Below, piece after piece: positions 1 through 64,000 of a stretch of 64,000 bases of DNA (position 1 is its first letter; each line of letters opens with the position of its first letter). The DNA is from Pseudomonas sp. B6002 (GTDB lineage Bacteria; Pseudomonadota; Gammaproteobacteria; Pseudomonadales; Pseudomonadaceae): NCBI RefSeq assembly GCF_013385985.1, contig NZ_JACAOY010000012.1:350064-414063 (forward strand), read 5' to 3'. The notes beneath the pieces are model-generated. The model had not been told where the DNA came from. It worked only from the letters and a program-made list of their open reading frames with translations, and searched no databases. The position numbers and the translations under genes were made by a program.

Positions 1-210
1 CCGCCTGAAGAGGCCAAAGAGATCCCACAAGTGTGCGGCAGCCTGAAAGAAGCCCTGGAAGAGCTGGACAAGGGCCGTGCGTTCCTGACCAAAGGCGGCG
101 TATTCAGCGACGACTTCATCGATGCTTACATCGAGCTGAAAAGCGAAGAAGAAATCAAAGTACGCACCTTCGTGCACCCACTGGAATACGAGCTGTACTA
201 CAGCTGCTAA
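1..210 (+). CDS. glnA: Glutamine synthetase, type I (C-terminal part)
   Basis: Only the last 69 residues are in the window; the frame is open from the first base and ends in TAA. The visible part (ending [11 protein letters not shown]) is the conserved C-terminus of bacterial glutamine synthetase. It includes the helix rich in Glu and Lys and the segment [20 protein letters not shown]. The enzyme makes glutamine from glutamate, ammonia and ATP in the cytoplasm. Type I enzymes are adenylylated at a Tyr that lies upstream of the window. An intrinsic terminator follows 34 bases later, so this is probably the end of its transcript. The ntrBC pair downstream is the usual regulator of this gene. 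Confidence 0.95.
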
Positions 211-243
211 TCCAGTAGCGCTACTTGACGTAGCGTGACAAGA

Positions 244-272
244 AAGGCCTCCTTCGGGAGGTCTTTTTTTTG
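244..272 (+). terminator. Intrinsic terminator of glnA
   Basis: A hairpin (GGCCTCC, loop TTCG, GGAGGTC) is followed by a run of eight T, 34 bases after the glnA stop. The UUCG-type loop and long U-run are typical of a strong rho-independent terminator. Confidence 0.9.
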
Positions 273-330
273 CCCAGGCTTTTTGAACACTATAAAAGAG
301 GGCTGGCGCCCTCCCATCAGGAGATCACCG

Positions 331-867
331 TTGAAACGTCGACTCTTATTTGCCCTGTTATTCGCGAGCGCCAGTGCCCACGCTGCGCCACCCACGCTCG
401 AACCCCTGCTCAACAGCATCGCCGAACGCCTGCAGATCGCCGAACAGGTCGCCCTGAGCAAATGGGACAGCCACAAGCCCGTGGAGGACAAGACGCGCGA
501 ACAAGAGGTGATCGCCAGCGTTGCCGCCCAAGCGCCGGGCTACAAACTGAGCCCTGCCGCCGCCGAGCAGTTTTTCTCGGCGCAAATCGAAGCCAACAAA
601 CTGGTGCAATACACCCTGCTGTCCGACTGGCAGTTCCAGGGCAAGGCGCCCGACGATCCACGCCCGGACCTGGTGAAGCAGATTCGCCCCCGCCTCGACG
701 AATTGCAGAAGCGCCTGCTCAAGCAACTGGCGGACTTCACCCCGCAACGCACCGACCCACAATGCCCGCAATGGCTCGCCCAGGCCGTCCATGAGCCGCT
801 GAACGAACCGATGCAACAACTGGCGATGATCCGCGCCACCGCCGAGCTGTGCATCCACAAAGGCTAA
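331..867 (+). CDS. aroQ: Periplasmic chorismate mutase (AroQ gamma class)
   Basis: 178 residues if translation starts at TTG 331, which has the Shine-Dalgarno CAGGAG 7 bases upstream. This start gives a clean signal peptide (MKRRLLFALLFASASAHA, cleavage after AHA). Longer in-frame starts would bury the signal peptide and run into the glnA terminator. The mature part begins LEPLLNSIAERLQIAEQVALSKW and has the Arg/Lys/Asp pattern of the all-helical AroQ fold (conserved VEDKTREQEVI helix). The C-terminal Cys pair fits the secreted gamma class. The family converts chorismate to prephenate; why some bacteria export it is unresolved. It lies between glnA and ntrB as a single gene. Confidence 0.85.
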   Translation: MKRRLLFALLFASASAHAAPPTLEPLLNSIAERLQIAEQVALSKWDSHKPVEDKTREQEVIASVAAQAPGYKLSPAAAEQFFSAQIEANKLVQYTLLSDWQFQGKAPDDPRPDLVKQIRPRLDELQKRLLKQLADFTPQRTDPQCPQWLAQAVHEPLNEPMQQLAMIRATAELCIHKG

Positions 868-888
868 AGCCTGCAAACCCCATCAAAA

Positions 889-960
889 TGTGGGAACTGG
901 CTTGCCTGCGATAGCTTCGGCACATTCAAGACCGCTATCGCAGGCAAGCCAGCTCCCACA
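889..960. repeat. REP/BIME-type palindromic repeat
   Basis: An inverted pair of the Pseudomonas REP core: TGTGGGAACTGGCTTGCCTG on the left and its near-perfect reverse complement ending in AGCTCCCACA on the right, with about 25 bases between the arms. It lies just after aroQ. Confidence 0.9.
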
Positions 961-1023
961 CTTACCCAGTCTCGCAGTCAACTCATCGCCAACCTTCACT
1001 TCCTGAACAACCTTCACAAAACC

Positions 1024-1038
1024 GCACTATATTGGTGC
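1024..1038. promoter_or_regulatory. NtrC-binding palindrome upstream of ntrB
   Basis: GCACTATATTGGTGC matches the enterobacterial NtrC site consensus (GCACy-N5-GGTGC) in both half-sites and in spacing. It lies about 200 bases before ntrB. In enteric bacteria a similar site mediates autogenous control of the ntrB promoter. Which promoter it serves here cannot be read directly. Confidence 0.65.
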
Positions 1039-1039
1039 G

Positions 1040-1238
1040 ATAGGCTGCACCCTTCCCATCGACTCAGCCCATTTTGGTTCGAAACTTCCCGAGCGAGCTG
1101 GCAGAACGCCACAGTTTCGCGCCTAAAACCCCCATTTCAGGGGTTTCGCGCTTCTTTTCGGAGCCTTGGTTTGGTTTTTGCATTTTCCTTGTATCAGCGT
1201 GTGCCCGAAGCCCGCGCCTTGCTCCAAAAGAGGTCCTG
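1040..1238 (+). other. ntrB leader with a hairpin
   Basis: This is the non-coding part of the aroQ-ntrB gap. It contains a hairpin at 1126-1146 (AAACCCC, 7-base loop, GGGGTTT) followed by CGCGCTTCTTTTC. The hairpin could be a terminator for incoming transcription or a 5'-UTR structure. A frame open through this segment in line with ntrB lacks a plausible ribosome site and is not taken as coding. Confidence 0.45.
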
Positions 1239-2324
1239 ATGACCATCAGCGATGCACTGCACCGTTTGCTACTCGACAACCTGACCACCGCGACCATCCT
1301 GCTCAATGACGACCTGCGTCTTGAGTACATGAACCCGGCGGCGGAGATGCTCCTGGCCATCAGCGGCCAGCGCAGCCATGGGCAGTTCATCAGCGAATTG
1401 TTCACCGAGTCGGCCGAAGCCCTGAGCTCGTTGCGCCAGGCAGTGGAGCAGGCACACCCCTTTACCAAGCGTGAGGCGATGCTCACGGCGCTCACCGGCC
1501 AGACCCTGACCGTCGACTACGCCGTGACCCCGATCCTGAGCAACGGCGCGACCCTGCTGCTGCTTGAGGTACACCCCCGCGACCGCCTGCTGCGTATCAC
1601 CAAGGAAGAAGCCCAGCTGTCCAAGCAGGAAACCAGCAAGATGCTGGTGCGCGGCCTGGCCCATGAGATCAAGAACCCCCTGGGCGGGATTCGCGGCGCG
1701 GCGCAATTGCTGGCCCGCGAGCTGCCCGACGAGAATCTCAAGGACTACACCAACGTCATCATCGAAGAAGCCGACCGCCTGCGTAACCTGGTGGACCGCA
1801 TGCTCGGCTCCAACAAGTTGCCGTCGCTGGCGATGACCAACGTGCACGAGGTGCTCGAGCGCGTCTGCCAATTGGTCGAGGCCGAAAGCCAGGGCTGCAT
1901 CACCTTGGTGCGCGACTATGACCCGAGCATTCCCGACGTCTTGATCGACCGCGAACAGATGATCCAGGCGGTGCTCAACATCGTGCGCAACGCCATGCAG
2001 GCCATCAGCAGCCAGAACGAGCTGCGCCTGGGCCGCATCAGCCTGCGCACCCGCGCCCTGCGCCAGTTCACCATCGGCCATGTGCGCCATCGCCTGGTGA
2101 CCAAGGTCGAGATCATCGACAACGGCCCGGGCATTCCTGCGGAACTTCAGGAAACCATCTTCTTTCCCATGGTCAGCGGCCGCCCGGATGGCACCGGGCT
2201 GGGCCTGGCCATTACCCAGAACATCATCAGCCAGCACCAGGGTCTGATCGAATGTGAGAGCCATCCTGGCCACACCACTTTCTCGATCTTTCTGCCTCTG
2301 GAACAAGGAGCCCCATCGACATGA
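1239..2324 (+). CDS. ntrB: Nitrogen regulation sensor kinase NtrB (NRII)
   Basis: 361 residues from ATG 1239, preceded by AAAGAGG at a good distance. This is the normal family length. It has an N-terminal PAS domain (about residues 8-115), then the H-box GLAHEIKNPLGG with the phospho-accepting His at about 142, the N-box NIVRNAMQA, the G1 box DNGPGIP and the G2 box GTGLGLAI. It is a soluble cytoplasmic kinase/phosphatase that phosphorylates NtrC when nitrogen is short and dephosphorylates it when PII is unmodified. The stop overlaps the ntrC start by 4 bases (ATGAG), so the two genes are translationally coupled. Confidence 0.96.
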   Translation: MTISDALHRLLLDNLTTATILLNDDLRLEYMNPAAEMLLAISGQRSHGQFISELFTESAEALSSLRQAVEQAHPFTKREAMLTALTGQTLTVDYAVTPILSNGATLLLLEVHPRDRLLRITKEEAQLSKQETSKMLVRGLAHEIKNPLGGIRGAAQLLARELPDENLKDYTNVIIEEADRLRNLVDRMLGSNKLPSLAMTNVHEVLERVCQLVEAESQGCITLVRDYDPSIPDVLIDREQMIQAVLNIVRNAMQAISSQNELRLGRISLRTRALRQFTIGHVRHRLVTKVEIIDNGPGIPAELQETIFFPMVSGRPDGTGLGLAITQNIISQHQGLIECESHPGHTTFSIFLPLEQGAPST

Positions 2325-3757
2325 GCCGTAGTGAAACTGTCTGGATCGTCGATGACGACCGTTCTATCCGCTGGGTCCTCGAGAAAGCCTTGCAACAGGA
2401 AGGCATGACCACCCAGAGCTTCGACAGCGCCGATGGGGTGATGAGCCGCCTGGCCCGTCAGCAGCCGGATGTGATCATCTCGGATATCCGCATGCCCGGC
2501 GCCAGTGGCCTGGACTTGCTGGCCCGCATTCGCGAGCAGCACCCGCGCCTGCCGGTGATCATCATGACCGCGCACTCGGACCTGGACAGCGCTGTCGCTT
2601 CCTACCAGGGCGGCGCCTTTGAATACCTGCCCAAGCCGTTCGACGTGGACGAGGCGGTGGCGCTGGTCAAGCGCGCCAACCAGCACGCCCAGGAACAGCA
2701 GAGCCAGGAAGCTCCACCCACCCTGACCCGCACCCCGGAAATCATCGGTGAAGCGCCGGCGATGCAGGAAGTGTTTCGCGCCATTGGGCGTTTGAGCCAC
2801 TCCAACATCACCGTGCTGATCAACGGCGAGTCGGGCACCGGTAAAGAACTGGTGGCCCACGCCCTGCACCGCCACAGCCCACGGGCGGCCTCGCCGTTCA
2901 TCGCGCTGAACATGGCGGCCATTCCCAAGGACTTGATGGAATCCGAGCTGTTCGGCCATGAAAAAGGCGCCTTCACCGGCGCGGCCAACCTGCGTCGCGG
3001 CCGTTTTGAACAGGCCGATGGCGGCACCTTGTTCCTCGACGAAATCGGTGACATGCCTGCCGACACCCAGACGCGCCTGCTGCGTGTACTGGCCGACGGC
3101 GAGTTCTATCGCGTGGGCGGGCACACGCCAGTCAAGGTGGACGTGCGCATCATCGCCGCGACCCACCAGAACCTGGAAACCCTGGTGCACGCCGGCAAGT
3201 TCCGTGAGGACTTGTTCCACCGCCTCAACGTGATCCGCATCCATATTCCGCGCATGTCGGACCGTCGCGAAGACATCCCGACCCTCGCCCGCCACTTCCT
3301 CAGCCGCGCCGCCCAGGAGCTGGCCGTGGAGCCGAAGCTGCTGAAAAGCGAGACCGAGGAGTACCTGAAGAACCTGCCATGGCCGGGCAACGTGCGCCAG
3401 CTGGAGAACACTTGCCGCTGGATCACGGTGATGGCGTCCGGACGCGAAGTGCACATCAGTGACCTGCCGCCCGAGCTGTTGAGCCTGCCGCAGGATTCGG
3501 CACCGGTGACCAACTGGGAGCAGGCCCTGCGCCAATGGGCCGACCAGGCCCTGGCACGCGGCCAGTCGAACCTGCTGGACAGCGCCGTACCGGCGTTCGA
3601 GCGGATCATGATCGAAACCGCGCTCAAGCACACCGCAGGTCGCCGCCGCGACGCCGCCGTACTGCTGGGCTGGGGCCGCAACACCTTGACGCGCAAGATC
3701 AAGGAATTGGGGATGAAGGTTGATGGTGGGGATGATGACGAGGGCGATGAAGCCTGA
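2321..3757 (+). CDS. ntrC: Nitrogen regulator NtrC (sigma-54 activator)
   Basis: 478 residues. The receiver domain (1-120) has acidic residues at D11/D12, the phospho-site D55 in ISDIRMPG, and the conserved Lys in YLPKPFD. The AAA+ domain has Walker A GESGTGKE and the sigma-54 contact loop GAFTGA. It also carries the Walker B segment GGTLFLDEIGDMP and the arginine-finger region. A Fis-type helix-turn-helix closes the protein (RRRDAAVLLGWGRNTLTRKI). When phosphorylated it forms oligomers and activates sigma-54 RNA polymerase at nitrogen genes, including glnA. Here it probably also activates the sigma-54 promoter 300 bases downstream. The last residues are an acidic tail (GGDDDEGDEA). Confidence 0.97.
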   Translation: MSRSETVWIVDDDRSIRWVLEKALQQEGMTTQSFDSADGVMSRLARQQPDVIISDIRMPGASGLDLLARIREQHPRLPVIIMTAHSDLDSAVASYQGGAFEYLPKPFDVDEAVALVKRANQHAQEQQSQEAPPTLTRTPEIIGEAPAMQEVFRAIGRLSHSNITVLINGESGTGKELVAHALHRHSPRAASPFIALNMAAIPKDLMESELFGHEKGAFTGAANLRRGRFEQADGGTLFLDEIGDMPADTQTRLLRVLADGEFYRVGGHTPVKVDVRIIAATHQNLETLVHAGKFREDLFHRLNVIRIHIPRMSDRREDIPTLARHFLSRAAQELAVEPKLLKSETEEYLKNLPWPGNVRQLENTCRWITVMASGREVHISDLPPELLSLPQDSAPVTNWEQALRQWADQALARGQSNLLDSAVPAFERIMIETALKHTAGRRRDAAVLLGWGRNTLTRKIKELGMKVDGGDDDEGDEA

Positions 3758-3786
3758 ACTCCATTTCTGAATCGCTGAAAATCTAA

Positions 3787-3877
3787 TGTGGGAGCCGGGC
3801 TTGCCCGCGATGGCGGTGTGTCAGTCACCGAATATGTCGACTGAAATACCGCCATCGCAGGCAAGCCAGCTCCCACA
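3787..3877. repeat. REP/BIME-type palindromic repeat
   Basis: TGTGGGAGCCGGGCTTGCCC on the left and an inverted copy ending in AGCTCCCACA on the right, with a central CGATGGCGGT/ACCGCCATCG pairing. It separates ntrC from the NrsZ region. Confidence 0.9.
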
Positions 3878-3903
3878 GTTGTTTTGTGTTGGACCGAATA
3901 CCG

Positions 3904-3922
3904 TGCACCGCTTCAATGCACC
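3904..3922. promoter_or_regulatory. Possible NtrC half-sites upstream of the nrsZ promoter
   Basis: Two direct copies of TGCACC (3904-3909 and 3917-3922), 13 bases apart. Each matches one arm of the NtrC site but they are not in the palindromic arrangement. They lie about 150 bases upstream of a sigma-54 promoter, a normal enhancer distance. Tentative. Confidence 0.3.
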
Positions 3923-3998
3923 ATGAACTAGCATCGGGCACGGATCCAATGCCTGAAACTTCAGCCTTGCTGAAAAGAATCCAAAGACCAAAAACACC

Positions 3999-4024
3999 AA
4001 AGCCCCGTATTCCGGGGCTTTGCG
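3999..4024 (+). terminator. Likely ntrC terminator hairpin
   Basis: AAAGCCCCG-TATTC-CGGGGCTTT is a perfect stem, but only short T stretches follow. It lies between ntrC and the sigma-54 promoter, so it probably separates the two transcripts. Confidence 0.6.
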
Positions 4025-4061
4025 CTTTCTGGAGAAATTTTTTGGTACAACCTGGCCACTC

Positions 4062-4077
4062 TGGCACGCGCCCTGCA
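4062..4077 (+). promoter_or_regulatory. Sigma-54 promoter of nrsZ
   Basis: TGGCACGCGCCCTGCA has the -24 GG and -12 GC exactly 12 bases apart and matches TGGCACG-N4-TTGCA at all but one core base. The expected start of transcription is near 4088. With NtrC encoded immediately upstream, nitrogen control is the natural reading. Confidence 0.8.
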
Positions 4078-4087
4078 ATAACCCTTG

Positions 4088-4390
4088 TACAACCCAGTTT
4101 CGGGGACCTTGGTACAGGCAGGCCGAGAATCCCCTCTTTACACCCGGGGTGCTTGATGCGAACCGCGTCGCGCTCCACACCGCTTTGGGGAACCTCGGTA
4201 CAGGCAGGCCGGGGATTCCCTCTTTAACACCGAAGCCTTGAAGGCTTCACCCCGTTTTGGGAGCCCTGGTACAGGCAGGCCGGGAACTCCCTTCTTTACA
4301 CCCGGGGCTTATGTGGCACAGCGCCCATAGCCCCAGCCCGTTTCGGGGACCTTGGTACAGGCAGGCCGGGGATTCCCTCTTTTATTGCTC
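4088..4390 (+). ncRNA. nrsZ: Nitrogen-regulated small RNA NrsZ
   Basis: The segment follows a sigma-54 promoter directly downstream of ntrC, ahead of the small membrane protein gene that flanks nrsZ in P. aeruginosa. It has no credible coding frame. It is built from four imperfect copies of a unit with a CCCGTTTCGGG-type mini-hairpin followed by CCTTGGTACAGGCAGGCC and a GATTCCCTCTTTA tail. NrsZ of P. aeruginosa is known as an NtrC/sigma-54-dependent RNA that is processed into short pieces and stimulates swarming and rhamnolipid synthesis. Identity is inferred from position, promoter and repeat structure. The 3' end is not sharply defined: no strong hairpin plus U-run is visible, and TTTTATT at 4379-4385 is my guess. 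Confidence 0.75.
4091..4388 (+). repeat. Four imperfect direct repeats inside nrsZ
   Basis: The core GGTACAGGCAGGCC occurs at 4111-4124, 4197-4210, 4268-4281 and 4354-4367, that is at spacings of 86, 71 and 86 bases. Each core is preceded by a CCC/GGG mini-hairpin and followed by a pyrimidine-rich tail. A degenerate relative (GGTACAACCTGGCC) at 4044-4057 lies just upstream of the promoter. Confidence 0.85.
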
Positions 4391-4822
4391 CTGGAGATGG
4401 ATCTCCAGCCGCCAGCGGCCATCGACCTTCTCCCCCCTCCACTCTCCACGCAACGGCCGGGCCGCCACCAGGTTCAGCAGCAGGCCGCCATCGGTCTTGC
4501 GCACGCGCCAGTTCACATCCTTGTCATTGACCTTGAGTTGCCCGCTGGCCGCCTTGCCCTGGGCGTCGAACAGCAAGGCCACGGTGCCGTCGATATGCTC
4601 GCCGTGCAGCTTGGGTTCGCTGTTGAACCACACCACCACGCCATCCGCCGCTGTCTCGACCTGCTGCAGTTCGACGGGGTCGGGCGTGGTCAGGCGGCCG
4701 ATCATCAAGCCGATCATCAGCCCCACAATCGCCAAAGAGCCCATCACCCGCGGCAATAGCTTCGGTCTTGGATCGTCTTCAGGGGTAGAATGCAGCGCAT
4801 CTTTACCTTCGGAGCCGTGCAT
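4382..4822 (-). CDS. Conserved small membrane-anchored protein
   Basis: 146 residues from the ATG at 4822; a shorter start at the Met before GSLAIVGLM cannot be excluded. One hydrophobic segment (about residues 27-43, MGSLAIVGLMIGLMIGR) anchors a C-terminal domain of about 100 residues that has no motif I recognise. The domain has alternating hydrophobic strands (VVVWFNSE, TVALLFDAQGKAASGQLKV, RGEWRGEKVDGRWRLEIHL) and looks like a beta-rich extracytoplasmic fold. The start codon overlaps the divergent trmL start, so the two genes share a promoter region. A gene in this place is conserved among pseudomonads as a hypothetical protein. Confidence 0.7.
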   Translation of the reverse strand: MHGSEGKDALHSTPEDDPRPKLLPRVMGSLAIVGLMIGLMIGRLTTPDPVELQQVETAADGVVVWFNSEPKLHGEHIDGTVALLFDAQGKAASGQLKVNDKDVNWRVRKTDGGLLLNLVAARPLRGEWRGEKVDGRWRLEIHLQEQ

Positions 4823-5276
4823 GTTTCACGTCATCCTTTTTCAACCAGAAATTCCGCCGAACACCGGCAACGTTATCAGGCTGTGCGCCAACAGTGGCTG
4901 CCACCTGCATTTGATCGAGCCCCTGGGCTTCGACATGGACGACAAGCGCCTGCGCCGCGCCGGGCTGGACTACCACGAGTACGCCACCCTCCAGCGCCAT
5001 GCCGACCTGGCCAGTTGCCTGGAAAGCCTGGGGCAGCCACGGCTGTTCGCGTTCACCACCAAGGGCTCGCAGCCGTTCCATGATGTCAGCTTTGCCGAAG
5101 GCGACGCCTTCCTCTTCGGGCCTGAAAGCCGTGGCCTGCCGGCCGAGGTACTGGACGCCCTGCCCGACGGCCATCGCCTGCGCTTGCCGATGCGCGAGGG
5201 CTGCCGCAGCCTGAACCTGTCCAACACCGTGGCGGTTGCCGTCTACGAGGGCTGGCGCCAACTGGGCTTCAAATAA
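4821..5276 (+). CDS. trmL: tRNA (cytidine/uridine-34 2'-O)-methyltransferase
   Basis: 151 residues, the normal length for TrmL, a SPOUT-class enzyme working as a dimer. It methylates the ribose of the wobble base in tRNA-Leu isoacceptors, using S-adenosylmethionine. The family signatures are all present: NTGNVIRLCAN near the N-terminus, FGPESRGLP in the middle and LNLSNTVAVAVYE at the C-terminus, which form the trefoil knot. The start ATG 4821 is favoured because MFHVILFQPEIPPNTGN is the usual N-terminus. In-frame extensions upstream run through nrsZ and have no coding sense. Confidence 0.95.
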   Translation: MFHVILFQPEIPPNTGNVIRLCANSGCHLHLIEPLGFDMDDKRLRRAGLDYHEYATLQRHADLASCLESLGQPRLFAFTTKGSQPFHDVSFAEGDAFLFGPESRGLPAEVLDALPDGHRLRLPMREGCRSLNLSNTVAVAVYEGWRQLGFK

Positions 5277-5290
5277 CACACATCACCCTT

Positions 5291-5374
5291 TGTAGGAGCC
5301 GGCTTGCCGGCGATGGCGACCTTGAATAGTGCATCGATTTCAAGGGCCTCATCGCCGGCAAGCCGGCTCCTACA
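5291..5374. repeat. REP/BIME-type palindromic repeat
   Basis: TGTAGGAGCCGGCTTGCCGG and an inverted copy ending in CCGGCTCCTACA. This is the TAGGAGCC variant of the repeat, lying between the convergent trmL and secB. Confidence 0.9.
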
Positions 5375-5380
5375 GGGCAT

Positions 5381-5411
5381 AAAAAAAGCGCCGGTTATGG
5401 CGCTTTTTTAC
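5381..5411. terminator. Bidirectional terminator between trmL and secB
   Basis: AAAAAAAGCGCC, loop GGTTAT, GGCGCTTTTTTA. A-run and T-run flank the same stem, so it can stop transcription from both sides. Confidence 0.9.
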
Positions 5412-5420
5412 ATCGTCGGC

Positions 5421-5900
5421 TTACTGAACCGTCGACGAACCTTCCTGTTGCATGCGCTGCAGCTCTTGAGCGTACAGGGCATCGAAGTTCACCGGAGCCA
5501 GCATCAGCGCAGGGAACGAGCCGCGGGTGACCAGGCTGTCCAAGGTCTCACGGGCATACGGGAACAGGATGTTCGGGCAGAACGCGCCCAGGGTGTGGCT
5601 CATGGACGCTTCGTCCAGGCCCTGGATCAGGAAGATACCGGCCTGTTGCACTTCAGCGATGAAGGCCACTTCTTCGCCGTTCTTGACGGTCACCGACAGG
5701 GTCAGCACGACTTCATGGAAGTCACCTTCAAGGGCTTTCTGACGGGTGTTCAGGTCCAGCGCAACGCTTGGGGTCCATTCCTGACGGAAGATCGCCGGGC
5801 TTTTCGGCGCTTCGAACGACAGGTCACGCACGTAGATCCGCTGCAGCGAAAACTGTGGGCCTTGAGCTTCTGCTGCTTCGGTGTTCTGTTGGTCAGTCAT
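5421..5900 (-). CDS. secB: Protein-export chaperone SecB
   Basis: 159 residues, typical for SecB. The conserved [19 protein letters not shown] segment near residues 17-35 and the DPVDFDALY-like C-terminal region (here APVNFDALY) are present. SecB is a cytosolic tetramer that keeps preproteins unfolded and hands them to SecA. It is the last gene of a leftward rhodanese-grxC-secB set, the arrangement usual in gammaproteobacteria. The 42-base gap to grxC carries a purine-rich ribosome site. A terminator follows the stop by 10 bases. Confidence 0.97.
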
Positions 5901-5942
5901 CGCAGATCCTTCTTGATCTTGGGGTCTTTTAGGGTTTAGGAG

Positions 5943-6197
5943 TCAGACGAGCAGCAGCGCATCGAGTTTACCGGCGCGCTCCAGGGCGAACAGGTCGTCG
6001 CAACCACCGATGTGCCTGGCGCCAATCCAGATCTGCGGCACGGACGTGCGCCCCGCCTTCTGGGCCATTTCGGCACGCACCTGGGGTTTGCCGTCGACCT
6101 TGATCTCTTCGAAGGCAACGCCCTTTTTCTCAAGCAAAGCCTTGGCCCGCATGCAGTAAGGGCACCAATCGCTGGAATACACGACAACCTGGCTCAT
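5943..6197 (-). CDS. grxC: Glutaredoxin 3
   Basis: 84 residues, a single glutaredoxin domain. It has the dithiol site CPYC (residues 12-15, SSDWCPYCMRAK), the cis-Pro loop TSVPQIWI and the glutathione-binding GGCDDL. It is a cytosolic thiol-disulfide oxidoreductase that uses glutathione. Only one base separates it from the upstream rhodanese-like gene, so the two are co-transcribed and probably coupled. Confidence 0.97.
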   Translation of the reverse strand: MSQVVVYSSDWCPYCMRAKALLEKKGVAFEEIKVDGKPQVRAEMAQKAGRTSVPQIWIGARHIGGCDDLFALERAGKLDALLLV

Positions 6198-6198
6198 A

Positions 6199-6612
6199 TC
6201 ACTTCACCAGCGGCAGGTTATCGGCGCGCCAGCTGCTGATACCACCAGACAGTTTGGCGGCGGTGAAACCGGTCTTGAGCATTTCGCGGGCGTGGGTGCC
6301 GGCGTGCTGGCCTTGGGCATCGACCAGGATGATGGTCTTGGCCTTGTGCTTTTCAAGCTCGGCCAGGCGCGCGATCAGCTTGTCCTGTGGAATGTTCAGG
6401 GCACCGACGATATGGCCGGTGGCGAATTCCTTGGCCGGACGGATATCCACGACAACGGCCTCATCCTTGTTGACCAGCGCGGTCAGCTCCGCCGTGCTCA
6501 GGCTGCGGCCACCGCGGCTCAATTCATGAGCGATCAGCAGCGCCAGCAGGATGACGAAGGCACCCACGAGCAGGTAGTGGGCAGTGGCAAATGCAATCAG
6601 GTGATCAACCAT
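6199..6612 (-). CDS. Membrane-anchored rhodanese-like protein without the catalytic Cys
   Basis: 137 residues from ATG 6612; the TTG one codon upstream is less likely. An N-terminal membrane helix (LLVGAFVILLALLIAHEL) is followed by a rhodanese domain (VVDIRPAKEFATGHIVGALNIP, then GGISSWRADNLPL). Where active rhodaneses carry Cys after the central strand (VYCxxGxRS), this protein reads ILVDAQGQHAGTHA, with Asp at that place. It is therefore unlikely to transfer sulfur. Related YibN proteins sit in the same secB-grxC context. Its role may be in binding rather than catalysis. No clear Shine-Dalgarno is visible. Confidence 0.85.
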   Translation of the reverse strand: MVDHLIAFATAHYLLVGAFVILLALLIAHELSRGGRSLSTAELTALVNKDEAVVVDIRPAKEFATGHIVGALNIPQDKLIARLAELEKHKAKTIILVDAQGQHAGTHAREMLKTGFTAAKLSGGISSWRADNLPLVK

Positions 6613-6644
6613 CAAGGAGGTTCCAGGGCGTTAAAATGGCGGTA

Positions 6645-6672
6645 AGTATACACAGCCGTCAGGGGGGGCCAA
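6645..6672 (-). promoter_or_regulatory. Sigma-70 promoter for rhodanese-grxC-secB
   Basis: On the minus strand, -35 TTGGCC and -10 TATACT with a 16-base spacer, ending about 33 bases before the rhodanese-like gene. Confidence 0.5.
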
Positions 6673-6763
6673 CCCCCGTAAAGCGGTGACGTCGTCGGAA
6701 CTTCGCTTTAAACTGCCACTCCCTTTTCAATTGTCTTCCTTTATTACCGCCGCGAGAGGATCT

Positions 6764-8290
6764 ATGACTACTACGCCTAAACCTTTGGTCCTGATAATTC
6801 TCGATGGCTTTGGACACAGTGAAAGCCACCACGACAACGCAGTGTACTCGGCCAACAAGCCGGTACTGGACCGCCTGACCGCCACCGTACCCAACGGCTT
6901 GATCTCCGGTTCCGGCATGGACGTGGGCCTGCCGGACGGCCAGATGGGCAACTCGGAAGTCGGCCACATGAACCTCGGCGCCGGACGAGTGGTATATCAG
7001 GACTTCACCCGCGTGACCAAAGCGATCCGCGACGGCGAGTTCTTCGAGAACCCGACCATCTGCGCGGCGGTGGATAAAGCAGTTGCAGCGGGCAAGGCCG
7101 TGCACTTCATGGGCCTGCTGTCCGACGGCGGCGTTCACAGCCACCAGGACCACCTGGTCGCCATGGCCGAACTGGCCTTCAAGCGCGGCGCCGACAAGAT
7201 CTACCTGCACGCCTTCCTCGACGGTCGCGACACGCCACCAAAAAGCGCGCAATCGTCCATCGAACTGCTGGACGCCACGTTCGCCGCGCTGGGCAAAGGC
7301 CGCATCGCCAGCCTGGTCGGCCGCTACTTCGCCATGGACCGCGACAACCGCTGGGACCGCGTGTCCCAGGCCTACAACCTGATCGTCAATGGCCAGGCCG
7401 AATTCAACGCCGCCACCGCCCAGCAAGGCCTGGAAGCTGCCTACGCCCGTGGCGAGAGCGATGAGTTCGTCAAAGCCACCACCATCGGCGAGCCGGTAAA
7501 GGTCGAAGATGGCGACGCCGTGGTGTTCATGAACTTCCGCGCCGACCGCGCCCGCGAGCTGAGCCATGTGTTTGTCGATGACGGTTTCAAGGACTTCGAG
7601 CGCTCGCGCCAGCCGAAAGTCGAGTTCGTGATGCTCACCCAATACGCCGCCAACATCCCGGCCCCGTCGGCGTTTGCCCCGGGCAGTCTGGAAAACGTAC
7701 TGGGCGACTACCTGGCGAAAAACGGCAAGACCCAGCTGCGCATCGCCGAAACCGAGAAATACGCCCACGTGACCTTCTTCTTCTCCGGCGGGCGCGAAGA
7801 GCCGTTCCCGGGCGAAGAGCGCATCCTGATCCCGTCGCCAAAAGTCGCCACCTACGACCTGCAGCCGGAAATGAGCGCGCCGGAAGTGACTGACAAGATC
7901 GTCGACGCCATCGACAACCAGCGTTATGACGTGATTGTGGTCAACTACGCCAACGGCGACATGGTGGGCCATAGCGGCAACCTTGAAGCTGCGGTCAAGG
8001 CCGTAGAATGCCTGGACACGTGCGTCGGCCGTATCGTCGACGCCCTGGAAAAAGTCGGCGGCGAAGCACTGATCACCGCCGACCACGGCAACTGCGAGCA
8101 GATGTCCGACGAATCTACCGGCCAGGCCCACACCGCCCACACCACCGAGCCGGTGCCGTTCATCTATGTCGGCAAGCGTGATTTGAAAGTGCGTGAAGGC
8201 GGCGTACTGGCGGATGTGGCGCCAACCATGCTGAAGCTGATGGGCCTGGAGAAGCCGGCCGAGATGACCGGTACTTCGATTCTGGTTTAA
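6764..8290 (+). CDS. gpmI: Phosphoglycerate mutase, cofactor-independent
   Basis: 508 residues from ATG 6764, preceded by GAGAGGA. It interconverts 3- and 2-phosphoglycerate in glycolysis and gluconeogenesis, without 2,3-bisphosphoglycerate and with two Mn ions. The metal site LIILDGFG (Asp14), the phospho-Ser in [11 protein letters not shown] (Ser64), the DGRDTPPKS loop, HVTFFFSGG and the late metal ligands [12 protein letters not shown] and ITADHGNCE are all in place. An upstream in-frame extension to 6686 has no ribosome site. It is divergent from the secB operon. Confidence 0.97.
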
Positions 8291-8310
8291 CCCTCACAAG
8301 CGCCGCGAGC

Positions 8311-8405
8311 CCCTCTGGGAGCTGGCTTGCCTGCGATAGCATCAACTCGGTATCGCTGAAACACCGAGGTGTCCGCATCGCTGGCAAGCCAGCGCCTACA
8401 GAGGG
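8311..8405. repeat. REP/BIME-type palindromic repeat
   Basis: CCCTCTGGGAGCTGGCTTGC on the left and an inverted relative ending in AGCGCCTACAGAGGG on the right. The arms are partly diverged (GGGAGC against GTAGGCGC). It lies just after gpmI. Confidence 0.85.
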
Positions 8406-8437
8406 TAAGCGCCGTTCGGCACCTATCTTGCGGCCCA

Positions 8438-8459
8438 GCCCGAATTGGGCATTTTTTTT
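8438..8459 (+). terminator. Short intrinsic terminator after gpmI
   Basis: GCCC, loop GAATT, GGGC, then A and eight T. The stem is short but the U-run is strong. Confidence 0.6.
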
Positions 8460-8513
8460 GCCGCGCTTGGCGGGCATACTAGGCCGTCCCTTTCCCTGGT
8501 GTCGCCCGCCTCT

Positions 8514-9809
8514 ATGCTTCGCGCCTTGATTACCCTCGCTCTTGTCTGCCTGCTCCAACCGGCGTTTGCCGACGAGCGCGCACAAACCCAACAACAGTTG
8601 GACGCTACGCGTCAGGACATTACCGAGCTGAAAAAGCTGCTCGGCAAACTCCAGGAAGAGAAATCCGGGGTACAGAAAGACCTGCGCGGCACGGAAACCG
8701 AGATGGGCAAGCTGGAGAAGCAGGTCCAGGAGCTACAAAAAGAATTAAAGAAGAGCGAGTCGGAACTGGAGCGACTCGACGCTGAGAAAAAAAAACTCCA
8801 GAGCGCACGCGTTGAACAGCAACGCCTGATCGCAATCCAGGCCCGCGCCGCCTACCAGAGCGGCCGCCAGGAATACCTCAAGCTGCTGCTCAACCAGCAG
8901 AACCCGGAAAAATTCGCCCGTACCCTCACCTATTACGACTACCTGAGCCAGGCACGCCTGGCGCAATTGAAGGGTTTTAACGAAACCCTGCGCCAACTGG
9001 CCAACGTCGAGCAGGAAATCGCTGACCAGCAGTCGCAACTGCTGGATCAGAAAACCGCCCTCGACACCCAGCGCGATCAGCTCGACAAAGTGCGCAAGGA
9101 ACGCCAGCTGGCCTTGGCCAAGCTCAACGACGACGTAAAAGCCCGCGACGCGAAGCTGCAGGCTCGCGAGCAAGACCAGGCCGACCTGGCCAAAGTGCTC
9201 AAGACCATCGAAGAAACCCTGGCTCGCCAGGCACGCGAGGCCGAAGAAGCGCGGCAAAAAGCGCTGATCGCCCAGCAGGAAGCCGAAAAAAAGCGCCAGC
9301 GTGAGGCCGAGCTGGCAGCCAACTCGGACGCCCCGGCGCCCCGCAAACCGGCACATGCAGCGCCCGGCCCGCTGGTTTCCAGCAGCGGCGAGTCCTTCGG
9401 CGGCCCTTTTGCTTCAGCTCGCGGCAAACTTCCATGGCCAGTTGATGGTCGATTACTGGCACGCTTTGGTGAAACCCGTGGCGATGACACCCGAGCCAAG
9501 TGGGACGGCGTGATGATCAGCGCCGCTGCCGGCAGCCAGGTTCATGCGGTGCACGGTGGGCGCGTGGTGTTTGCCGATTGGCTGCGCGGGGCCGGTTTGT
9601 TGGTGATTCTTGACCACGGTAATGGCTATTTGAGCCTTTACGGCCACAATCAGACTTTACTCAAGTCGGCAGGTGATGTTGTAAAAGCCGGTGAATCCAT
9701 CTCCACTGTGGGTAACAGTGGTGGCCAGGACACCCCGGCGCTGTACTTCGCTATTCGTCAGCAGGGTCGCCCGAGCGATCCTGCACAATGGTGCCGTTCC
9801 CAAGGATAG
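8514..9809 (+). CDS. envC: EnvC-like murein hydrolase activator
   Basis: 431 residues from ATG 8514, which gives a signal peptide (MLRALITLALVCLLQPAFA). Residues 20-270 are a long coiled coil, in family members the region that binds the division machinery FtsEX. The last 120 residues are an M23/LytM domain. In it the metal ligands of active M23 enzymes are altered: the usual LHFE reads LYFA and the first HxxxD site is missing. EnvC-type factors do not cut peptidoglycan themselves but activate amidases AmiA/AmiB for cell separation. The gene begins an envelope cluster with ctpA and a YibQ-type gene, as in other pseudomonads. Confidence 0.9.
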   Translation: MLRALITLALVCLLQPAFADERAQTQQQLDATRQDITELKKLLGKLQEEKSGVQKDLRGTETEMGKLEKQVQELQKELKKSESELERLDAEKKKLQSARVEQQRLIAIQARAAYQSGRQEYLKLLLNQQNPEKFARTLTYYDYLSQARLAQLKGFNETLRQLANVEQEIADQQSQLLDQKTALDTQRDQLDKVRKERQLALAKLNDDVKARDAKLQAREQDQADLAKVLKTIEETLARQAREAEEARQKALIAQQEAEKKRQREAELAANSDAPAPRKPAHAAPGPLVSSSGESFGGPFASARGKLPWPVDGRLLARFGETRGDDTRAKWDGVMISAAAGSQVHAVHGGRVVFADWLRGAGLLVILDHGNGYLSLYGHNQTLLKSAGDVVKAGESISTVGNSGGQDTPALYFAIRQQGRPSDPAQWCRSQG

Positions 9810-9839
9810 GGCCGCATCTACATTAGGAGTTCGTTCGAC

Positions 9840-11156
9840 ATGCTGCATTTGTCCCGCCTCACTTCGCTGGCCCTGACGATCGCCCTCGTGATCGGCGCGC
9901 CTCTGGCTTTCGCCGACCAGGCCGCACCGGCTGCGCCTGCCGCCTCGGCTGCGACCACCAAGGCGCCGCTGCCGCTGGACGAGTTGCGCACCTTTGCCGA
10001 GGTCATGGACCGGATCAAGGCAGCCTATGTCGACCCTGTAGATGACAAGACCCTGCTGGAGAATGCCATCAAGGGCATGCTCAGCAACCTTGACCCGCAC
10101 TCCGCCTACCTGGGGCCTGAAGACTTCGCCGAGCTGCAGGAAAGCACCAGCGGCGAATTCGGCGGCCTGGGCATTGAAGTGGGCTCCGAAGACGGCAACA
10201 TCAAAGTCGTCTCGCCGATCGATGACACCCCGGCGTCCAAGGCGGGCATCCAGGCCGGCGACTTCATCGTCAAGATCAACGGCCAGCCGACCCGTGGCCA
10301 GACCATGACCGAAGCCGTCGACAAGATGCGCGGCAAGATCGGCCAGAAAATCACCCTGACCCTGGTTCGCGACGGCGGCAACCCGTTTGACGTGACCCTT
10401 GCCCGCGCAACCATCACGGTCAAGAGCGTGAAGAGCCAGCTGCTGGAGTCGGGCTACGGCTACATCCGCATCACCCAGTTCCAGGTCAAGACCGGCGACG
10501 AAGTGGCCAAGGCCCTGGCCAAGCTGCGCAAGGACAACGGCAAGAAGCTCAACGGCATCGTGCTCGACCTGCGTAACAACCCAGGCGGCGTGCTGCAGGC
10601 CGCGGTGGAAGTGGTCGACCACTTCATCACCAAAGGCCTGATCGTGTACACCAAGGGCCGTATCGCCAATTCCGAGCTGCGCTTCTCGGCCACCGGCAAT
10701 GACCTCAGTGAAGGCGTGCCACTGGCCGTGCTGATCAACGGCGGCAGCGCCTCGGCTTCGGAAATCGTTGCCGGCGCTCTGCAAGACCAGAAACGCGGCG
10801 TACTGATGGGCACTACCAGCTTCGGCAAAGGCTCGGTACAAACCGTGTTGCCGCTGAACAACGATCGCGCACTGAAGATCACCACGGCGCTGTACTACAC
10901 GCCCAATGGTCGCTCGATCCAGGCCCAGGGCATTGTCCCGGACATCGAAGTGCGCAAGGCCAAGATCACCAACGAGGCCGACAGCGAGTTCTACAAAGAG
11001 GCGGACCTGCAAGGCCACCTGGGCAATGGCAACGGCGGCGCCGACCAGCCGACCGGCAGCGGTACCAAAGCCAAGCCGATGCCGCAGGACGACGACTACC
11101 AACTGGCCCAGGCGCTGAGCCTGCTCAAGGGCTTGAGCATCACCCGCAGCCGTTGA
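9840..11156 (+). CDS. ctpA: C-terminal processing protease CtpA (S41)
   Basis: 438 residues with a signal peptide (cleavage near AFA). The order is helical N-domain, PDZ domain (about 105-190, GGLGIEV ... GIQAGDFIVKING), then the S41 protease domain. The Ser-Lys dyad can be placed at Ser305 in GGSASASE and Lys330 in TSFGKGSVQ, 25 residues apart as in the family. In P. aeruginosa, CtpA works with the lipoprotein LbcA to degrade peptidoglycan cross-link hydrolases in the periplasm. It starts 30 bases after the EnvC-like gene, which is a functional match since both act on murein hydrolysis. Confidence 0.95.
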   Translation: MLHLSRLTSLALTIALVIGAPLAFADQAAPAAPAASAATTKAPLPLDELRTFAEVMDRIKAAYVDPVDDKTLLENAIKGMLSNLDPHSAYLGPEDFAELQESTSGEFGGLGIEVGSEDGNIKVVSPIDDTPASKAGIQAGDFIVKINGQPTRGQTMTEAVDKMRGKIGQKITLTLVRDGGNPFDVTLARATITVKSVKSQLLESGYGYIRITQFQVKTGDEVAKALAKLRKDNGKKLNGIVLDLRNNPGGVLQAAVEVVDHFITKGLIVYTKGRIANSELRFSATGNDLSEGVPLAVLINGGSASASEIVAGALQDQKRGVLMGTTSFGKGSVQTVLPLNNDRALKITTALYYTPNGRSIQAQGIVPDIEVRKAKITNEADSEFYKEADLQGHLGNGNGGADQPTGSGTKAKPMPQDDDYQLAQALSLLKGLSITRSR

Positions 11157-11157
11157 T

Positions 11158-11943
11158 ATGCGTTTTGCCCTGATCATCGCTGTGCTGTGCAGCCTGGCGG
11201 GAGTCGCCCATGCGACCCCGGCCGGCGAGCCTCACAAAGCCTACCTCACCCTGATCATCGACGACCTGGGGCAGAACCTGCCCCGGGATCGGCGCGTGCT
11301 GGCGCTGCCTGGGCCGGTGACCACGGCGATCATGCCCGACACGCCCCACGCTGCCGAATTCGCCCGCGAAGCCCACAAGGCCGGCAAGATCGTGATCCTG
11401 CACATGCCCATGGACCCGGCTACCGGCCCGTTCGCCTGGCACCCCGACCTGCCCATCGAAGAACTTGGCAAGCGCCTGGACGCCGCGTTCAAGGCAGTGC
11501 CCTACACCGCTGGCATCAACAACCACATGGGCAGCCGCATGACTGCGCAACCCGAGGCGATGGCGTGGTTGATGGCCGAGCTGCAACGGCGCAACAAGTT
11601 CTTTGTCGACAGCCGTACCAGCGCGCAGACCGTCGCGGCCGCCGAGGCCCAGAAAATTGGCCTGGCGCATGTCTCACGGGACGTGTTCCTGGATGACGAA
11701 CGCACGGAAGCAGCGATCACCACGCAACTGCAGACGGCGATCAAGCTGGCCCACAAACAGGGTTCAGCCGTCATGATCGGCCATCCCTACCCCCAGACCC
11801 TCGCAGTGTTGGAGCGTGAGCTGCCCAAGCTCAAGGACCAGGGCGTTGACTGGATCGATATCAAGTTGATGATCAGCGTGCGCAGCAACCAGGCGATGGC
11901 GGCACATGGAAAAAACGGCACCTACCTTCCCGCGCGTAGATAG
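11158..11943 (+). CDS. yibQ: Divergent polysaccharide deacetylase (YibQ/DUF610)
   Basis: 261 residues, signal peptide ending near VAHA. The fold is the divergent NodB-like polysaccharide deacetylase type: LTLIIDDLGQN at the first metal-site strand, ILHMPMDP, INNHMGSRMT and FFVDSRTS are the conserved blocks. Activity has not been established for this family. It starts one base after the ctpA stop, so it is in the same operon as the EnvC-like and CtpA genes. The likely site of action is the periplasm, on envelope glycans. Confidence 0.88.
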   Translation: MRFALIIAVLCSLAGVAHATPAGEPHKAYLTLIIDDLGQNLPRDRRVLALPGPVTTAIMPDTPHAAEFAREAHKAGKIVILHMPMDPATGPFAWHPDLPIEELGKRLDAAFKAVPYTAGINNHMGSRMTAQPEAMAWLMAELQRRNKFFVDSRTSAQTVAAAEAQKIGLAHVSRDVFLDDERTEAAITTQLQTAIKLAHKQGSAVMIGHPYPQTLAVLERELPKLKDQGVDWIDIKLMISVRSNQAMAAHGKNGTYLPARR

Positions 11944-12006
11944 ATACCACTCGGCGGCGCCCGCCCTGCTCGATAGTTGAGGCTTCAATCAACTGGAGAG
12001 CCCTCC

Positions 12007-13299
12007 ATGAAGCCTCTGCAATTCAACGACCTGCTCATCAGCTTTACCAGCGAGTTCCTGCCCCTGTGGAATGACAAGGGGTCAAGTGCGCACAAAGCCG
12101 TCAGCCTGTGGCGGCCCAGCGCAACGTCCGACGCGTTGAGCTCGTTTTTCTCCCTGGGGGATGTTGCGGTCGGTCATTACCGCAATATCAATCAGAACAA
12201 AGTCGTCGCCTTGGTCAGCGATGCCAACAAAACCGACGGCACCGCCCTGCGTCCGCCAGTCGACTACCAACTGGTATGGCATGACGAGGGAACCGGTGCG
12301 CGAAACAATGCGTCCATCTGGCGCCCACTGCCGCCCGAAGGCTACGTGGCGATGGGGCTGGTGTTCGGGGTCGATTACGACAAGCCTTCACGTCACGCCG
12401 TGCGTTGTATCAGGGAAGACCTGGTGATAGCGGCTCAAGCAGGCGATCTGATCTGGAACGACAAAGGCAGCGGTTCCACCAACGACTTGAGCCTCTGGTC
12501 GACCGCCCTTCCTGACGCCCCCACCGGCGAACTCTACCTGGCGCCGGGTACATTCATCGGCACAGACAGTTATGCCAAGACGGGCCTTGCCGCCTATTCG
12601 CTGCGCCTGGCGCTCACTGCGCAGCTCAGCGACTTACCACCGCCGCCCGCGCTCCTCGGGCATGAAAGCCCTGCGCAGGAAGAAAGCACCTACGCGCCTC
12701 AAGTGTGCGAACTGCCGTGGTTCTGCGTAAAAGACCCGGAGCTGACCGTGATTGAACAGCTCGAGTCGTCGCCGAGTTATCGGCTGGAGCGTATCGATCG
12801 GCACTTGCTCGCAGGGTTTGGGCATAACACCGATGCAACCAGCCAGCCGTTCATGTGGACAGCCACCAAAGGTGAGCTGGGTGGGAATGTAAAAGCATTG
12901 GCAGCCAACACCAGCGTGGAACTTGGCAAGGAATGGCCTGCTGGCGAGCATGTCTTTGAATTGAGTTTTTCGGCGCATCTGGGTCGAGAGTTCACCCATA
13001 CACTGCGCTCGGCAAAAGGCTGGAGCCATGCAGCGCCACTGGAAATCATCACGTACGTGCCGCCGAAAAAAGCCGTTGCGGCTTACCTTCTGCACAGTGA
13101 GTATCGCTTGCTGCGTCAGGATGGCAGCCAGGTATCAGGCACCGTCAGCTACACCAATGGCGACCATGTGTACATGAGCGAATCCTCCAGCGTTGAGCCA
13201 ATGCCCGAAGAGGTAACGCCACCGATTGAGATGCCTCAGGCAGTGCCGGAGCTAGAGGTAACGGGCCATGATCTGGTCGACAACACCCTCGCCCCGTAA
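12007..13299 (+). CDS. Vps62-related (DUF946-like) protein
   Basis: 430 residues from ATG 12007, with GGAG upstream; no signal peptide or membrane helix. The N-terminal half contains three copies of a WxDxGS motif followed by SxW: LWNDKGSSAHKAVSLWRP, VWHDEGTGARNNASIWRP and IWNDKGSGSTNDLSLWST. This pattern resembles the Vps62/DUF946 family, otherwise best known from fungi and plants. The C-terminal half (about residues 240-395) is beta-rich and not recognised. The function is unknown. The last 48 bases overlap the convergent solute-binding-protein gene. It is a single gene, GC-rich like its neighbours, so any transfer would be old. Confidence 0.75.
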   Translation: MKPLQFNDLLISFTSEFLPLWNDKGSSAHKAVSLWRPSATSDALSSFFSLGDVAVGHYRNINQNKVVALVSDANKTDGTALRPPVDYQLVWHDEGTGARNNASIWRPLPPEGYVAMGLVFGVDYDKPSRHAVRCIREDLVIAAQAGDLIWNDKGSGSTNDLSLWSTALPDAPTGELYLAPGTFIGTDSYAKTGLAAYSLRLALTAQLSDLPPPPALLGHESPAQEESTYAPQVCELPWFCVKDPELTVIEQLESSPSYRLERIDRHLLAGFGHNTDATSQPFMWTATKGELGGNVKALAANTSVELGKEWPAGEHVFELSFSAHLGREFTHTLRSAKGWSHAAPLEIITYVPPKKAVAAYLLHSEYRLLRQDGSQVSGTVSYTNGDHVYMSESSSVEPMPEEVTPPIEMPQAVPELEVTGHDLVDNTLAP

Positions 13300-14007
13300 C
13301 TGATCGAGCGCCGCCTGCAGCTTCGCGACCAGGTCATCCGGGACGTCTTTGTTCAGCGCGAGGTACAACTGGGCACTGTTGAAACGCAACACGGTTTTCA
13401 GTTCGGTCACCCCAACCTGACGGGCCAGGTAACGGCCTGCCGGATCACCGGTAGCCCACAGGTCGATCTGACCGTCCACCAGCTTTTGCGCGTTGTCCTG
13501 GTCGCGCAGTGCGACGATCGGGTTGAGGCCCTGCTTTTCCAGGGTCTCGGCGATAGCGTCACCTTTATAGGCGCCAATCTTGTAGCGGCGGGCGTGCTCC
13601 AGGTCCGCCAGCTGGATCTTGCTGTCGGCCTTGGCCAACATCACCCAATCGTCCGGGCCAATGGGGCCGACCCATTTGAACAGGGCTTCACGGTCCGGCA
13701 GGCGGGCCATCACGAACACGCCGTAACCGGGTTTTTCCAGGGCGAGCTTGTAGATTCGCTCCCATGGGAATCGCAGGGTGAGGTTGTAGGAAATGCCGGC
13801 GCGCTTGAAGGTCTCGCGCACGATGTCCACGGCGATGCCTTCGATGTTCTCTTCCTTGGCGAAGTTTTTGCCGTTTTTCGCCATGTTGTAAGGCGGGAAG
13901 TTTTCCGTCAGCAACACCAGGGCGGCGTCAGACGGTTCTTCGGCATGGGCTGAACCCGCCAAAAGCAGGGAGGTACTGGCAAGGGCAAGCAGCAGGTGTT
14001 TGAACAT
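13252..14007 (-). CDS. Periplasmic solute-binding protein (SBP_bac_3)
   Basis: 251 residues from ATG 14007, giving a signal peptide MFKHLLLALASTSLLLAGSAHA. The mature part is an amino-acid-type extracellular binding domain (VLLTENFPPYNMAKNGK ... IEGIAVDIVRETFKRAGI). No permease or ATPase genes adjoin it, and several related Pseudomonas proteins are orphan binding proteins. It starts 66 bases after hisF and is probably the last gene of the his operon. Its 3' end overlaps the convergent Vps62-related gene by 48 bases. The ligand is unknown. Confidence 0.85.
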   Translation of the reverse strand: MFKHLLLALASTSLLLAGSAHAEEPSDAALVLLTENFPPYNMAKNGKNFAKEENIEGIAVDIVRETFKRAGISYNLTLRFPWERIYKLALEKPGYGVFVMARLPDREALFKWVGPIGPDDWVMLAKADSKIQLADLEHARRYKIGAYKGDAIAETLEKQGLNPIVALRDQDNAQKLVDGQIDLWATGDPAGRYLARQVGVTELKTVLRFNSAQLYLALNKDVPDDLVAKLQAALDQLRGEGVVDQIMARYL

Positions 14008-14073
14008 GAAGGTTACCGAAATCCATGGCAAGCGCAGAGAGTGCCCCGCGCCTGCCATGGTGTCCAGCAGCGT

Positions 14074-14844
14074 TTAGCGAACGACGATACCGCGCGCCGC
14101 CATGTAGGCCTTGGCCTCGGGCACGGTGTATTCGCCAAAGTGGAAAATGCTCGCAGCCAGTACGGCGCTGGCATGGCCTTCGGTCACGCCGTCGGCCAGG
14201 TGCTGCAGGTTGCCGACGCCACCGGAGGCGATCACCGGGATGCCCAGCGCGTCGCTGATGGCGCGGGTCACGCCCAGGTCGAAGCCGTTCTTCATGCCGT
14301 CCTGGTCCATGCTGGTCAGCAGGATTTCACCGGCGCCCAAGCCTTCCATCTTCATCGCCCACTCCACCGCGTCCAGGCCGGTCGGCTTGCGACCGCCGTG
14401 GGTGAAGATCTCCCAGCGCGGGGTTTCGCCCGGGCCGGAAACCTTCTTGGCGTCGATGGCAACGACGATGCATTGGGAGCCGAAGTGCTGCGCGGCTTCG
14501 CCGACAAACTCCGGGTTGAATACCGCCGCCGTGTTGATCGAGACCTTGTCCGCGCCGGCGTTGAGCAGGTTGCGGATGTCTTGCACGGTGCGCACGCCAC
14601 CGCCCACGGTCAGCGGGATGAAGACCTGGCTGGCCATGCGCTCCACGGTATGCAGCGTAGTGTCGCGGCCGTCGACGCTGGCGGTGATGTCGAGAAAGGT
14701 AATCTCGTCGGCACCCTGCTCATCGTAGCGGCGGGCGATTTCCACCGGGTCACCGGCGTCGCGGATGTTCTCGAACTTGACGCCCTTGACCACGCGACCG
14801 TTGTCGACGTCCAGGCAAGGGATGATGCGTTTGGCCAGCGCCAT
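14074..14844 (-). CDS. hisF: Imidazole glycerol phosphate synthase, cyclase subunit
   Basis: 256 residues, a (beta/alpha)8 barrel. The start [20 protein letters not shown], with the catalytic Asp in CLDVD (residue 11), the phosphate loops TVGGGVRT and ASGGVGN, and the second catalytic Asp in LLTSMDQDG are present. It closes the imidazole ring using ammonia delivered by HisH, giving IGP and AICAR. It lies 9 bases after hisA. Confidence 0.98.
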
Positions 14845-14853
14845 GGTCAGTCC

Positions 14854-15591
14854 TCAGCCGTTGTAGGCGTCGCAGTAAGCCTGGGCTTCGGCGACGTCCA
14901 GGGTACCTTCGTAGATCGCGCGGCCGGTGATGGCGCCGATGATGCCGGGGGCCTTGGCGTCCAGCAGCGACTTGATGTCACCCAGGTTGTGAATACCACC
15001 GGAAGCGATCACCGGAATCCTGGTAGCGGCCGCCAGGGCAGCGGTGAACGGTACGTTGCAGCCCTGCATCATGCCGTCTTTGGCGATGTCGGTATAAACG
15101 ATGGCGGACACGCCGTCGGCTTCGAACTGCTTGGCCAGGTCGATCACCTGCACGGTGCTGATCTCAGCCCAGCCGTCGGTGGCGACAAAACCGTCCTTGG
15201 CGTCCAGGCCGACGATGACCTTGCCCGGAAACGCGCGGCAGGCTTCGGCGACGAAGGCCGGGTCTTTGACCGCCTTGGTGCCGATGATCACGTAGCTCAC
15301 GCCCGCCTTGACGTAGTGTTCGATGGTTTCCAGGGAGCGGATACCGCCGCCGATCTGGATCGGCAGGTTCGGGTAGCGCTTGGCGATAGCGGTGACCACT
15401 TCGCCATTGACTGGCTGGCCTTCGAAGGCGCCGTTCAAGTCCACCAGATGCAGGCGACGGCAGCCCCCTTCTACCCATTTGGCAGCCATGCTCACCGGGT
15501 CATCGGAGAACACGGTGGAATCTTCCATGCGGCCTTGGCGCAGGCGTACACAAGCGCCGTCCTTGAGATCGATAGCGGGGATAATCAGCAT
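14854..15591 (-). CDS. hisA: ProFAR isomerase
   Basis: 245 residues, a (beta/alpha)8 barrel related to His[18 protein letters not shown] has the first catalytic Asp (residue 8), [11 protein letters not shown] the second. IQIGGGIRS and ASGGIHN are the phosphate-binding loops. It carries out the Amadori isomerisation of ProFAR to PRFAR, the fourth step of histidine synthesis. It lies between the DUF2164 gene and hisF. Confidence 0.98.
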
Positions 15592-15630
15592 CTGGCAAAC
15601 CTTATTCGATATTCAGCAATGCTTGGGAAA

Positions 15631-15888
15631 TCAGGGTTTCTCAAGCGACCACAGGTCGCTTTCGATGCTTTCGAACCTTTCTTTAAGGAGCGTCTGCGTG
15701 TCGAAAATCGCCCTGTTGTAATAGTGCGGCGCAACTTCGGTGGTAAACAGCTCAAGAATCTCGGCGACCTCGAACGAGCCCAGGCTGAGCTCGAAGCGGT
15801 CTTCCATGAAGCGCTTGATCTTCTGCGTAGCCTCACGCTCCTGTTCGGGCGTGAGGTTCAGGATCGGCAGCTTCGGCTTCCTGGCCAT
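15631..15888 (-). CDS. DUF2164 family protein
   Basis: 85 residues. ILNLTPEQEREATQKIKRFMEDRFELSLGSFEVAEILELFTTEVAPHYYNRAI is the signature of DUF2164, a small helical family of unknown function. It sits directly downstream of hisH (no gap) and 39 bases before hisA, so it is expressed with the his genes. Nothing in the sequence suggests a catalytic site. Confidence 0.88.
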   Translation of the reverse strand: MARKPKLPILNLTPEQEREATQKIKRFMEDRFELSLGSFEVAEILELFTTEVAPHYYNRAIFDTQTLLKERFESIESDLWSLEKP

Positions 15889-16527
15889 CTACCAGCGACC
15901 GTCCCACGCCGCGAAGTTCTGCAGCAATTGCAGGCCATGGGTATGGCTCTTCTCCGGGTGGAACTGCACGGCAAAGCGCGAACCTTCGGCCAGTGCGGCG
16001 GCAAAATCGACGCCGTAATGCCCGCCACCCACTACCTGGCGCGGGTTACCGGCGGCGATGTAGTAGCTGTGCACGAAGTAGAAACGCGCCAGGTCCGGGA
16101 TGTCGTGCCACAGCGGGTGATCCACTGTCTGGCTGACTTCGTTCCAGCCCATGTGCGGGACTTTCAGGTGGGCGCCGTCTTCGTGCAGGTCCTTGCCGAA
16201 GAACTTCACCTGGCCCGGGAACAGGCCGATGCAGTCGACGCCGTCGTTCTCTTCACTGCGATCGAGCAAGGCTTGCATGCCCACGCAGATGCCGAGGAAC
16301 GGACGGTCCTGGCTGACTTCGCGCACCAGGCTGTCAAAGCCCAGGCGGCGGATCTCGGCCATGCAATCGCGAATCGCGCCAACGCCGGGGAATACCACCC
16401 GGTCGGCTTCGCGAATCACGCTGGCATCGCTGGTGATCAGCACCTTGCCGGCACCTACGTGCTCGAGGGCCTTGGCCACCGAGTGCAGGTTACCCATGCC
16501 GTAATCGATAACCGCGACCGTCTGCAT
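15889..16527 (-). CDS. hisH: Imidazole glycerol phosphate synthase, glutaminase subunit
   Basis: 212 residues, class I glutamine amidotransferase. The nucleophile Cys is in [11 protein letters not shown] (about residue 82); the His and Glu of the triad are in VQFHPEKS. The N-terminal [14 protein letters not shown] is typical. It hydrolyses glutamine and channels ammonia to HisF. The start codon shares a base with the hisB stop, so the two are coupled. Confidence 0.98.
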
Positions 16528-17120
16528 TACAGGACGCCCTTGGTCGAAGGCATTTGCCCGGCCATGCGCTCATCCAGCTCGACGGCCATGCGCAGCGCGC
16601 GGCCGAAAGCCTTGAACACGGTTTCGATCTGGTGGTGGGTGTTGGTGCCGCGCAGGTTGTCGATGTGCAGGCTGACGAGTGCGTGGTTGACGAAACCCTG
16701 GAAGAATTCCTGGAACAGGTCGACGTCGAAGCCGCCCACGGTGGCGCGGGTGTAGGGCACGTGCATCTGCAGGCCTGGGCGGCCGGAGAAGTCGATGACC
16801 ACACGCGACAGCGCTTCGTCCAGCGGGACATAGGCGTGGCCGTAGCGGCGGATGCCTTTCTTGTCGCCGATGGCCTTGGCAAACGCCTGGCCGAGGGTGA
16901 TGCCCACGTCTTCCACCGTGTGGTGGTCGTCGATGTGCAGGTCGCCCTTGCTGACGATATCCAGGTCGATCAGCCCATGACGGGCGATCTGGTCCAGCAT
17001 GTGCTCAAGAAAAGGTACACCGATATCAAATCGGGCCTTTCCGGTGCCATCCAGGTTGATCGAGGCTTTGATCTGGGTTTCCAGAGTGTCGCGCTCGACG
17101 GACGCCTTACGTTCGGCCAT
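16527..17120 (-). CDS. hisB: Imidazoleglycerol-phosphate dehydratase
   Basis: 197 residues from ATG 17120, with GGAG 6 bases upstream. The GTG one codon earlier is less likely. The metal-binding motifs [15 protein letters not shown] and the second HHxxE site ([18 protein letters not shown]) are present, as is the [16 protein letters not shown] segment. The protein is monofunctional, lacking the phosphatase half found in enterics. It is the first gene of the leftward his set. Confidence 0.97.
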
Positions 17121-17158
17121 CACCAGCTCCGCAAAATCATTGGGCGAAAAAGGCAGCC

Positions 17159-17164
17159 ATTATA
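17159..17164 (-). promoter_or_regulatory. Probable -10 element of the his operon
   Basis: A perfect TATAAT on the minus strand, about 40 bases before hisB. No good -35 is visible at 16-18 bases upstream. Confidence 0.4.
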
Positions 17165-17266
17165 GGGGCGCGGGCGCCAAACAGAAACATCGAAGGGGAT
17201 AAGACTGACGAGTTGAAGCGAGGAATGTCGGGGATAGACATGTGCGTACATGTGAAAGCCAGCTCA

Positions 17267-17370
17267 TGTGGGAGCTGGCTTGTGTGGGAGCTGGCTTGCC
17301 TGCGATGCAGACACCCCGGTCTTCCTGTATCACCGAGGCGCCCCCATCGCGGGCAAGCCCGGCTCCCACA
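17267..17370. repeat. REP/BIME-type repeat with a duplicated left arm
   Basis: The left arm is doubled (TGTGGGAGCTGGCT at 17267, then TGTGGGAGCTGGCTTGCCTG at 17283). The inverted right arm ends in CCCGGCTCCCACA. An extra AGCCAGCTCATG just before it pairs with the first copy. It lies between hisB and the MFS gene. Confidence 0.85.
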
Positions 17371-17399
17371 GGAACCGTGCCCACAAAGTTCTTGCAGTG

Positions 17400-19061
17400 T
17401 TAGTGGAACAGTACGGCGGTTTTCTGCAGGGTGACCCACACGCCCCACGCCAACGGGATACCTACCACCAGCCAGGCCGCAATGGCCAATGGCACGCTGC
17501 CGGATGCGGCTTTCCATTCCAGGGAAGTGGTGGCATCCGCGCCTTTGTCGTGGCCCAGCGCCTGTTCGGCGGCCAGTTCGGCGTCGGTCATGAAGTACTT
17601 GTCGGCCACAGGGCGAACCAGCAGGTTGCAAAGGAAGCCCAGCACCAGCAGGCCAGCCAGGATGTACAGGGTGATGTCGTAGGCTGCGGCGCGCTCCACG
17701 CCGATGCTCAGCTGATACTCACGCAGGTAGTTCACCAGCACCGGGCCCAATACGCCCGCAGCAGCCCAGGCCGTCAGCAGGCGGCCGTGGATCGCGCCCA
17801 CCATCTGGGTGCCGAACAGGTCGGCCAGGTAAGCCGGAACGGTCGCAAAACCACCGCCGTACATCGACAGAATGATGCAGAACGCCGCCACGAACAGCGC
17901 CACGTTGCCCAGGTGCCCCAGGTTCGGGATCAGCGCGTACAGGGCAAAGCCCAGGGCGAAGAACACGAAATAGGTGTTTTTACGGCCCAGGTAGTCGGAG
18001 AACGACGCCCAGAAGAACCGGCCACCGATGTTGAACAGACTCAACAGACCGGTGAAGCCCGCCGCGATCGCCGCGATGGACGCCAGTTGACCGGCGTCCA
18101 GCTGGCCGAACGGCACATCCACGCCCAGCAGCTTGCCGCCGAACACTTCCTGCAGCAGGGGCGAGGCCATGCCGAGGATACCGATACCGGCGGAAACGTT
18201 CAGGCACAGCACCAGCCATACCAGGCGGAACTGCGGGGTTTTCCAGGCCACGTTCACGTGGACGTGGCGGTGGGTGATCATCGCGTTGCTGGCTTTTTTC
18301 GCCGGAGCGGTCCAGCCCTCAGGCTTCCAGCCAGTCGGCGGAACACGGTAGGACAACGCGCCACCGATCATGAACACGAAGTAGATCGCAGCCATCACCA
18401 GAAAGCTCTGCCAAACGCCGACGCTGGTTGGCGTTGCGAAGTGGCCCATCAGCGCTGCCGCCAGGGGAGCACCGACCATCGCACCGCCGCCGAAGCCCAT
18501 GATCGCCATGCCAGTGGCCATGCCGCGCTTGTCCGGGAACCACTTGATCAGGGTCGACACCGGCGAAATGTAGCCCAGGCCCAGGCCGATACCGCCAATG
18601 ACGCCGGAGCCGATCCACATCAGCCAGATCTGGTGGGTGTAGATACCCAGCGCCGAGATCAACAGGCCGCCACACCAGCACAGCGCCGATACAACGCCCG
18701 CCTTGCGTGGCCCGGCATGTTCCAGCCAGCCGCCCCAGATCGCTGCCGAGCAGCCCAGGAAGATGAAGAACAGGGTGTAGATCCAGCCCAGCATGGAGAT
18801 GGGCCAGTCGCATTGGGACGAGAAGACTTGCGCGATGAAGCTCATGTCCGGCGCACAGGCGACCGGCGCAGTAATGCCCAGTGCCTTGGACAGCGGCAGC
18901 CAGAACACCGAGAAGCCATAGGCCATGCCGATGCACAGGTGAATGGCCAGGGCGGCCGGTGGAACCAGCCAGCGGTTGAAGCCCGGCTTGGCGATGATGC
19001 GCTCCTTGGACAGGAACGCAGGCTGTGCGGCAGTATGGCCTGCCGCAGTGCTAGTGCTCAT
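17400..19061 (-). CDS. OFA-type major facilitator transporter
   Basis: 553 residues with about 12 membrane helices and a hydrophilic linker near residue 230-250. The first loop reads YGFSVFWLPLSKALG, and PDKRGMATGMAIMGFGGGAM is the MFS loop motif. These place it in the oxalate/formate antiporter (OFA) family. Compared with OxlT-type members, the first periplasmic loop carries an insertion with two Cys (CAPDMSF, SQCDWP). The substrate is probably a small carboxylate but is not readable. It is divergent from asmA, and a REP element lies just beyond its 3' end. Confidence 0.85.
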   Translation of the reverse strand: MSTSTAAGHTAAQPAFLSKERIIAKPGFNRWLVPPAALAIHLCIGMAYGFSVFWLPLSKALGITAPVACAPDMSFIAQVFSSQCDWPISMLGWIYTLFFIFLGCSAAIWGGWLEHAGPRKAGVVSALCWCGGLLISALGIYTHQIWLMWIGSGVIGGIGLGLGYISPVSTLIKWFPDKRGMATGMAIMGFGGGAMVGAPLAAALMGHFATPTSVGVWQSFLVMAAIYFVFMIGGALSYRVPPTGWKPEGWTAPAKKASNAMITHRHVHVNVAWKTPQFRLVWLVLCLNVSAGIGILGMASPLLQEVFGGKLLGVDVPFGQLDAGQLASIAAIAAGFTGLLSLFNIGGRFFWASFSDYLGRKNTYFVFFALGFALYALIPNLGHLGNVALFVAAFCIILSMYGGGFATVPAYLADLFGTQMVGAIHGRLLTAWAAAGVLGPVLVNYLREYQLSIGVERAAAYDITLYILAGLLVLGFLCNLLVRPVADKYFMTDAELAAEQALGHDKGADATTSLEWKAASGSVPLAIAAWLVVGIPLAWGVWVTLQKTAVLFH

Positions 19062-19387
19062 TGGTGTTTCCCCCAGTTATTAGTATGTGTCCGTCAGGCG
19101 CTCTCTCCCTCGACCTTGCACGCAAAGCGTTGGCCGTTGTTGTTGAGTAAAGCTCCTTTTAAACGCGACGCTATGTCGCAGACGACAGACGAACCTGCGC
19201 AGATTAGCACCAGTGGATGACAGAAAAACCAAACTGATATCACCTTTTTCGGGAAATCTGTTTTGTTTGACGCCAGAATCCCGTTCCCCGGGCGCTGGAT
19301 ACAATGTAACGATCCGGGCACTGACGTGAGCCGTCGGGCGTTATACTCTGCGGCTAAATTTTGAATTCGACATACAAGGACTCGCCC
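19062..19387. other. Divergent intergenic region, MFS gene and asmA
   Basis: 326 bases without a coding frame. It must hold both promoters. A TATACT at 19342-19347 with CTGACG 15 bases upstream is a weak candidate for asmA. No operator-like palindrome stands out. Confidence 0.4.
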
Positions 19388-21598
19388 ATGAAAGCGTTCG
19401 GCAAAATCCTGGGTCTGGTACTTCTCGGGCTGTTGCTGATCATTGTGGCCCTGGGCTTTGCCCTGACCCACCTCTTCGATCCCAACGACTACAAAGACGA
19501 GATTCGCCAGATTGCCCGCGACAAGGCCCACATCGAGCTGACGCTCAATGGCGATATCGGCTGGAGCCTGTTCCCCTGGCTGGGCCTGGAGTTGCATGAA
19601 GCCAGCGTGGCGACCATGACCAACCCGACCCAACCGTTCGCCGACCTGCAGATGCTCGGCCTGTCCGTGCGCGTGCTGCCGCTGTTGCGCCGCGAAGTGC
19701 AGATGAGCGACGTCCGTGTAGAGGGCCTGAACCTGCGCCTGAGCCGCGACAAGCAAGGCCACGGCAACTGGGAAGACATCGGCAAGAACGTGACCGAGAC
19801 CACTGCCGGCACCCCGACGCCTGCTGAGAAACCGGCCGAAGCCGAGCCGGAGAAACCGCCAAAACCGATCCGCCTGGACATCGACAGCCTGACCATCAAC
19901 AACGCCCGCGTTGAATACAACGATGAGCAGACCGGCAAGCAATACAGTGCCGAAAGCATCCAGCTGAGCGCCGGTGCCGTGCACGAAGGCGCCAGTATCC
20001 CGCTGAAGCTCACCGCCTTCCTGGGCACCAACCAGCCACTGATGCGCGTCAAGACCGAGCTGAACGGCAACCTGCGAATCCAACGCGCCCTCAAGCGCTA
20101 CCAGTTCGAAGACATGAAGCTCAGCGGCGAAGCCACCGGCGAGCCACTGCAGGACAAGACCGTGACGTTCTCCACCCAGGGCCAGCTGCTGGTAGACCTG
20201 GCGGCCAACATTGCCGAGTGGACCAACCTCAAGCTGTCGGCCAACCAGCTGCGCGCCCTGGGCGAAGTGAAGGTCAATGACCTGAACAAAACCCCGCAAG
20301 TGAGTGGCGCCCTGTCCATTGCCCAGTTCGACCTGGCCAAGTTCCTCGACAGCATCGGCCACCCGCTACCGGCCATGGCCGAAGGCAGCCTGAGCAAAGT
20401 CGAACTGGTCAGCCGCCTCAAGGGCACGCCCACCAGCGTGGCCCTGGAAGACTTGAACCTTAAGCTCGATGGCAGCACCTTCACCGGCCGCGTCGCTGTG
20501 GATGATTTCGCCAAGCAGTCCCTGCGCGTGCAACTCAAGGGCGACACCTTCAACGCCGACAACTACCTGCCGGCCAAGTCCGAGTCCGCCAAGGGCGCCA
20601 GCGCCGCACGCCAGGCCGAAGTGCAGAACAGTGAAGCCGGCGCCATGGCGGCCGGGGGCACCACACCGTTGCCGGACGCACCGACCAAAGGCGCCTGGAG
20701 CACTGACAAGCTGCTGCCCCTGACGCGCCTGCGCACCCTGGATGTGAACGCCGATTTGTCCTTCGGCCAACTGACCCTGAGCAAACTGCCGATCCAGAAC
20801 GCCGCGTTGAAAGCCTCCGGCATCGATGGTCAGCTCAAGCTCGACACCCTCAGTGGCGGGCTCTATAACGGCACCTTCCAGGCCAACGGTTCGCTCGATG
20901 TACGCCAGGACATTCCGGTACTCGCGCTGCAAAGCCATATCAAGCAAGTGCCGGTTGAACGCATCCTGCAGGCCCAAGGGCAGAACCCGCCGGTGAAGGG
21001 CCAGATCACCCTCGACAGCAACCTGACCGGCCGTGGCAACAGCCAGAAGGCACTGATCGACAGCCTCAACGGTACGGCAAGCTTTGTGATCAACAACGGC
21101 GTGCTGCTCAACGCCAACCTTGAACAGCAACTGTGCACGGGCATCGCCCTGCTCAACCGCAAGACATTGAGCGCCACGCCGCAAGGCAAGGACACCCCGT
21201 TCCAGGAACTGCGCGGCAACCTGACGTTCCGCAATGGCGTGGCCAACAACCCGGACCTGAAAGTCCGCATCCCTGGCCTGACTGTCAACGGCAACGGCGA
21301 CGTCGACCTGCGCGTGCTGGGCATGGACTACCGCGTTGGCATCATCGTCGAAGGCGACCAGCGCGACGTGCCAGACCCGGCTTGCCAGGTCGGCTCCAAC
21401 TTCCAGAACATCGAAGTGCCGCTGCGCTGCCGCGGCCCGCTGGAACTGGGCGCCAAGGCTTGCCGACTGGACAAGGACGGCTTGACCCAGGTCGCTATCA
21501 AGGCGGCCGGCAACAAGCTCAGCGACAAGCTGGAAGAGAAGCTCGACAAGGTCAACCCGCAACTTAAAGACGCTTTGAAGGGCCTGTTCAAGCGATGA
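19388..21598 (+). CDS. asmA: AsmA family envelope protein
   Basis: 736 residues from ATG 19388. A single N-terminal membrane helix (ILGLVLLGLLLIIVALGFALTHLF) is followed by the AsmA domain start DPNDYKDEIRQIARDKAHIELTLNGDIGWSLFPWLGLEL. The C-terminal region, INNGVLLNANLEQQLCTGIALLN onward, is the conserved chorein-like end. AsmA-like proteins are thought to bridge the periplasm and move or tune phospholipids for the outer membrane. A Pro/Glu-rich linker lies near residues 140-160. The stop overlaps the mutY start by 4 bases (ATGA). Confidence 0.92.
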   Translation: MKAFGKILGLVLLGLLLIIVALGFALTHLFDPNDYKDEIRQIARDKAHIELTLNGDIGWSLFPWLGLELHEASVATMTNPTQPFADLQMLGLSVRVLPLLRREVQMSDVRVEGLNLRLSRDKQGHGNWEDIGKNVTETTAGTPTPAEKPAEAEPEKPPKPIRLDIDSLTINNARVEYNDEQTGKQYSAESIQLSAGAVHEGASIPLKLTAFLGTNQPLMRVKTELNGNLRIQRALKRYQFEDMKLSGEATGEPLQDKTVTFSTQGQLLVDLAANIAEWTNLKLSANQLRALGEVKVNDLNKTPQVSGALSIAQFDLAKFLDSIGHPLPAMAEGSLSKVELVSRLKGTPTSVALEDLNLKLDGSTFTGRVAVDDFAKQSLRVQLKGDTFNADNYLPAKSESAKGASAARQAEVQNSEAGAMAAGGTTPLPDAPTKGAWSTDKLLPLTRLRTLDVNADLSFGQLTLSKLPIQNAALKASGIDGQLKLDTLSGGLYNGTFQANGSLDVRQDIPVLALQSHIKQVPVERILQAQGQNPPVKGQITLDSNLTGRGNSQKALIDSLNGTASFVINNGVLLNANLEQQLCTGIALLNRKTLSATPQGKDTPFQELRGNLTFRNGVANNPDLKVRIPGLTVNGNGDVDLRVLGMDYRVGIIVEGDQRDVPDPACQVGSNFQNIEVPLRCRGPLELGAKACRLDKDGLTQVAIKAAGNKLSDKLEEKLDKVNPQLKDALKGLFKR

Positions 21599-22662
21599 GA
21601 AACGAGCAGTTTTCAACGGCGGTGCTGGACTGGTACGACCGCCACGGTCGCCATGATCTGCCCTGGCAACAGGGCATCACGCCCTACCGGGTGTGGGTCT
21701 CGGAGATCATGCTGCAACAGACCCAGGTGAGCACCGTGCTCAATTACTTCGACCGTTTCATGGCCTCGCTGCCGACGGTCGAAGCACTGGCCGCCGCACC
21801 GGAAGATGAAGTGCTGCACCTGTGGACCGGCCTGGGTTACTACACCCGGGCGCGCAACCTGCAGAAGACCGCCAGGATCGTGGTGGCCGAGTACGGCGGC
21901 GAGTTTCCCAAGGACGTCGAGAAGCTTACCGAGCTGCCTGGCATCGGCCTGTCCACGGCAGGCGCAATCGCCAGCCTGAGCATGGGCCTGCGGGCGCCGA
22001 TCCTCGACGGCAACGTCAAGCGCGTGCTGGCGCGCTTTACGGCGCAGGAGGGTTACCCAGGCGAGCCGAAGGTGGCCAAGCAGCTGTGGGCCACCGCAGA
22101 GCGCTTCACGCCCCATGATCGCGTCAACGCCTACACCCAGGCGATGATGGACATGGGCGCCACTCTCTGCACCCGCAGCAAGCCCAGCTGCCTGCTGTGC
22201 CCGCTGGAAAAAGGCTGCGAAGCCCACATGCTCGGCCTGGAGACGCGCTACCCGATCCCCAAGCCGCGCAAGACCATCCCGCAAAAACGCACACTGATGC
22301 CGATGCTGGCCAATGCCGAGGGCGCGATCCTGCTTTACCGTCGCCCGTCCACCGGCCTGTGGGGCGGCCTGTGGAGCCTGCCGGAGCTGGATGACCTGCA
22401 AGACCTGGAACACCTCGCCAACCAGCACGCGCTGGAGCTGGGCACGCAGCAGGAACTACCGGGGCTGATCCACACCTTCAGCCACTTCCAGCTAGCCATC
22501 GAACCCTGGCTGGTCCGGGTCGAGGAAAGCGCCCATCACGTGGCCGAGGCCGACTGGCTCTGGTATAACCTCGCCACCCCGCCGCGCCTGGGCCTTGCCG
22601 CCCCGGTGAAAAAACTGCTGAAGCGCGCGGCCGATGTATTGAATGCAGGAGAGTCGTCATGA
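21595..22662 (+). CDS. mutY: A/G-specific adenine DNA glycosylase
   Basis: 355 residues. Catalytic Glu37 is in [10 protein letters not shown], the helix-hairpin-helix is [15 protein letters not shown], the conserved Asp is in [12 protein letters not shown], and the 4Fe-4S ligands are [17 protein letters not shown] (spacing 6-2-5). A C-terminal NUDIX-like domain recognises 8-oxoG. The enzyme removes adenine opposite 8-oxoguanine. It is placed between asmA and yggX with 4-base overlaps on both sides; mutY-yggX is a well-known pairing for oxidative damage protection. Confidence 0.97.
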
Positions 22663-22931
22663 CCCGCACCGTAATGTGCCGCAAGTACAAAGAAGAATTG
22701 CCAGGCCTGGAACGCCCTCCGTATCCGGGCGCCAAGGGCCAGGATGTGTTCGATCACGTCTCCGCCCAGGCGTGGGCCGACTGGCTGAAACACCAGACCC
22801 TGCTGATCAACGAAAAACGCCTGAACATGATGAATGCCGAAGATCGTAAATATCTGGCAGGCGAGATGGACAAGTTCTTTTCCGGCGAAGATTACGCCAA
22901 GGCCGATGGCTACGTTCCACCTGCTCAATAA
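22659..22931 (+). CDS. yggX: Fe(II)-trafficking / oxidative damage protein YggX
   Basis: 90 residues, the normal size. [24 protein letters not shown] with the conserved Cys7, then [20 protein letters not shown], is diagnostic. It is a small cytosolic protein linked to protection of Fe-S clusters from oxidation. It is translationally coupled to mutY (ATGA overlap). Confidence 0.97.
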
Positions 22932-22995
22932 TTGATCAAAAACCGGGGTCAGCACGTAAGCGACGGTAATAATTAAATATTTTTCGAAAACTTGC

Positions 22996-23024
22996 TTGAC
23001 GACCCCCTGAAAAACCCGTTTAAT
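22996..23024 (+). promoter_or_regulatory. Sigma-70 promoter of tRNA-Phe
   Basis: TTGACG and TTTAAT separated by 17 bases, 10 bases before the tRNA. A GC-rich discriminator (GCGCCCC) follows, usual for stable RNA genes. Confidence 0.8.
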
Positions 23025-23034
23025 GCGCCCCGTT

Positions 23035-23110
23035 GCCCAGATAGCTCAGTCGGTAGAGCAGGGGATTGAAAATCCCCGTGTCGGCGGTTCGATTCCGTCT
23101 CTGGGCACCA
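23035..23110 (+). tRNA. tRNA-Phe (GAA)
   Basis: 76 bases with encoded CCA. The acceptor stem GCCCAGA pairs with TCTGGGC. The D-arm has GCTCAGTCGGTAGAGC, the anticodon loop is TTGAAAA with GAA, and the T-arm has GGTTCGATTCC. A single-gene transcript ends at the terminator 45 bases later. It marks the left edge of the glycosylation locus. Confidence 0.97.
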
Positions 23111-23154
23111 CCTTCAGCTTTCAGGTGGTGTCAACATCACGTGAAAGCACACAG

Positions 23155-23179
23155 AAAACCCGCCTAGTGCGGGTTTTTT
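23155..23179 (+). terminator. Terminator after tRNA-Phe
   Basis: AAAACCCGC, loop CTAGT, GCGGGTTTTTT. A perfect stem with a U-run. Confidence 0.9.
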
Positions 23180-23545
23180 GTTGCCTGAAAAAAGTCGAAC
23201 CCGACCATTACGAACGCATTCGTAAAAAGACCCGGGGCATTTCCGATAAAGCTCTGCACATCACGTCCGGGTTCAGGTGACCCTGCTGGAGTGATATGAT
23301 TCCGCCAGTTGGGATTTTTCCTACAGCCACATCTGACAAAAACTCCTGACCGCATCTCAGCACGGTCAGCGCTCGGCGATCCAAACACGAAGTGCAGGCA
23401 AGAAAAGCATAGCGCCGTAAACGCTGCCGGGCATGCAACTCTCCTCACTGGACGCCCGCGTACCTTGTGGTAACACCCATCATTGTCACCTTGGATTCAT
23501 TTCGCTGGCACAGCTCTACTTGACCAGCCATTAGGGAAAGCTCCT
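23180..23545. other. Gap between tRNA-Phe and the glycosylation genes
   Basis: 366 bases with no convincing gene on either strand. No duplicated tRNA 3' end, integrase fragment or strong promoter motif was seen. The promoter for the downstream operon must lie here. Confidence 0.5.
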
Positions 23546-24979
23546 TTGACCGCCTTTTCGCCCCCCCCTTTAGTAGTCGATCTTGATGGCACCCTGCTAC
23601 GCTCCGACTTGCTTCTGGAAACAGGCATGGCCTATGTGCGCCTTCAACCGTTAAAACTGCTCAAGCCTCTCGGATGGCTGGCCAAGGGCAAAGCAACCCT
23701 CAAGGAAGGGCTTGCCTGCGCAACCAATATGGATATCAGTGTGCTGCCCTATGACCCGGAGGTCATTGCGCTAATCAAGCTGGAACGCAGCAACGGACGC
23801 CGCATCGTGCTGGCAACTGCCAGTCACTACACGCTGGCAGAACGTATCGCAGAGCATCTGCAACTGTTTGACCAAGTGCTGGCATCTGACGGTGAACGGA
23901 ACCTGTCTTCCCATCGCAAGCGCGACTTACTGGTTGAACATTACGGCGAACAGGGCTTCGATTACGCAGGTAACTCCAGCGACGACCTTCCTGTGTGGTC
24001 AAAAGCTCGCAAGGCCTACGTCATCAACCCAGAAAACGGCGTAGAGCGGCGCGCAAAAGCTCAAGGCAACGTAGAACAAGTCATCCACTCCAATCCTGGG
24101 GGCGCCAAGGATTGGCTGAAGGCCTTACGCCTACACCAATGGATGAAAAACCTGTTGATCTTCGTTCCGCTGCTGGCAGCCCATCAGCTCACCAATTTCA
24201 CGCTGTTATGGCAGGGCATACTGGCATTCATACTGTTCGGGCTATGCGCCTCCAGCGTCTACCTGCTCAACGACCTGCTGGATCTTGCCGACGACCGCCA
24301 CCATGCAACCAAGCGCAAACGCCCCTTTGCAGCAGGACGCCTATCGATAAAGTCGGGGCTGCTTACCTTCCCGCTGCTACTGATTGGCGCATTTTCCGGC
24401 GCCGCCTTATTGCTGCCCTGGCAGTTCGCTGCAACACTCCTGGCTTACTACGTCTTGACCCTGGCCTATTCGCTGTCATTGAAGCGACACATGGCAATCG
24501 ACGTTATAGCCCTGGCGAATCTGTACACCATTCGCCTGATAGCGGGCGCGGCAGCATTCAGCCTCGCCCTAACCTTCTGGATGCTTGCGTTCTCAATGTT
24601 CATGTTCCTCAGCCTGGCACTGGTCAAGCGCTATGCAGAGCTGCATGAAGCGCGACACAAGGGACGTACCGGAAAAACCCGAGGACGAGGCTACTACCCC
24701 TCGGACCTTGAAATGATTTCATCTCTGGGAGCAGCCTCCGGCTACCTCGCAGTTATGGTGTTGGCGCTGTACATCCATGACCAGACAGACAGCGGGCTTT
24801 ACGCTCACCCCCAATTGATCTGGATCTCCTGCCCGCTGCTACTGTTCTGGATAACGCGCGTTTGGATGCTCACCCATCGCGGGCAAATGCATGACGACCC
24901 GGTAGTTTTTGCCATTCGTGATCGTGTCAGCCTGATCGTCGGTGCGCTGTTCGGTCTCGTGTTCTGGATTGCAGCATGA
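23546..24979 (+). CDS. HAD-UbiA fusion, decaprenyl-phosphate phosphoribosyltransferase-like
   Basis: 477 residues from TTG 23546, which has AGGGAAAG upstream; an earlier TTG at 23483 lacks a ribosome site. Residues 1-190 are a HAD phosphatase-like domain (VVDLDGTLLRSD, later NSSDDLPVW). The rest is a UbiA-type membrane prenyltransferase with NDLLDLADDRHH, matching NDxxDxxxD, and YSLSLKR. UbiA enzymes of this subgroup join phosphoribosyl pyrophosphate to polyprenyl phosphate, and the HAD domain could remove the 5-phosphate. With DprE1 and DprE2 homologues directly after it (ATGA overlap), a polyprenyl-phospho-ribose step is the best reading. The substrate assignment is inference. Confidence 0.85.
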   Translation: MTAFSPPPLVVDLDGTLLRSDLLLETGMAYVRLQPLKLLKPLGWLAKGKATLKEGLACATNMDISVLPYDPEVIALIKLERSNGRRIVLATASHYTLAERIAEHLQLFDQVLASDGERNLSSHRKRDLLVEHYGEQGFDYAGNSSDDLPVWSKARKAYVINPENGVERRAKAQGNVEQVIHSNPGGAKDWLKALRLHQWMKNLLIFVPLLAAHQLTNFTLLWQGILAFILFGLCASSVYLLNDLLDLADDRHHATKRKRPFAAGRLSIKSGLLTFPLLLIGAFSGAALLLPWQFAATLLAYYVLTLAYSLSLKRHMAIDVIALANLYTIRLIAGAAAFSLALTFWMLAFSMFMFLSLALVKRYAELHEARHKGRTGKTRGRGYYPSDLEMISSLGAASGYLAVMVLALYIHDQTDSGLYAHPQLIWISCPLLLFWITRVWMLTHRGQMHDDPVVFAIRDRVSLIVGALFGLVFWIAA

Positions 24980-26289
24980 GTGATTCTCTCTACTCATGGG
25001 GACGGTACCCCTACGCACCACAAACTGCGCACGCCTGTAGCTGGCGCAGCGAACTTCCAGGCCTGCTCACGGAGCTGGCCGAAGCCCATGGCAGCACCCT
25101 GCCTTATGGCAATGGGCGCAGCTATGGCGACAGCTGTCTTGCCAGCAGCAGCCAAGCACTGCATGTGCGCAGTCTGGACCGTTTTATCCACGTCGATTGG
25201 CAACAGGGGATCGTGGTGGCCGAAGCCGGTGTCACGCTGGCCGAAATCCTCGCCATGGCGATTCCCAATGGCTGGTTCCTCTGCGTTACCCCCGGCACCC
25301 AGTTCGCCACCTTGGGGGGAGCCATTGCCAACGACGTACACGGCAAAAACCACCATGTGCGCGGCACCTTTGGCAATCACGTTCGGCGCTTTGGCCTATT
25401 GCGTCACGAACAAGGCATTCTGACCTGCTCACCAACAGAGAATACTGATCTGTATGCCGCAACTATTGGCGGGCTAGGCCTGACCGGGATAATCGCCTGG
25501 TCGGAAATCCAGCTGATGCCAATACGCAGCAGCCAGATTGATAGCAGCGTGGTGCGCTTCAGCAATCTGGCAGAGTTCTTCACCCTCTCCGCGGAACTGG
25601 ACCCTCAACATGAGTACAGCGTCGCCTGGATAGACTGCCTGGCCAAAGGCGCTCACGCAGGGCGCGGCGTATTCATCGTCGGTGACCATGCGCCCTACGG
25701 CTCGCTGGAGGTCGATGCGCGCACCAAGCTTCAGGTGCCCCTCACGCCTCCTGTTTCACTGATCAACAACTTGTCGCTACGCGCTTTCAACGAAGCTTAC
25801 TGGCGTAGCCATCCCGCCCAGCACACCTTCAAGCGCAGCAGTTACGACGCCTTCTTTTATCCATTGGATCGCCTTCTGCACTGGAATCGAATCTACGGCC
25901 GCAAAGGTTTTCAACAGTATCAATGCGTGATCCCCGATGCGACGGCGCAAGCGGCAACGAAAGAGCTGTTGAGGGTGATTGCTGAGTCAGGCCAAGGGTC
26001 CTTTCTTGCCGTGCTCAAGCGTTGTGGAGACATCGCCTCACCGGGCTTGATGTCATTCCCGCTGCCGGGCACTTCACTGGCCCTGGACTTTCCACAAAAG
26101 GCCAGCCTTGCAGCACTTTTCACCCGCCTGGACGCCATCGTCCTCGAGGCGGGAGGGCGGCTGTACCCCGCGAAAGATGCCCATATGACCGGCATCGATT
26201 TCCGCCAGGCGTACCCAGCCTGGGAGCAGCTTGAAGCCCTGCGCGACCCTTCTTTGATGTCCCGCTTTTGGAACCGAGTTATCACATGA
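24976..26289 (+). CDS. dprE1: DprE1-like FAD oxidoreductase
   Basis: 437 residues. The FAD_binding_4 motif LPYGNGRSYGDSCL and the block TLGGAIANDVHGKNHHVRGTFGNHV match mycobacterial DprE1 closely, including the HGKNHH segment. DprE1 oxidises the 2'-OH of decaprenyl-phospho-ribose to a keto intermediate. The region TSLALDFP aligns by eye with the mycobacterial segment that carries the benzothiazinone-reactive Cys, and Ala is found there instead. Overlaps of 4 bases with both neighbours indicate tight coupling. A general sugar oxidase role is possible but less likely given the gene order. Confidence 0.85.
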   Translation: MSDSLYSWGRYPYAPQTAHACSWRSELPGLLTELAEAHGSTLPYGNGRSYGDSCLASSSQALHVRSLDRFIHVDWQQGIVVAEAGVTLAEILAMAIPNGWFLCVTPGTQFATLGGAIANDVHGKNHHVRGTFGNHVRRFGLLRHEQGILTCSPTENTDLYAATIGGLGLTGIIAWSEIQLMPIRSSQIDSSVVRFSNLAEFFTLSAELDPQHEYSVAWIDCLAKGAHAGRGVFIVGDHAPYGSLEVDARTKLQVPLTPPVSLINNLSLRAFNEAYWRSHPAQHTFKRSSYDAFFYPLDRLLHWNRIYGRKGFQQYQCVIPDATAQAATKELLRVIAESGQGSFLAVLKRCGDIASPGLMSFPLPGTSLALDFPQKASLAALFTRLDAIVLEAGGRLYPAKDAHMTGIDFRQAYPAWEQLEALRDPSLMSRFWNRVIT

Positions 26290-27026
26290 AACGAGTTTTG
26301 ATTGTTGGCGCAACATCCGCTATTGCAACAGCCTGCGCACGCCTGTGGGCAGAGCAAGGCGCGGAGTTTTTCCTGGTCGCCCGCGATAGCGAAAAACTTG
26401 AGCAGACCCGCGCCGACCTGCTTGCACGCGGAGCCAAAGTTGCCACTTCCTACACCATGGATGCTGCCGATTTTTCCAGTCATGCCGACATGGTTGAACA
26501 GTGTCGCGTGGCCATGCAGCAGATTGATATCGCTCTGATCGCGCATGGGACACTGCCAAGTCAGCAGGCCTGCGAACAGGATGTCGAGCTAGCCCTCAGA
26601 GAGTTCGCCATCAACGGAACCTCCGTTATCAGCCTTCTCACCCTATTGGCAAAACAGTTCGAAACCCAGCATTGCGGGACACTCGCCGTGATCTCCTCGG
26701 TTGCCGGCGACCGCGGCCGCCCATCCAATTATCTGTATGGCACTGCCAAGGCAGCGGTCTCGACCTTCTGCGAAGGCCTGCGCGCCCGTTTATACAAGGT
26801 CGGGGTACATGTGATCGATATCAAACCAGGCTTTGTGGACACCCCGATGACGCGAGGCCTGCCATTGCCCGCCCCGCTGGTGGTCAAGCCCGAGCAGATT
26901 GCGAAACGCATCGTCAAGGGCATTGAGAACAACACAGACGTCCTGTACGCCCCTGGATTCTGGAAAGCAATAATGCTGATCATAAAGCTGGTACCACAAT
27001 TTATTTTCAAAAAAACAAACCTGTAA
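26286..27026 (+). CDS. dprE2: DprE2-like short-chain dehydrogenase
   Basis: 246 residues from ATG 26286, overlapping the dprE1-like stop by 4 bases. It is a classical SDR: the nucleotide-binding motif is VGATSAIA, the Ser of the catalytic set is in VISSVAGD and YxxxK is YGTAK. A C-terminal hydrophobic tail (WKAIMLIIKLVPQFIF) suggests membrane association. DprE2 reduces the keto intermediate to polyprenyl-phospho-arabinose. The base composition begins to drop at its 3' end. Confidence 0.85.
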   Translation: MKRVLIVGATSAIATACARLWAEQGAEFFLVARDSEKLEQTRADLLARGAKVATSYTMDAADFSSHADMVEQCRVAMQQIDIALIAHGTLPSQQACEQDVELALREFAINGTSVISLLTLLAKQFETQHCGTLAVISSVAGDRGRPSNYLYGTAKAAVSTFCEGLRARLYKVGVHVIDIKPGFVDTPMTRGLPLPAPLVVKPEQIAKRIVKGIENNTDVLYAPGFWKAIMLIIKLVPQFIFKKTNL

Positions 27027-27099
27027 GTTTCTGGCTCACATCACCCTCAACTTTAGTCTTTCCATCATCAGACTGGCTTGCGACAGGACAAAGCTTTAA

Positions 27100-28296
27100 A
27101 TGAATCACCTAAAGAAAGCCAACTCAACCTTGTTCTTTGTTTTCATAGCAGCCTTTATCTTCCTGTGCTTTTTCTTTTACGACGATTTATGGTCGGCTTT
27201 AGGCGTCCAAATAGTAAAGCCCATCTTCAATGACACACGCGTCATTACGGCCGGGGCAGAGTCCTACTACCAAGGCTTCGACCCACTGGTCAACAACCCG
27301 ATGATGTGGTCGAAGAACCCGATGAACTACCCGAGAGTTTGGCATACTCTTTTCTACTTCGGGCTCAACCAAAGCCATACCCTGCTGATCGGCTATTTGA
27401 TGTTGGCTTTTTATTTAGTCGCTCTTTTCATGCTGCTCAGGGTCAGCCAAAACACGCTTTCCAATTTTTTAATTACCTGTTGCGCGATATCACCTGCAGC
27501 CATGCTCGGTGTCGAAAGGGGAAACATCGATTTATTGATATTCCTGATGGTTACCGCAGCAGCCGTTCATGTAAATAAGCGCCCTCTACTTTCAGCATTG
27601 ATCTTGATGGCTTCAACCGTTCTGAAAATATTTCCCTTTTTCTGCCTGCCGATCATTGTCCTGGCATCGAAAAAAAGAAACCTGATCAGGATTTTCATTG
27701 TTTCAACCGTCGCCTGCCTGGCCTACTTTGCCTTTACCTATCAAGACCTGATTCTGATCAGTCACTCTACACCAAGAGCCGGCGACCTCTCCTACGGAAG
27801 AAGCGTTTTCGCAAATCGCTTGAAAGGGAATATCCCGGAGCACTTTTCAATTTACGTTGATATCGTCATCAATACATTGTTCCTCATCGCGTCGGGGCTC
27901 GCGTACTTCGTCAGCAAGAAACTGCTGCCGAGCAGCTCGCAAGAGTTCAACGCCCTGGAAGGAAAAGGCTTTTTTCTTACAGGCGCCCTGATTTATGTCG
28001 GCACTTTCTTTATTGGAAACAACTGGGACTATCGCCTGATTTTTCTGATGCTGACGATTCCAGCACTGGCATCCGCACTCAACATTTTTTCAAGCCGCAC
28101 AGCTCGCTTCTGCACACAGGTTTTCATAACAGCCGTGCTGCTGTCATTCTGGTACCTGTTTTTTGCACGATACCTGGACGGTTTCCTGGCTGCGCGAATT
28201 GCCCTTTATTGCTTTGATGAGGCTGTCGACTGGGTGATCTATATTCTGTGCCTTTCTTTCCTCTTCAAATATTTGAGCCTTGGGTTTAAAAAATGA
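27100..28296 (+). CDS. GT87-like integral membrane glycosyltransferase
   Basis: 398 residues with 9-11 hydrophobic segments. The segment MLGVERGNIDLLIFLMV resembles the ERGQxN-type motif of GT87/DUF2029 GT-C enzymes such as mannosyl- and arabinosyltransferases that use polyprenyl-phospho sugars. An acidic first loop (FNDTRVITAGAESYYQGFDPLV) fits the GT-C catalytic loop. It is visibly more AT-rich than the core. It is the natural user of the lipid-linked sugar made by the preceding genes, but acceptor and donor are unknown. Confidence 0.7.
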   Translation: MNHLKKANSTLFFVFIAAFIFLCFFFYDDLWSALGVQIVKPIFNDTRVITAGAESYYQGFDPLVNNPMMWSKNPMNYPRVWHTLFYFGLNQSHTLLIGYLMLAFYLVALFMLLRVSQNTLSNFLITCCAISPAAMLGVERGNIDLLIFLMVTAAAVHVNKRPLLSALILMASTVLKIFPFFCLPIIVLASKKRNLIRIFIVSTVACLAYFAFTYQDLILISHSTPRAGDLSYGRSVFANRLKGNIPEHFSIYVDIVINTLFLIASGLAYFVSKKLLPSSSQEFNALEGKGFFLTGALIYVGTFFIGNNWDYRLIFLMLTIPALASALNIFSSRTARFCTQVFITAVLLSFWYLFFARYLDGFLAARIALYCFDEAVDWVIYILCLSFLFKYLSLGFKK

Positions 28297-29234
28297 ACTT
28301 AAACAGCAAGATACTATTACCGGGCGGGGCAGGCCTGGTCGGCCAGAATCTAATAGCCAGGCTCATAGCAAGAGGCTACAAAAACATCGTTGTGCTTGAT
28401 AAGCATCGCGCAAACCTTGCTACGCTAAAGAAAACCCAGCCTACGATTGAAGCTATATATGCTGACTTGGCTGTCGCGGGGGACTGGCAACAGCATTTTT
28501 CCGGTGCCGACGCTGTTGTCATGCTTCAAGCGCAAATCGGTGGAAACGATTTTCAAGAATTTGTGCGCAACAACATAGATTCCACACGACTCATACTTGA
28601 GCAGATCAAGGTTAATGACATTCCACGCCTTGTACACATCAGTTCTTCTGTCGTTGTGTCTGTCGCGGATGACTTTTATACACAAACCAAGACTACTCAA
28701 GAGCAAATGGTGCTGGAGAGCGGTATCCCTTGCCCGATACTGCGTCCGACACTGATGTTCGGTTGGTTTGATCGCAAGCATCTTGGCTGGCTTTCCCGCT
28801 TCATGAAAAAAGTGCCTGTATTCCCTATCCCGGGAGACGGACGCTACATGAGACAGCCCCTCTATGTTGGCGACTTTTGCAACATAATCATCAGTTGCCT
28901 GGCGTCATCTTCGGCCACCGGAATATTCAATATCTCGGGGCATGAAAAAATCGATTACATTGACATCATCCGTGAAATCAAACGCGCTACAAAAGTCAAT
29001 ACCCTTATCGCGCGCATTCCTTATTCGCTCTTTTATGGTCTGCTGTGGGTGTGGGCTATCTTTGATAAAAACCCACCCTTCACCACGCAACAGCTCGCGG
29101 CATTAAGCGCGAAGGATGAATTCGAAATCATTGATTGGCCGACACTCTTTGATGTTTCCTATACTCCGTTCTCTCAAGCTGTGGACGAAACATTCAACCA
29201 TCCCATTTATAGCAAGGTAGAACTGGAGTTTTGA
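28293..29234 (+). CDS. NAD-dependent epimerase/dehydratase
   Basis: 313 residues, extended SDR. GGAGLVGQN is the dinucleotide loop, LVHISSSVVVS holds the catalytic Ser and YTQTK is the YxxxK site. The C-terminal half binds substrate and contains RPTLMFGWFDRKHLGW and an unusual hydrophobic stretch (IPYSLFYGLLWVWAIF) that may contact the membrane. It overlaps the GT87-like gene by 4 bases. Its substrate may be a nucleotide sugar or a lipid-linked sugar. Confidence 0.78.
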   Translation: MNLNSKILLPGGAGLVGQNLIARLIARGYKNIVVLDKHRANLATLKKTQPTIEAIYADLAVAGDWQQHFSGADAVVMLQAQIGGNDFQEFVRNNIDSTRLILEQIKVNDIPRLVHISSSVVVSVADDFYTQTKTTQEQMVLESGIPCPILRPTLMFGWFDRKHLGWLSRFMKKVPVFPIPGDGRYMRQPLYVGDFCNIIISCLASSSATGIFNISGHEKIDYIDIIREIKRATKVNTLIARIPYSLFYGLLWVWAIFDKNPPFTTQQLAALSAKDEFEIIDWPTLFDVSYTPFSQAVDETFNHPIYSKVELEF

Positions 29235-29236
29235 GT

Positions 29237-30526
29237 ATGGGACAGCGCATTGCCGTACTCGGCGCAGGCCCCATGGGTCTCGCCGTGGCTTACCAGCTGG
29301 CAAAAGATGGACATAAGCCTGTCTTGTTCGAAGCCGATGATCGTGTCGGCGGGATGACAGCATGCTTTGACTTCGGCGGGCTGGAAATTGAGCGCTACTA
29401 TCACTTTCACTGCATTTCAGATCATGCATTCCTGGCCATGCTGGATGAGTTGGGCCTGGCCGGAAAAATGCGCTGGGTCGAAACCAAAATGGGCTATTGG
29501 TACCAGAACCAGCTGCAGCCGTGGGGCAACCCTATTGCCTTGCTGAAGTTTCGTGGCCTCGGGCTGATCGCGAAAATTCGTTATGGACTCCACGCATTCC
29601 TGTGTACGAAACGCAACGACTGGACCCCGCTCGACAATGTCGAAGCTTCCGGATGGATTCGCCGCTGGGTCGGCGAACAAGCGTGGGAAGTACTATGGCG
29701 CCGCCTGTTTGACTACAAATTCTACAACTATGCGAACGGGCTCTCAGCGGCGTGGATATGGAGTCGAATTCGACGGATTGGCCGCTCTCGCTACAGTTTG
29801 TTCCGAGAAAAGCTGGGCTACCTCGAAGGCGGCTCAACGACGCTGCTGCAGGCAATGAAAGCAGAAATCGAGGCGCTGGGCGGAGACGTACACCTGGGTG
29901 CAAAGGTTGATTGCGTCCACATCAGCGATGGCCAAGTCAACAGCGTAGAAGTTGCCGGTATGCAACACGTCTTTGATAAGGTGATAAGCACTGTGCCACT
30001 GCCCTATGTGCCGCACATCATGCCGGGCCTGCCTGTCGAAATACTGGAAAAATTCCGCGCGCTCAAAAATATCGCGGTCGTCTGTGTGATTGCCAAACTG
30101 CGCAAGCCACTCACTGAAAATTTCTGGCTGAACACCAATGATCCGGACATGGATATTCCAGGCCTGGTCGAGTACTCCAACCTTCGTCCTCTGGATCAAT
30201 CGATCGTCTACGTCCCGTTCTATATGCCCGGGGAACACCCGAAGTTTTCTGAACCAGACCAAGTGTTTATAGATAAGGTCCGTGCGTACTTGCAAAAGAT
30301 AAATCCTGAACTTGGTGCTGACGACTTTATTGATATTCGCGCAAGTCGTTATCGTCATGCCCAACCTATCTGCGATCCGGCATATCTGGAACATCTGCCA
30401 CCCGCAGCGCTACCCGTACGGGGATTGTGGGTTGCGGACACATCCTACTACTACCCTGAAGACCGGGGGATCTCCGAAAGCATTGGGTTCGGCAGACAAT
30501 TAGCCAAGGATGCTGCTGCGTGCTAA
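29237..30526 (+). CDS. FAD-dependent amine-oxidase-like / UDP-galactopyranose-mutase-like protein
   Basis: 429 residues from ATG 29237, chosen because GGAG lies 8 bases upstream; TTG 29231 is too close to it. The N-terminal Rossmann fold has VLGAGPMGLAVAYQLAKDG, then VLFEADDRVGGM. The C-terminal FAD motif is LWVADTSYYYPEDRGISESIGFG. These are features of the NAD(P)-binding_8/protoporphyrinogen oxidase-like group, which includes proteins in polysaccharide loci. It starts 2 bases after the epimerase stop. It could modify a sugar or lipid; the reaction is unknown. Confidence 0.75.
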   Translation: MGQRIAVLGAGPMGLAVAYQLAKDGHKPVLFEADDRVGGMTACFDFGGLEIERYYHFHCISDHAFLAMLDELGLAGKMRWVETKMGYWYQNQLQPWGNPIALLKFRGLGLIAKIRYGLHAFLCTKRNDWTPLDNVEASGWIRRWVGEQAWEVLWRRLFDYKFYNYANGLSAAWIWSRIRRIGRSRYSLFREKLGYLEGGSTTLLQAMKAEIEALGGDVHLGAKVDCVHISDGQVNSVEVAGMQHVFDKVISTVPLPYVPHIMPGLPVEILEKFRALKNIAVVCVIAKLRKPLTENFWLNTNDPDMDIPGLVEYSNLRPLDQSIVYVPFYMPGEHPKFSEPDQVFIDKVRAYLQKINPELGADDFIDIRASRYRHAQPICDPAYLEHLPPAALPVRGLWVADTSYYYPEDRGISESIGFGRQLAKDAAAC

Positions 30527-30921
30527 ACCAGTTCAGATCAAAGCAATTCATAATGTTTTTGCTGGTGGGCGGCTTTGCCGCCAGCATTAACTTTGGATCG
30601 AGAATTATTTATAGCCATTGGGTAAATTTTTCAACATCGGTAGTAGCGGCCTATATAACAGGCATGGTAACCGCCTTCATACTCTCCAAGATTTTTGTCT
30701 TCACGGAGAGTACGCGGGCAGTTCGTCATTCCATTATGTATTTCGTACTGGTCAACTTAATTGCTATTTTGCAGACATTAGCCATTAGTCTTTTTCTTGC
30801 GTATTACGCACTGCCCGCGTTAGGCGTGGCTCATTTCATCAAAGAAATATCCCATGCCATAGGTGTCATTGTCCCCGTGTTCACCAGCTATCTGGGCCAT
30901 AAGCACTGGTCGTTCAAGTAA
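30520..30921 (+). CDS. GtrA-family membrane protein
   Basis: 133 residues from GTG 30520, overlapping the previous stop by 7 bases. Four membrane helices begin with FIMFLLVGGFAASINFGSRI, and the end is FTSYLGHKHWSFK, the usual GtrA terminus. GtrA proteins are thought to flip polyprenyl-phospho sugars to the periplasm. It is the last gene of the rightward cluster, a good fit for the lipid-linked sugar scheme. It is AT-rich compared with the core. Confidence 0.88.
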   Translation: MLNQFRSKQFIMFLLVGGFAASINFGSRIIYSHWVNFSTSVVAAYITGMVTAFILSKIFVFTESTRAVRHSIMYFVLVNLIAILQTLAISLFLAYYALPALGVAHFIKEISHAIGVIVPVFTSYLGHKHWSFK

Positions 30922-31016
30922 GAGCGACCACGGTCTGCCAATGAATCACGGCAAAGCAAATGCTCAGCCATCCGAAGCGGGAGCGACCGATCCTATGAGC
31001 GCTACCCGCTGCCCGC

Positions 31017-32624
31017 TCACTTGAGCAAAAACACCATCAGCGGGTTGTCGTTCAAGCGCCCTTCGAAACTCGGCGCCATTGTCTCCATGGGCGTCCCGCT
31101 CAACAGTACGGCCTCCTTGCGCGACACAATGACCCACGATGGCCGAGGCAGCGTCGCCAGCTTCTCAAGCTCGTTACGCCCGACAAACAGCGGCTGCTCG
31201 TCGTCATCCAGGTTCATCATGTAGCGCACCGCCCAGGTGTCTCGACCCAGGTGGACAAACACCAACGGCCCGGGCGTCGACACGCGAAGCGCCTCAACCT
31301 GGCGGACAAACTGTCGCGTATCGAATTGCAGGTCCTTGGACGGCTCTACCACTGTCACCAACAGCAACCATTGCGCCGCCAGTGCAATCAGGCTGAGCCA
31401 CACCAACCGGCCCGCCCGCCGCCACGCAATCAACGCCGCGACTTGCAGGATCACCAAACCTCCAATCAGCAGCGGCAACGAAACGTCAGGCCAGTAACCA
31501 TGCTTCTGCCACCCGTGCCGGCAGACAAACACCACAACCACGCACAACGCCGGTAGCGCGGCGACAAGCCATTCATAGCATCGGCGCACGCCAATCAACC
31601 AGCCTTGCGCCTGGAGCAGCCCATAGGCGGCGACAGCGGCAAACATCGGGACCATCGGCAGGATGTAGTAGGCGCGTTTGAAGTGCGGCACCGACAGCCC
31701 GAGCAGAATCATCAGGCCGCATGCGCCGAGGCGCAGCATCAGTTGCAGATCATTATTTGCCCACCGCTCAGGCCAACGATGACGCAGCGCAATCAACGTG
31801 GCCAACGCCAGCGGCACTACCGGGAAATAGCGATACAGGCTCAGTTGGAAGTAGAAGTAGAACGGCTCGCCAATTTCATCCAGGCGCCCTCCTACCTGCA
31901 TCTTGTACACAGCATCGGCAAAGGCATCGCCGCCACTGATGCGCGCCAGCTTCATCAAGGCCCACCAACACGCCGCGAGCAAAGCCAAACCGACGGCCCC
32001 GTGGATCAATACCTGCTTGACCCGCTCCCCGGGCTTGCCCAACGCCCAGTACACACACACCACACCGCAAACCTCGATCAACCCCAACGGCCCGCGAATC
32101 GCAAACGCCAGGACAAACAGCGGGAACACCGCCAACTGCCTCAAGCGCGAACCCAGGCGCTCACCACTGTGCAGCAGGTAGAAACTGCCCACACACAGCA
32201 GCGCGACCATCTGATCCAGACACACCGAGCGCGATTTTTCGAGCAGTTGAGTCGTGAGCAACGTCAACAAGACGGTGAGCAGCGCCCAAGGGCGACCGGA
32301 CGGCGCCAGCAAGCGATAGATCAGAGCAACCACGCCCGCCGAAGCGAGTGCCGTGGGCAGCACGTTCGCCAAGTGGTTAGGTGCGCCAAACAGGCGGGCA
32401 AATACAAAGCTGAAGAAGGTCGCGGTGCCGGGATAGTCCGCGTAGGGCTGGCCGTAGGTGGTGGGGAAAAGGCTCGCGCCATGGCGAAACATTTCCTGCA
32501 GGAACAGCGCCCAGCGCCCGTCAAACCCTTGGGGCTGCTGGTCCCAGATGCCCAGGGTAAACAGCAACAAAGCAATCAGGAAAATGCCCAGAGACTCCAG
32601 GCGAAAGCGGTTGCGGTGGTCCAT
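31017..32624 (-). CDS. GT39/ArnT-like membrane glycosyltransferase
   Basis: 535 residues from ATG 32624, with AAGGA 6 bases before it. About 12 membrane helices. The first periplasmic loop WDQQPQGFDGRWALFLQEMFRHG and the later PYADYPGTATFFSFVFARLFG resemble the DE/PPL loops of PMT/ArnT (GT39/GT83) enzymes, which take sugars from polyprenyl phosphate on the periplasmic side. It is convergent with the gtrA gene. Its composition is that of the core genome, unlike the cluster it faces. The acceptor is unknown. Confidence 0.78.
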   Translation of the reverse strand: MDHRNRFRLESLGIFLIALLLFTLGIWDQQPQGFDGRWALFLQEMFRHGASLFPTTYGQPYADYPGTATFFSFVFARLFGAPNHLANVLPTALASAGVVALIYRLLAPSGRPWALLTVLLTLLTTQLLEKSRSVCLDQMVALLCVGSFYLLHSGERLGSRLRQLAVFPLFVLAFAIRGPLGLIEVCGVVCVYWALGKPGERVKQVLIHGAVGLALLAACWWALMKLARISGGDAFADAVYKMQVGGRLDEIGEPFYFYFQLSLYRYFPVVPLALATLIALRHRWPERWANNDLQLMLRLGACGLMILLGLSVPHFKRAYYILPMVPMFAAVAAYGLLQAQGWLIGVRRCYEWLVAALPALCVVVVFVCRHGWQKHGYWPDVSLPLLIGGLVILQVAALIAWRRAGRLVWLSLIALAAQWLLLVTVVEPSKDLQFDTRQFVRQVEALRVSTPGPLVFVHLGRDTWAVRYMMNLDDDEQPLFVGRNELEKLATLPRPSWVIVSRKEAVLLSGTPMETMAPSFEGRLNDNPLMVFLLK

Positions 32625-32711
32625 CGGCTGTCCTTTCAGGTTGGGTGCGCTGACGCATGTTGCCGATGGCAACCCTGAATAACGCCTGAACAAACCCGAA
32701 CAATTGCGGGT

Positions 32712-33677
32712 TTACCGACCTGCGGGCCACACAAGTATCGGAATCAACCGGATGTAGAGTAGCTCTCCCACCAGCTCGACGAGGGTTTGCAGGATCACCA
32801 CCGTTGCAGCCAACCCACGCACGTCCTCGGGCAAGGCCAATGCCAGCGGCAACACCACCAGCGAGTTGCGGGTGGACGCGCTGAAGGTCACCGCCCGCGC
32901 CGTCGTCGCAGGCAATGCAAACAGCCGCGAAGCCAACACACCCATCAACGGCGCCAGCAGCAAGAAACCGATGTACACCGGGACCACTGGCAACAACAGG
33001 GCGATATCCCGTACCACCGAGGTGATCTGAGAACCAATCACCACAAACAGCACGAGCGCCATCGCCGGCACCGGCAGCCAGGCCCAGGCGTCGTTCCACG
33101 CATTGATAACCCTGGATCGCCGCGCCAGGGACGTGGTCAGCACCGCCAACACCATGGGCACCACAATCAGCAGCAGAAACGCCTCGACAAACGGCCCGAC
33201 CGCCACCACCACCTCCGATTCCGCCCCCAGCATGAAACCCAGGTACACCGGTAACAGCAGCAGTTGCAGCAGCAACAGCACCGGCGTCGCCGCCAACATC
33301 AATCGCGAATCGCCCTTGCCGATATGGGTGAACACCACCACGTAGTCGATACACGGCGTGAGCAACACCAGCAAAGCCCCGACCAGCAGCGCCGGGCGCT
33401 CCACGAGCCCACGGGTCAGTACCCAGACCAGCAACGGCACAAGAATGAAATTGGCCAGCAAAAGGGCGGATATGAAGCGCTTGTTACTCAACCCTTCGCG
33501 CAAATCAAGAAAGGGGATCTGCAGGAACATGGCGTACATCAACAGGGCGATAGCCGGCGTGACCAGCATGCCGAGACCATGGGCCACAGAAGGGACAAGC
33601 AGGCCGAACAGGACGGCCAGGAAGACGGTGGCGAAGTAGACGGGGATCTGATTGCGCTCGAGGGTGTCGCGGGTCAT
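32712..33677 (-). CDS. Bile acid:sodium symporter superfamily transporter (ACR3-like)
   Basis: 321 residues, 10 predicted helices. LLVLLTPCIDYVVVFTHIGKGDSRLMLAATP resembles the TPC-containing helix of ACR3 arsenite exporters, whose Cys is essential, and VTFSASTRNSLVVLPLALALP is the conserved BASS segment. No arsR or arsC gene is nearby, so arsenite as the substrate is only a guess. It is a single gene, 87 bases upstream of the GT39-type gene on the same strand. Confidence 0.75.
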   Translation of the reverse strand: MTRDTLERNQIPVYFATVFLAVLFGLLVPSVAHGLGMLVTPAIALLMYAMFLQIPFLDLREGLSNKRFISALLLANFILVPLLVWVLTRGLVERPALLVGALLVLLTPCIDYVVVFTHIGKGDSRLMLAATPVLLLLQLLLLPVYLGFMLGAESEVVVAVGPFVEAFLLLIVVPMVLAVLTTSLARRSRVINAWNDAWAWLPVPAMALVLFVVIGSQITSVVRDIALLLPVVPVYIGFLLLAPLMGVLASRLFALPATTARAVTFSASTRNSLVVLPLALALPEDVRGLAATVVILQTLVELVGELLYIRLIPILVWPAGR

Positions 33678-33849
33678 AGGCTGACTCTGCTGGATCGAAA
33701 GAACATCAGCCTAAGCATCCAACAGGTCGAGGTCGAGCAACGTCCATTTTTTTGCGCAAAGACTCCGCCAAATTTGCTAATTTCGGGAACTGATAAAAAG
33801 CGCGCGGGCCTTCAAACCCACATCGAAAGCGTACATACCGAGCCGCCCT

Positions 33850-34770
33850 ATGAATCTGCCAGCCCAACCTGCTCCCGAAACATTTCGCGAGCCCGCTGCC
33901 GATGGTCACCTCCTCGGTGGTTTCACATGGCGCCATGTCCGCACAGACCTGACGCGCCCCGTCGTGATCATCAACGCCGCCACCTCCGTGCGTTGCCGCC
34001 ACTACTCACGCTTCGCGGACTACCTGTTTGCCAACGGCTTTGACGTCATCACGTACGACTACCGTGGCATCGGCGAGTCGCGGGCCGGCTCGCTGCGGGG
34101 GTTCAAGGCGTCATGGTCGGATTGGGGCGTGCTGGATTTCGAGGCGATGCTTCAGCGCGCGCAGCGGGAGTTTCCCGGGCAGCCGATTGATGTGGTCGCT
34201 CACAGCTTTGGCGGGTGCGCCGCAGGGTTGGGCGCTTCGGGGGCGGCGATTCGGCGGATCGTGACAGTGGGCGCGCAGTTCGCCTACTGGCGTGATTATC
34301 AGGCGAGCGGGCGCTGGAAAATGTTCGGCAAGTGGCATGTGGTGATGCCACTGGTGACAGCCGTGTGCGGCTACTTTCCCGGCAAGCGCATGGGCTGGCT
34401 GGAAGACACACCAGCCGGCGTGGTACGGGACTGGAGCACGCCAACGCCCACCTATGAAACGCGGCCCAGCGGGCGTGCCTTGGGCGACCTGCCCTTCGCC
34501 CGGGTGAAGGCACAGGTACTGGCGATCAGCATCACCGACGACCCATTCGGAACGGTGGCGGCTGTCGACCGCTTGCTGGGGTATTTCAAGAACAGCGAAC
34601 GCACTCACCTGCGCATCGCCCCGCAGGACATTGGCGAAAAAGAGGTCGGGCATTTCGCATTTTTCCGCAGCCAGTATCAGGACCGTTTGTGGCCAATCGC
34701 ACTGGCGTGGTTGCAACAGGGTGAGCTGGCACACGGCACGCCCGGGCGCCGGGTGACGGAACGCATCTAG
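33850..34770 (+). CDS. Alpha/beta-fold hydrolase
   Basis: 306 residues, no signal peptide. VVIINAATSVRCRHYSRFADYLFANGFDVITYDYRGIGESR gives the N-terminal strands and oxyanion region. The nucleophile elbow is VVAHSFGGC. The acid is likely in ISITDDPFGT and the catalytic His in EVGHFAFFR. The family covers esterases and related enzymes; the substrate is not apparent. Ribosome site weak. It is a single gene. Confidence 0.85.
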   Translation: MNLPAQPAPETFREPAADGHLLGGFTWRHVRTDLTRPVVIINAATSVRCRHYSRFADYLFANGFDVITYDYRGIGESRAGSLRGFKASWSDWGVLDFEAMLQRAQREFPGQPIDVVAHSFGGCAAGLGASGAAIRRIVTVGAQFAYWRDYQASGRWKMFGKWHVVMPLVTAVCGYFPGKRMGWLEDTPAGVVRDWSTPTPTYETRPSGRALGDLPFARVKAQVLAISITDDPFGTVAAVDRLLGYFKNSERTHLRIAPQDIGEKEVGHFAFFRSQYQDRLWPIALAWLQQGELAHGTPGRRVTERI

Positions 34771-34841
34771 AAGCCCTTGGGATTTGTGCCAACCTGCGCT
34801 TCAATACGCCACCCAGATACACACCTCAGGACGTTGAGCCC

Positions 34842-35255
34842 ATGGCTTCGCCGAACAAGCAGCAAAAACGCGCCCACCGGGCAAAGGCCAAGGCCAAGCA
34901 GAACCGCACCCAACGCGCCGTCGCGACCAAGCCGGATGCCTTTGCCGGCGATGACAGCCGCATTGACCTTGAGTCGGTGGATTTGACCGAGTTGTTCGTA
35001 GAGATGCGCACCGCCAGCGAGATCAGCCAGCAGGCATTGTGCGCCGCATTCCTGTCCCACCCGTTGCTGGCCGTGGTGTTGGAGCAGGAAGGCGAAGAGG
35101 AAGCCACCGATTTCATTCTGGCGGCATTGATCGAGTACCGGCAGTGGGCCACCGACACCGAGGATGAAGCCGCGGCGCTGGCATGGATTGAGTCGCCGCA
35201 GTTCCAGGCGGACTACGTCGCAGCCTCCCAAGCCCTGACCAACCCAGCAGACTGA
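34842..35255 (+). CDS. Conserved hypothetical protein
   Basis: 137 residues. A strongly basic N-terminus (NKQQKRAHRAKAKAKQNRTQR) is followed by an acidic helical domain (LTELFVEMRTASEISQQALCAAFLSHPLLAVVLEQEGEEEATDF). The two-part charge pattern suggests nucleic acid or ribosome contact, but no family is recognised. The reading frame has good Pseudomonas codon use. A REP element follows. Confidence 0.7.
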   Translation: MASPNKQQKRAHRAKAKAKQNRTQRAVATKPDAFAGDDSRIDLESVDLTELFVEMRTASEISQQALCAAFLSHPLLAVVLEQEGEEEATDFILAALIEYRQWATDTEDEAAALAWIESPQFQADYVAASQALTNPAD

Positions 35256-35268
35256 CGCAAAACCCAAT

Positions 35269-35357
35269 GTGGGAGCGGGCTTGCTCGCGAATGCGGATTG
35301 ACAGTCACAAGATGTACTGACTGATCCACCGCATTCGCGAGCAAGCCCGCTCCCACA
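35269..35357. repeat. REP/BIME-type palindromic repeat
   Basis: TGTGGGAGCGGGCTTGCTCG and a perfect inverted copy ending in CCCGCTCCCACA, the GAGCGGGCTTGCTCGCGAA variant. It lies between convergent genes. Confidence 0.9.
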
Positions 35358-35374
35358 TTTTTGACCGCATTTCG

Positions 35375-36766
35375 TCAGTTGAGTACCGCAGCACCCACGC
35401 GCTGGGCCTTGCGACGGCTCGCCACAATCAGCCCCGCCGCCACCACCAACACGCTCAAAATCCCGGTCGCGATGATCTCGACCCGGTGCGCTTCCTGGAA
35501 CAGCATGATGGTCAGCGTGCCCACGATGAACACCATCACCGCGTAGGTCAGGCCTGGGAACAGCCACATCTTGAAGACAATCTTCTCACCCGCCGCCGTG
35601 CGCTTCTGACGCATGCGCAGTTGCGAAACCGCGATCACCAGGTACACCAGCAGCGCAATGGCGCCAGAGCTGGCCAGCAGGAATTCGAACACCGCAGCAG
35701 GTGCCACGTAGTTGGCGAATACCGCCAGGAACGCTGCACCGGTCGACAGCAGAACCGCCCAGTAAGGCGTGCCGCTCTTGTTGGTGCGTTTGGCCACGGC
35801 CGGGGCGTCACCGCGACGGCCCAGGGAGAACAGCATGCGCGATGCGGTGTACAGCGCCGAGTTGAGGCAACTGGTCACGGCCACCAGGACCACCAGGTCG
35901 ACGATCAGCTTCGCATTCGGGATGCCCATACGCTCCAGCACGGTCTGGTAGGAACCCACGGCTGCCAGGGTCGGATCGTTCCATGGCACCAGGGACACCA
36001 CGATGAAGATCGACAGCAGGTAGAACAAACCAATCCGCCAGATCACCGAGTTGGTGGCCTTGGTGATTTGCTGGCCCGGGTTCTTCGACTCGGCGGCCGC
36101 GATGGTCACAATCTCGGTGCCCATGAAGGAGAACATGGTGGTCAGGATGGCGGCCAATACTGCGCCCATGCCGTTTGGCATGAAGCCCTGGGTGTCGAAC
36201 AGGTGCGAAACGCCGCTGACCTGGCTGGTGGGCAAGAAGCCGAAGATCGCTGCCAGGCCCAGGATCACGAAGCCGACAATCGCCACTACCTTGATCAACG
36301 CGAACCAGAACTCGAACTCGCCGTAGTTCTTCACGCTGAACAGGTTGGTTGCCGTCAGCAACAAGGTAATGACCAGGGTAAACACCCAGATGGCCACGTC
36401 AGGGAACCAGGCATGCAGGATGGTTGCAGCGGCGTTGGCTTCCAGGGGAATCACCAACACCCAGAACCACCAGTACAGCCAGCCGATGGTGAAACCGGCC
36501 CAGTGACCGATCGCGCGGTCGGCATAAGTAGAGAACGAACCGGTGTCGGGAGACGCCACGGCCATTTCGGCCAGCATGCGCATCACCAGCACCACCAGGG
36601 TGCCCGCTGCGGCATACGCCAGCAGTACGGCGGGCCCGGCGGCAGCAATCGCGTGGCCGGAGCCGACAAACAAACCGGCACCAATAACGCCGGCAATCGA
36701 CAGCATGGTGACGTGACGCGGTTTGAGCCCCTGTTCGAGGTCATTGGAGCTTTGCGTACTACTCAT
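35375..36766 (-). CDS. gabP: GABA-permease-like amino acid transporter
   Basis: 463 residues from ATG 36766, similar to E. coli GabP (466). It belongs to the APC superfamily with 12 helices; HVTMLSIAGVIGAGLFVGSGHAI is the first helix signature and FSFMGTEIVTIAAAESKNPGQQI the conserved loop. It probably imports 4-aminobutyrate or a related amino acid with protons. The symbol rests on overall resemblance. No gabTD genes are in the window. Confidence 0.8.
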   Translation of the reverse strand: MSSTQSSNDLEQGLKPRHVTMLSIAGVIGAGLFVGSGHAIAAAGPAVLLAYAAAGTLVVLVMRMLAEMAVASPDTGSFSTYADRAIGHWAGFTIGWLYWWFWVLVIPLEANAAATILHAWFPDVAIWVFTLVITLLLTATNLFSVKNYGEFEFWFALIKVVAIVGFVILGLAAIFGFLPTSQVSGVSHLFDTQGFMPNGMGAVLAAILTTMFSFMGTEIVTIAAAESKNPGQQITKATNSVIWRIGLFYLLSIFIVVSLVPWNDPTLAAVGSYQTVLERMGIPNAKLIVDLVVLVAVTSCLNSALYTASRMLFSLGRRGDAPAVAKRTNKSGTPYWAVLLSTGAAFLAVFANYVAPAAVFEFLLASSGAIALLVYLVIAVSQLRMRQKRTAAGEKIVFKMWLFPGLTYAVMVFIVGTLTIMLFQEAHRVEIIATGILSVLVVAAGLIVASRRKAQRVGAAVLN

Positions 36767-37321
36767 TGACACACCTTTGCGAGGAATTGCGAAAACGGTC
36801 CGCCCGGCCTGCAGTCTTTCTCGTGAAAAGAATCCAACAGGGCGTTCTTTATTTTTTACGCAAGATTTGCGCCAAAATGTTACAGAGCCGCGATTGACGC
36901 GGGCTGCAGCGCACTTCAACAGCAATCGCAAGTCCTTGAGAACAATGGCATTCCGCTATAGCGTTACCGTGCGACCCACTTTAAAGACGAACGAGCGCAC
37001 CAAAAACACACACAAAAAGTACGTGACGCCCCATAAAAGGGCTGATACGTACCGTTTGCCCGGTTAACCCTTCCAACACCCGTCCAAAGCTGGCACCATC
37101 GCGCCCTTTTTTACGCGAAACCTGCGGGTTTTCGGGTTCAAACGGCTGTTTGGTTGTTGATGGCGCGACACGCTGCTGTGCCGATGCGACACCCTGCCGC
37201 AGACCACCCGTTTACCGTCCGCAGCGCTGTTGGCTGTCATCCAAACGCTATGCTAGCTTGGCGCCTCGCCAGGAAGGCGGCCCAACAGCGAAGAACGCAA
37301 CGAACACATTGAGGACCCCAC
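36767..37321. other. Divergent intergenic region, gabP and the amino acid ABC operon
   Basis: 555 bases without a convincing gene. A hairpin at 37019-37052 has arms GTACGT/ACGTAC with an inner GCCC/GGGC pairing and an AT-rich loop. It could be an operator or mRNA structure. The promoters are not clear. Confidence 0.45.
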
Positions 37322-38095
37322 ATGGCTGAGGCCACGCCCGCGCTTGAAATCCGCAACTTGCATAAACGCTATGGTGAGCTGGAGGTACTCAAAGGTATCT
37401 CGCTGACCGCTCGCGACGGCGACGTGATCTCGATCCTGGGTTCCTCCGGTTCCGGCAAGTCCACCTTCCTGCGCTGCATCAACCTGCTGGAAAACCCGCA
37501 CCAGGGCCAGATCCTGGTGGCCGGCGAAGAACTCAAGCTCAAGGCCGCCAAGAACGGCGAACTGCACGCCGCCGACGGCAAGCAGATCAACCGCCTGCGC
37601 AGCGAAATCGGTTTTGTGTTTCAAAACTTTAACCTGTGGCCACACATGAGCATCCTCGACAACATCATCGAGGCCCCTCGCCGTGTGCTCGGCCAGAGCA
37701 AGGCCGAAGCCATCGACGTGGCCGAAGCCCTGCTGGCCAAGGTCGGCATCGCCGACAAGCGCCACGCCTACCCCGCGCAATTGTCCGGCGGCCAGCAACA
37801 ACGGGCGGCCATCGCACGCACCCTGGCGATGCAACCCAAGGTCATCCTGTTTGACGAGCCCACTTCCGCCCTTGACCCGGAAATGGTCCAGGAAGTACTT
37901 AATGTGATCCGCGCGCTGGCCGAAGAAGGCCGCACCATGCTGCTGGTCACCCACGAGATGGGCTTCGCCCGCCAGGTTTCCAGTGAAGTGGTGTTCCTGC
38001 ACCAGGGCCTGGTCGAAGAGCAAGGATCGCCACAGCAGGTGTTTGAAAACCCGCTTTCGGCGCGCTGCAAACAATTCATGTCCAGCAACCGCTAA
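37322..38095 (+). CDS. hisP: Basic amino acid ABC transporter, ATPase
   Basis: 257 residues. Walker A GSSGSGKST, Q-loop FVFQNFNLWPH, signature LSGGQQQRAAIA, Walker B VILFDEPTSALD and switch His VTHEMGFA are intact. This polar amino acid uptake subfamily (HisP/AotP) powers import of Lys/Arg/His/ornithine. The gene order ATPase, binding protein, permease, permease matches a conserved Pseudomonas operon. The exact ligand is not certain. Confidence 0.9.
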   Translation: MAEATPALEIRNLHKRYGELEVLKGISLTARDGDVISILGSSGSGKSTFLRCINLLENPHQGQILVAGEELKLKAAKNGELHAADGKQINRLRSEIGFVFQNFNLWPHMSILDNIIEAPRRVLGQSKAEAIDVAEALLAKVGIADKRHAYPAQLSGGQQQRAAIARTLAMQPKVILFDEPTSALDPEMVQEVLNVIRALAEEGRTMLLVTHEMGFARQVSSEVVFLHQGLVEEQGSPQQVFENPLSARCKQFMSSNR

Positions 38096-38108
38096 CGGAG
38101 CAACATGC

Positions 38109-38861
38109 ATGCAGAACTATAAAAAATTCCTTCTGGCCGCGGCCGTCTCGATGGCGTTCAGCGCCACGGCCATGGCAGAAACCTTGAAAATGGGGATCGA
38201 AGCGGCCTACCCGCCGTTCAACAATAAAGACGCCAGCGGTAACGTCGTGGGCTTCGACAAAGACATCGGCGACGCCCTGTGCGCCAAGATGAAAGTCGAG
38301 AAGTGCGAAGTGTATGTGTCCGACTGGGACGGCATCATCCCGGCCCTGAACGCCAAGAAGTTCGACTTCCTGGTGTCCTCGCTGTCCATCACCGATGAGC
38401 GCAAGCAGGCCGTCGACTTCACCGACCCGTACTACTCCAACAAGCTGCAATTCATCGCGCCCAAAGCCACCGCAGACTTCAAGACCGACGCCGCTTACCT
38501 GAAGGGCAAGACCATCGGCGCCCAGCGCGCGACGCTGGCCGGCACCTACCTGGAAGACAAGCTGCCGGACACCACCGCCAAGCTGTATGACACCCAGGAA
38601 AACGCCTACCTCGACCTGACGTCCGGCCGCCTCGATGGAATCCTCGCCGACAAGTACGTGCAGTACGAATGGCTCAAGAGCAAAGACGGTTCGGCCTATG
38701 AGTTCAAAGGCGACCCGGTTGTAGAAAGCGACAAGATCGGTATCGCCGTACGCAAGGGCGACCCGCTGCGCGAGCGCCTGAACAAAGCCCTGGCAGAGAT
38801 CAAGGCAGACGGCACCTACAAAAAGATCAACGACAAGTACTTCCCGTTCAGCATCGAATGA
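38109..38861 (+). CDS. hisJ: Basic amino acid ABC transporter, periplasmic binding protein
   Basis: 250 residues from ATG 38109; an out-of-frame ATG lies 4 bases earlier. Signal peptide ends AMA. LKMGIEAAYPPFNNKDASGNVVGFDKDIGDALC, DGIIPALNAKKFDFLVSSLSIT and GAQRATLAGTYLED mark the SBP_bac_3 family, lysine/arginine/ornithine or histidine type. It lies 13 bases after the ATPase gene and is followed by a strong hairpin before the permeases. Confidence 0.9.
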   Translation: MQNYKKFLLAAAVSMAFSATAMAETLKMGIEAAYPPFNNKDASGNVVGFDKDIGDALCAKMKVEKCEVYVSDWDGIIPALNAKKFDFLVSSLSITDERKQAVDFTDPYYSNKLQFIAPKATADFKTDAAYLKGKTIGAQRATLAGTYLEDKLPDTTAKLYDTQENAYLDLTSGRLDGILADKYVQYEWLKSKDGSAYEFKGDPVVESDKIGIAVRKGDPLRERLNKALAEIKADGTYKKINDKYFPFSIE

Positions 38862-38875
38862 TCTGAGCGACTTGC

Positions 38876-38906
38876 CCGACGCGCTCACCTGAGCGCGTCG
38901 GCTTTT
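38876..38906 (+). terminator. Hairpin between binding protein and permease genes
   Basis: CCGACGCGCTCA and its exact complement TGAGCGCGTCGG separated by two bases, followed by CTTTTAG. A very stable stem with a weak U-run. It is more likely a partial terminator or 3'-protecting structure than a full stop. Confidence 0.7.
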
Positions 38907-38933
38907 AGCAATGCCTTGCGATATGAAAACACC

Positions 38934-39629
38934 ATGAATTTCGACCTCTACGGATTCGGCCCGGCGCTTGCCGCTGGCGCGCTGATGACCGTCAAACTGG
39001 CGCTCACGGCCCTGTGCCTGGGGCTGGTGCTGGGCCTTGCCGGCGCCTTGGCCAAGACTTCCCCGTACAAGCCCCTGCAATGGCTGGGCGGTGCCTACTC
39101 GACCATCGTTCGCGGCATTCCTGAATTGCTGTGGGTGCTGCTGATCTACTTCGGCACCGTCAACCTGATGCGCGCCCTCGGTGAGTTCTTCGGCAACCCC
39201 GACCTTTCCCTCAGTGCCTTTGCCGCCGGGGTCATCGCCCTGGGCCTGTGCTTTGGTGCCTACGCCACGGAAGTGTTTCGTGGCGCAATTCTCGCCATTC
39301 CCAAGGGCCACCGCGAAGCGGGTGTGGCGCTGGGGCTGTCGAAGCTGCGGATTTTCACCCGGTTGATCATGCCGCAAATGTGGCGCATCGCCCTGCCGGG
39401 CCTGGGTAACCTGTTCATGATCCTGATGAAAGACACCGCGCTGGTCTCGGTGATCGGCCTTGAAGAAATCATGCGCCATGCGCAGATCGGCGTGACCGTC
39501 ACCAAGCAACCGTTCACCTTCTTCATGGTGGCGGCCTTCATGTACCTGGGCCTCACCGTGCTGGCCATGACCGGCATGCACTTCCTCGAAAAACGCGCCG
39601 CCCGCGGCTTTGCAAGGAGCGCCCAATGA
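38934..39629 (+). CDS. hisQ: Basic amino acid ABC transporter, permease
   Basis: 231 residues from ATG 38934. Five helices; the EAA loop HREAGVALGLSKLRIFTRLIMPQ is the ATPase contact. It is the HisQ-type permease of the polar amino acid family and pairs with the next gene. The stop overlaps the next start (ATGA). Confidence 0.9.
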   Translation: MNFDLYGFGPALAAGALMTVKLALTALCLGLVLGLAGALAKTSPYKPLQWLGGAYSTIVRGIPELLWVLLIYFGTVNLMRALGEFFGNPDLSLSAFAAGVIALGLCFGAYATEVFRGAILAIPKGHREAGVALGLSKLRIFTRLIMPQMWRIALPGLGNLFMILMKDTALVSVIGLEEIMRHAQIGVTVTKQPFTFFMVAAFMYLGLTVLAMTGMHFLEKRAARGFARSAQ

Positions 39630-40357
39630 GCGGTGACTACAGCTGGCTGTCGCATTTTGACCTGGGCCTGAACTGGGCCGTGATCATCAAGTGGCTGCCC
39701 AAACTGGCCCAAGGCGCAACCCTGACCCTGGAATTGGTGGCCATTGCCGTGATCGCCGGCCTGTTGCTGGCGATTCCGTTGGGCATCGCCCGCTCTTCGC
39801 GCCGTTGGTACGTGAGCGCCCTGCCCTACGCCTACATCTTCTTCTTCCGTGGCACGCCGCTGCTGGTGCAACTGTTCCTGGTCTACTACGGCCTGGCGCA
39901 GTTCGACACCGTGCGCGAGAGCTTCATGTGGCCCTACCTGCGCGATCCGTTCTGGTGCGCCACCGCCACCATGACCCTGCACACCGCCGCCTATATCGCC
40001 GAGATCCTGCGCGGCGCCATCCAGGCCATCCCGCCGGGAGAGATCGAAGCGGCGCGCGCCCTAGGCATGTCCAAGCCCAAGACGCTGTTCTACATCATCC
40101 TGCCCCGCGCCTCGCGCATCGGCCTGCCGGCCTACAGCAACGAAGTGATCCTGATGCTCAAGGCCAGCGCCCTGGCCAGTACCGTGACGTTGCTGGAATT
40201 GACCGGCATGGCGCGGACCATCATTGCCCGCACCTACTTGCCGGTTGAGATCTTCTTCGCAGCCGGCCTGTTCTACCTGTTGATGGCCTACATCCTGGTG
40301 CGTGGCTTCAAACTGCTGGAACGCTGGCTGCGCGTCGATGCCTGCCAAGGACGTTGA
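39626..40357 (+). CDS. hisM: Basic amino acid ABC transporter, permease
   Basis: 243 residues. Permease with RGTPLLVQLFLVYYGLAQF and the EAA loop PPGEIEAARALGMSKPKTLFYIILPR. HisM-type partner of the preceding gene. Its last 20 bases overlap the methyltransferase gene in another frame. Confidence 0.9.
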   Translation: MSGDYSWLSHFDLGLNWAVIIKWLPKLAQGATLTLELVAIAVIAGLLLAIPLGIARSSRRWYVSALPYAYIFFFRGTPLLVQLFLVYYGLAQFDTVRESFMWPYLRDPFWCATATMTLHTAAYIAEILRGAIQAIPPGEIEAARALGMSKPKTLFYIILPRASRIGLPAYSNEVILMLKASALASTVTLLELTGMARTIIARTYLPVEIFFAAGLFYLLMAYILVRGFKLLERWLRVDACQGR

Positions 40358-41525
40358 GGCACGCTTCCAGGCGCTGGATGCGTTTCTGATCGAGCACCAA
40401 GGGCTGTGGCGACCACGGCCCTTTACGCATCTGCACTTACCCTGGGAAACCGAGCATCCCGAGCTTGCGAGTTGGCTGCGTCAACGCTCGTTGGAGGACG
40501 CCGAAACCAGCCACAACCATCCCCATGACCTGCCCGCGCCGGTACCTTTTCCACAGCTGGCCGCTAGAGCACGCCAGCTCAGTGCTGTGGATAAGTTACC
40601 GACCCAACCCCTGGCACCCGCTCACCCTCGCTTGAACGTCGACGTTCCCGGACGCAAGTGGCAGCAGATCGAAGCGTTCGGCGGCGCCCTGACCTTTACT
40701 GACACGCCCCAACACTGGCTGGACTGGTGTGCCGGCAAAGGCCACCTCGGCCGTCGCCTGCTGCAGCCCGGCCAGCAACTGACCTGCCTGGAATACGACC
40801 CGGCGCTGATTGCTGCAGGCCAGGCCTTGAGTGATCACCATCACTTGCCCGCGACCCACACCCTGCAAGACGTCATGGCGAACGTGGCGATAAGCCCCGA
40901 GCACACCCCCGTCGCCCTGCACGCCTGCGGCGATTTGCACGTGCGGCTGTTGCAATTGGCCAGCGCCGCCGGCTGCAAACAACTGGCAGTGGCGCCTTGC
41001 TGCTACAACCGCATCGGCGCGGAGCGCTATCAAGCGCTGTCCGCTGCGGGGCGTGCTTCGGCCTTGCAGTTGTCGGTGGATGACCTGGGCCTGCCGCTGA
41101 GCGAAACCGTCACCGCAGGTGCACGGGTGCGCCAACAGCGCGATGTGTCGATGGCCCGGCGCCTGGCGTTCGATCATCTGCAACGCCAGCTGCGCGGGTG
41201 TGACGACTACTTGCCCACGCCCTCACTGCCCGCCAGTTGGCTGGGCAAGCCGTTCGCCGAGTACTGCCAGGCCCTGGCAACCCTCAAAGGGTTATCCACA
41301 GGCGAACAGGATTGGGACGCGCTGGAAGCCCACGGCTGGCAGCGCCTGGCACAGGTGCGCAACCTGGAATTGGTGCGCGGGCTGTTTCGGCGCCCGCTGG
41401 AGATGTGGCTGGTGCTGGATCGGGCACTTTTTCTGAAGGAAGCGGGCTATAAGGTTGAGATAGGCACCTTCTGCGAACCGGCCCTGACCCCACGCAACCT
41501 GATGGTGCTGGCCGAGCGCGATTAA
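40338..41525 (+). CDS. SAM-dependent methyltransferase (Methyltransf_32-like)
   Basis: 395 residues from ATG 40338, which lies inside hisM (20-base overlap). The SAM site is WLDWCAGKGHLGRRLL with the acidic end of strand 2 in LTCLEYDPAL. ALHACGDLHVRLLQLA and VAPCCYNRIG are conserved in the Methyltransf_32/METTL25 group. The target (RNA, protein or small molecule) is unknown. It appears to be translated as the fifth gene of the amino acid transporter operon. Confidence 0.8.
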   Translation: MPAKDVEARFQALDAFLIEHQGLWRPRPFTHLHLPWETEHPELASWLRQRSLEDAETSHNHPHDLPAPVPFPQLAARARQLSAVDKLPTQPLAPAHPRLNVDVPGRKWQQIEAFGGALTFTDTPQHWLDWCAGKGHLGRRLLQPGQQLTCLEYDPALIAAGQALSDHHHLPATHTLQDVMANVAISPEHTPVALHACGDLHVRLLQLASAAGCKQLAVAPCCYNRIGAERYQALSAAGRASALQLSVDDLGLPLSETVTAGARVRQQRDVSMARRLAFDHLQRQLRGCDDYLPTPSLPASWLGKPFAEYCQALATLKGLSTGEQDWDALEAHGWQRLAQVRNLELVRGLFRRPLEMWLVLDRALFLKEAGYKVEIGTFCEPALTPRNLMVLAERD

Positions 41526-41758
41526 GGGGCAAATTCTTCGCGCCGCGCCCTGTGGATAACTCTGTTGATGAATTCTTTACGGAGGCTGTAGCTATAAGCG
41601 CTACAGCCCAAAAGCCCTGCTGGTCATTTTTTGTTCATAAAATAAAATGCACGCAAAACAGGCAGTTGCGGCGTGTTGAGAACGGCTCCACAAAATGGCT
41701 GTTTCGTGACAGCCCCAACCAACCGATTGTGCATAAGCATCGGGCGTTAAGCGTATAA
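41526..41758 (+). ncRNA. Possible small RNA in the methyltransferase-wssJ gap
   Basis: The gap has a perfect 9-pair hairpin at 41584-41608 (GGCTGTAGC, 7-base loop, GCTACAGCC), an AT-rich promoter-like stretch at 41627-41650 (TAAAAT near 41645), and a strong terminator at 41759-41783. Open frames across it have poor codon use. A transcript of about 130-180 bases is possible. It may also simply be the 3' UTR of the methyltransferase operon. Confidence 0.3.
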
Positions 41759-41783
41759 ACCGCACTTCATGCGGTTTTTTTTG
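41759..41783 (+). terminator. Intrinsic terminator before wssJ (rightward)
   Basis: AACCGCA, loop CTTCA, TGCGGTTTTTTTT. The U-run is on the plus strand; the stem overlaps the last codons of convergent wssJ. Confidence 0.85.
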
Positions 41784-42693
41784 GCGCCTTCAACACACGG
41801 CACAGGTCGTTGATGTCGTCACACGCCAGGCTGATCGACGGGCTGTCCAACGGGTCGGTGCCAAACGCCAGGGCTTCGCTGATCGCCGCGTCGTGATGCA
41901 CTTCCATCGGGGCATTGCCCAAGCGCTGCTTAAAGGCTTCGAGCATGTCCAGGCTGAAGGCATTGTCCTCATCCAGCTGGTTGATCACGTAATGAACACG
42001 CGGCGCCTTGGCGTGTGCCAGGTACGGCGCGAGCAATACCTCCATCTGGTCGAGGGTACCCAGTGAAGCGGCATCCGCCTGGGCCACGACCAGCACCACA
42101 TCGGCGATGCTCAGCGCTTGATGGAAATACACGTTATTGCCGGCCTGCGTATCGATGATCAGCGTTTGCCGCTCGCTCAAGCCAAGGTCCGCGACGTGCC
42201 GCGCCAGCCAACCGGTTTCCTGCTTGAGCCAGCGGTGCAGGTTTTCCTGTTGTTGCTCTGTGGTATCACCAAAGGCAATCACCTGGCAGCCGGCAAACCC
42301 GGCTTGTTGAAGTGGGCGCCACTGGCCGTGTTGCAGGCTGGTGCGACCGATCCCCGGCAACGCTGCGCTCACGCCGAAGTGATGACGCAAGGCGTTTTGC
42401 GGGTCCAGGTCCAGCGCGACCACCGATTCGCCCTGGCGCTGCAAGCCGCTGCTCAGGGCCGCCGCCAGGGTGCTGCGGCCGACGCCGCCATTGATCGACA
42501 CCAACGCCACGACTTTCGGGCGCTGCGCCATCACCTGCACCGGCAGGGCGTGTTCATTGGCACTGGGAGGGGGAAACGGGGTGCCGTCGTCGACGGGAAT
42601 GCTGCCAAAGAAATGCAGGCGCGCATTCAATCCTTGGGGATCTCGGGCGACATCCTTGCCTAGCAGACAGAAAATTCGATCAGTAAGGCTCAT
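41767..42693 (-). CDS. wssJ: WssJ, MinD/BcsQ-like protein
   Basis: 308 residues, paralogue of WssA at the far end of the operon. The deviant Walker A reads VSINGGVGRSTLAAAL: the signature Lys is Asn and the usual GK is GR. The Asp in ALDLDPQNAL and IIDTQAGN are present. In SBW25, WssA and WssJ are considered MinD-like proteins that position the cellulose machinery at the pole. The altered P-loop makes normal ATP hydrolysis doubtful. A 176-base gap separates it from wssI, so it may have its own promoter. Confidence 0.9.
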   Translation of the reverse strand: MSLTDRIFCLLGKDVARDPQGLNARLHFFGSIPVDDGTPFPPPSANEHALPVQVMAQRPKVVALVSINGGVGRSTLAAALSSGLQRQGESVVALDLDPQNALRHHFGVSAALPGIGRTSLQHGQWRPLQQAGFAGCQVIAFGDTTEQQQENLHRWLKQETGWLARHVADLGLSERQTLIIDTQAGNNVYFHQALSIADVVLVVAQADAASLGTLDQMEVLLAPYLAHAKAPRVHYVINQLDEDNAFSLDMLEAFKQRLGNAPMEVHHDAAISEALAFGTDPLDSPSISLACDDINDLCRVLKAPKKTA

Positions 42694-42869
42694 GGCCTGA
42701 ACTCCACACGGCGCATCTTAAAGACGTGAGGGGTCGGCAAGAAAAACGAGGGCTTACCGCAGGTCTTTTTGTGTGCGTCTCTGTGCAAGCATTCTGTTAC
42801 AGAGCCGTCAAAGTGTCATTATTTTGGTATATGGCCGCCTATTTTTTAGACAGGCGGCAAATCGTCAAA
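42694..42869 (-). other. wssI-wssJ gap with a hairpin
   Basis: 176 bases, the largest gap in the wss operon. It holds GCCGCCT/AGGCGGC arms at about 42833-42857 with an 11-base A-rich loop and no U-run on the wss strand. It may be a processing or pausing structure. No clear promoter. Confidence 0.4.
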
Positions 42870-43994
42870 TTACTGACTTACGTTGATCGGATCGTAAGGC
42901 GTTTGCAGATCCCGCTCAGGAATCTCCCAAATCAACAACTTAGGCGGCGTTTGCTTGAAAGCCGGGCTGTCGAAGTACGCCTTGGCCGCGCCAGAAAATT
43001 CACCACCGTCCTTGCTGAAGTTACCCACCGGCGCATTCAGGGCCTTTTGCAGGAAGCCAACAAAGTTGGAGTTGCGCGAGAACGACGTGCCGATCAGCGC
43101 CACGTTCGGCAGGCCGGCATCGCCAAACAGGTCGTCGGCATTGCTGGTGGCGCCGCCGGTTTCATGGGCGCTGCTCGCTGCGACTGACTCCCCTGGCGGT
43201 TGCAACTTCGGCGGCAGCCAATCCAGGCCGGCCAGGCGCACCAAGTCACCGGGACGCACCGCGAGCGGTGCCTGGGTGATGTCGAACGCCTGCTCCGGCG
43301 TGGCCTGGATGCCGCGCTGCTGGATGCGCTGCGCCAGGGCCTTCGCACCGGCGTTGGAGCCGATCTCGCTCCAGTGGGTGTCGGTGCGCAGATACGCCTC
43401 GGCGCCCAAGGGTTTCAAGGTGTCGGTCAGGTCCAGCGCCGAAACGCCAGCGGCCTGCAACGCATCGGTGAAATCCTCAATCCGGCCATCAAGCACGGCC
43501 GGGCGGTACAGGCCACAACGCTCGGCGGCGGCGATGCGGCTCTTGTCCGGCACCACCAGCACTTGCAGGTCGATGCCTCTACTGCCCAGTTGCTTGTGCA
43601 GATCGATCACCGCCTGGGCCTTGGTCTGTTCGTTGGCATCGGCGTGGCGGTTGATGCGCAGTTCATCGCTGATAAACAGCCAGCCCGGGCACCCCTGGCG
43701 CACACGCGGCCCGGTGTCGCCAAACGCCAGCCAACTGCCGCCGCGCTCAAGGTTGGCGGCCTGGATCGCCATCGGCGCCTTGGCCAGCTCCTTGGCAAAG
43801 CGATGGGTCACGTCACCGTGCAGCAGCATGTCGCTGTCGACCTTGGCCGGCAGGAAACTGATCGGCCCTTTGACCATCAGCCAGGCGCAGGACAACAGCC
43901 CGGCCGCCAGGAAAGGCACCAGCACCCAGGCCGCCAGCGGGCTGGTACGAACGGCCACTTCACTCGGTGGCGTCGGCGCGGTAGGAGCAGGCAT
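42870..43994 (-). CDS. wssI: WssI, AlgJ/AlgX-like acetylation protein
   Basis: 374 residues. An N-terminal membrane anchor (AAWVLVPFLAAGLLSCAWLMV) is followed by an SGNH-like domain. The conserved Asp-His pair is in RTDTHWSEIGSNAGA and the Ser in LIGTSFSRNSNFVGF. These match the catalytic set of AlgJ/AlgX alginate acetyltransferases. It should act in the periplasm, placing acetyl groups passed from WssH onto cellulose. It begins 12 bases after wssH. Confidence 0.93.
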   Translation of the reverse strand: MPAPTAPTPPSEVAVRTSPLAAWVLVPFLAAGLLSCAWLMVKGPISFLPAKVDSDMLLHGDVTHRFAKELAKAPMAIQAANLERGGSWLAFGDTGPRVRQGCPGWLFISDELRINRHADANEQTKAQAVIDLHKQLGSRGIDLQVLVVPDKSRIAAAERCGLYRPAVLDGRIEDFTDALQAAGVSALDLTDTLKPLGAEAYLRTDTHWSEIGSNAGAKALAQRIQQRGIQATPEQAFDITQAPLAVRPGDLVRLAGLDWLPPKLQPPGESVAASSAHETGGATSNADDLFGDAGLPNVALIGTSFSRNSNFVGFLQKALNAPVGNFSKDGGEFSGAAKAYFDSPAFKQTPPKLLIWEIPERDLQTPYDPINVSQ

Positions 43995-44006
43995 GGTCGG
44001 GCGTCC

Positions 44007-45422
44007 TTAGAACTGAAAGTACAGAAACGGTACGGCGTCGCGGCTGGCAATCAGCGCGAACGACAACACAAACCCGGCCACCGGCCACAGCGAGGCCGCC
44101 ACCACAAACCACGGCTGTGTGCCAAAGCGCTGCTCGCAGCGCACCTGCCAGATCGGCGCAATGATGCACACCAGGCCCAACAACGCGGCCATGCCATGGG
44201 CCGGACGCATGGCCACGGCCATCGCATCACCCAGGCCCATGCCGTGCAGGCCGAACTGGCCGGCGTACATCGTCAGCGCCGAGTGGAAGTCCGGCGCGCG
44301 GAATAGGGTCCAGGCCAGGCACACAAACAGCAGCGTGAGGATGTGCGACAGCACCGGCGGAATGCTCGGCAGGCTCGACCGCGACCACGCACGGTCAACA
44401 CACAGCGCCACGCCGTGGGCCGAACCCCACAGCAGGTAGTTCCAGCTGTCGCCACCGTGCCACAACCCGGCAATCGCCATGGTCAGGAACAGGTTGCGAT
44501 AGGTGCGCCACACGCCGTCACGGTTACCGCCCAGGGCGATGTACAGGTAGTCGCGCAACCAGCTGGATAACGACAGGTGCCAGCGCCGCCAGAAGTCCTG
44601 GATGCTGCTGGCCAGGTAAGGCCGGTTGAAGTTTTCCGGGAAGTGGAAACCCAGCATCAGGCCCAGGCCGATGGCCATGGCGCTGTAGCCGGCGAAGTCG
44701 AAGAACAGTTGCAGCGAGTACGCCAGGCAACCGATCCAGGCGTCCACCAGGCTGGGGTTTTCCAAGTGAAACGCGATGTCGACCAAGGGCGACAAGGTGT
44801 CGGCCACCAGCACTTTCATGCCCATGCCGATCATGAAGCGCCGCGCGCCGAGGGCAAAATTCGGCCAGTTGAAATAACGCTGGTTCAGCTCGCGGCGAAC
44901 CCAGTCGTAACGGATGATCGGGCCCGCAATCGAGTGCCCGAACATCGAAATGTAGGTGGCGTAATTGATGAAGCTACGCTCCACCGGCACCGTATGACGG
45001 TGCACATCCACCAGGTAGGAAATGGCCTGCAGCACGATGAACGACAAGCCGGCCGGCAAGGCCACGCGTTGCCAATCAAGCGGCATGTAGCCGTACCAGG
45101 TGATCACCTCGCTCACGGTGCCCGCGACGATGTTGGCGTACTTGTACCAACACAGCACCGCCGTGTTGAACACGATCAACGCGATCAACAGGCGCACCCG
45201 GCCTTTGCCGTCCTCACGGGAGCGGTCCACCAGCAAGCCGCCGACCCACGCCACCACGGTCAACACCATGTGCAGGAACAGGAACAACGGGCTCAACCAG
45301 CCGTAGAACAACCAGCTGCCGATCAACAGGATGACGTTGCGCCAGCTCGGACGAGCCAGGGCATAAATCAACAGGAAGGCCGGCAGGAACAGCGTGAGGA
45401 ATTCGAGTGAGGCAAAGACCAT
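44007..45422 (-). CDS. wssH: WssH, MBOAT acetyl transporter (AlgI-like)
   Basis: 471 residues with about 11 helices. MBOAT features include FGHSIAGPIIRYDW, NRPYLASSIQDFWRRWHLSLSSWLRDYLYI and the invariant His in AGLWHGGDSWNYLLWG. AlgI homologues move acetyl groups from the cytoplasm across the inner membrane for polymer O-acetylation. It follows wssG by 17 bases. Confidence 0.95.
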   Translation of the reverse strand: MVFASLEFLTLFLPAFLLIYALARPSWRNVILLIGSWLFYGWLSPLFLFLHMVLTVVAWVGGLLVDRSREDGKGRVRLLIALIVFNTAVLCWYKYANIVAGTVSEVITWYGYMPLDWQRVALPAGLSFIVLQAISYLVDVHRHTVPVERSFINYATYISMFGHSIAGPIIRYDWVRRELNQRYFNWPNFALGARRFMIGMGMKVLVADTLSPLVDIAFHLENPSLVDAWIGCLAYSLQLFFDFAGYSAMAIGLGLMLGFHFPENFNRPYLASSIQDFWRRWHLSLSSWLRDYLYIALGGNRDGVWRTYRNLFLTMAIAGLWHGGDSWNYLLWGSAHGVALCVDRAWSRSSLPSIPPVLSHILTLLFVCLAWTLFRAPDFHSALTMYAGQFGLHGMGLGDAMAVAMRPAHGMAALLGLVCIIAPIWQVRCEQRFGTQPWFVVAASLWPVAGFVLSFALIASRDAVPFLYFQF

Positions 45423-45439
45423 GGTGGGTTCGGGCCCGA

Positions 45440-46105
45440 TCAGTTAGCGAGCGTGTCAGGCGCGAACAACAACCTGGTACCGGCAGCGGATGGCAATGCC
45501 AGCACGCTGTAGCGCTCGCCGGCCTTGAGGGTGAACGTCAATGGCTGGCCCGTTGGCGTACCCGCGCACTTGAGCTGCACCGACAGTTCCACCGGGTTGA
45601 TCATGCGACGTTGCACCGAACCTTCGGCGGCTTTCTTGAACAGTTCGGCCTTTTGCGCCACGGCTTCCAGGCTGGCGTCGGCGCACGCGGCGTCGGCGTT
45701 GACGAAAGCCAGCGAGGCCTTCAACGCGTTGAAGTCGTCCGGTTGCTCGTGGATCACCAACTGGCGAATACCGCCTTTGGCATCGGCCACCGCGATCACC
45801 GTGGCGAACTCGCCAGGGGCTACGGTGACCGCCAGATCAGCAGTTTTGCCGCCCTGGCTCAACACGCCCTTGATCGGCGCAGTGCCACCCGATACCGGTA
45901 GGTAGTCGGAGACGAGCTTGTCGCCACCCAGCACCAGGCTGGCCTTGGATCCGTCGGCCACCAGCTTCAACTCGCTGCTGGTGCCGTTGGCAAAACGCAG
46001 GAACGCCGAGTCTTTTTCCGGCCCGGTGGGGTACAGCGGGATGTCGGCACTGTAGGCACTGACGCTGACGAGCAAGGCCGCCAGGCCCAGGGAAAGACGC
46101 TTCAT
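45440..46105 (-). CDS. wssG: WssG, AlgF-like periplasmic protein
   Basis: 221 residues from ATG 46105, overlapping the wssF stop by one base (TGATG). Signal peptide MKRLSLGLAALLVSVSAYS. The mature part (LYPTGPEKDSAFLRFANGTSSELKLV, then FVNADAACADASLEAV) resembles alginate acetylation protein AlgF, a two-domain beta-sandwich adaptor. It probably relays acetyl groups or links WssH and WssI. Confidence 0.92.
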   Translation of the reverse strand: MKRLSLGLAALLVSVSAYSADIPLYPTGPEKDSAFLRFANGTSSELKLVADGSKASLVLGGDKLVSDYLPVSGGTAPIKGVLSQGGKTADLAVTVAPGEFATVIAVADAKGGIRQLVIHEQPDDFNALKASLAFVNADAACADASLEAVAQKAELFKKAAEGSVQRRMINPVELSVQLKCAGTPTGQPLTFTLKAGERYSVLALPSAAGTRLLFAPDTLAN

Positions 46106-46767
46106 CACTTGGCTCCCTTCACAGCGTCAGCCGGCAATGCCGACAGCGCACCGCCGATGGCCTTGGCCCACTTCTGGTAGCCGTCGATGGTGAAGTGCTG
46201 GCCGTCGGTGGTGATCCACTCGCCCGGCTTGGAGAAGGTCAGCGAGTCGATGTAGGTGCACGGCGCAACGTTGGTCGCCAGGAACGACGACATCAGCTTG
46301 GTGCGCGCGTCATCCTTCTTGTACATCGTGCCGACCTTGCCCCAGGCCGGGCCGACCCACACGCACTTGGTGCCGGTTTCGCTGATGGCCTTGGTCAGGG
46401 ACGTCACGCTTTTCCACGCCCAGACTTTCGGGAATTGCGGGTCCGGGTAGGACGCCATGGTGTCGCCAATGATGATCACGACGAGATCGGGCTTGTCCTT
46501 GGCGATCAGGTCCTTGACCGGCGTGGTGCTCATGGCGTTCTTGCCGAACACTTGCGGCTTGGCGCCCGGCAGGTTCTCGGCGCCGCAGTCGACTTTCTTC
46601 GGCACGATCCAATCGGCTGCGCCAGCACCGCAGGCCCCGATGGTGTGGACCTTGGCGCCTTGCGCCGTCAGGTTGGCTTGCAGCGGGTCCAGCAGGTGAT
46701 CGGGAAAGCTCAAGTGGCTTTCGCCCAGTACCAGCAGGGTCAGGCCGGCAATCGCGGAAACAGGCAT
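46105..46767 (-). CDS. wssF: WssF, SGNH/GDSL-type acetylation protein
   Basis: 220 residues. A hydrophobic N-terminus leads into the block LLVLGESHLSF, where Ser17 stands at the GDSL nucleophile place. The pair Asp188 and His191 is in TTDGQHFT, giving a complete SGNH triad. Two Cys pairs (CGAGAADWIVPKKVDC) suggest a periplasmic protein. In SBW25 WssF is needed for cellulose acetylation with WssGHI. It follows wssE by 16 bases. Confidence 0.92.
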   Translation of the reverse strand: MPVSAIAGLTLLVLGESHLSFPDHLLDPLQANLTAQGAKVHTIGACGAGAADWIVPKKVDCGAENLPGAKPQVFGKNAMSTTPVKDLIAKDKPDLVVIIIGDTMASYPDPQFPKVWAWKSVTSLTKAISETGTKCVWVGPAWGKVGTMYKKDDARTKLMSSFLATNVAPCTYIDSLTFSKPGEWITTDGQHFTIDGYQKWAKAIGGALSALPADAVKGAK

Positions 46768-46783
46768 GGATGACTCCTATCAA

Positions 46784-49700
46784 TCAATTCGAATACGGGG
46801 AACGGTAAGGGCTGACCGGCAGCGGCATAGGCCCACTCAGGTCTTCAAACAGGTAGCGCAGGTACGCGTTGCCGACGTACTGGCGATAATCCTGGGCGTT
46901 GTCGACACCGACTTCGCCACCCAGGTAAAAGCGCGAGCTGAGGCGGTATTCGGCGGCCGCGTTGAGGCTGTAGCCGATACCGGTCTTGCTGCTGCTGTCG
47001 TATTTCTGGGTGGGCGCATTGGCTTGCAAGCGACTGTCCGTCGGGAAGTAATCGGCGCCATCTTGCGCGATATGCTGCACGCCCACCGAACTTTTCAACT
47101 CGTAGCTGAAACGGTCGAAGCTCTGTGCCCAGCGAACCGGCACGGCCAGGGAGAAGAAGCGTTGCGGGCTGAAGTAGCCGCCCTGCCCGTAGGTGTAGAA
47201 ACCCTGGTTGTCCTTGAAGCCCATGGCCATGCCGCTGACGCCCAGGGTGAGGGTGTCGGTCGGTGTGTTGCGCAGGTACCAGTAGACGCCGCTGCCCAAT
47301 TCCATACGGGTGTTGTCTTCGACGTTATTGCCCAGCAACTGGTGCAACGACGCGTAGCCGTAGGCCCCCACTTCCTGGTCGTCGTAGCTCAGCTCGGCAC
47401 GCCCGCCGTTAGCGGTGACGCCGCCCCACTTCTTCTCGTGGACCTGGCCATCAGCGTCAGTAATCCTCGCGGTCGAACCGGCAAACGAGGTCACGCTGTC
47501 TGTCACCGGGCGCCGCGAAACGTTAACGCCATAGCGCAGGTTGCCGCCTTCGGTGAACGGTCGATTCACACTCACGCCACCCACCACGGTGTTGTAGGTG
47601 AAGCCCAACGGGCTCACACCGATATCAGCCTTGACGCCTTGCGCCGGGTCTTCAACGGCAACAGCCAGGCCGACGCCGTTTTCTCGCTTGGCTTTGTCCT
47701 CGCCAGCACCCGCGCCAAAACGCGCAGCCGAAATAGCTTTGACCGCACCCGAACTCAAGCTCACCGGCGTCGCACGCAACGCCACATTCAAGTCACCCAC
47801 TGGCATGCGCGCTTCGAATGGCGTGTCCACTTCGGTGATTTTGCTCAGGCCACTTTCACCGTTGTTACTGCGCACGCTCAAGCCCTGCACCAGGTAGCCA
47901 CTGCGATCCCGCAACAGGCCATCGAGGGCACGGCGTGCCGGGCTCAAGGTCGGGTTGTCCAGCGCGGCAATTCGAGTCGGCGGAACAAACGGGTCGCTCA
48001 ACTTGTTCGACGCGACAAAACCGTTGGCAGGGACGGCAGCGCCCGGCACGGCCACCGGTGCCGGTACCGTGTTGGCCGGCGCATCAATAGGCGGCGGCAC
48101 AGCGCCGCGATCCACGGCCAGGTCAGTGATCTGCCGACGCTGGCCCGGCAAGCCGACGAAGGGGTTGTAGGCCACGCCTTGGGCATCAGCCAGCGCCGAA
48201 CGCGCCTGGACGCGCTGGGCGCTCTCGATGGCCAGGGCGCGGCGCAGCAACTCGGCCGCCTCGGCATTACGGCCCAGCCCCTGATAGATCTGCCCGGCAG
48301 CGGTCAGCGTTTCGGCACTGGTCGGGTCCAGGCGCAGGGCCTTGTCGGTGGCCGATTCGGCCAGGCTGCGATTACCGCCCTTCAAGGCAATGCCGGCAAG
48401 GCCCAGTTGCAGGCGAGCGTTGTTGGGGTTCTGCTGCACCAGCGGCTCGTACAGCGCCATGGCTTTCTTGCCATCGCCGCCATCGGCGTACATGCGCGCC
48501 AGCACACTGATCGCCGAGGTGTCGTGAGGACGCTGCACCAGCGCCGGCGAGAGCATGTCGTAGGCCGCCACCAAGTCATTTTTCTCGCGCAGCGCATCGG
48601 CTTGCTTGACTCGGTACTGGAAGATCAGGTCTTCGTAGCGCTGGCGCCCGGCGTCGGTCAGCGGCTGGCCCTGCAGGTCGCGCAGGATGTCGCCCGCTTC
48701 AGTGTAATGGTTGGCCTTGAGCAGCACGCCCGCGTAGAGCAGCTTCTGGTCGGGCGTTGGGTTCGAGGTCTTTTCCAGCACGCCTTGCATGATCTGCAAG
48801 CCTTCTTCCGGGGCGCCCACCTCGACGTAAGCCGAGGCCAGTACCGCCAGGCGCTCGGGCTTCTTGCCAGCCAGGGAAGCGCTGCGACCGAGCAGCGCCA
48901 AGGCTTCGGGGCGCTGGCCACGGCGGGCGCTCTCGATGGCGATCTCAGTCTGTTTGTGCAGGGCGATGTCACTCGCCAGCTCATTCATGTCCGGCGTGCG
49001 CTGGGCCGCAGGAATGCGCGACAGGGTCGCGTCCGCCGCTTTCCACTCATCCAGTTCAACCGAGAGCAAGGTGCTGGTGTACAGCGCATCCGGCTGGTTG
49101 GGCTGGCTTTTGAGCAGGCCATCGATCAAGGCACGGGCGTTGCGGATTTGCCCGTCGCGCAGGTAAACGCGCGCCAGGGCGAAACGTGTCCAGGGGTTTT
49201 CCGGGTCGGCGTCGAGGGCTTGCTGGTAAGCCGCCTGCGCGGCTTTCAGGTCGCCGCGCTGGTCGGCCACCTTGCCCATCTGAGTGGCGCGCAGGGCCTT
49301 GATCTTCGCACTCGAAGAGAACTTGCCACGGTCGGCCGCGGACAGCGAGTCGATCAGCTTCAAGGCTTCATCGGGCCGGCCGGATTGCGACAACACGCCG
49401 ATCAGGCCACTCAGGGCATCCGGGTCGTTGGGGTTGCGCGCCAGCACTTTGCGGTAGCTGGCTTCGGAGGCGTCGAGCTGGTTGTCCTGCGCCTGGAAAC
49501 CGGCCAGGGCCATGGTGGCGTCGGTCTTGCCAGGGTTCAGGCGTTCGGCCTGGGCGGCCAGGTCACGGGCCTGGCTGCTGCGGCCGGCGCTCTGTGCGTC
49601 ACGGGCCTGGTTCAGCAGGCTCCAGTAGCGCACGTCATTCAAGGCTTTTTGCCAGGCGGCACCACCGGGCAGGCGCGTGGCTTGGCCGAGGTAGTTCTCT

Positions 49701-50674
49701 GCCTCGCTGAAGCGCTGCTGCTGTTGGCGCACCACGCCCATGCCGCCGAGGGCATCGACGTCATTGGATTTTTCAGCCAGGCGCGCTGCCAGCAACGGTT
49801 CGGCGGTTTTCAGGTCGCCTTCGTCGAGGGCCTTGAACGCCTTGACCAGCTTGGGATCACGCTGCCAGCCGCCATCGCCCTTGCCTTGGGCAATGCCTTT
49901 GTTCATCAGGGCACGGATCTCAGTGTCGTCCGGATGCTTGGCCAGGAACTGCTGGAACAATGGCACCTGCTCACGGTTCGGCGCACCGAGCCAGACCAGC
50001 GCAAAACGCCAGCCTTCATCGGCGGCGCCGCCCACGTCGTTGTCGGTCGACAGGCGCTCCATCGCACGAATGCCTTCGACGCGCGAAGACGGGTTACGCG
50101 CCAAGTGCCGGGCCAGGAACAGCGCGGCGATCGAGTCATTCGGGCGCTCACGCGTGACGCGTTGCAGGCCGGCGATACCTTCGGCAGTGCCTTTGGGCGT
50201 GAACGCCAGGGCGTTGTAATACTCACGCGCAATCAAGCCTTGAGGCTGGCGCCCCTGGAAAATCTGGCGGTACAGCGCCACCGCCTGCTCGCGCTCTTCC
50301 ACCGGTTCACCCAGTTCACGGGCCTGCTCCAGCAGCTTGGCGTTGGCGGGAATGTTGACGGCAATGTCTTGTTCAAGCTGTAAGGCTTGGCGCGGCAGTG
50401 GCGAAATCGCACGCAGGCGGGCCAGGTATTTCTGTGCCTCTTCCGGATGTTGCTGTTGCACCTGGACCAGGCCAATACCGTACAGCGCGTCCGGCTGCTC
50501 GGGGCTCAGGCTGAGCAGTTTCTGCCAGCTTTCCAGGGCACGCTCGGGGTTCTTCTTCGACTGCCAGTAGTTGCCCTGCTCGATCAGCAAGGCTTGTGGG
50601 TCGCTGGTTGCAGCCAGGCTGGCGCTGGACGCCAGGGTGGCCAAAATCGCAAGGGCTAGCGTGTGGCGGCGCAT
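46784..50674 (-). CDS. wssE: WssE, cellulose export outer-membrane protein (BcsC)
   Basis: 1296 residues. Signal peptide MRRHTLALAILATLASSASLA. Residues about 25-900 are TPR repeats (for example YLGQATRLPGGAAW, AYQQALDADPENPWTRFALARVYLRDGQ). The last 350 form an outer-membrane beta-barrel of the BCSC_C type that ends in a strand of aromatic/hydrophobic residues (YLRYLFEDLSGPMPLPVSPY). It guides the polymer across periplasm and outer membrane. The start overlaps the wssD end by 19 bases. Confidence 0.97.
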   Translation of the reverse strand: MRRHTLALAILATLASSASLAATSDPQALLIEQGNYWQSKKNPERALESWQKLLSLSPEQPDALYGIGLVQVQQQHPEEAQKYLARLRAISPLPRQALQLEQDIAVNIPANAKLLEQARELGEPVEEREQAVALYRQIFQGRQPQGLIAREYYNALAFTPKGTAEGIAGLQRVTRERPNDSIAALFLARHLARNPSSRVEGIRAMERLSTDNDVGGAADEGWRFALVWLGAPNREQVPLFQQFLAKHPDDTEIRALMNKGIAQGKGDGGWQRDPKLVKAFKALDEGDLKTAEPLLAARLAEKSNDVDALGGMGVVRQQQQRFSEAENYLGQATRLPGGAAWQKALNDVRYWSLLNQARDAQSAGRSSQARDLAAQAERLNPGKTDATMALAGFQAQDNQLDASEASYRKVLARNPNDPDALSGLIGVLSQSGRPDEALKLIDSLSAADRGKFSSSAKIKALRATQMGKVADQRGDLKAAQAAYQQALDADPENPWTRFALARVYLRDGQIRNARALIDGLLKSQPNQPDALYTSTLLSVELDEWKAADATLSRIPAAQRTPDMNELASDIALHKQTEIAIESARRGQRPEALALLGRSASLAGKKPERLAVLASAYVEVGAPEEGLQIMQGVLEKTSNPTPDQKLLYAGVLLKANHYTEAGDILRDLQGQPLTDAGRQRYEDLIFQYRVKQADALREKNDLVAAYDMLSPALVQRPHDTSAISVLARMYADGGDGKKAMALYEPLVQQNPNNARLQLGLAGIALKGGNRSLAESATDKALRLDPTSAETLTAAGQIYQGLGRNAEAAELLRRALAIESAQRVQARSALADAQGVAYNPFVGLPGQRRQITDLAVDRGAVPPPIDAPANTVPAPVAVPGAAVPANGFVASNKLSDPFVPPTRIAALDNPTLSPARRALDGLLRDRSGYLVQGLSVRSNNGESGLSKITEVDTPFEARMPVGDLNVALRATPVSLSSGAVKAISAARFGAGAGEDKAKRENGVGLAVAVEDPAQGVKADIGVSPLGFTYNTVVGGVSVNRPFTEGGNLRYGVNVSRRPVTDSVTSFAGSTARITDADGQVHEKKWGGVTANGGRAELSYDDQEVGAYGYASLHQLLGNNVEDNTRMELGSGVYWYLRNTPTDTLTLGVSGMAMGFKDNQGFYTYGQGGYFSPQRFFSLAVPVRWAQSFDRFSYELKSSVGVQHIAQDGADYFPTDSRLQANAPTQKYDSSSKTGIGYSLNAAAEYRLSSRFYLGGEVGVDNAQDYRQYVGNAYLRYLFEDLSGPMPLPVSPYRSPYSN

Positions 50675-51852
50675 GCGCCCTCCCAGAATAATTTGACCGT
50701 ACCGTCTTGTTCGAAACGGTACTTTTGATCGGCAAAACCTTTGCCGAACAGGCTCAGCATGTAGTCGTAATAAACCGGCTGCGCGGTATCGGGCGCGGAC
50801 GGCGCCATGGCCTTGCCCAGCACGTCGTCGAGCTTCTGCTTTTGCAGCTGCGCCAGGGCGGTCTCGCCGCGTGCCTGGAAGAACACCATGGCCGACGCCG
50901 AGAACCCCAGCGGCGAGTAGCCATTGTTTTTCTCGACTTCACCGGTGAGCACATGGACCTTCTCCGGCGGCAGGCCATTGGCCGACGCCGCCGTCGCCCG
51001 CGACAGGCCACCCAGGGCCTTGAGCATCGGCGCGGCGAGCGGGTCGCTCTTGGCGGTCATGCCGGCCCACAGGTAGGCGCGGATCGCGTCGTAACTGCCC
51101 AGGTCGTCAGAGTACGGATCGACCACAAACACGCCGGCATTGGTGCTGGTAGCGCGGTAGCCCACCCAGTTGGCGGCAAAGCCATGGGGGTTGCTGTGCG
51201 GGTCGACCAGCATCTTCGCGTTGCTGTCGGCGACTTCATTCCAGCCGCCGTTCGGGCGCTCTTTATTGAAGCGACGCAGTTGCGCCAACACTTGATAGCT
51301 GGGATTGAAGCGCCACAAACCGCCCGGATAGGCATAGCCCACCGGCCCCGGCAACAGCATCTTGCCCAGGCCCGGTACGCGTACGATCAGGGTCTTTTCC
51401 ACATTGGCCAACACCAACTGCGCATCTGCACGGTATTGCGGCACGTTCCAGATGCGCGCCGCTTCGAGCAACGAATAGGCGATCCACAGGTCGGCATCGC
51501 TGGCGGAGTTGGCGTCGATCACGCCCCACTCGCCGTCCTTGTTCTTGCCCCACAGCCAAGCGAACAAATTGCGATTGATGTCGTTGCCGGCCATGTTGGA
51601 CTTAGTCCAGGTCCACAGCTTGTCGAACCGCGCACGGTCGTTGCCCACCAGGGCAAAGAACATGGCGTAGGACTGGCCCTCGGAATTGCTCTCGCTGGGG
51701 TTCAGGGACGAGTTCAGCACCCGTCCGTCTTCCTGCACAAAGCGCGTGGCGTAGTTCTGCCACAGCGGCCATTGCGCGTCACACGTCTGGGCCTGGGCCG
51801 CCCCCGCACACATCACGGCGCCCACCACAACCCAAGCGGCTGGACGCATCAT
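50656..51852 (-). CDS. wssD: WssD, cellulose-operon endoglucanase (BcsZ, GH8)
   Basis: 398 residues from ATG 51852 (ATGATG), overlapping the wssC stop by 4 bases; a longer frame upstream lies inside wssC. Signal peptide ends AQAQ. GH8 signatures include FVQEDGRVLNSSLNPSESNSEGQSYAMFFALV with catalytic Glu in the SEGQSY block and DANSASDADLWIAYSLLEAARIW. It cuts beta-1,4-glucan in the periplasm and is required for normal polymer output. Confidence 0.96.
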   Translation of the reverse strand: MMRPAAWVVVGAVMCAGAAQAQTCDAQWPLWQNYATRFVQEDGRVLNSSLNPSESNSEGQSYAMFFALVGNDRARFDKLWTWTKSNMAGNDINRNLFAWLWGKNKDGEWGVIDANSASDADLWIAYSLLEAARIWNVPQYRADAQLVLANVEKTLIVRVPGLGKMLLPGPVGYAYPGGLWRFNPSYQVLAQLRRFNKERPNGGWNEVADSNAKMLVDPHSNPHGFAANWVGYRATSTNAGVFVVDPYSDDLGSYDAIRAYLWAGMTAKSDPLAAPMLKALGGLSRATAASANGLPPEKVHVLTGEVEKNNGYSPLGFSASAMVFFQARGETALAQLQKQKLDDVLGKAMAPSAPDTAQPVYYDYMLSLFGKGFADQKYRFEQDGTVKLFWEGACAATR

Positions 51853-54122
51853 GCCAACCGCCGTTTTGCACGGGCACGCAGGGACAGGTAGATCAGGCAG
51901 GAGACAATCGCCATGCCAAGGAAGGTGAACAACAGCATCCAGCCCAGGTTTTGCGACAGTTGCCATTGCACCGACTTGAACAGGCCCAGTTTGCCGACGT
52001 AGTACTGCTGGTCGGCCACCAGTGAGTCGACCTGTGTGCCTTGCACCACCGCCAGGCTGCCCTGGATGGTGTCTTTGTATTGGTCACCGCCAATCAGTAC
52101 GGCGGTTGCGGCTTGCAGGCCTTCGGGCTTGGTGCTGGAGATCAGCACCACGCTGCGACCGGCCTTGAGCGGCGATTCGAAACCGGCAAACCAGGTGCTG
52201 GTGCTCAAGCTGTTGAAGCTGATGGCCGCGTTGGCCGCATGCTTGTTGGCTGCGGCGTCCGGGCTGATCCACGTGCTGACGTAGCGCGGCAGGTCAGACA
52301 GTTTGAAGTGCTGCTGCGGGCCATTGGCGGTCGCCGGCAGGTATTGCTGCCATTGCTTGAACAACGGCTGGTCGGCACCGGTGGCGATCACCAGCAGGTC
52401 TTTATCGGCAACGCTTTGCACGTCCTTGGCTTGCACCACTTTGACGGCCGTCGCCGGGTAACCGGTGGACTCGCCGAAGCGACCCAGAATGGTCAGGTAC
52501 GCGCTCAGCTCCTCGGTGCCAAAGGTGTCAGGCAACACCACGGCCGACTCGGACAGGTCTGCCAGGCGGGTGAACGGGAAGCCTGCGTCATTGAACACAC
52601 CCAGGTTGGGCATGGCGATGAAGTGCTGGTAGCCGCTGATGTCGAGGCTCGAATCCGGATCGATCGTGCCGCGCATGTTGTCGACGATGATGTCCCGGCA
52701 TTCGCCTTCCTTGATGTAGTCGTACATAAAGCGCAGTTGCAGCTTGGACATCGGCGACGCGGAGCTGATCGGCAGCAGCACAGTGGCTTCACGCGGCAGC
52801 GTGTTGTCCTTCTGCATCATGCTCAACAGGGTCTTGCCGTCCGCCAGGTTGGTGATCGACGGCAGTGGCATGGACTTCATGAACTGGTCATCCAGGCCCA
52901 CCAGCAGCGAGGAATTGGTCGACACCTGCTGCGGCGTGTAGCGGTATTTGAGGTGCAGCGGCACACCCTCTTCACGCCAGTTGAACAGGTCGGGCGGCAG
53001 GCGGAAATCCACGTTGATGGCGCCCGGGTTGTAGCCCGAGACGCTGAGTTTTTTCAGCTCGACCAGTTCACCCAGGCGCACCGGGCGATCACTGGGCACC
53101 CAGTTCGGCGCGTCATAAGGACGGCGCGGTGCCAGGCTTTCGAGCTTGTCGATCACCACGCTGCTGCCGGCCAGCACCGGGTTGCCCAGCGCCACAGCGG
53201 TCGCCGCGCGCTTGAGTTCGGCGCCGTCGCGGCCCGACACGATCAGCAATTTGCCCTGGGGGTCATTAGGGTTGGCGATCAGGTTCAGGGTCGGCCCGCT
53301 GGCTTGCGCCACTTTCACGCCGTTGACATCGACTGCGTTGGGGCTGAGCACCAGCACAATGGCATTGCCCTTGGCCGGGATCGTGCCGTAGGCCGTGGGG
53401 AACGTAGCGCCACGGTAGCTGGCCATTGCGCCGAACCACGAAGACAACGTGGCCGCCGCTTCCAGTGTGGCGTTATCCGGTGCGGTGGCGAACACGAACG
53501 GCAGGTTGACCTGACGGGCATCGCGCTTGTCGAAGAACGGCAGCGGCAACACCGACAGATCATCTTTCAACAGGATCGGCGAGACCTGCACTTTCAGTTC
53601 GCTGGTGTTGCTGATTTTCGCCCACAGGCTGCTGTGCAGCGGGTCCTCGCAGGACATGCTGTAGTGACCGATGAACTGCAACCGCATGCGGTTGAACTCG
53701 GTGATCAGGTGCGGCGGAATCTGTACCACGGCCTGTTGCGCCGTGCCGGCGCCCTCTTTGGGCAACGGCAGGCTGGCGGCGACTTCGTCGTTGACCAGCA
53801 CGTTGATTTGCGACAGGTCTGCCAGCAACGCCGGCGAGTAGCTGTAGTTGAGCAGCAGTTGAGCGCCTGTCACGACCTGGTCGGCACGGATGTCGAAGTT
53901 GACGCTGTCGGACGACTCCACACCCTGCAGGTTCATGGTGTCGCGACGGCCCAGTTGCTTGAGCGTGAGGCTGTAGCCGTTCTCGGCACCTTGCGCGGCA
54001 ACGGGGGCAATCGCGGCTTTGTCGGCCGCCTGCAGCAGTGGGCTCAGGCCCAACAGCGAGGCGATCATCAACGCGAGTGCGGCACGCGAATGAGCGCGCG
54101 CAAAAAGAGGTGTGAAGGTCAT
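51849..54122 (-). CDS. wssC: WssC, cellulose synthase regulatory subunit (BcsB)
   Basis: 757 residues. Signal peptide (RAALALMIASLLGLSPLLQA). It is a large periplasmic protein with two carbohydrate-binding and two flavodoxin-like modules, closed by a C-terminal membrane helix (WMLLFTFLGMAIVSCLIYLSL) that completes the BcsA channel. Recognisable BcsB pieces are HYSMSCEDPLHSSLW and MYDYIKEGECRDIIVDNMRG. The start overlaps the wssB stop by 4 bases. Confidence 0.96.
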   Translation of the reverse strand: MTFTPLFARAHSRAALALMIASLLGLSPLLQAADKAAIAPVAAQGAENGYSLTLKQLGRRDTMNLQGVESSDSVNFDIRADQVVTGAQLLLNYSYSPALLADLSQINVLVNDEVAASLPLPKEGAGTAQQAVVQIPPHLITEFNRMRLQFIGHYSMSCEDPLHSSLWAKISNTSELKVQVSPILLKDDLSVLPLPFFDKRDARQVNLPFVFATAPDNATLEAAATLSSWFGAMASYRGATFPTAYGTIPAKGNAIVLVLSPNAVDVNGVKVAQASGPTLNLIANPNDPQGKLLIVSGRDGAELKRAATAVALGNPVLAGSSVVIDKLESLAPRRPYDAPNWVPSDRPVRLGELVELKKLSVSGYNPGAINVDFRLPPDLFNWREEGVPLHLKYRYTPQQVSTNSSLLVGLDDQFMKSMPLPSITNLADGKTLLSMMQKDNTLPREATVLLPISSASPMSKLQLRFMYDYIKEGECRDIIVDNMRGTIDPDSSLDISGYQHFIAMPNLGVFNDAGFPFTRLADLSESAVVLPDTFGTEELSAYLTILGRFGESTGYPATAVKVVQAKDVQSVADKDLLVIATGADQPLFKQWQQYLPATANGPQQHFKLSDLPRYVSTWISPDAAANKHAANAAISFNSLSTSTWFAGFESPLKAGRSVVLISSTKPEGLQAATAVLIGGDQYKDTIQGSLAVVQGTQVDSLVADQQYYVGKLGLFKSVQWQLSQNLGWMLLFTFLGMAIVSCLIYLSLRARAKRRLA

Positions 54123-56338
54123 GGCTTGTCCATCAACGTATCAAGCGGTTGTGAGGGAGTGCGGCGCAGGGCCATACGTAATTCATGCAGGGTGGCGCGG
54201 CACAACGTGAACAGACCGCCGATGCCGATGCCGCCGACTTCGCGCAAGGCGGCCAGCGGCGTATCGGGTTGGCCGGCACCCCAGCTGGCGGCCCAGGTGT
54301 CAGCACGTGAGAACGTCAGGCGCACCAGTTCGCTTTGCTCACGCAGGCTCAATGACTCGAACTGCGCACCAATCTGGGCTCCTTTGCTGAACGCCACTCG
54401 CGCCTGGAACAGGTTGTCCTGGCCGTTGCGCGACAACACCAACTGCACCCGTTCACCTTGGACAATAGAGTGGCCATCATCGAGGATCAGGCCGAAGCCG
54501 TTCTGCGAGAAGTCCTGGGTGATCCCGTGAAGCACGCGACCATCGGAACAGATCACACTCACCGGCAGCTTCGCACTCACACGCGGCTCGGAACGCACTT
54601 GGCGCGTCTCGGAGGCCACGGCCACGGCGGCGCTGGTGATGATGAGGTTGTAGAGGGTCCAGGTCATGTTGATGGCGACGGTGACGGCGGTGTTTTCCGC
54701 GCCGTACACCAGTTGATGCACACCGAAGCCCAGGCCCACCAGGTTCACCACCAGCAACACAAGGTACGGGCGCGCAAGCTTCCAGTCGAAGAACTGCTTG
54801 TCGATGATGCCGCCCTTGTCGGTGACGTTGAAGCCACCGGCCTTGGGATTGACCAGCGCCACCAGTACCGGCGGCAGGATGTACCAGGCCAGTACCGTCT
54901 CGTACACCTCGTTCCAGAACGAGTGGCGGAAACGCCCCTGGATCCGTGAGTTGGTCAGGCTGGAGTGCACCAAGTGCGGCAGCACGTAGGCCACGATCAT
55001 CAGCGCCGAGGCGTGGAAAATCTCGGCGCCGAACACCAGGTAGGCCAGCGGCGCAGTGAGAAACACCAGGCGCGGCAAACCATAGAAGAAGTGCAGCATG
55101 GCGTTGGCGTAGCAGATGCGCTGGCCCCACTTGAGGCCTTTGCCCAGCAGCGGGTTGTCGGTGCGGAAAATCTGCGCCATGCCCCGTGCCCAGCGGATTC
55201 GCTGGTTGATGTGGCGTGACAGGCTTTCGGTGGCCAGGCCCGCGGCTTGCGGGATGGCCAGGTAGGCGGTGTTGTAGCCCAGGCGGTTGAGCTTGAGCGC
55301 CGTGTGGGCGTCTTCGGTCACGGTCTCGACGGCAACGCCGCCGATTTCCAGCAGGGGCTTACGGCGGATCACCGCGCAGGAACCGCAGAAGAAGGTGGCG
55401 TTCCACAGGTCGTTGCCGTCCTGCACCAGGCCGTAGAACAGCTCACCCTCGTTGGGCACGGCGCGGAAGGTGTCGAGGTTCTTCTCGAACGGGTCCGGCG
55501 AGAAGAAGAAGTGCGGCGTTTGCAGCATCGCCAGCTTCGGGTCTTTCAGGAACCAGCCCAGGCTCACCTGCAGGAAGGAGCGCGTCGGCACGTGGTCGGC
55601 GTCGAACAGGGCAACGTATTCGCCGTCGGTGACCTTCAACGCTTCGTTGAGGTTACCGGCCTTGGCGTGGAAGTTGTTGTCGCGGCGGATGTAGTTCACG
55701 CCGATCTTGCGGCAGAAGTCGCGGAAGTCGTCGCGGCGACCGTCGTCCAGCACGTGGACGCGCAGCTTGTCTTTTGGCCAGTCCATCGCCTGGGCGGCGA
55801 AGATGGTCAGTTTGACGATGCTCAGGGCTTCGTTATAGGTGGGGATGAACACGTCGACCGTCGGCCATTCTTCCGGTTCGGTCTTGAGCCACACGGGCTG
55901 GCGGCGCAGGGGCCAGGCGGTTTGCACGTAGCCGAAGATCAGCACGACCATGGCGTAGAACTCGGCCGCCACCAGGCCATAGCCGAAGAACATGTCGACC
56001 CAGGTTTCAAACCCGAGCGTGGAGGTCAGCCGCCAGAAGATGTAGCGCAGCGACGCCACCAGCGACAGCACTACCAGCGCAAGAATCGCCAGGCGCCCCG
56101 GGATCTTGCGCAACACCAGCACCGCCAGGAAGCACACGCCGGCAAACAGGAACTGGCTGTAGAGGTCCAGCGGTGCGGCGATGATGCTCATCAACAGCAG
56201 GGCGCCGAGCACGCCACTGGTGACAACCAGTACCGTACGCAGCGCCGCCGGCCAGCGATTGAAGCGCGCAATGGCGCCATTTAGGCGCTGTTCAGCGCGC
56301 CCTTCGACGAAGGGCGTGGAGGACGTAGTGTCGGTCAT
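54119..56338 (-). CDS. wssB: WssB, cellulose synthase catalytic subunit (BcsA)
   Basis: 739 residues from ATG 56338, overlapping the wssA stop (ATGA). GT2 motifs: DDGRRDD, FDADHVP (DxD), TVTEDAHTA (TED) and QRIRWARG (QxxRW). Eight membrane helices surround the GT domain. The C-terminal PilZ domain has RxxxR in RQVRSEPR and DxSxxG in QDFSQNG, so it should bind c-di-GMP and open the gating loop. It makes beta-1,4-glucan from UDP-glucose. Activity is expected to follow cellular c-di-GMP. Confidence 0.97.
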   Translation of the reverse strand: MTDTTSSTPFVEGRAEQRLNGAIARFNRWPAALRTVLVVTSGVLGALLLMSIIAAPLDLYSQFLFAGVCFLAVLVLRKIPGRLAILALVVLSLVASLRYIFWRLTSTLGFETWVDMFFGYGLVAAEFYAMVVLIFGYVQTAWPLRRQPVWLKTEPEEWPTVDVFIPTYNEALSIVKLTIFAAQAMDWPKDKLRVHVLDDGRRDDFRDFCRKIGVNYIRRDNNFHAKAGNLNEALKVTDGEYVALFDADHVPTRSFLQVSLGWFLKDPKLAMLQTPHFFFSPDPFEKNLDTFRAVPNEGELFYGLVQDGNDLWNATFFCGSCAVIRRKPLLEIGGVAVETVTEDAHTALKLNRLGYNTAYLAIPQAAGLATESLSRHINQRIRWARGMAQIFRTDNPLLGKGLKWGQRICYANAMLHFFYGLPRLVFLTAPLAYLVFGAEIFHASALMIVAYVLPHLVHSSLTNSRIQGRFRHSFWNEVYETVLAWYILPPVLVALVNPKAGGFNVTDKGGIIDKQFFDWKLARPYLVLLVVNLVGLGFGVHQLVYGAENTAVTVAINMTWTLYNLIITSAAVAVASETRQVRSEPRVSAKLPVSVICSDGRVLHGITQDFSQNGFGLILDDGHSIVQGERVQLVLSRNGQDNLFQARVAFSKGAQIGAQFESLSLREQSELVRLTFSRADTWAASWGAGQPDTPLAALREVGGIGIGGLFTLCRATLHELRMALRRTPSQPLDTLMDKP

Positions 56339-57387
56339 GGAAGGTCCGAGTCGATGCGTTCGAGCAAGGCGCGGCACAGGGCGTGGACGTCCTGGCAGCC
56401 GATACTGTTGACGGTAGGGTCGAGGGGGTCACGCCCGTAGGCCTGGGCTTCGCTGAACGAGGGGTCACGGTGCACGGTGCCTAGCAAGGCATCACCCAGG
56501 CGCGTCTTGAACACCTCGGCCATGTCCAGGCTGAAGCGGTGCGCGGCGTCCAACTGGTTGATCACATAGAAGCGTTGTGGCGGGGTTACGCGCTCGAAAG
56601 CGGGCGCGAGCAAAGTGTCAATCTGGGCCAGGGTGCTGAACGACGCCACGTCGGGCTGTACGGCGACCAACACGACGTCAGCCACCGACAGGGCTTGGCT
56701 CAGGTACAGCGAGTTGCCGGCCGGGACATCGATGATCACCGTGTCCTGGCCGTTCAATTTGAGGCTGTCCAAACGTTTGCTCAGCCACTCGGCGTCCTGG
56801 CCGAGCCAGCGGTTCAGGCTCTGCTGTTGGGTGTGGTCGGTGCTACCGAATGCCACCAGGCGGCAGCCGGCAAAACCACGTTCAGGCAGCGCTTCCCAAC
56901 CTTCATTGAGCAGGCTGGTGGCGCCGACGCCGGGCATGTTAAGGCCCAGGCACAAGTGATGGCGCAGGGCGTCTTGAGGGTCGAGGTCCAGGGCCAGCGC
57001 TGGGCGGCCCTGGCGCTGCAAGCCGCTGGCAATGGCTGCCGTCAGGGTGCTGCGGCCAACGCCGCCTTTTACCGAGACCACCACCACAACGGCCGGGCTG
57101 GAAAGCTCCGAGTACACTTCGCCGTCCAGGCCCTCCACCACTTCAGGCGGGTGCAGGTGTTCGGCTTCGCCGTGGTTCAGCTCTTCGAGCAACCGCAGCA
57201 AGGGGGCGGACGGCGCTTCCATGACCGGGGGCATTTGCACAACCGCAGGCGCTTCAACGACTTCCGGGCTTTCCAGGACCTCTACATCGTCCTCGAGGTA
57301 CTCGTGGACAACGTTGATCTCGCGGTAACCATTCGGGTTGGCACCCAGCTTGTTGAATAGTTTTGAAATGTCATCTGCCCGACTCAC
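56335..57387 (-). CDS. wssA: WssA, MinD/BcsQ-like ATPase
   Basis: 350 residues from GTG 57387, preceded by a GGGAGGGG ribosome site. An acidic N-terminal tail of about 100 residues is followed by a ParA/MinD domain. The deviant Walker A is VSVKGGVGRSTLTAA: the signature Lys is kept but the second Lys is Arg. It is the first gene of the wss operon. BcsQ-type proteins localise cellulose synthase in the cell. Confidence 0.92.
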   Translation of the reverse strand: MSRADDISKLFNKLGANPNGYREINVVHEYLEDDVEVLESPEVVEAPAVVQMPPVMEAPSAPLLRLLEELNHGEAEHLHPPEVVEGLDGEVYSELSSPAVVVVVSVKGGVGRSTLTAAIASGLQRQGRPALALDLDPQDALRHHLCLGLNMPGVGATSLLNEGWEALPERGFAGCRLVAFGSTDHTQQQSLNRWLGQDAEWLSKRLDSLKLNGQDTVIIDVPAGNSLYLSQALSVADVVLVAVQPDVASFSTLAQIDTLLAPAFERVTPPQRFYVINQLDAAHRFSLDMAEVFKTRLGDALLGTVHRDPSFSEAQAYGRDPLDPTVNSIGCQDVHALCRALLERIDSDLP

Positions 57388-57425
57388 TCACTGCCCCTCC
57401 CCACCTGGTTTGCGCTTTAAAGGCG

Positions 57426-57453
57426 ATAAAAAGGTCAGCAATGTGCTGACCTT
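57426..57453 (-). terminator. Terminator/attenuator in the wss leader
   Basis: On the minus strand: AAGGTCAGC, loop ACATT, GCTGACCTTTTTAT. A perfect 9-pair stem with a U-run 40-65 bases before wssA in the direction of wss transcription. No leftward gene lies upstream, so it is not the end of another gene. Confidence 0.75.
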
Positions 57454-57507
57454 GAATTCTTCTAGTTATGTGGTGTGGGGCGCATTCTGTGATATCACAT
57501 TGATGGT

Positions 57508-57521
57508 GTCAGTATTTTGAT
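57508..57521. promoter_or_regulatory. Possible FleQ box upstream of wssA
   Basis: GTCAGTATTTTGAT agrees at 11 of 14 places with GTCANTAAATTGAC, the FleQ box known from P. aeruginosa biofilm promoters. It lies about 120 bases before wssA. FleQ is a known c-di-GMP-responsive regulator of wss in related strains. Confidence 0.4.
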
Positions 57522-57972
57522 GCTTTTAGTTCAATTTAATCCGACGAACGGCATGACGCCATTTTTATGACAGTTCTGCGAAGAAAAAGGCATTCGCTGT
57601 TAGAACATGAACTTGCGTTATTTTTTCGCGGAGATTGCTGCCCGAACGGACAACAACGGCGCAAAACTGACATATCCATCAACAAATATTCGGCAGCCCC
57701 ACACTGTCTCGAAAATTTGCCTACACGAAACCGCGATTAAACCTACGATTTATATCGCGCAACAGAATACGGAAACCTCACCCGGATTCAAGGGAAAACC
57801 GGCTGAGCGGTCGACTCAAAATCACCGGCAAAGCCACGGCCCGTGTATCTCTGTGTATGAAGGCCTGGCCCCTATACACAACGAAGCAAAACCCGCGCCG
57901 CCTGACACAGGCCAGATACCTCCCACACCTTTAATAAGCCCACACCCTTATTGAACCCGGAGGATACCCACC

Positions 57973-58197
57973 ATGAACTGGAACACCTTGATCGCCGTCA
58001 GCCTGCTGGCTTTTGCCGTAAACGCACACGCCGACATGAAGCCAAAGCCCGATATACAGCGCGTACTGTCCACCACCGAAACCGTGGGCACAGGTTGCGG
58101 TGTGGTGGATGCACGCATGACCTACCTGGACTCGAAAGGCCAGACCCAGGTACTGGCCTACAAGAAATTTGCGGATAACTGCGGGGATGGAAACTGA
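57973..58197 (+). CDS. DUF2790 small periplasmic protein
   Basis: 74 residues, GGAGG at 57960-57964 and a signal peptide (MNWNTLIAVSLLAFAVNAHA). The mature part TETVGTGCGVVDARMTYLDSKGQTQVLAYKKFADNCGDGN carries two Cys and the VxxGxxVVxARMTYLD pattern of DUF2790, a Pseudomonas-rich family of unknown function. Followed by a terminator. Confidence 0.88.
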   Translation: MNWNTLIAVSLLAFAVNAHADMKPKPDIQRVLSTTETVGTGCGVVDARMTYLDSKGQTQVLAYKKFADNCGDGN

Positions 58198-58207
58198 GAA
58201 GCGCGCC

Positions 58208-58234
58208 AACCGGGCACAGCGGTGCCCGGTTTTA
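58208..58234 (+). terminator. Terminator after the DUF2790 gene
   Basis: AACCGGGCAC, loop AGCG(G), GTGCCCGGTTTTA. A strong stem with a short U-run. Confidence 0.85.
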
Positions 58235-58247
58235 GCGCGAAGGTGAG

Positions 58248-58658
58248 TCAGCCGCGAATGCGGTGTTCGGTAAACGCATAGTCTTCCTGGCAGTCCCCAC
58301 TCGGGCTCGCCGACACACTCACGTAATGCACCGTGTCCGGGTCCACCAGCTTATAGGTGTACAGATCCGGCGTGCGCACACCGTCGGTGCGCAACTCATT
58401 CTTGCCATTGGCCGCCGACCAACTGCCCTGCTCGGTCTGGATCACCTGCGTCTGCTGCGCATCGCGGAAGAAGGTAATGGTGAAACGCCCGTCGGGCCGC
58501 AGGTTGTTGGTCCATGACAGGAACTGGCATTTGTCGGTTTGCGTGCGCAGGCCTTTCCATGTGCCCACCAGGGCGGGGTCGTTGGCAGGCTTATTAGAGG
58601 AGCACGCGCTGAGGGCGGCGGTTAGAAGAAGGAGGGACAGGCACAAAGTCCGTTTCAC
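58248..58658 (-). CDS. Putative lipoprotein
   Basis: 136 residues from GTG 58658 with GGAAG upstream. The lipobox is LSACSS, cleaved before the Cys. The mature part (VGTWKGLRTQTDKCQFLSWTNNLRPDGRFTITFFRDA) looks like a small beta-barrel of lipocalin-like character. No function is known. The in-frame extension to 58724 adds a charged N-terminus that would spoil the signal peptide. Confidence 0.8.
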   Translation of the reverse strand: MKRTLCLSLLLLTAALSACSSNKPANDPALVGTWKGLRTQTDKCQFLSWTNNLRPDGRFTITFFRDAQQTQVIQTEQGSWSAANGKNELRTDGVRTPDLYTYKLVDPDTVHYVSVSASPSGDCQEDYAFTEHRIRG

Positions 58659-58800
58659 GTGAGGCTTCCTTTGATTTGGAGGGGTTGCGCGGCGCTGCTG
58701 AACGCTCTGAGGCGCGGTGTACATCCTAACCTTGCCTGTAGGAAAAAGGGGCGCGAGGGAGAAAAGCTTGGGTTTTGTAAAAATAGTCAGAATTCAGGGG

Positions 58801-58828
58801 TTTACAGAAGCTTGCCAATCGCTATAAT
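58801..58828 (+). promoter_or_regulatory. Sigma-70 promoter of tRNA-Thr
   Basis: TTTACA and TATAAT with a 16-base spacer, followed by the tRNA 14 bases later. Confidence 0.8.
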
Positions 58829-58842
58829 CGTCGCCCTAACAC

Positions 58843-58918
<76 letters not shown>

Positions 58919-58925
58919 TTTAAAA

Positions 58926-58957
58926 ACAAAGGCTTGCAGCGATGCAGGCCTTTTGTT
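58926..58957 (+). terminator. Hairpin after tRNA-Thr
   Basis: AAAGGCTTGCA, loop GCGA, TGCAGGCCTTTTGTTT. The arms pair with one bulge and a U-rich tail follows. Confidence 0.75.
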
Positions 58958-59043
58958 TGCCTGTAATACGTAAAACAGAAGTAACAAGGCGAGCATTTCA
59001 GCTTTTTGCAAAGCATGACGGCTTACTTCAAAAGGAAGTGTTT

Positions 59044-59868
59044 ATGGTCTGGAAGACTTGGGACTGGAAATTCATCGCTACCACTGTGATCGCCATTGCA
59101 GCGTTAATCGTTCCCCAGATAGACCTGTCCTCCCGCTCACTCACCGTCCGTCTTTTGGCCTCGTCGCCTTTGCAGCCTGCCTTAAACATTCAAAATCTTC
59201 AGATCTCGCTGAACGGTCAGAATGTCGAATCGCCATACATCTCAACCCTTGAGCTGGTTAACACCGGATCGAAGCCAGTTACGAGTACAGATTTTGACAG
59301 TACCTTGCAAATTCAAATGGCAAATAGCGCCAAATTGATTAGCGCCGAGATCACGAGTACAACTCCAAAAAACATTCCCGCCCAGGTCGCAACGATCGGG
59401 GATAAAGCGGCCATATCTCCGTATCTATCAAACCCCAAAGATGCCGTAACCATCGCCGTAATCACCTCCGGGCCACGTCCAGAGTTCGAGGTAAGGGCTC
59501 GTATCGTGGGTATAAATGAAGTGGGGTTTGAAGACACCACAGTCAGAAACGGCAGCAGCTATTTGTCATCTCTAATCGGCGTGGTGACGTCGTACGGACT
59601 CCTATTCCTATATTTCCTCTTCGGGCCAATTGCATTCCGCGATAAGCAATTCGCGATCCCACGCGGGCTCGCTTTCTGTATCGCAGCAGCATGTGCTGCT
59701 GGAAGTGTGAAATTGATCAGGATCAGCTTACCTAACGATCTCTTTACGGCCATGCCGTACCCAGAAGCCTGGCCATCCACGGTCGCGATTGTATTTACCG
59801 TGATCGCGGGATTAATGGCGAGCAGGTATTTACGTCGGCAGAAAGAAGCGGGGCGCTTGACGGGGTGA
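59044..59868 (+). CDS. Unknown membrane protein
   Basis: 274 residues from ATG 59044 with AAGGAAG upstream. One N-terminal helix (KFIATTVIAIAALIVPQI), then an extracytoplasmic beta-rich region of about 150 residues (LNIQNLQISLNGQNVESPYISTLELVNTGSKPVTSTDFD). Three C-terminal helices (SYGLLFLYFLFGPIAF, GLAFCIAAACAAG, TVAIVFTVIAGLMASRYL) and a short basic tail follow. I do not recognise the family. It adjoins tRNA-Thr and is isolated, and codon use is less GC-biased than the core, which fits an accessory gene. Confidence 0.65.
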   Translation: MVWKTWDWKFIATTVIAIAALIVPQIDLSSRSLTVRLLASSPLQPALNIQNLQISLNGQNVESPYISTLELVNTGSKPVTSTDFDSTLQIQMANSAKLISAEITSTTPKNIPAQVATIGDKAAISPYLSNPKDAVTIAVITSGPRPEFEVRARIVGINEVGFEDTTVRNGSSYLSSLIGVVTSYGLLFLYFLFGPIAFRDKQFAIPRGLAFCIAAACAAGSVKLIRISLPNDLFTAMPYPEAWPSTVAIVFTVIAGLMASRYLRRQKEAGRLTG

Positions 59869-60707
59869 GCCCTGTAAAAGTACTGCGATGGCGTAGCGCG
59901 AAAGTTAAAAGCCATTTGTGTGAGCACTTCATAAGGAATGCCTTATGCAAGATAAAAAAACTAGGGTTACCCCCTAAAAGCCTGTCAGTTTTGTCAGATT
60001 TATATTCCTATACCCTATGCCCTTGTATTTCACGGAGCCCCTATCCACGGGGGCCTCGGCGCGTTTTGACATAACAAGGAATACCGTAAGTCATTGATTG
60101 ATATCTCTCGAGCACCCTCCTTGCAATCAGTAAGCCCAAGCACTCAACCAAGCCTACCGTTGATATATCTGGGCTTTCGGTGGTGTGTTTACCAACAATC
60201 GCCAAGGTATTACCGTCGCCAAAGGTATGATTACTAGGATTACAAGAGGGTCACATCTTCAAAACCCGCGGAGGTGCACCTGCAAACCCACGAGGATTTA
60301 AACGTCAGTGGTGTGCTTCGTGCATTTGGAGTGAAGGGGAGTAACAAGTCATACCTACATCGCCAACAAACGGGGCAACTGATGGCAACCCATCGAAGCT
60401 CATCTTCCGCTTAAAAAACTAGCGAAACAATTATCCGCCCCCATGAAATTTTATACTTATCAACACAGTAGAGGATATGCACTCGCCTACTGCATTTTAT
60501 AAATCACTCCAACTAAAGGCAAAATCTGGAATAACTATTTAGCTCTTAGCAATTCAATTTAAACATGAAAACATCCTACCATCCGCCTATAAACTTACCT
60601 ACCCCATCCGCAGCCCCTCAGACTTTAACGCTGCAGAACAATCAACACTTTTAGATATAAAACCCTCATAAATCCCTATACGTGCCTACCTCACAGACGA
60701 CAAGAAA
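59869..60707. other. Gene-free AT-rich segment
   Basis: About 840 bases with stop codons in all frames. It holds a short palindrome CATAAGG-AATG-CCTTATG at 59930-59947 and becomes very AT-rich after 60400. No integrase remnant, duplicated tRNA end or tRNA-like sequence is convincing. It may be degraded accessory DNA or hold an RNA. Confidence 0.5.
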
Positions 60708-61262
60708 CTAACTTGAAATAGTATTAATTCTCAATAAACCCGACCTAAATTCTGCCATATTTAGTATATCTGTCGGAAGCAGCTTCAAATAAAATGAATC
60801 GCGGAGATATGTGGAGCACTCCAACAAAACCTGATCATTATCAAAAAACAATACAATCGGCCTAGAGCTATAACGTTCCGAAGACAATAGATATATGCAA
60901 GCCTCAACAAAGCTGAATTGAATTTCGGAAACCTCCTCTCTAGAGCCAATTCCCATACGCCCAAAAAAATCAAAATACTCAATGTCTAACTTTTGAAAAA
61001 AACTAAAGCTTAGTTGACGAGACCCATAAAATACGTCAAGACGAGGAGCCACTCGCAAATCCAAAATACACCCTGGGTCATAGGCGCTAGAAAACTGCAG
61101 GAACGAATTTTTCTTAACCACTTCGCTTTCCTTCATGAAAACCAAAGTATTTCCTACAAACCCTTTACTATGAGTATTCATATTCATAGGCTCATAACTG
61201 GAGTAGCATACCCCCGACTTGATGCCGTACAAGTTAGAAGAGGAATCAAAACTCTTTCTCAT
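60708..61262 (-). CDS. Unrecognised protein coupled to the AvcD-like gene
   Basis: 184 residues. The stop of the upstream AvcD-like gene is one base before this start, and the ribosome site GGAGGG lies inside its last codons, so the two are translationally coupled. The protein has no signal peptide or clear membrane helix. It has alternating strands such as FVGNTLVFMKESEVV and CILDLRVAPRLDVFYGSRQLSFSFFQKLDIEYFDFF, and a hydrophobic C-terminal segment PIVLFFDNDQVLLECS. No catalytic motif or family is recognised. It is AT-rich, like its partner. A helper, sensor or regulator of the deaminase is the natural guess. Confidence 0.7.
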   Translation of the reverse strand: MRKSFDSSSNLYGIKSGVCYSSYEPMNMNTHSKGFVGNTLVFMKESEVVKKNSFLQFSSAYDPGCILDLRVAPRLDVFYGSRQLSFSFFQKLDIEYFDFFGRMGIGSREEVSEIQFSFVEACIYLLSSERYSSRPIVLFFDNDQVLLECSTYLRDSFYLKLLPTDILNMAEFRSGLLRINTISS

Positions 61263-61263
61263 T

Positions 61264-62883
61264 TCATCCCTCCATCATATTTTCAACAAGCTTTTTCTCG
61301 AGAACTTGATAATTCTCACTCAGCAAACCAGGAAACCATTCCGGCTGCCCAAATGTCAATTTCCCTAGATCATTTTTTAGTTTTCTATCTTTCATAAAAG
61401 CTTGGCGATATAGTCGCGGTGCAACACCCGTAAACGCTCTAAACAAAACTTTCGGTGTAGCCTGATGATCAGACGCTTTCACTATTAGTTCGTTATGCGT
61501 AACTATCGCATCACTAGGCGATACCCAGAGCGACTTAGACTTCTCAATAGCATCGCCATGCAAATCAAACGCCAAACTCTTAGGATAAGGTTCAATATAC
61601 TGCACTTCATCAACACCTGCTGAAACTATATGCCGAGCACAATAATGACAGGGGAAAGTTGTAACAAACAGCCTGCTACCTACTGGAGATAGGCTTTGTC
61701 GTGCAGCAGCTAGCAAGGCGTCCATTTCAGCATGCACAGCCCGGCTAAACTCCAAAAGTCGACCAATTCCTGTCTTTTTTAAAATACCCTTCAGAGTTGT
61801 AGGATCCGCATTTTGCAACTCCGGCACAGCACCAATAAGCTCTCCGATAATCTCATCTTGATGCTTATTACTGCTGCAGTATTCATTAGAGTAGGCGCAA
61901 CGGTGATCATTTCGTGGATCTACTTGGAAACCGCCACCATAGACTCCCCCTCCAGCAGCGGGAACTTCATTTTTCCCTGTCGCAAGCAAGTTCCCAGCCT
62001 TGTCCATCAACGCTGCCCCTACTTGTCTCGACAAACAGGCACTGGTCATTTTAGCTCCATACGCATGAAACATTCCAGTTTCGCTGGCAGACGGGCGCAC
62101 AACCTTCCTAAAAGTAAGTATATCTATGAGCCGTCCAAGTTGATCATTAACGTCCCACGCGGGGTTCTCATTTCTATGTAATTCATCTAAAAACCTATCT
62201 TGAGTGTTATCGATAAAATAATCTGCAAGATGGAATGTATCGCTTACTTTCTGCCCGCTATTAGATCCTGAATCCTGATCGCGCTCGATGAATTTATCGA
62301 TCTCCTCACCTGATGAAGAGTTACACTTCCCATCTCTAAGCCGAGAACGTCTTTTTTGGTTCTCGCAAACTACCCCAACGAGACAAAATGCTTCCTGATA
62401 AACACTACGCAACAGAGATACTTCTGCTGGATTTTTTAGCGAATCTAAAATATAAACTCTAAATGGTTTCTCAGTACCACTAGAACTATCGCTTGAAGGT
62501 GCCTTTCTAATACCAACAATTTCTGAAATCAGACTAACAGCAACTCCAGCCGCATCTTTTGACCTAATAGCGTCCCCTGCATCTTGGAGGGATTTAGCCC
62601 GAGACAACTGCGATGCATTATCGATAGTGAAATTTTTAGATTCCGCCCAACTGGCAATTGCGTTACTGGCTTTCAAAACCACAACTTCCGAACTTGGAAT
62701 AGCGTTACTCAGACACTCTTTCAGCGCCGTCGCGATCCAGCTCGTCCCGGAACCGGCAGGCCCCACTACAGCGAAGATCAACTCTCTAGAAACTAAAGAT
62801 CCCAGTAAAGTGCTAGATGTCTGATTGCTGTCGTTTGATGCAACAGGTACGGTGCTCTGAGCAACTGGCATTTTCAATTCCAT
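61264..62883 (-). CDS. avcD: AvcD/dCTP-deaminase-type anti-phage protein
   Basis: 539 residues. An N-terminal P-loop-like domain has GPAGSGTSW (41-49), with Thr where Walker A has Lys. ILDSLKNPAEV (145-155) follows, as in this family. The C-terminal cytidine/deoxycytidylate deaminase domain has the zinc site: HAE at 384-386 (catalytic Glu386) and PCHYC at 411-415. This architecture is that of AvcD and of the dCTP deaminase defence proteins, which destroy dCTP/dCMP pools on phage infection. In Vibrio, AvcD is held inactive by the small RNA AvcI. An alternative start is ATG 62871. The gene is AT-rich and followed by a coupled partner gene. Confidence 0.88.
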   Translation of the reverse strand: MELKMPVAQSTVPVASNDSNQTSSTLLGSLVSRELIFAVVGPAGSGTSWIATALKECLSNAIPSSEVVVLKASNAIASWAESKNFTIDNASQLSRAKSLQDAGDAIRSKDAAGVAVSLISEIVGIRKAPSSDSSSGTEKPFRVYILDSLKNPAEVSLLRSVYQEAFCLVGVVCENQKRRSRLRDGKCNSSSGEEIDKFIERDQDSGSNSGQKVSDTFHLADYFIDNTQDRFLDELHRNENPAWDVNDQLGRLIDILTFRKVVRPSASETGMFHAYGAKMTSACLSRQVGAALMDKAGNLLATGKNEVPAAGGGVYGGGFQVDPRNDHRCAYSNEYCSSNKHQDEIIGELIGAVPELQNADPTTLKGILKKTGIGRLLEFSRAVHAEMDALLAAARQSLSPVGSRLFVTTFPCHYCARHIVSAGVDEVQYIEPYPKSLAFDLHGDAIEKSKSLWVSPSDAIVTHNELIVKASDHQATPKVLFRAFTGVAPRLYRQAFMKDRKLKNDLGKLTFGQPEWFPGLLSENYQVLEKKLVENMMEG

Positions 62884-63603
62884 TTGAGATAATTAGTTAA
62901 AATTAGCTTGCCACAATTCCGGCCTAACACGCTTTCTTTCAAAATAACGATATATCTACCCACCCATCAGCCTTCCGTATGTCGACGACTTATAACTCCA
63001 AAAAAACGTCGTCTTTCTTCGATAACCCAGGCGGAATCATAGATCATCGTTAGATTTTTTGACACGTTTGGCATCTGGAGCATCTGACGGAAGCGTCACC
63101 TGCAATGATACGTTGCGACTTATCTGAAAACCTAGCCCGCCTATCGCCACGACCCTCCTTGACAAGCCTGCACATCGATATTTTTTTCATAAAGCTCTGA
63201 TTTTGCTGATTTTCTTAAAAATGAAGTGCTCAATTTGCGAGATTTCGGCTCTACCTATCAAACCTTTCCCCTCTGTCAACAGCCGGAAGCTACAGACGTA
63301 GTTTTCCCGGATCCTTACCTAATTAGACAGATAGAAGCCTCTCCCTCAGCTAGGTCGTTTCGCTAATTCGTCTAACCAGCGCATTTCACTGCCTGAGGAC
63401 ACGACATGATTCAGGCACTACAGCACCACCGATCTCGTTTGGCGTTTTTCTATGCCTTTGGTTTTGTGTAACGGAGGGTTTGCGTAGAAGGCCTCAAGGT
63501 CTGCGAGGTACCTGTGTCTCCGTTTTCTCGACCCGAGCACAGATGAACTCCCACTCGCCTGAATTAGTACATTTAGATCTCGTCAGATATGGGGGTTTGA
63601 TCT
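62884..63603. other. Non-coding region upstream of avcD
   Basis: 720 bases with no credible gene on either strand. On the avcD strand an inverted repeat lies at 62984-63013 (GACGAC arms with AT-rich middle). The region is where an AvcI-type antitoxin RNA and the avcD promoter would be expected. I see no clear terminator-type hairpin. Confidence 0.45.
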
Positions 63604-63830
63604 ATGAGCACTGCACCTGCATCTGACGCCCCCACCAATCTTTATTCCGCGCCAACGGGGGGGTCTGCCTGAAACCTTACACCACGTTTCCGATTTGCTT
63701 CATTTCGCCAAGTGGCTCGCAAAATAGCGATCGCCACATCTGGGCTTCGCATTATCTGCAGGAGATGAGCAAGGCTGTGATTGATGATGCGGTGAAGGTA
63801 TTGGAGTCGCCCGACATCACCATGCAATAG
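63604..63830 (+). pseudogene. Frameshifted DUF3077-type gene
   Basis: Three frames joined in order read MSTAPASDAPTNLYSAPTGG, then LPETLHHVSDLLHFAKWLA, then SDRHIWASHYLQEMSKAVID and a stop at 63828. The pieces match the DUF3077 pattern (helix ending in AK-L, then WA-HYL-EM-KA--DD). Frame changes are needed near the seven-G run at 63656-63662 and near the TCGCAAAATAG at 63716-63726. The breaks could be real decay or sequencing errors in the G run. Confidence 0.65.
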
Positions 63831-63852
63831 GCTGTTGATGCAGTGACTGAGC

Positions 63853-63884
63853 CGCCACCATCGCGGGCAAGCCCGGCTCCCACA
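63853..63884. repeat. Single-arm REP element
   Basis: CCACCATCGCGGGCAAGCCC followed by GGCTCCCACA: only the right arm of the repeat is present, directly before a terminator. Confidence 0.75.
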
Positions 63885-63922
63885 AAAAAGCGCCCCAGCC
63901 TGTGAAGGCTGGGGCGCTTTTT
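63884..63922. terminator. Bidirectional terminator
   Basis: AAAAAAGCGCCCCAGCC, loop TGTGAA, GGCTGGGGCGCTTTTT. Strong stem with A- and T-runs on either side. It serves the leftward gene at the window end. Confidence 0.92.
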
Positions 63923-63926
63923 GCTG

Positions 63927-64000
63927 TCAGGCAAACCGCCCGCCTTGCCTGCGTAGGTAAACCATCTGCGCAGCCACCCCCACCACCAGCGCCAACGCAA
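63927..64000 (-). CDS. C-terminus of an unidentified leftward membrane protein
   Basis: Only the last 23 codons are in the window, ending ALALVVGVAAQMVYLRRQGGRFA and TGA. This is a membrane helix followed by a basic tail, as at the end of many inner-membrane proteins. A terminator follows the stop by 4 bases. Other frames in this stretch run through the terminator and REP sequence and are not real. Confidence 0.6.
   Translation of the reverse strand, partial: ALALVVGVAAQMVYLRRQGGRFA

Follow-up and report, generated by a model that had tools for sequence, protein, structure and literature searches.

The window, a stretch of 64,000 nucleotides, carries two neighbouring genes on its minus strand, where the earlier note had placed them. 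The gene at 61264..62883 encodes a predicted AvcD-type anti-phage dCTP deaminase of 539 amino acids. The gene at 60708..61262 encodes a protein of 184 amino acids, here called the partner, which the sequence and profile work describes as a divergent, DUF488-related protein. The AvcD gene ends with ATG ATG GAG GGA TGA; this is followed by a single A and then by the ATG of the partner gene at position 61262. A GGAGG ribosome-binding site for the partner (61269..61273, minus strand) is located within these final AvcD codons, 6 nt ahead of the ATG, which bears out the earlier proposal that the ribosome site of the second gene lies inside the stop region of the deaminase.

The same holds for the proposed AT-rich setting near tRNA-Thr. 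The G+C content is 42-44% at 60-63 kb compared with 58-67% over most of the window; a second stretch of low G+C occurs at 27-31 kb. The tRNA-Thr(tgt) gene (58843..58918, plus strand) is about 1.8 kb from the end of the partner gene and is context only, outside the system. No integrase was recognised by eye among the ORFs near the AvcD and partner genes. An ORF of 308 amino acids beside the tRNA gene (58942-59868, plus strand) is membrane-like by eye and matches the phage family phrog_29378, of unknown function, with an E value of 1.1e-10.

By model, the 539-residue protein is an AvcD of the defence type. It scores 424.4 bits with NCBIfam NF041025, which is above the curated cutoff of 400, and 493 bits with the dCTPase model of PADLOC; deamination of dCTP/dCMP and phage defence are predicted functions. 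The zinc motifs are intact, in agreement with the first reading of the sequence. The zinc/catalytic motif HAE (residues 384-386; 61726..61734, minus strand) and the zinc motif PCHYC (residues 411-415; 61639..61653, minus strand) were located in the rows of an AvcD alignment. HAE is present in all rows, both partner-bearing (49/49) and partnerless (59/59), while PCHYC occurs in 42 of the 49 partner-bearing AvcDs and reads PCHNC or PCHSC in the remaining seven. The earlier note had also pointed to a non-canonical P-loop. The motif GPAGSGTS is indeed present (residues 41-48; 62740..62763, minus strand) and is without the Walker lysine; however, this does not distinguish the window protein, because none of the 108 AvcDs has GxxxxGK[ST] and the missing lysine is the rule in the family. 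The AvcD from ETEC, for example, reads GFAGCGMK at this position.

The partner recurs beside AvcD in other genomes. In a sample of 399 genomes of the same genus it was found in the window and in one relative, in genome G046, both times beside AvcD. The G046 partner is 36-38% identical to the window partner and overlaps an AvcD that is 68% identical to the window AvcD. Coupled 'hypothetical proteins' are also found behind AvcD on two Alphaproteobacterial plasmids. A scan of 84,980 species genomes with two peptide patterns, taken from an alignment of four partner-bearing AvcDs, provided further AvcD loci, of which the best 80 of 81 are considered here; the origin of the patterns means that the scan favours the partner-bearing branch, and its counts are therefore not prevalences. 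The closest AvcD among these best 80 of 81 loci is from Stutzerimonas stutzeri and is 85% identical to that of the window. A partner profile was constructed from 39 ORFs, namely the window partner, the same-genus relative L002 and 37 ORFs chosen by eye behind AvcD. This profile matches the ORF behind AvcD in 48 of the 80 genome loci (best 80 of 81), a frequency which argues that the pairing is more than chance, and in one of three AvcD loci on viral contigs. Among the 32 loci without a partner, L081 ends inside AvcD and the AvcD frame of L107 is short; the other 30 score at most 343.0 bits against an AvcD profile from the four partner-bearing AvcDs. The lowest partner-bearing loci on the same profile are L114, a fragment, with 343.6 bits and L084, which has a long AvcD frame, with 361.7 bits.

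The partner starts between -14 and +2 nt from the AvcD stop in 42 of 49 loci. Five loci have it at -50, +9, +11, +30 and +34 nt, with start codons chosen by us; in L082 and L114 AvcD is in pieces, and the gap between the last piece and the partner is about +50 and -17, respectively. The partner is under purifying selection. The dN/dS ratio was unsaturated in five of eight close pairs, with values of 0.04-0.15 in four pairs (three of them share the same three loci, with dS near 3) and of 0.31 in one near-identical pair; the comparison of the window with its 85% identical relative was saturated. The partner-bearing AvcD branch spans Pseudomonadota, Myxococcota, Bdellovibrionota and Acidobacteriota. 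AvcD and its partner form a two-gene unit, and the repeated co-occurrence of the 184-residue protein with AvcD homologues, for which a search had been suggested, was found both in the scan and in the genome samples described below.

Next we consider the phylogenetic relationship of the AvcDs. The tree was constructed from 108 AvcDs, leaving out ten that are fragmentary. The 49 partner-bearing AvcDs form one side of one branch with an SH-aLRT support of 97. No partner was found beside any of the 59 other AvcDs in the tree, two of which (L092 and L102) have less than 300 nt of downstream DNA covered. The support for the partner branch was 98 in a tree without 12 long or distant rows. When the partner labels were shuffled on the tree, the mean was 35.7 changes and none of 500 shuffles was as low as the observed value, in a kind of clustering which, as the tree program warns, is inflated by near-copies. 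An AvcD from E. coli ETEC falls on the partnerless side. A grouping of the window deaminase with ordinary dCMP deaminases had been named as a possible objection. In the tree, which is made up of AvcDs, its branch adjoins other AvcDs including the one from ETEC; it is the NF041025 and PADLOC scores that set the protein apart from ordinary dCMP deaminases.

The two proteins diverge in parallel. The AvcD and partner distance matrices for 45 loci are correlated (Pearson 0.859, Spearman 0.754), and none of 2000 permutations was as high (Mantel). The partner diverges more than AvcD, with a mean p-distance of 0.79 versus 0.52. Because 37 of the 39 profile seeds had been chosen by eye behind AvcD, we also used leave-out profiles, from which rows with at least 40% identity were removed. 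These recovered 49/49 partners, the weakest with an E value of 2.6e-10 for 10,000 proteins.

The partner profile was also run on 398 Pseudomonadota genomes and on 385 genomes from the class to which G618 belongs. Both samples together contained 11 strong matches (E at most 6e-8), each of them next to AvcD. One is the window, four (L121, L156, L157 and L158) have sequences that were already rows of the alignment, and six are new; at one strong place, L122, the visible part of AvcD is just a C-terminal piece. By Pfam, the four distinct weak matches (E 4e-5 to 9e-4) belong to DUF488, and the 2.7-3.2 kb covered around these four places showed no AvcD. The concern that homologues of the partner might occur mainly away from AvcD is thus not borne out by the 11 strong places or by the two same-genus ones.

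The window partner itself has no match in Pfam, NCBIfam, PADLOC or PHROGs. A Pfam DUF488 (PF04343) match occurs in one of the 49 partners and is weak (E 0.016); the gathering threshold of this family is reached by none of the 49, and a further relative, L161, scores 12.5 bits against a cutoff of 22.2. An hhalign comparison of the partner with a DUF488 alignment gave a probability of 95.2% (E 2.5e-8 for one comparison) over 71 columns with 11% identity and with the D-x-R motif in register, while the control comparison of the partner with AvcD gave 0.07%. The aligned segment of the window partner comprises residues 39-109 (60936..61148, minus strand), and the D-x-R motif consists of D68 and R70 (61053..61061, minus strand). 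The DUF488 alignment goes back to 24 places found with PF04343, 12 of which fit a TIGY...DxR layout pattern; two near-copies were dropped to leave 10 rows. Since this pattern picks the canonical kind only, the selection itself accounts for part of the agreement in DxR. Among the 49 partners R70 is conserved in all, D68 in 47 and Y96 in 48. The CHR motif, which is invariant in the C-terminal half of the 10-row DUF488 alignment, is found in none of the 49. The best Pfam match of any kind among these partners is a sub-threshold one to AAA_16 in two of them (E 5.8e-5); in L041 this match extends over the later portion of the AAA_16 profile, and the close relative L040 lacks it. AlphaFold models of the window partner (pLDDT 82) and of the L071 partner (pLDDT 84) both contain five strands alternating with helices. 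Fold searches with these models against solved and viral structures gave no convincing homologue. At the profile level, therefore, the partner looks like a divergent DUF488-related protein and not like a DUF488 member: it resembles the family over the 71 columns that include D-x-R, but it differs in the CHR motif and in its scores below the Pfam threshold.

In five loci (L034, L044, L048, L049 and L074) the partner is part of a fusion protein. It constitutes the first ~170-195 residues of a protein of 605-663 amino acids; these lengths use starts chosen by us, and the record of L034 annotates a later start. All five fusion proteins carry a TIR domain and match the TIR-PNTD1-PNTD2 (TIR-APAZ) models of PADLOC. 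Directly after each fusion gene follows an ORF of ~500-530 amino acids. When scanned, the ORFs from L034, L044 and L049 matched class I pAgo, and L048 and L074 have homologous ORFs; our own pAgo profile matches all five loci, which are also its seeds. The operon order in the five loci is AvcD / partner-TIR-APAZ / pAgo. In L034 the AvcD frame is broken into two ORFs, and L050 is cut by a contig end. The partner domain lies outside PDLC02403, the best-scoring TIR-APAZ model, because the TIR starts at position 2 of that model; PDLC02400 (639 positions) has ~175-185 positions ahead of the TIR, which are unmatched by the fusion proteins. The resemblance to SPARTA concerns five relatives, in which TIR-APAZ is preceded by the partner domain and followed by a class I pAgo, whereas the window locus is without TIR or pAgo and its 184-residue partner ORF gave no TIR match. 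A separate pAgo-like ORF was seen in L065 (442-2022), where the AvcD-partner pair downstream of it has no TIR-APAZ fusion.

The AvcID systems described by Hsueh et al. (2023, PMC10511110) are composed of the AvcD deaminase and an RNA, AvcI. In the systems presented there, AvcD depletes dCTP/dCMP, and the AvcID from ETEC protects against several phages (PMC10511110). The ETEC AvcD on the partnerless side of our tree is taken to be the protein of this protective system. The window protein is alike in that it belongs to the AvcD family and has the same zinc motifs. The difference is that in the window a gene for a 184-residue protein is coupled to AvcD, whereas the systems in that report use the RNA. 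The earlier note had suggested a three-part variant of the defence; this is not supported. The data show a two-gene unit, which may or may not be accompanied by an RNA inhibitor. No Rfam match was found at 59900-64000 of the window. Between the window and its 85% identical relative, conservation starts 15 nt before AvcD. However, most partnerless pairs of similar identity are also poorly conserved upstream, so that this comparison has no power on the presence of AvcI. E. coli plasmids have annotated ORFs of 61 amino acids ahead of AvcD, at distances of 34 nt (L036, 2694-2879) and 12 nt (L153, 291-476), which is roughly the place expected for AvcI. Another known system, Clover, consists of the dNTPase CloA and of CloB, a nucleotidyltransferase that makes p3diT, and according to its description the partner restrains the dNTPase (PMC12265719). 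Clover is similar in that a nucleotide-depleting effector is paired with a regulatory protein (PMC12265719); it differs in that CloB is a nucleotidyltransferase, while no nucleotidyltransferase model matched the partner of AvcD.

We interpret the pair in the window as a two-gene anti-phage cassette in which the partner would be a dedicated, AvcD-binding regulatory subunit that most likely inhibits AvcD until infection; we give this reading a probability of about 0.53. What points to such a subunit is that the partner was found only with AvcD in this analysis, is translationally coupled to it, diverges in step with it but faster, is devoid of the CHR motif and can be joined to a sensor-effector. 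In the proposed mechanism AvcD would deaminate dCTP/dCMP and in this way starve phage DNA synthesis. The partner, a regulatory subunit on a DUF488-related alpha/beta scaffold without CHR, would be made together with AvcD as a result of the coupling. It would bind AvcD and set the timing of its activity, most likely by restraining it until infection. This is the job of the AvcI RNA in the described AvcID, and the partner perhaps takes the place of this inhibitor. As to the direction of control, AvcI and Clover as it is described (PMC12265719) are the analogies that make inhibition before infection more likely. In the SPARTA fusions the AvcD-docking part would be kept and a second sensor/effector attached.

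The same observations can be read in other ways. The conserved D-x-R and Y could be catalytic or ligand-binding residues, and the partner could then be a second enzyme of the same pathway that takes, for instance, dUTP/dUMP or some other nucleotide as its substrate; the co-inheritance fits this too, and we regard it as the foremost of the alternatives, albeit an unlikely one. SPARTA activity is triggered by invaders. In the fusions the partner is attached to such an invader-triggered module, which would suit a partner that activates AvcD, or turns it on as a phage sensor, better than one that inhibits it. The larger divergence of the partner is also what a sensor under phage pressure might display, but it fits an antitoxin equally well, and this reading ranks directly behind the second enzyme as improbable.

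An assembly factor or structural subunit for the folding or stability of AvcD, with an AvcI-like RNA still in control, would also be consistent with the coupling and co-inheritance, which are typical of obligate subunits; co-inheritance is compatible with a chaperone as well. Yet the 59 AvcDs from other branches appear to manage without the partner, and we judge this role to be less probable again. That an ordinary AvcD merely has an incidental gene behind it would agree with the absence of a named family for the window partner; given the branch-wide restriction, the coupling and the parallel divergence, we consider this very improbable.

The reading of the partner as a regulatory subunit of AvcD can be extended, although tentatively. 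The partner domain may be an AvcD-docking adaptor through which a single nucleotide-depleting effector is put under the control of various infection sensors. The pAgo operons would then fire TIR and AvcD, and the window adaptor would be a lone protein switch that replaces the AvcI RNA; we see this as possible rather than probable. If it is true, a guide-directed Argonaute would trigger the loss of NAD+ (TIR) and of dC-nucleotides (AvcD) together. In the published description AvcD is a toxin under the restraint of an RNA; here a dedicated protein accompanies a whole branch of AvcDs, and in some members this protein is joined to an Argonaute system. Both the silencing of nucleotide-depleting effectors and a possible activation of a deaminase by Argonaute recognition thereby become open to direct testing. 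Defence-finding tools would also gain a model of a second gene for a system that is already known.

Other genes were observed around AvcD. A different ORF of ~50-70 amino acids with a WPxWK motif is located just behind AvcD in 21 of 118 AvcD loci, none of which has the DUF488-related partner (L010, L011, L014, L015, L018-L020, L023, L085, L088, L089, L093, L094, L098, L099, L102, L105, L110, L117, L119 and L120). Other AvcD branches may have a small companion protein of their own. A third kind of downstream ORF, with 77-88 amino acids and a similar RIL...RxF-like tail, occurs in five same-genus loci (L017, L021, L022, L024 and L025). In G046 the AvcD frame is without the N-terminal part and adjoins a transposase-like ORF, which is IS30-like by eye (L004, 1480-2901 and 3073-3921). 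Genes for a Multiubiquitin-domain protein and a ThiF-family protein lie beside the AvcD-partner pair on two Alphaproteobacterial plasmids (L033, 1-1399; L035, 6570-8863).
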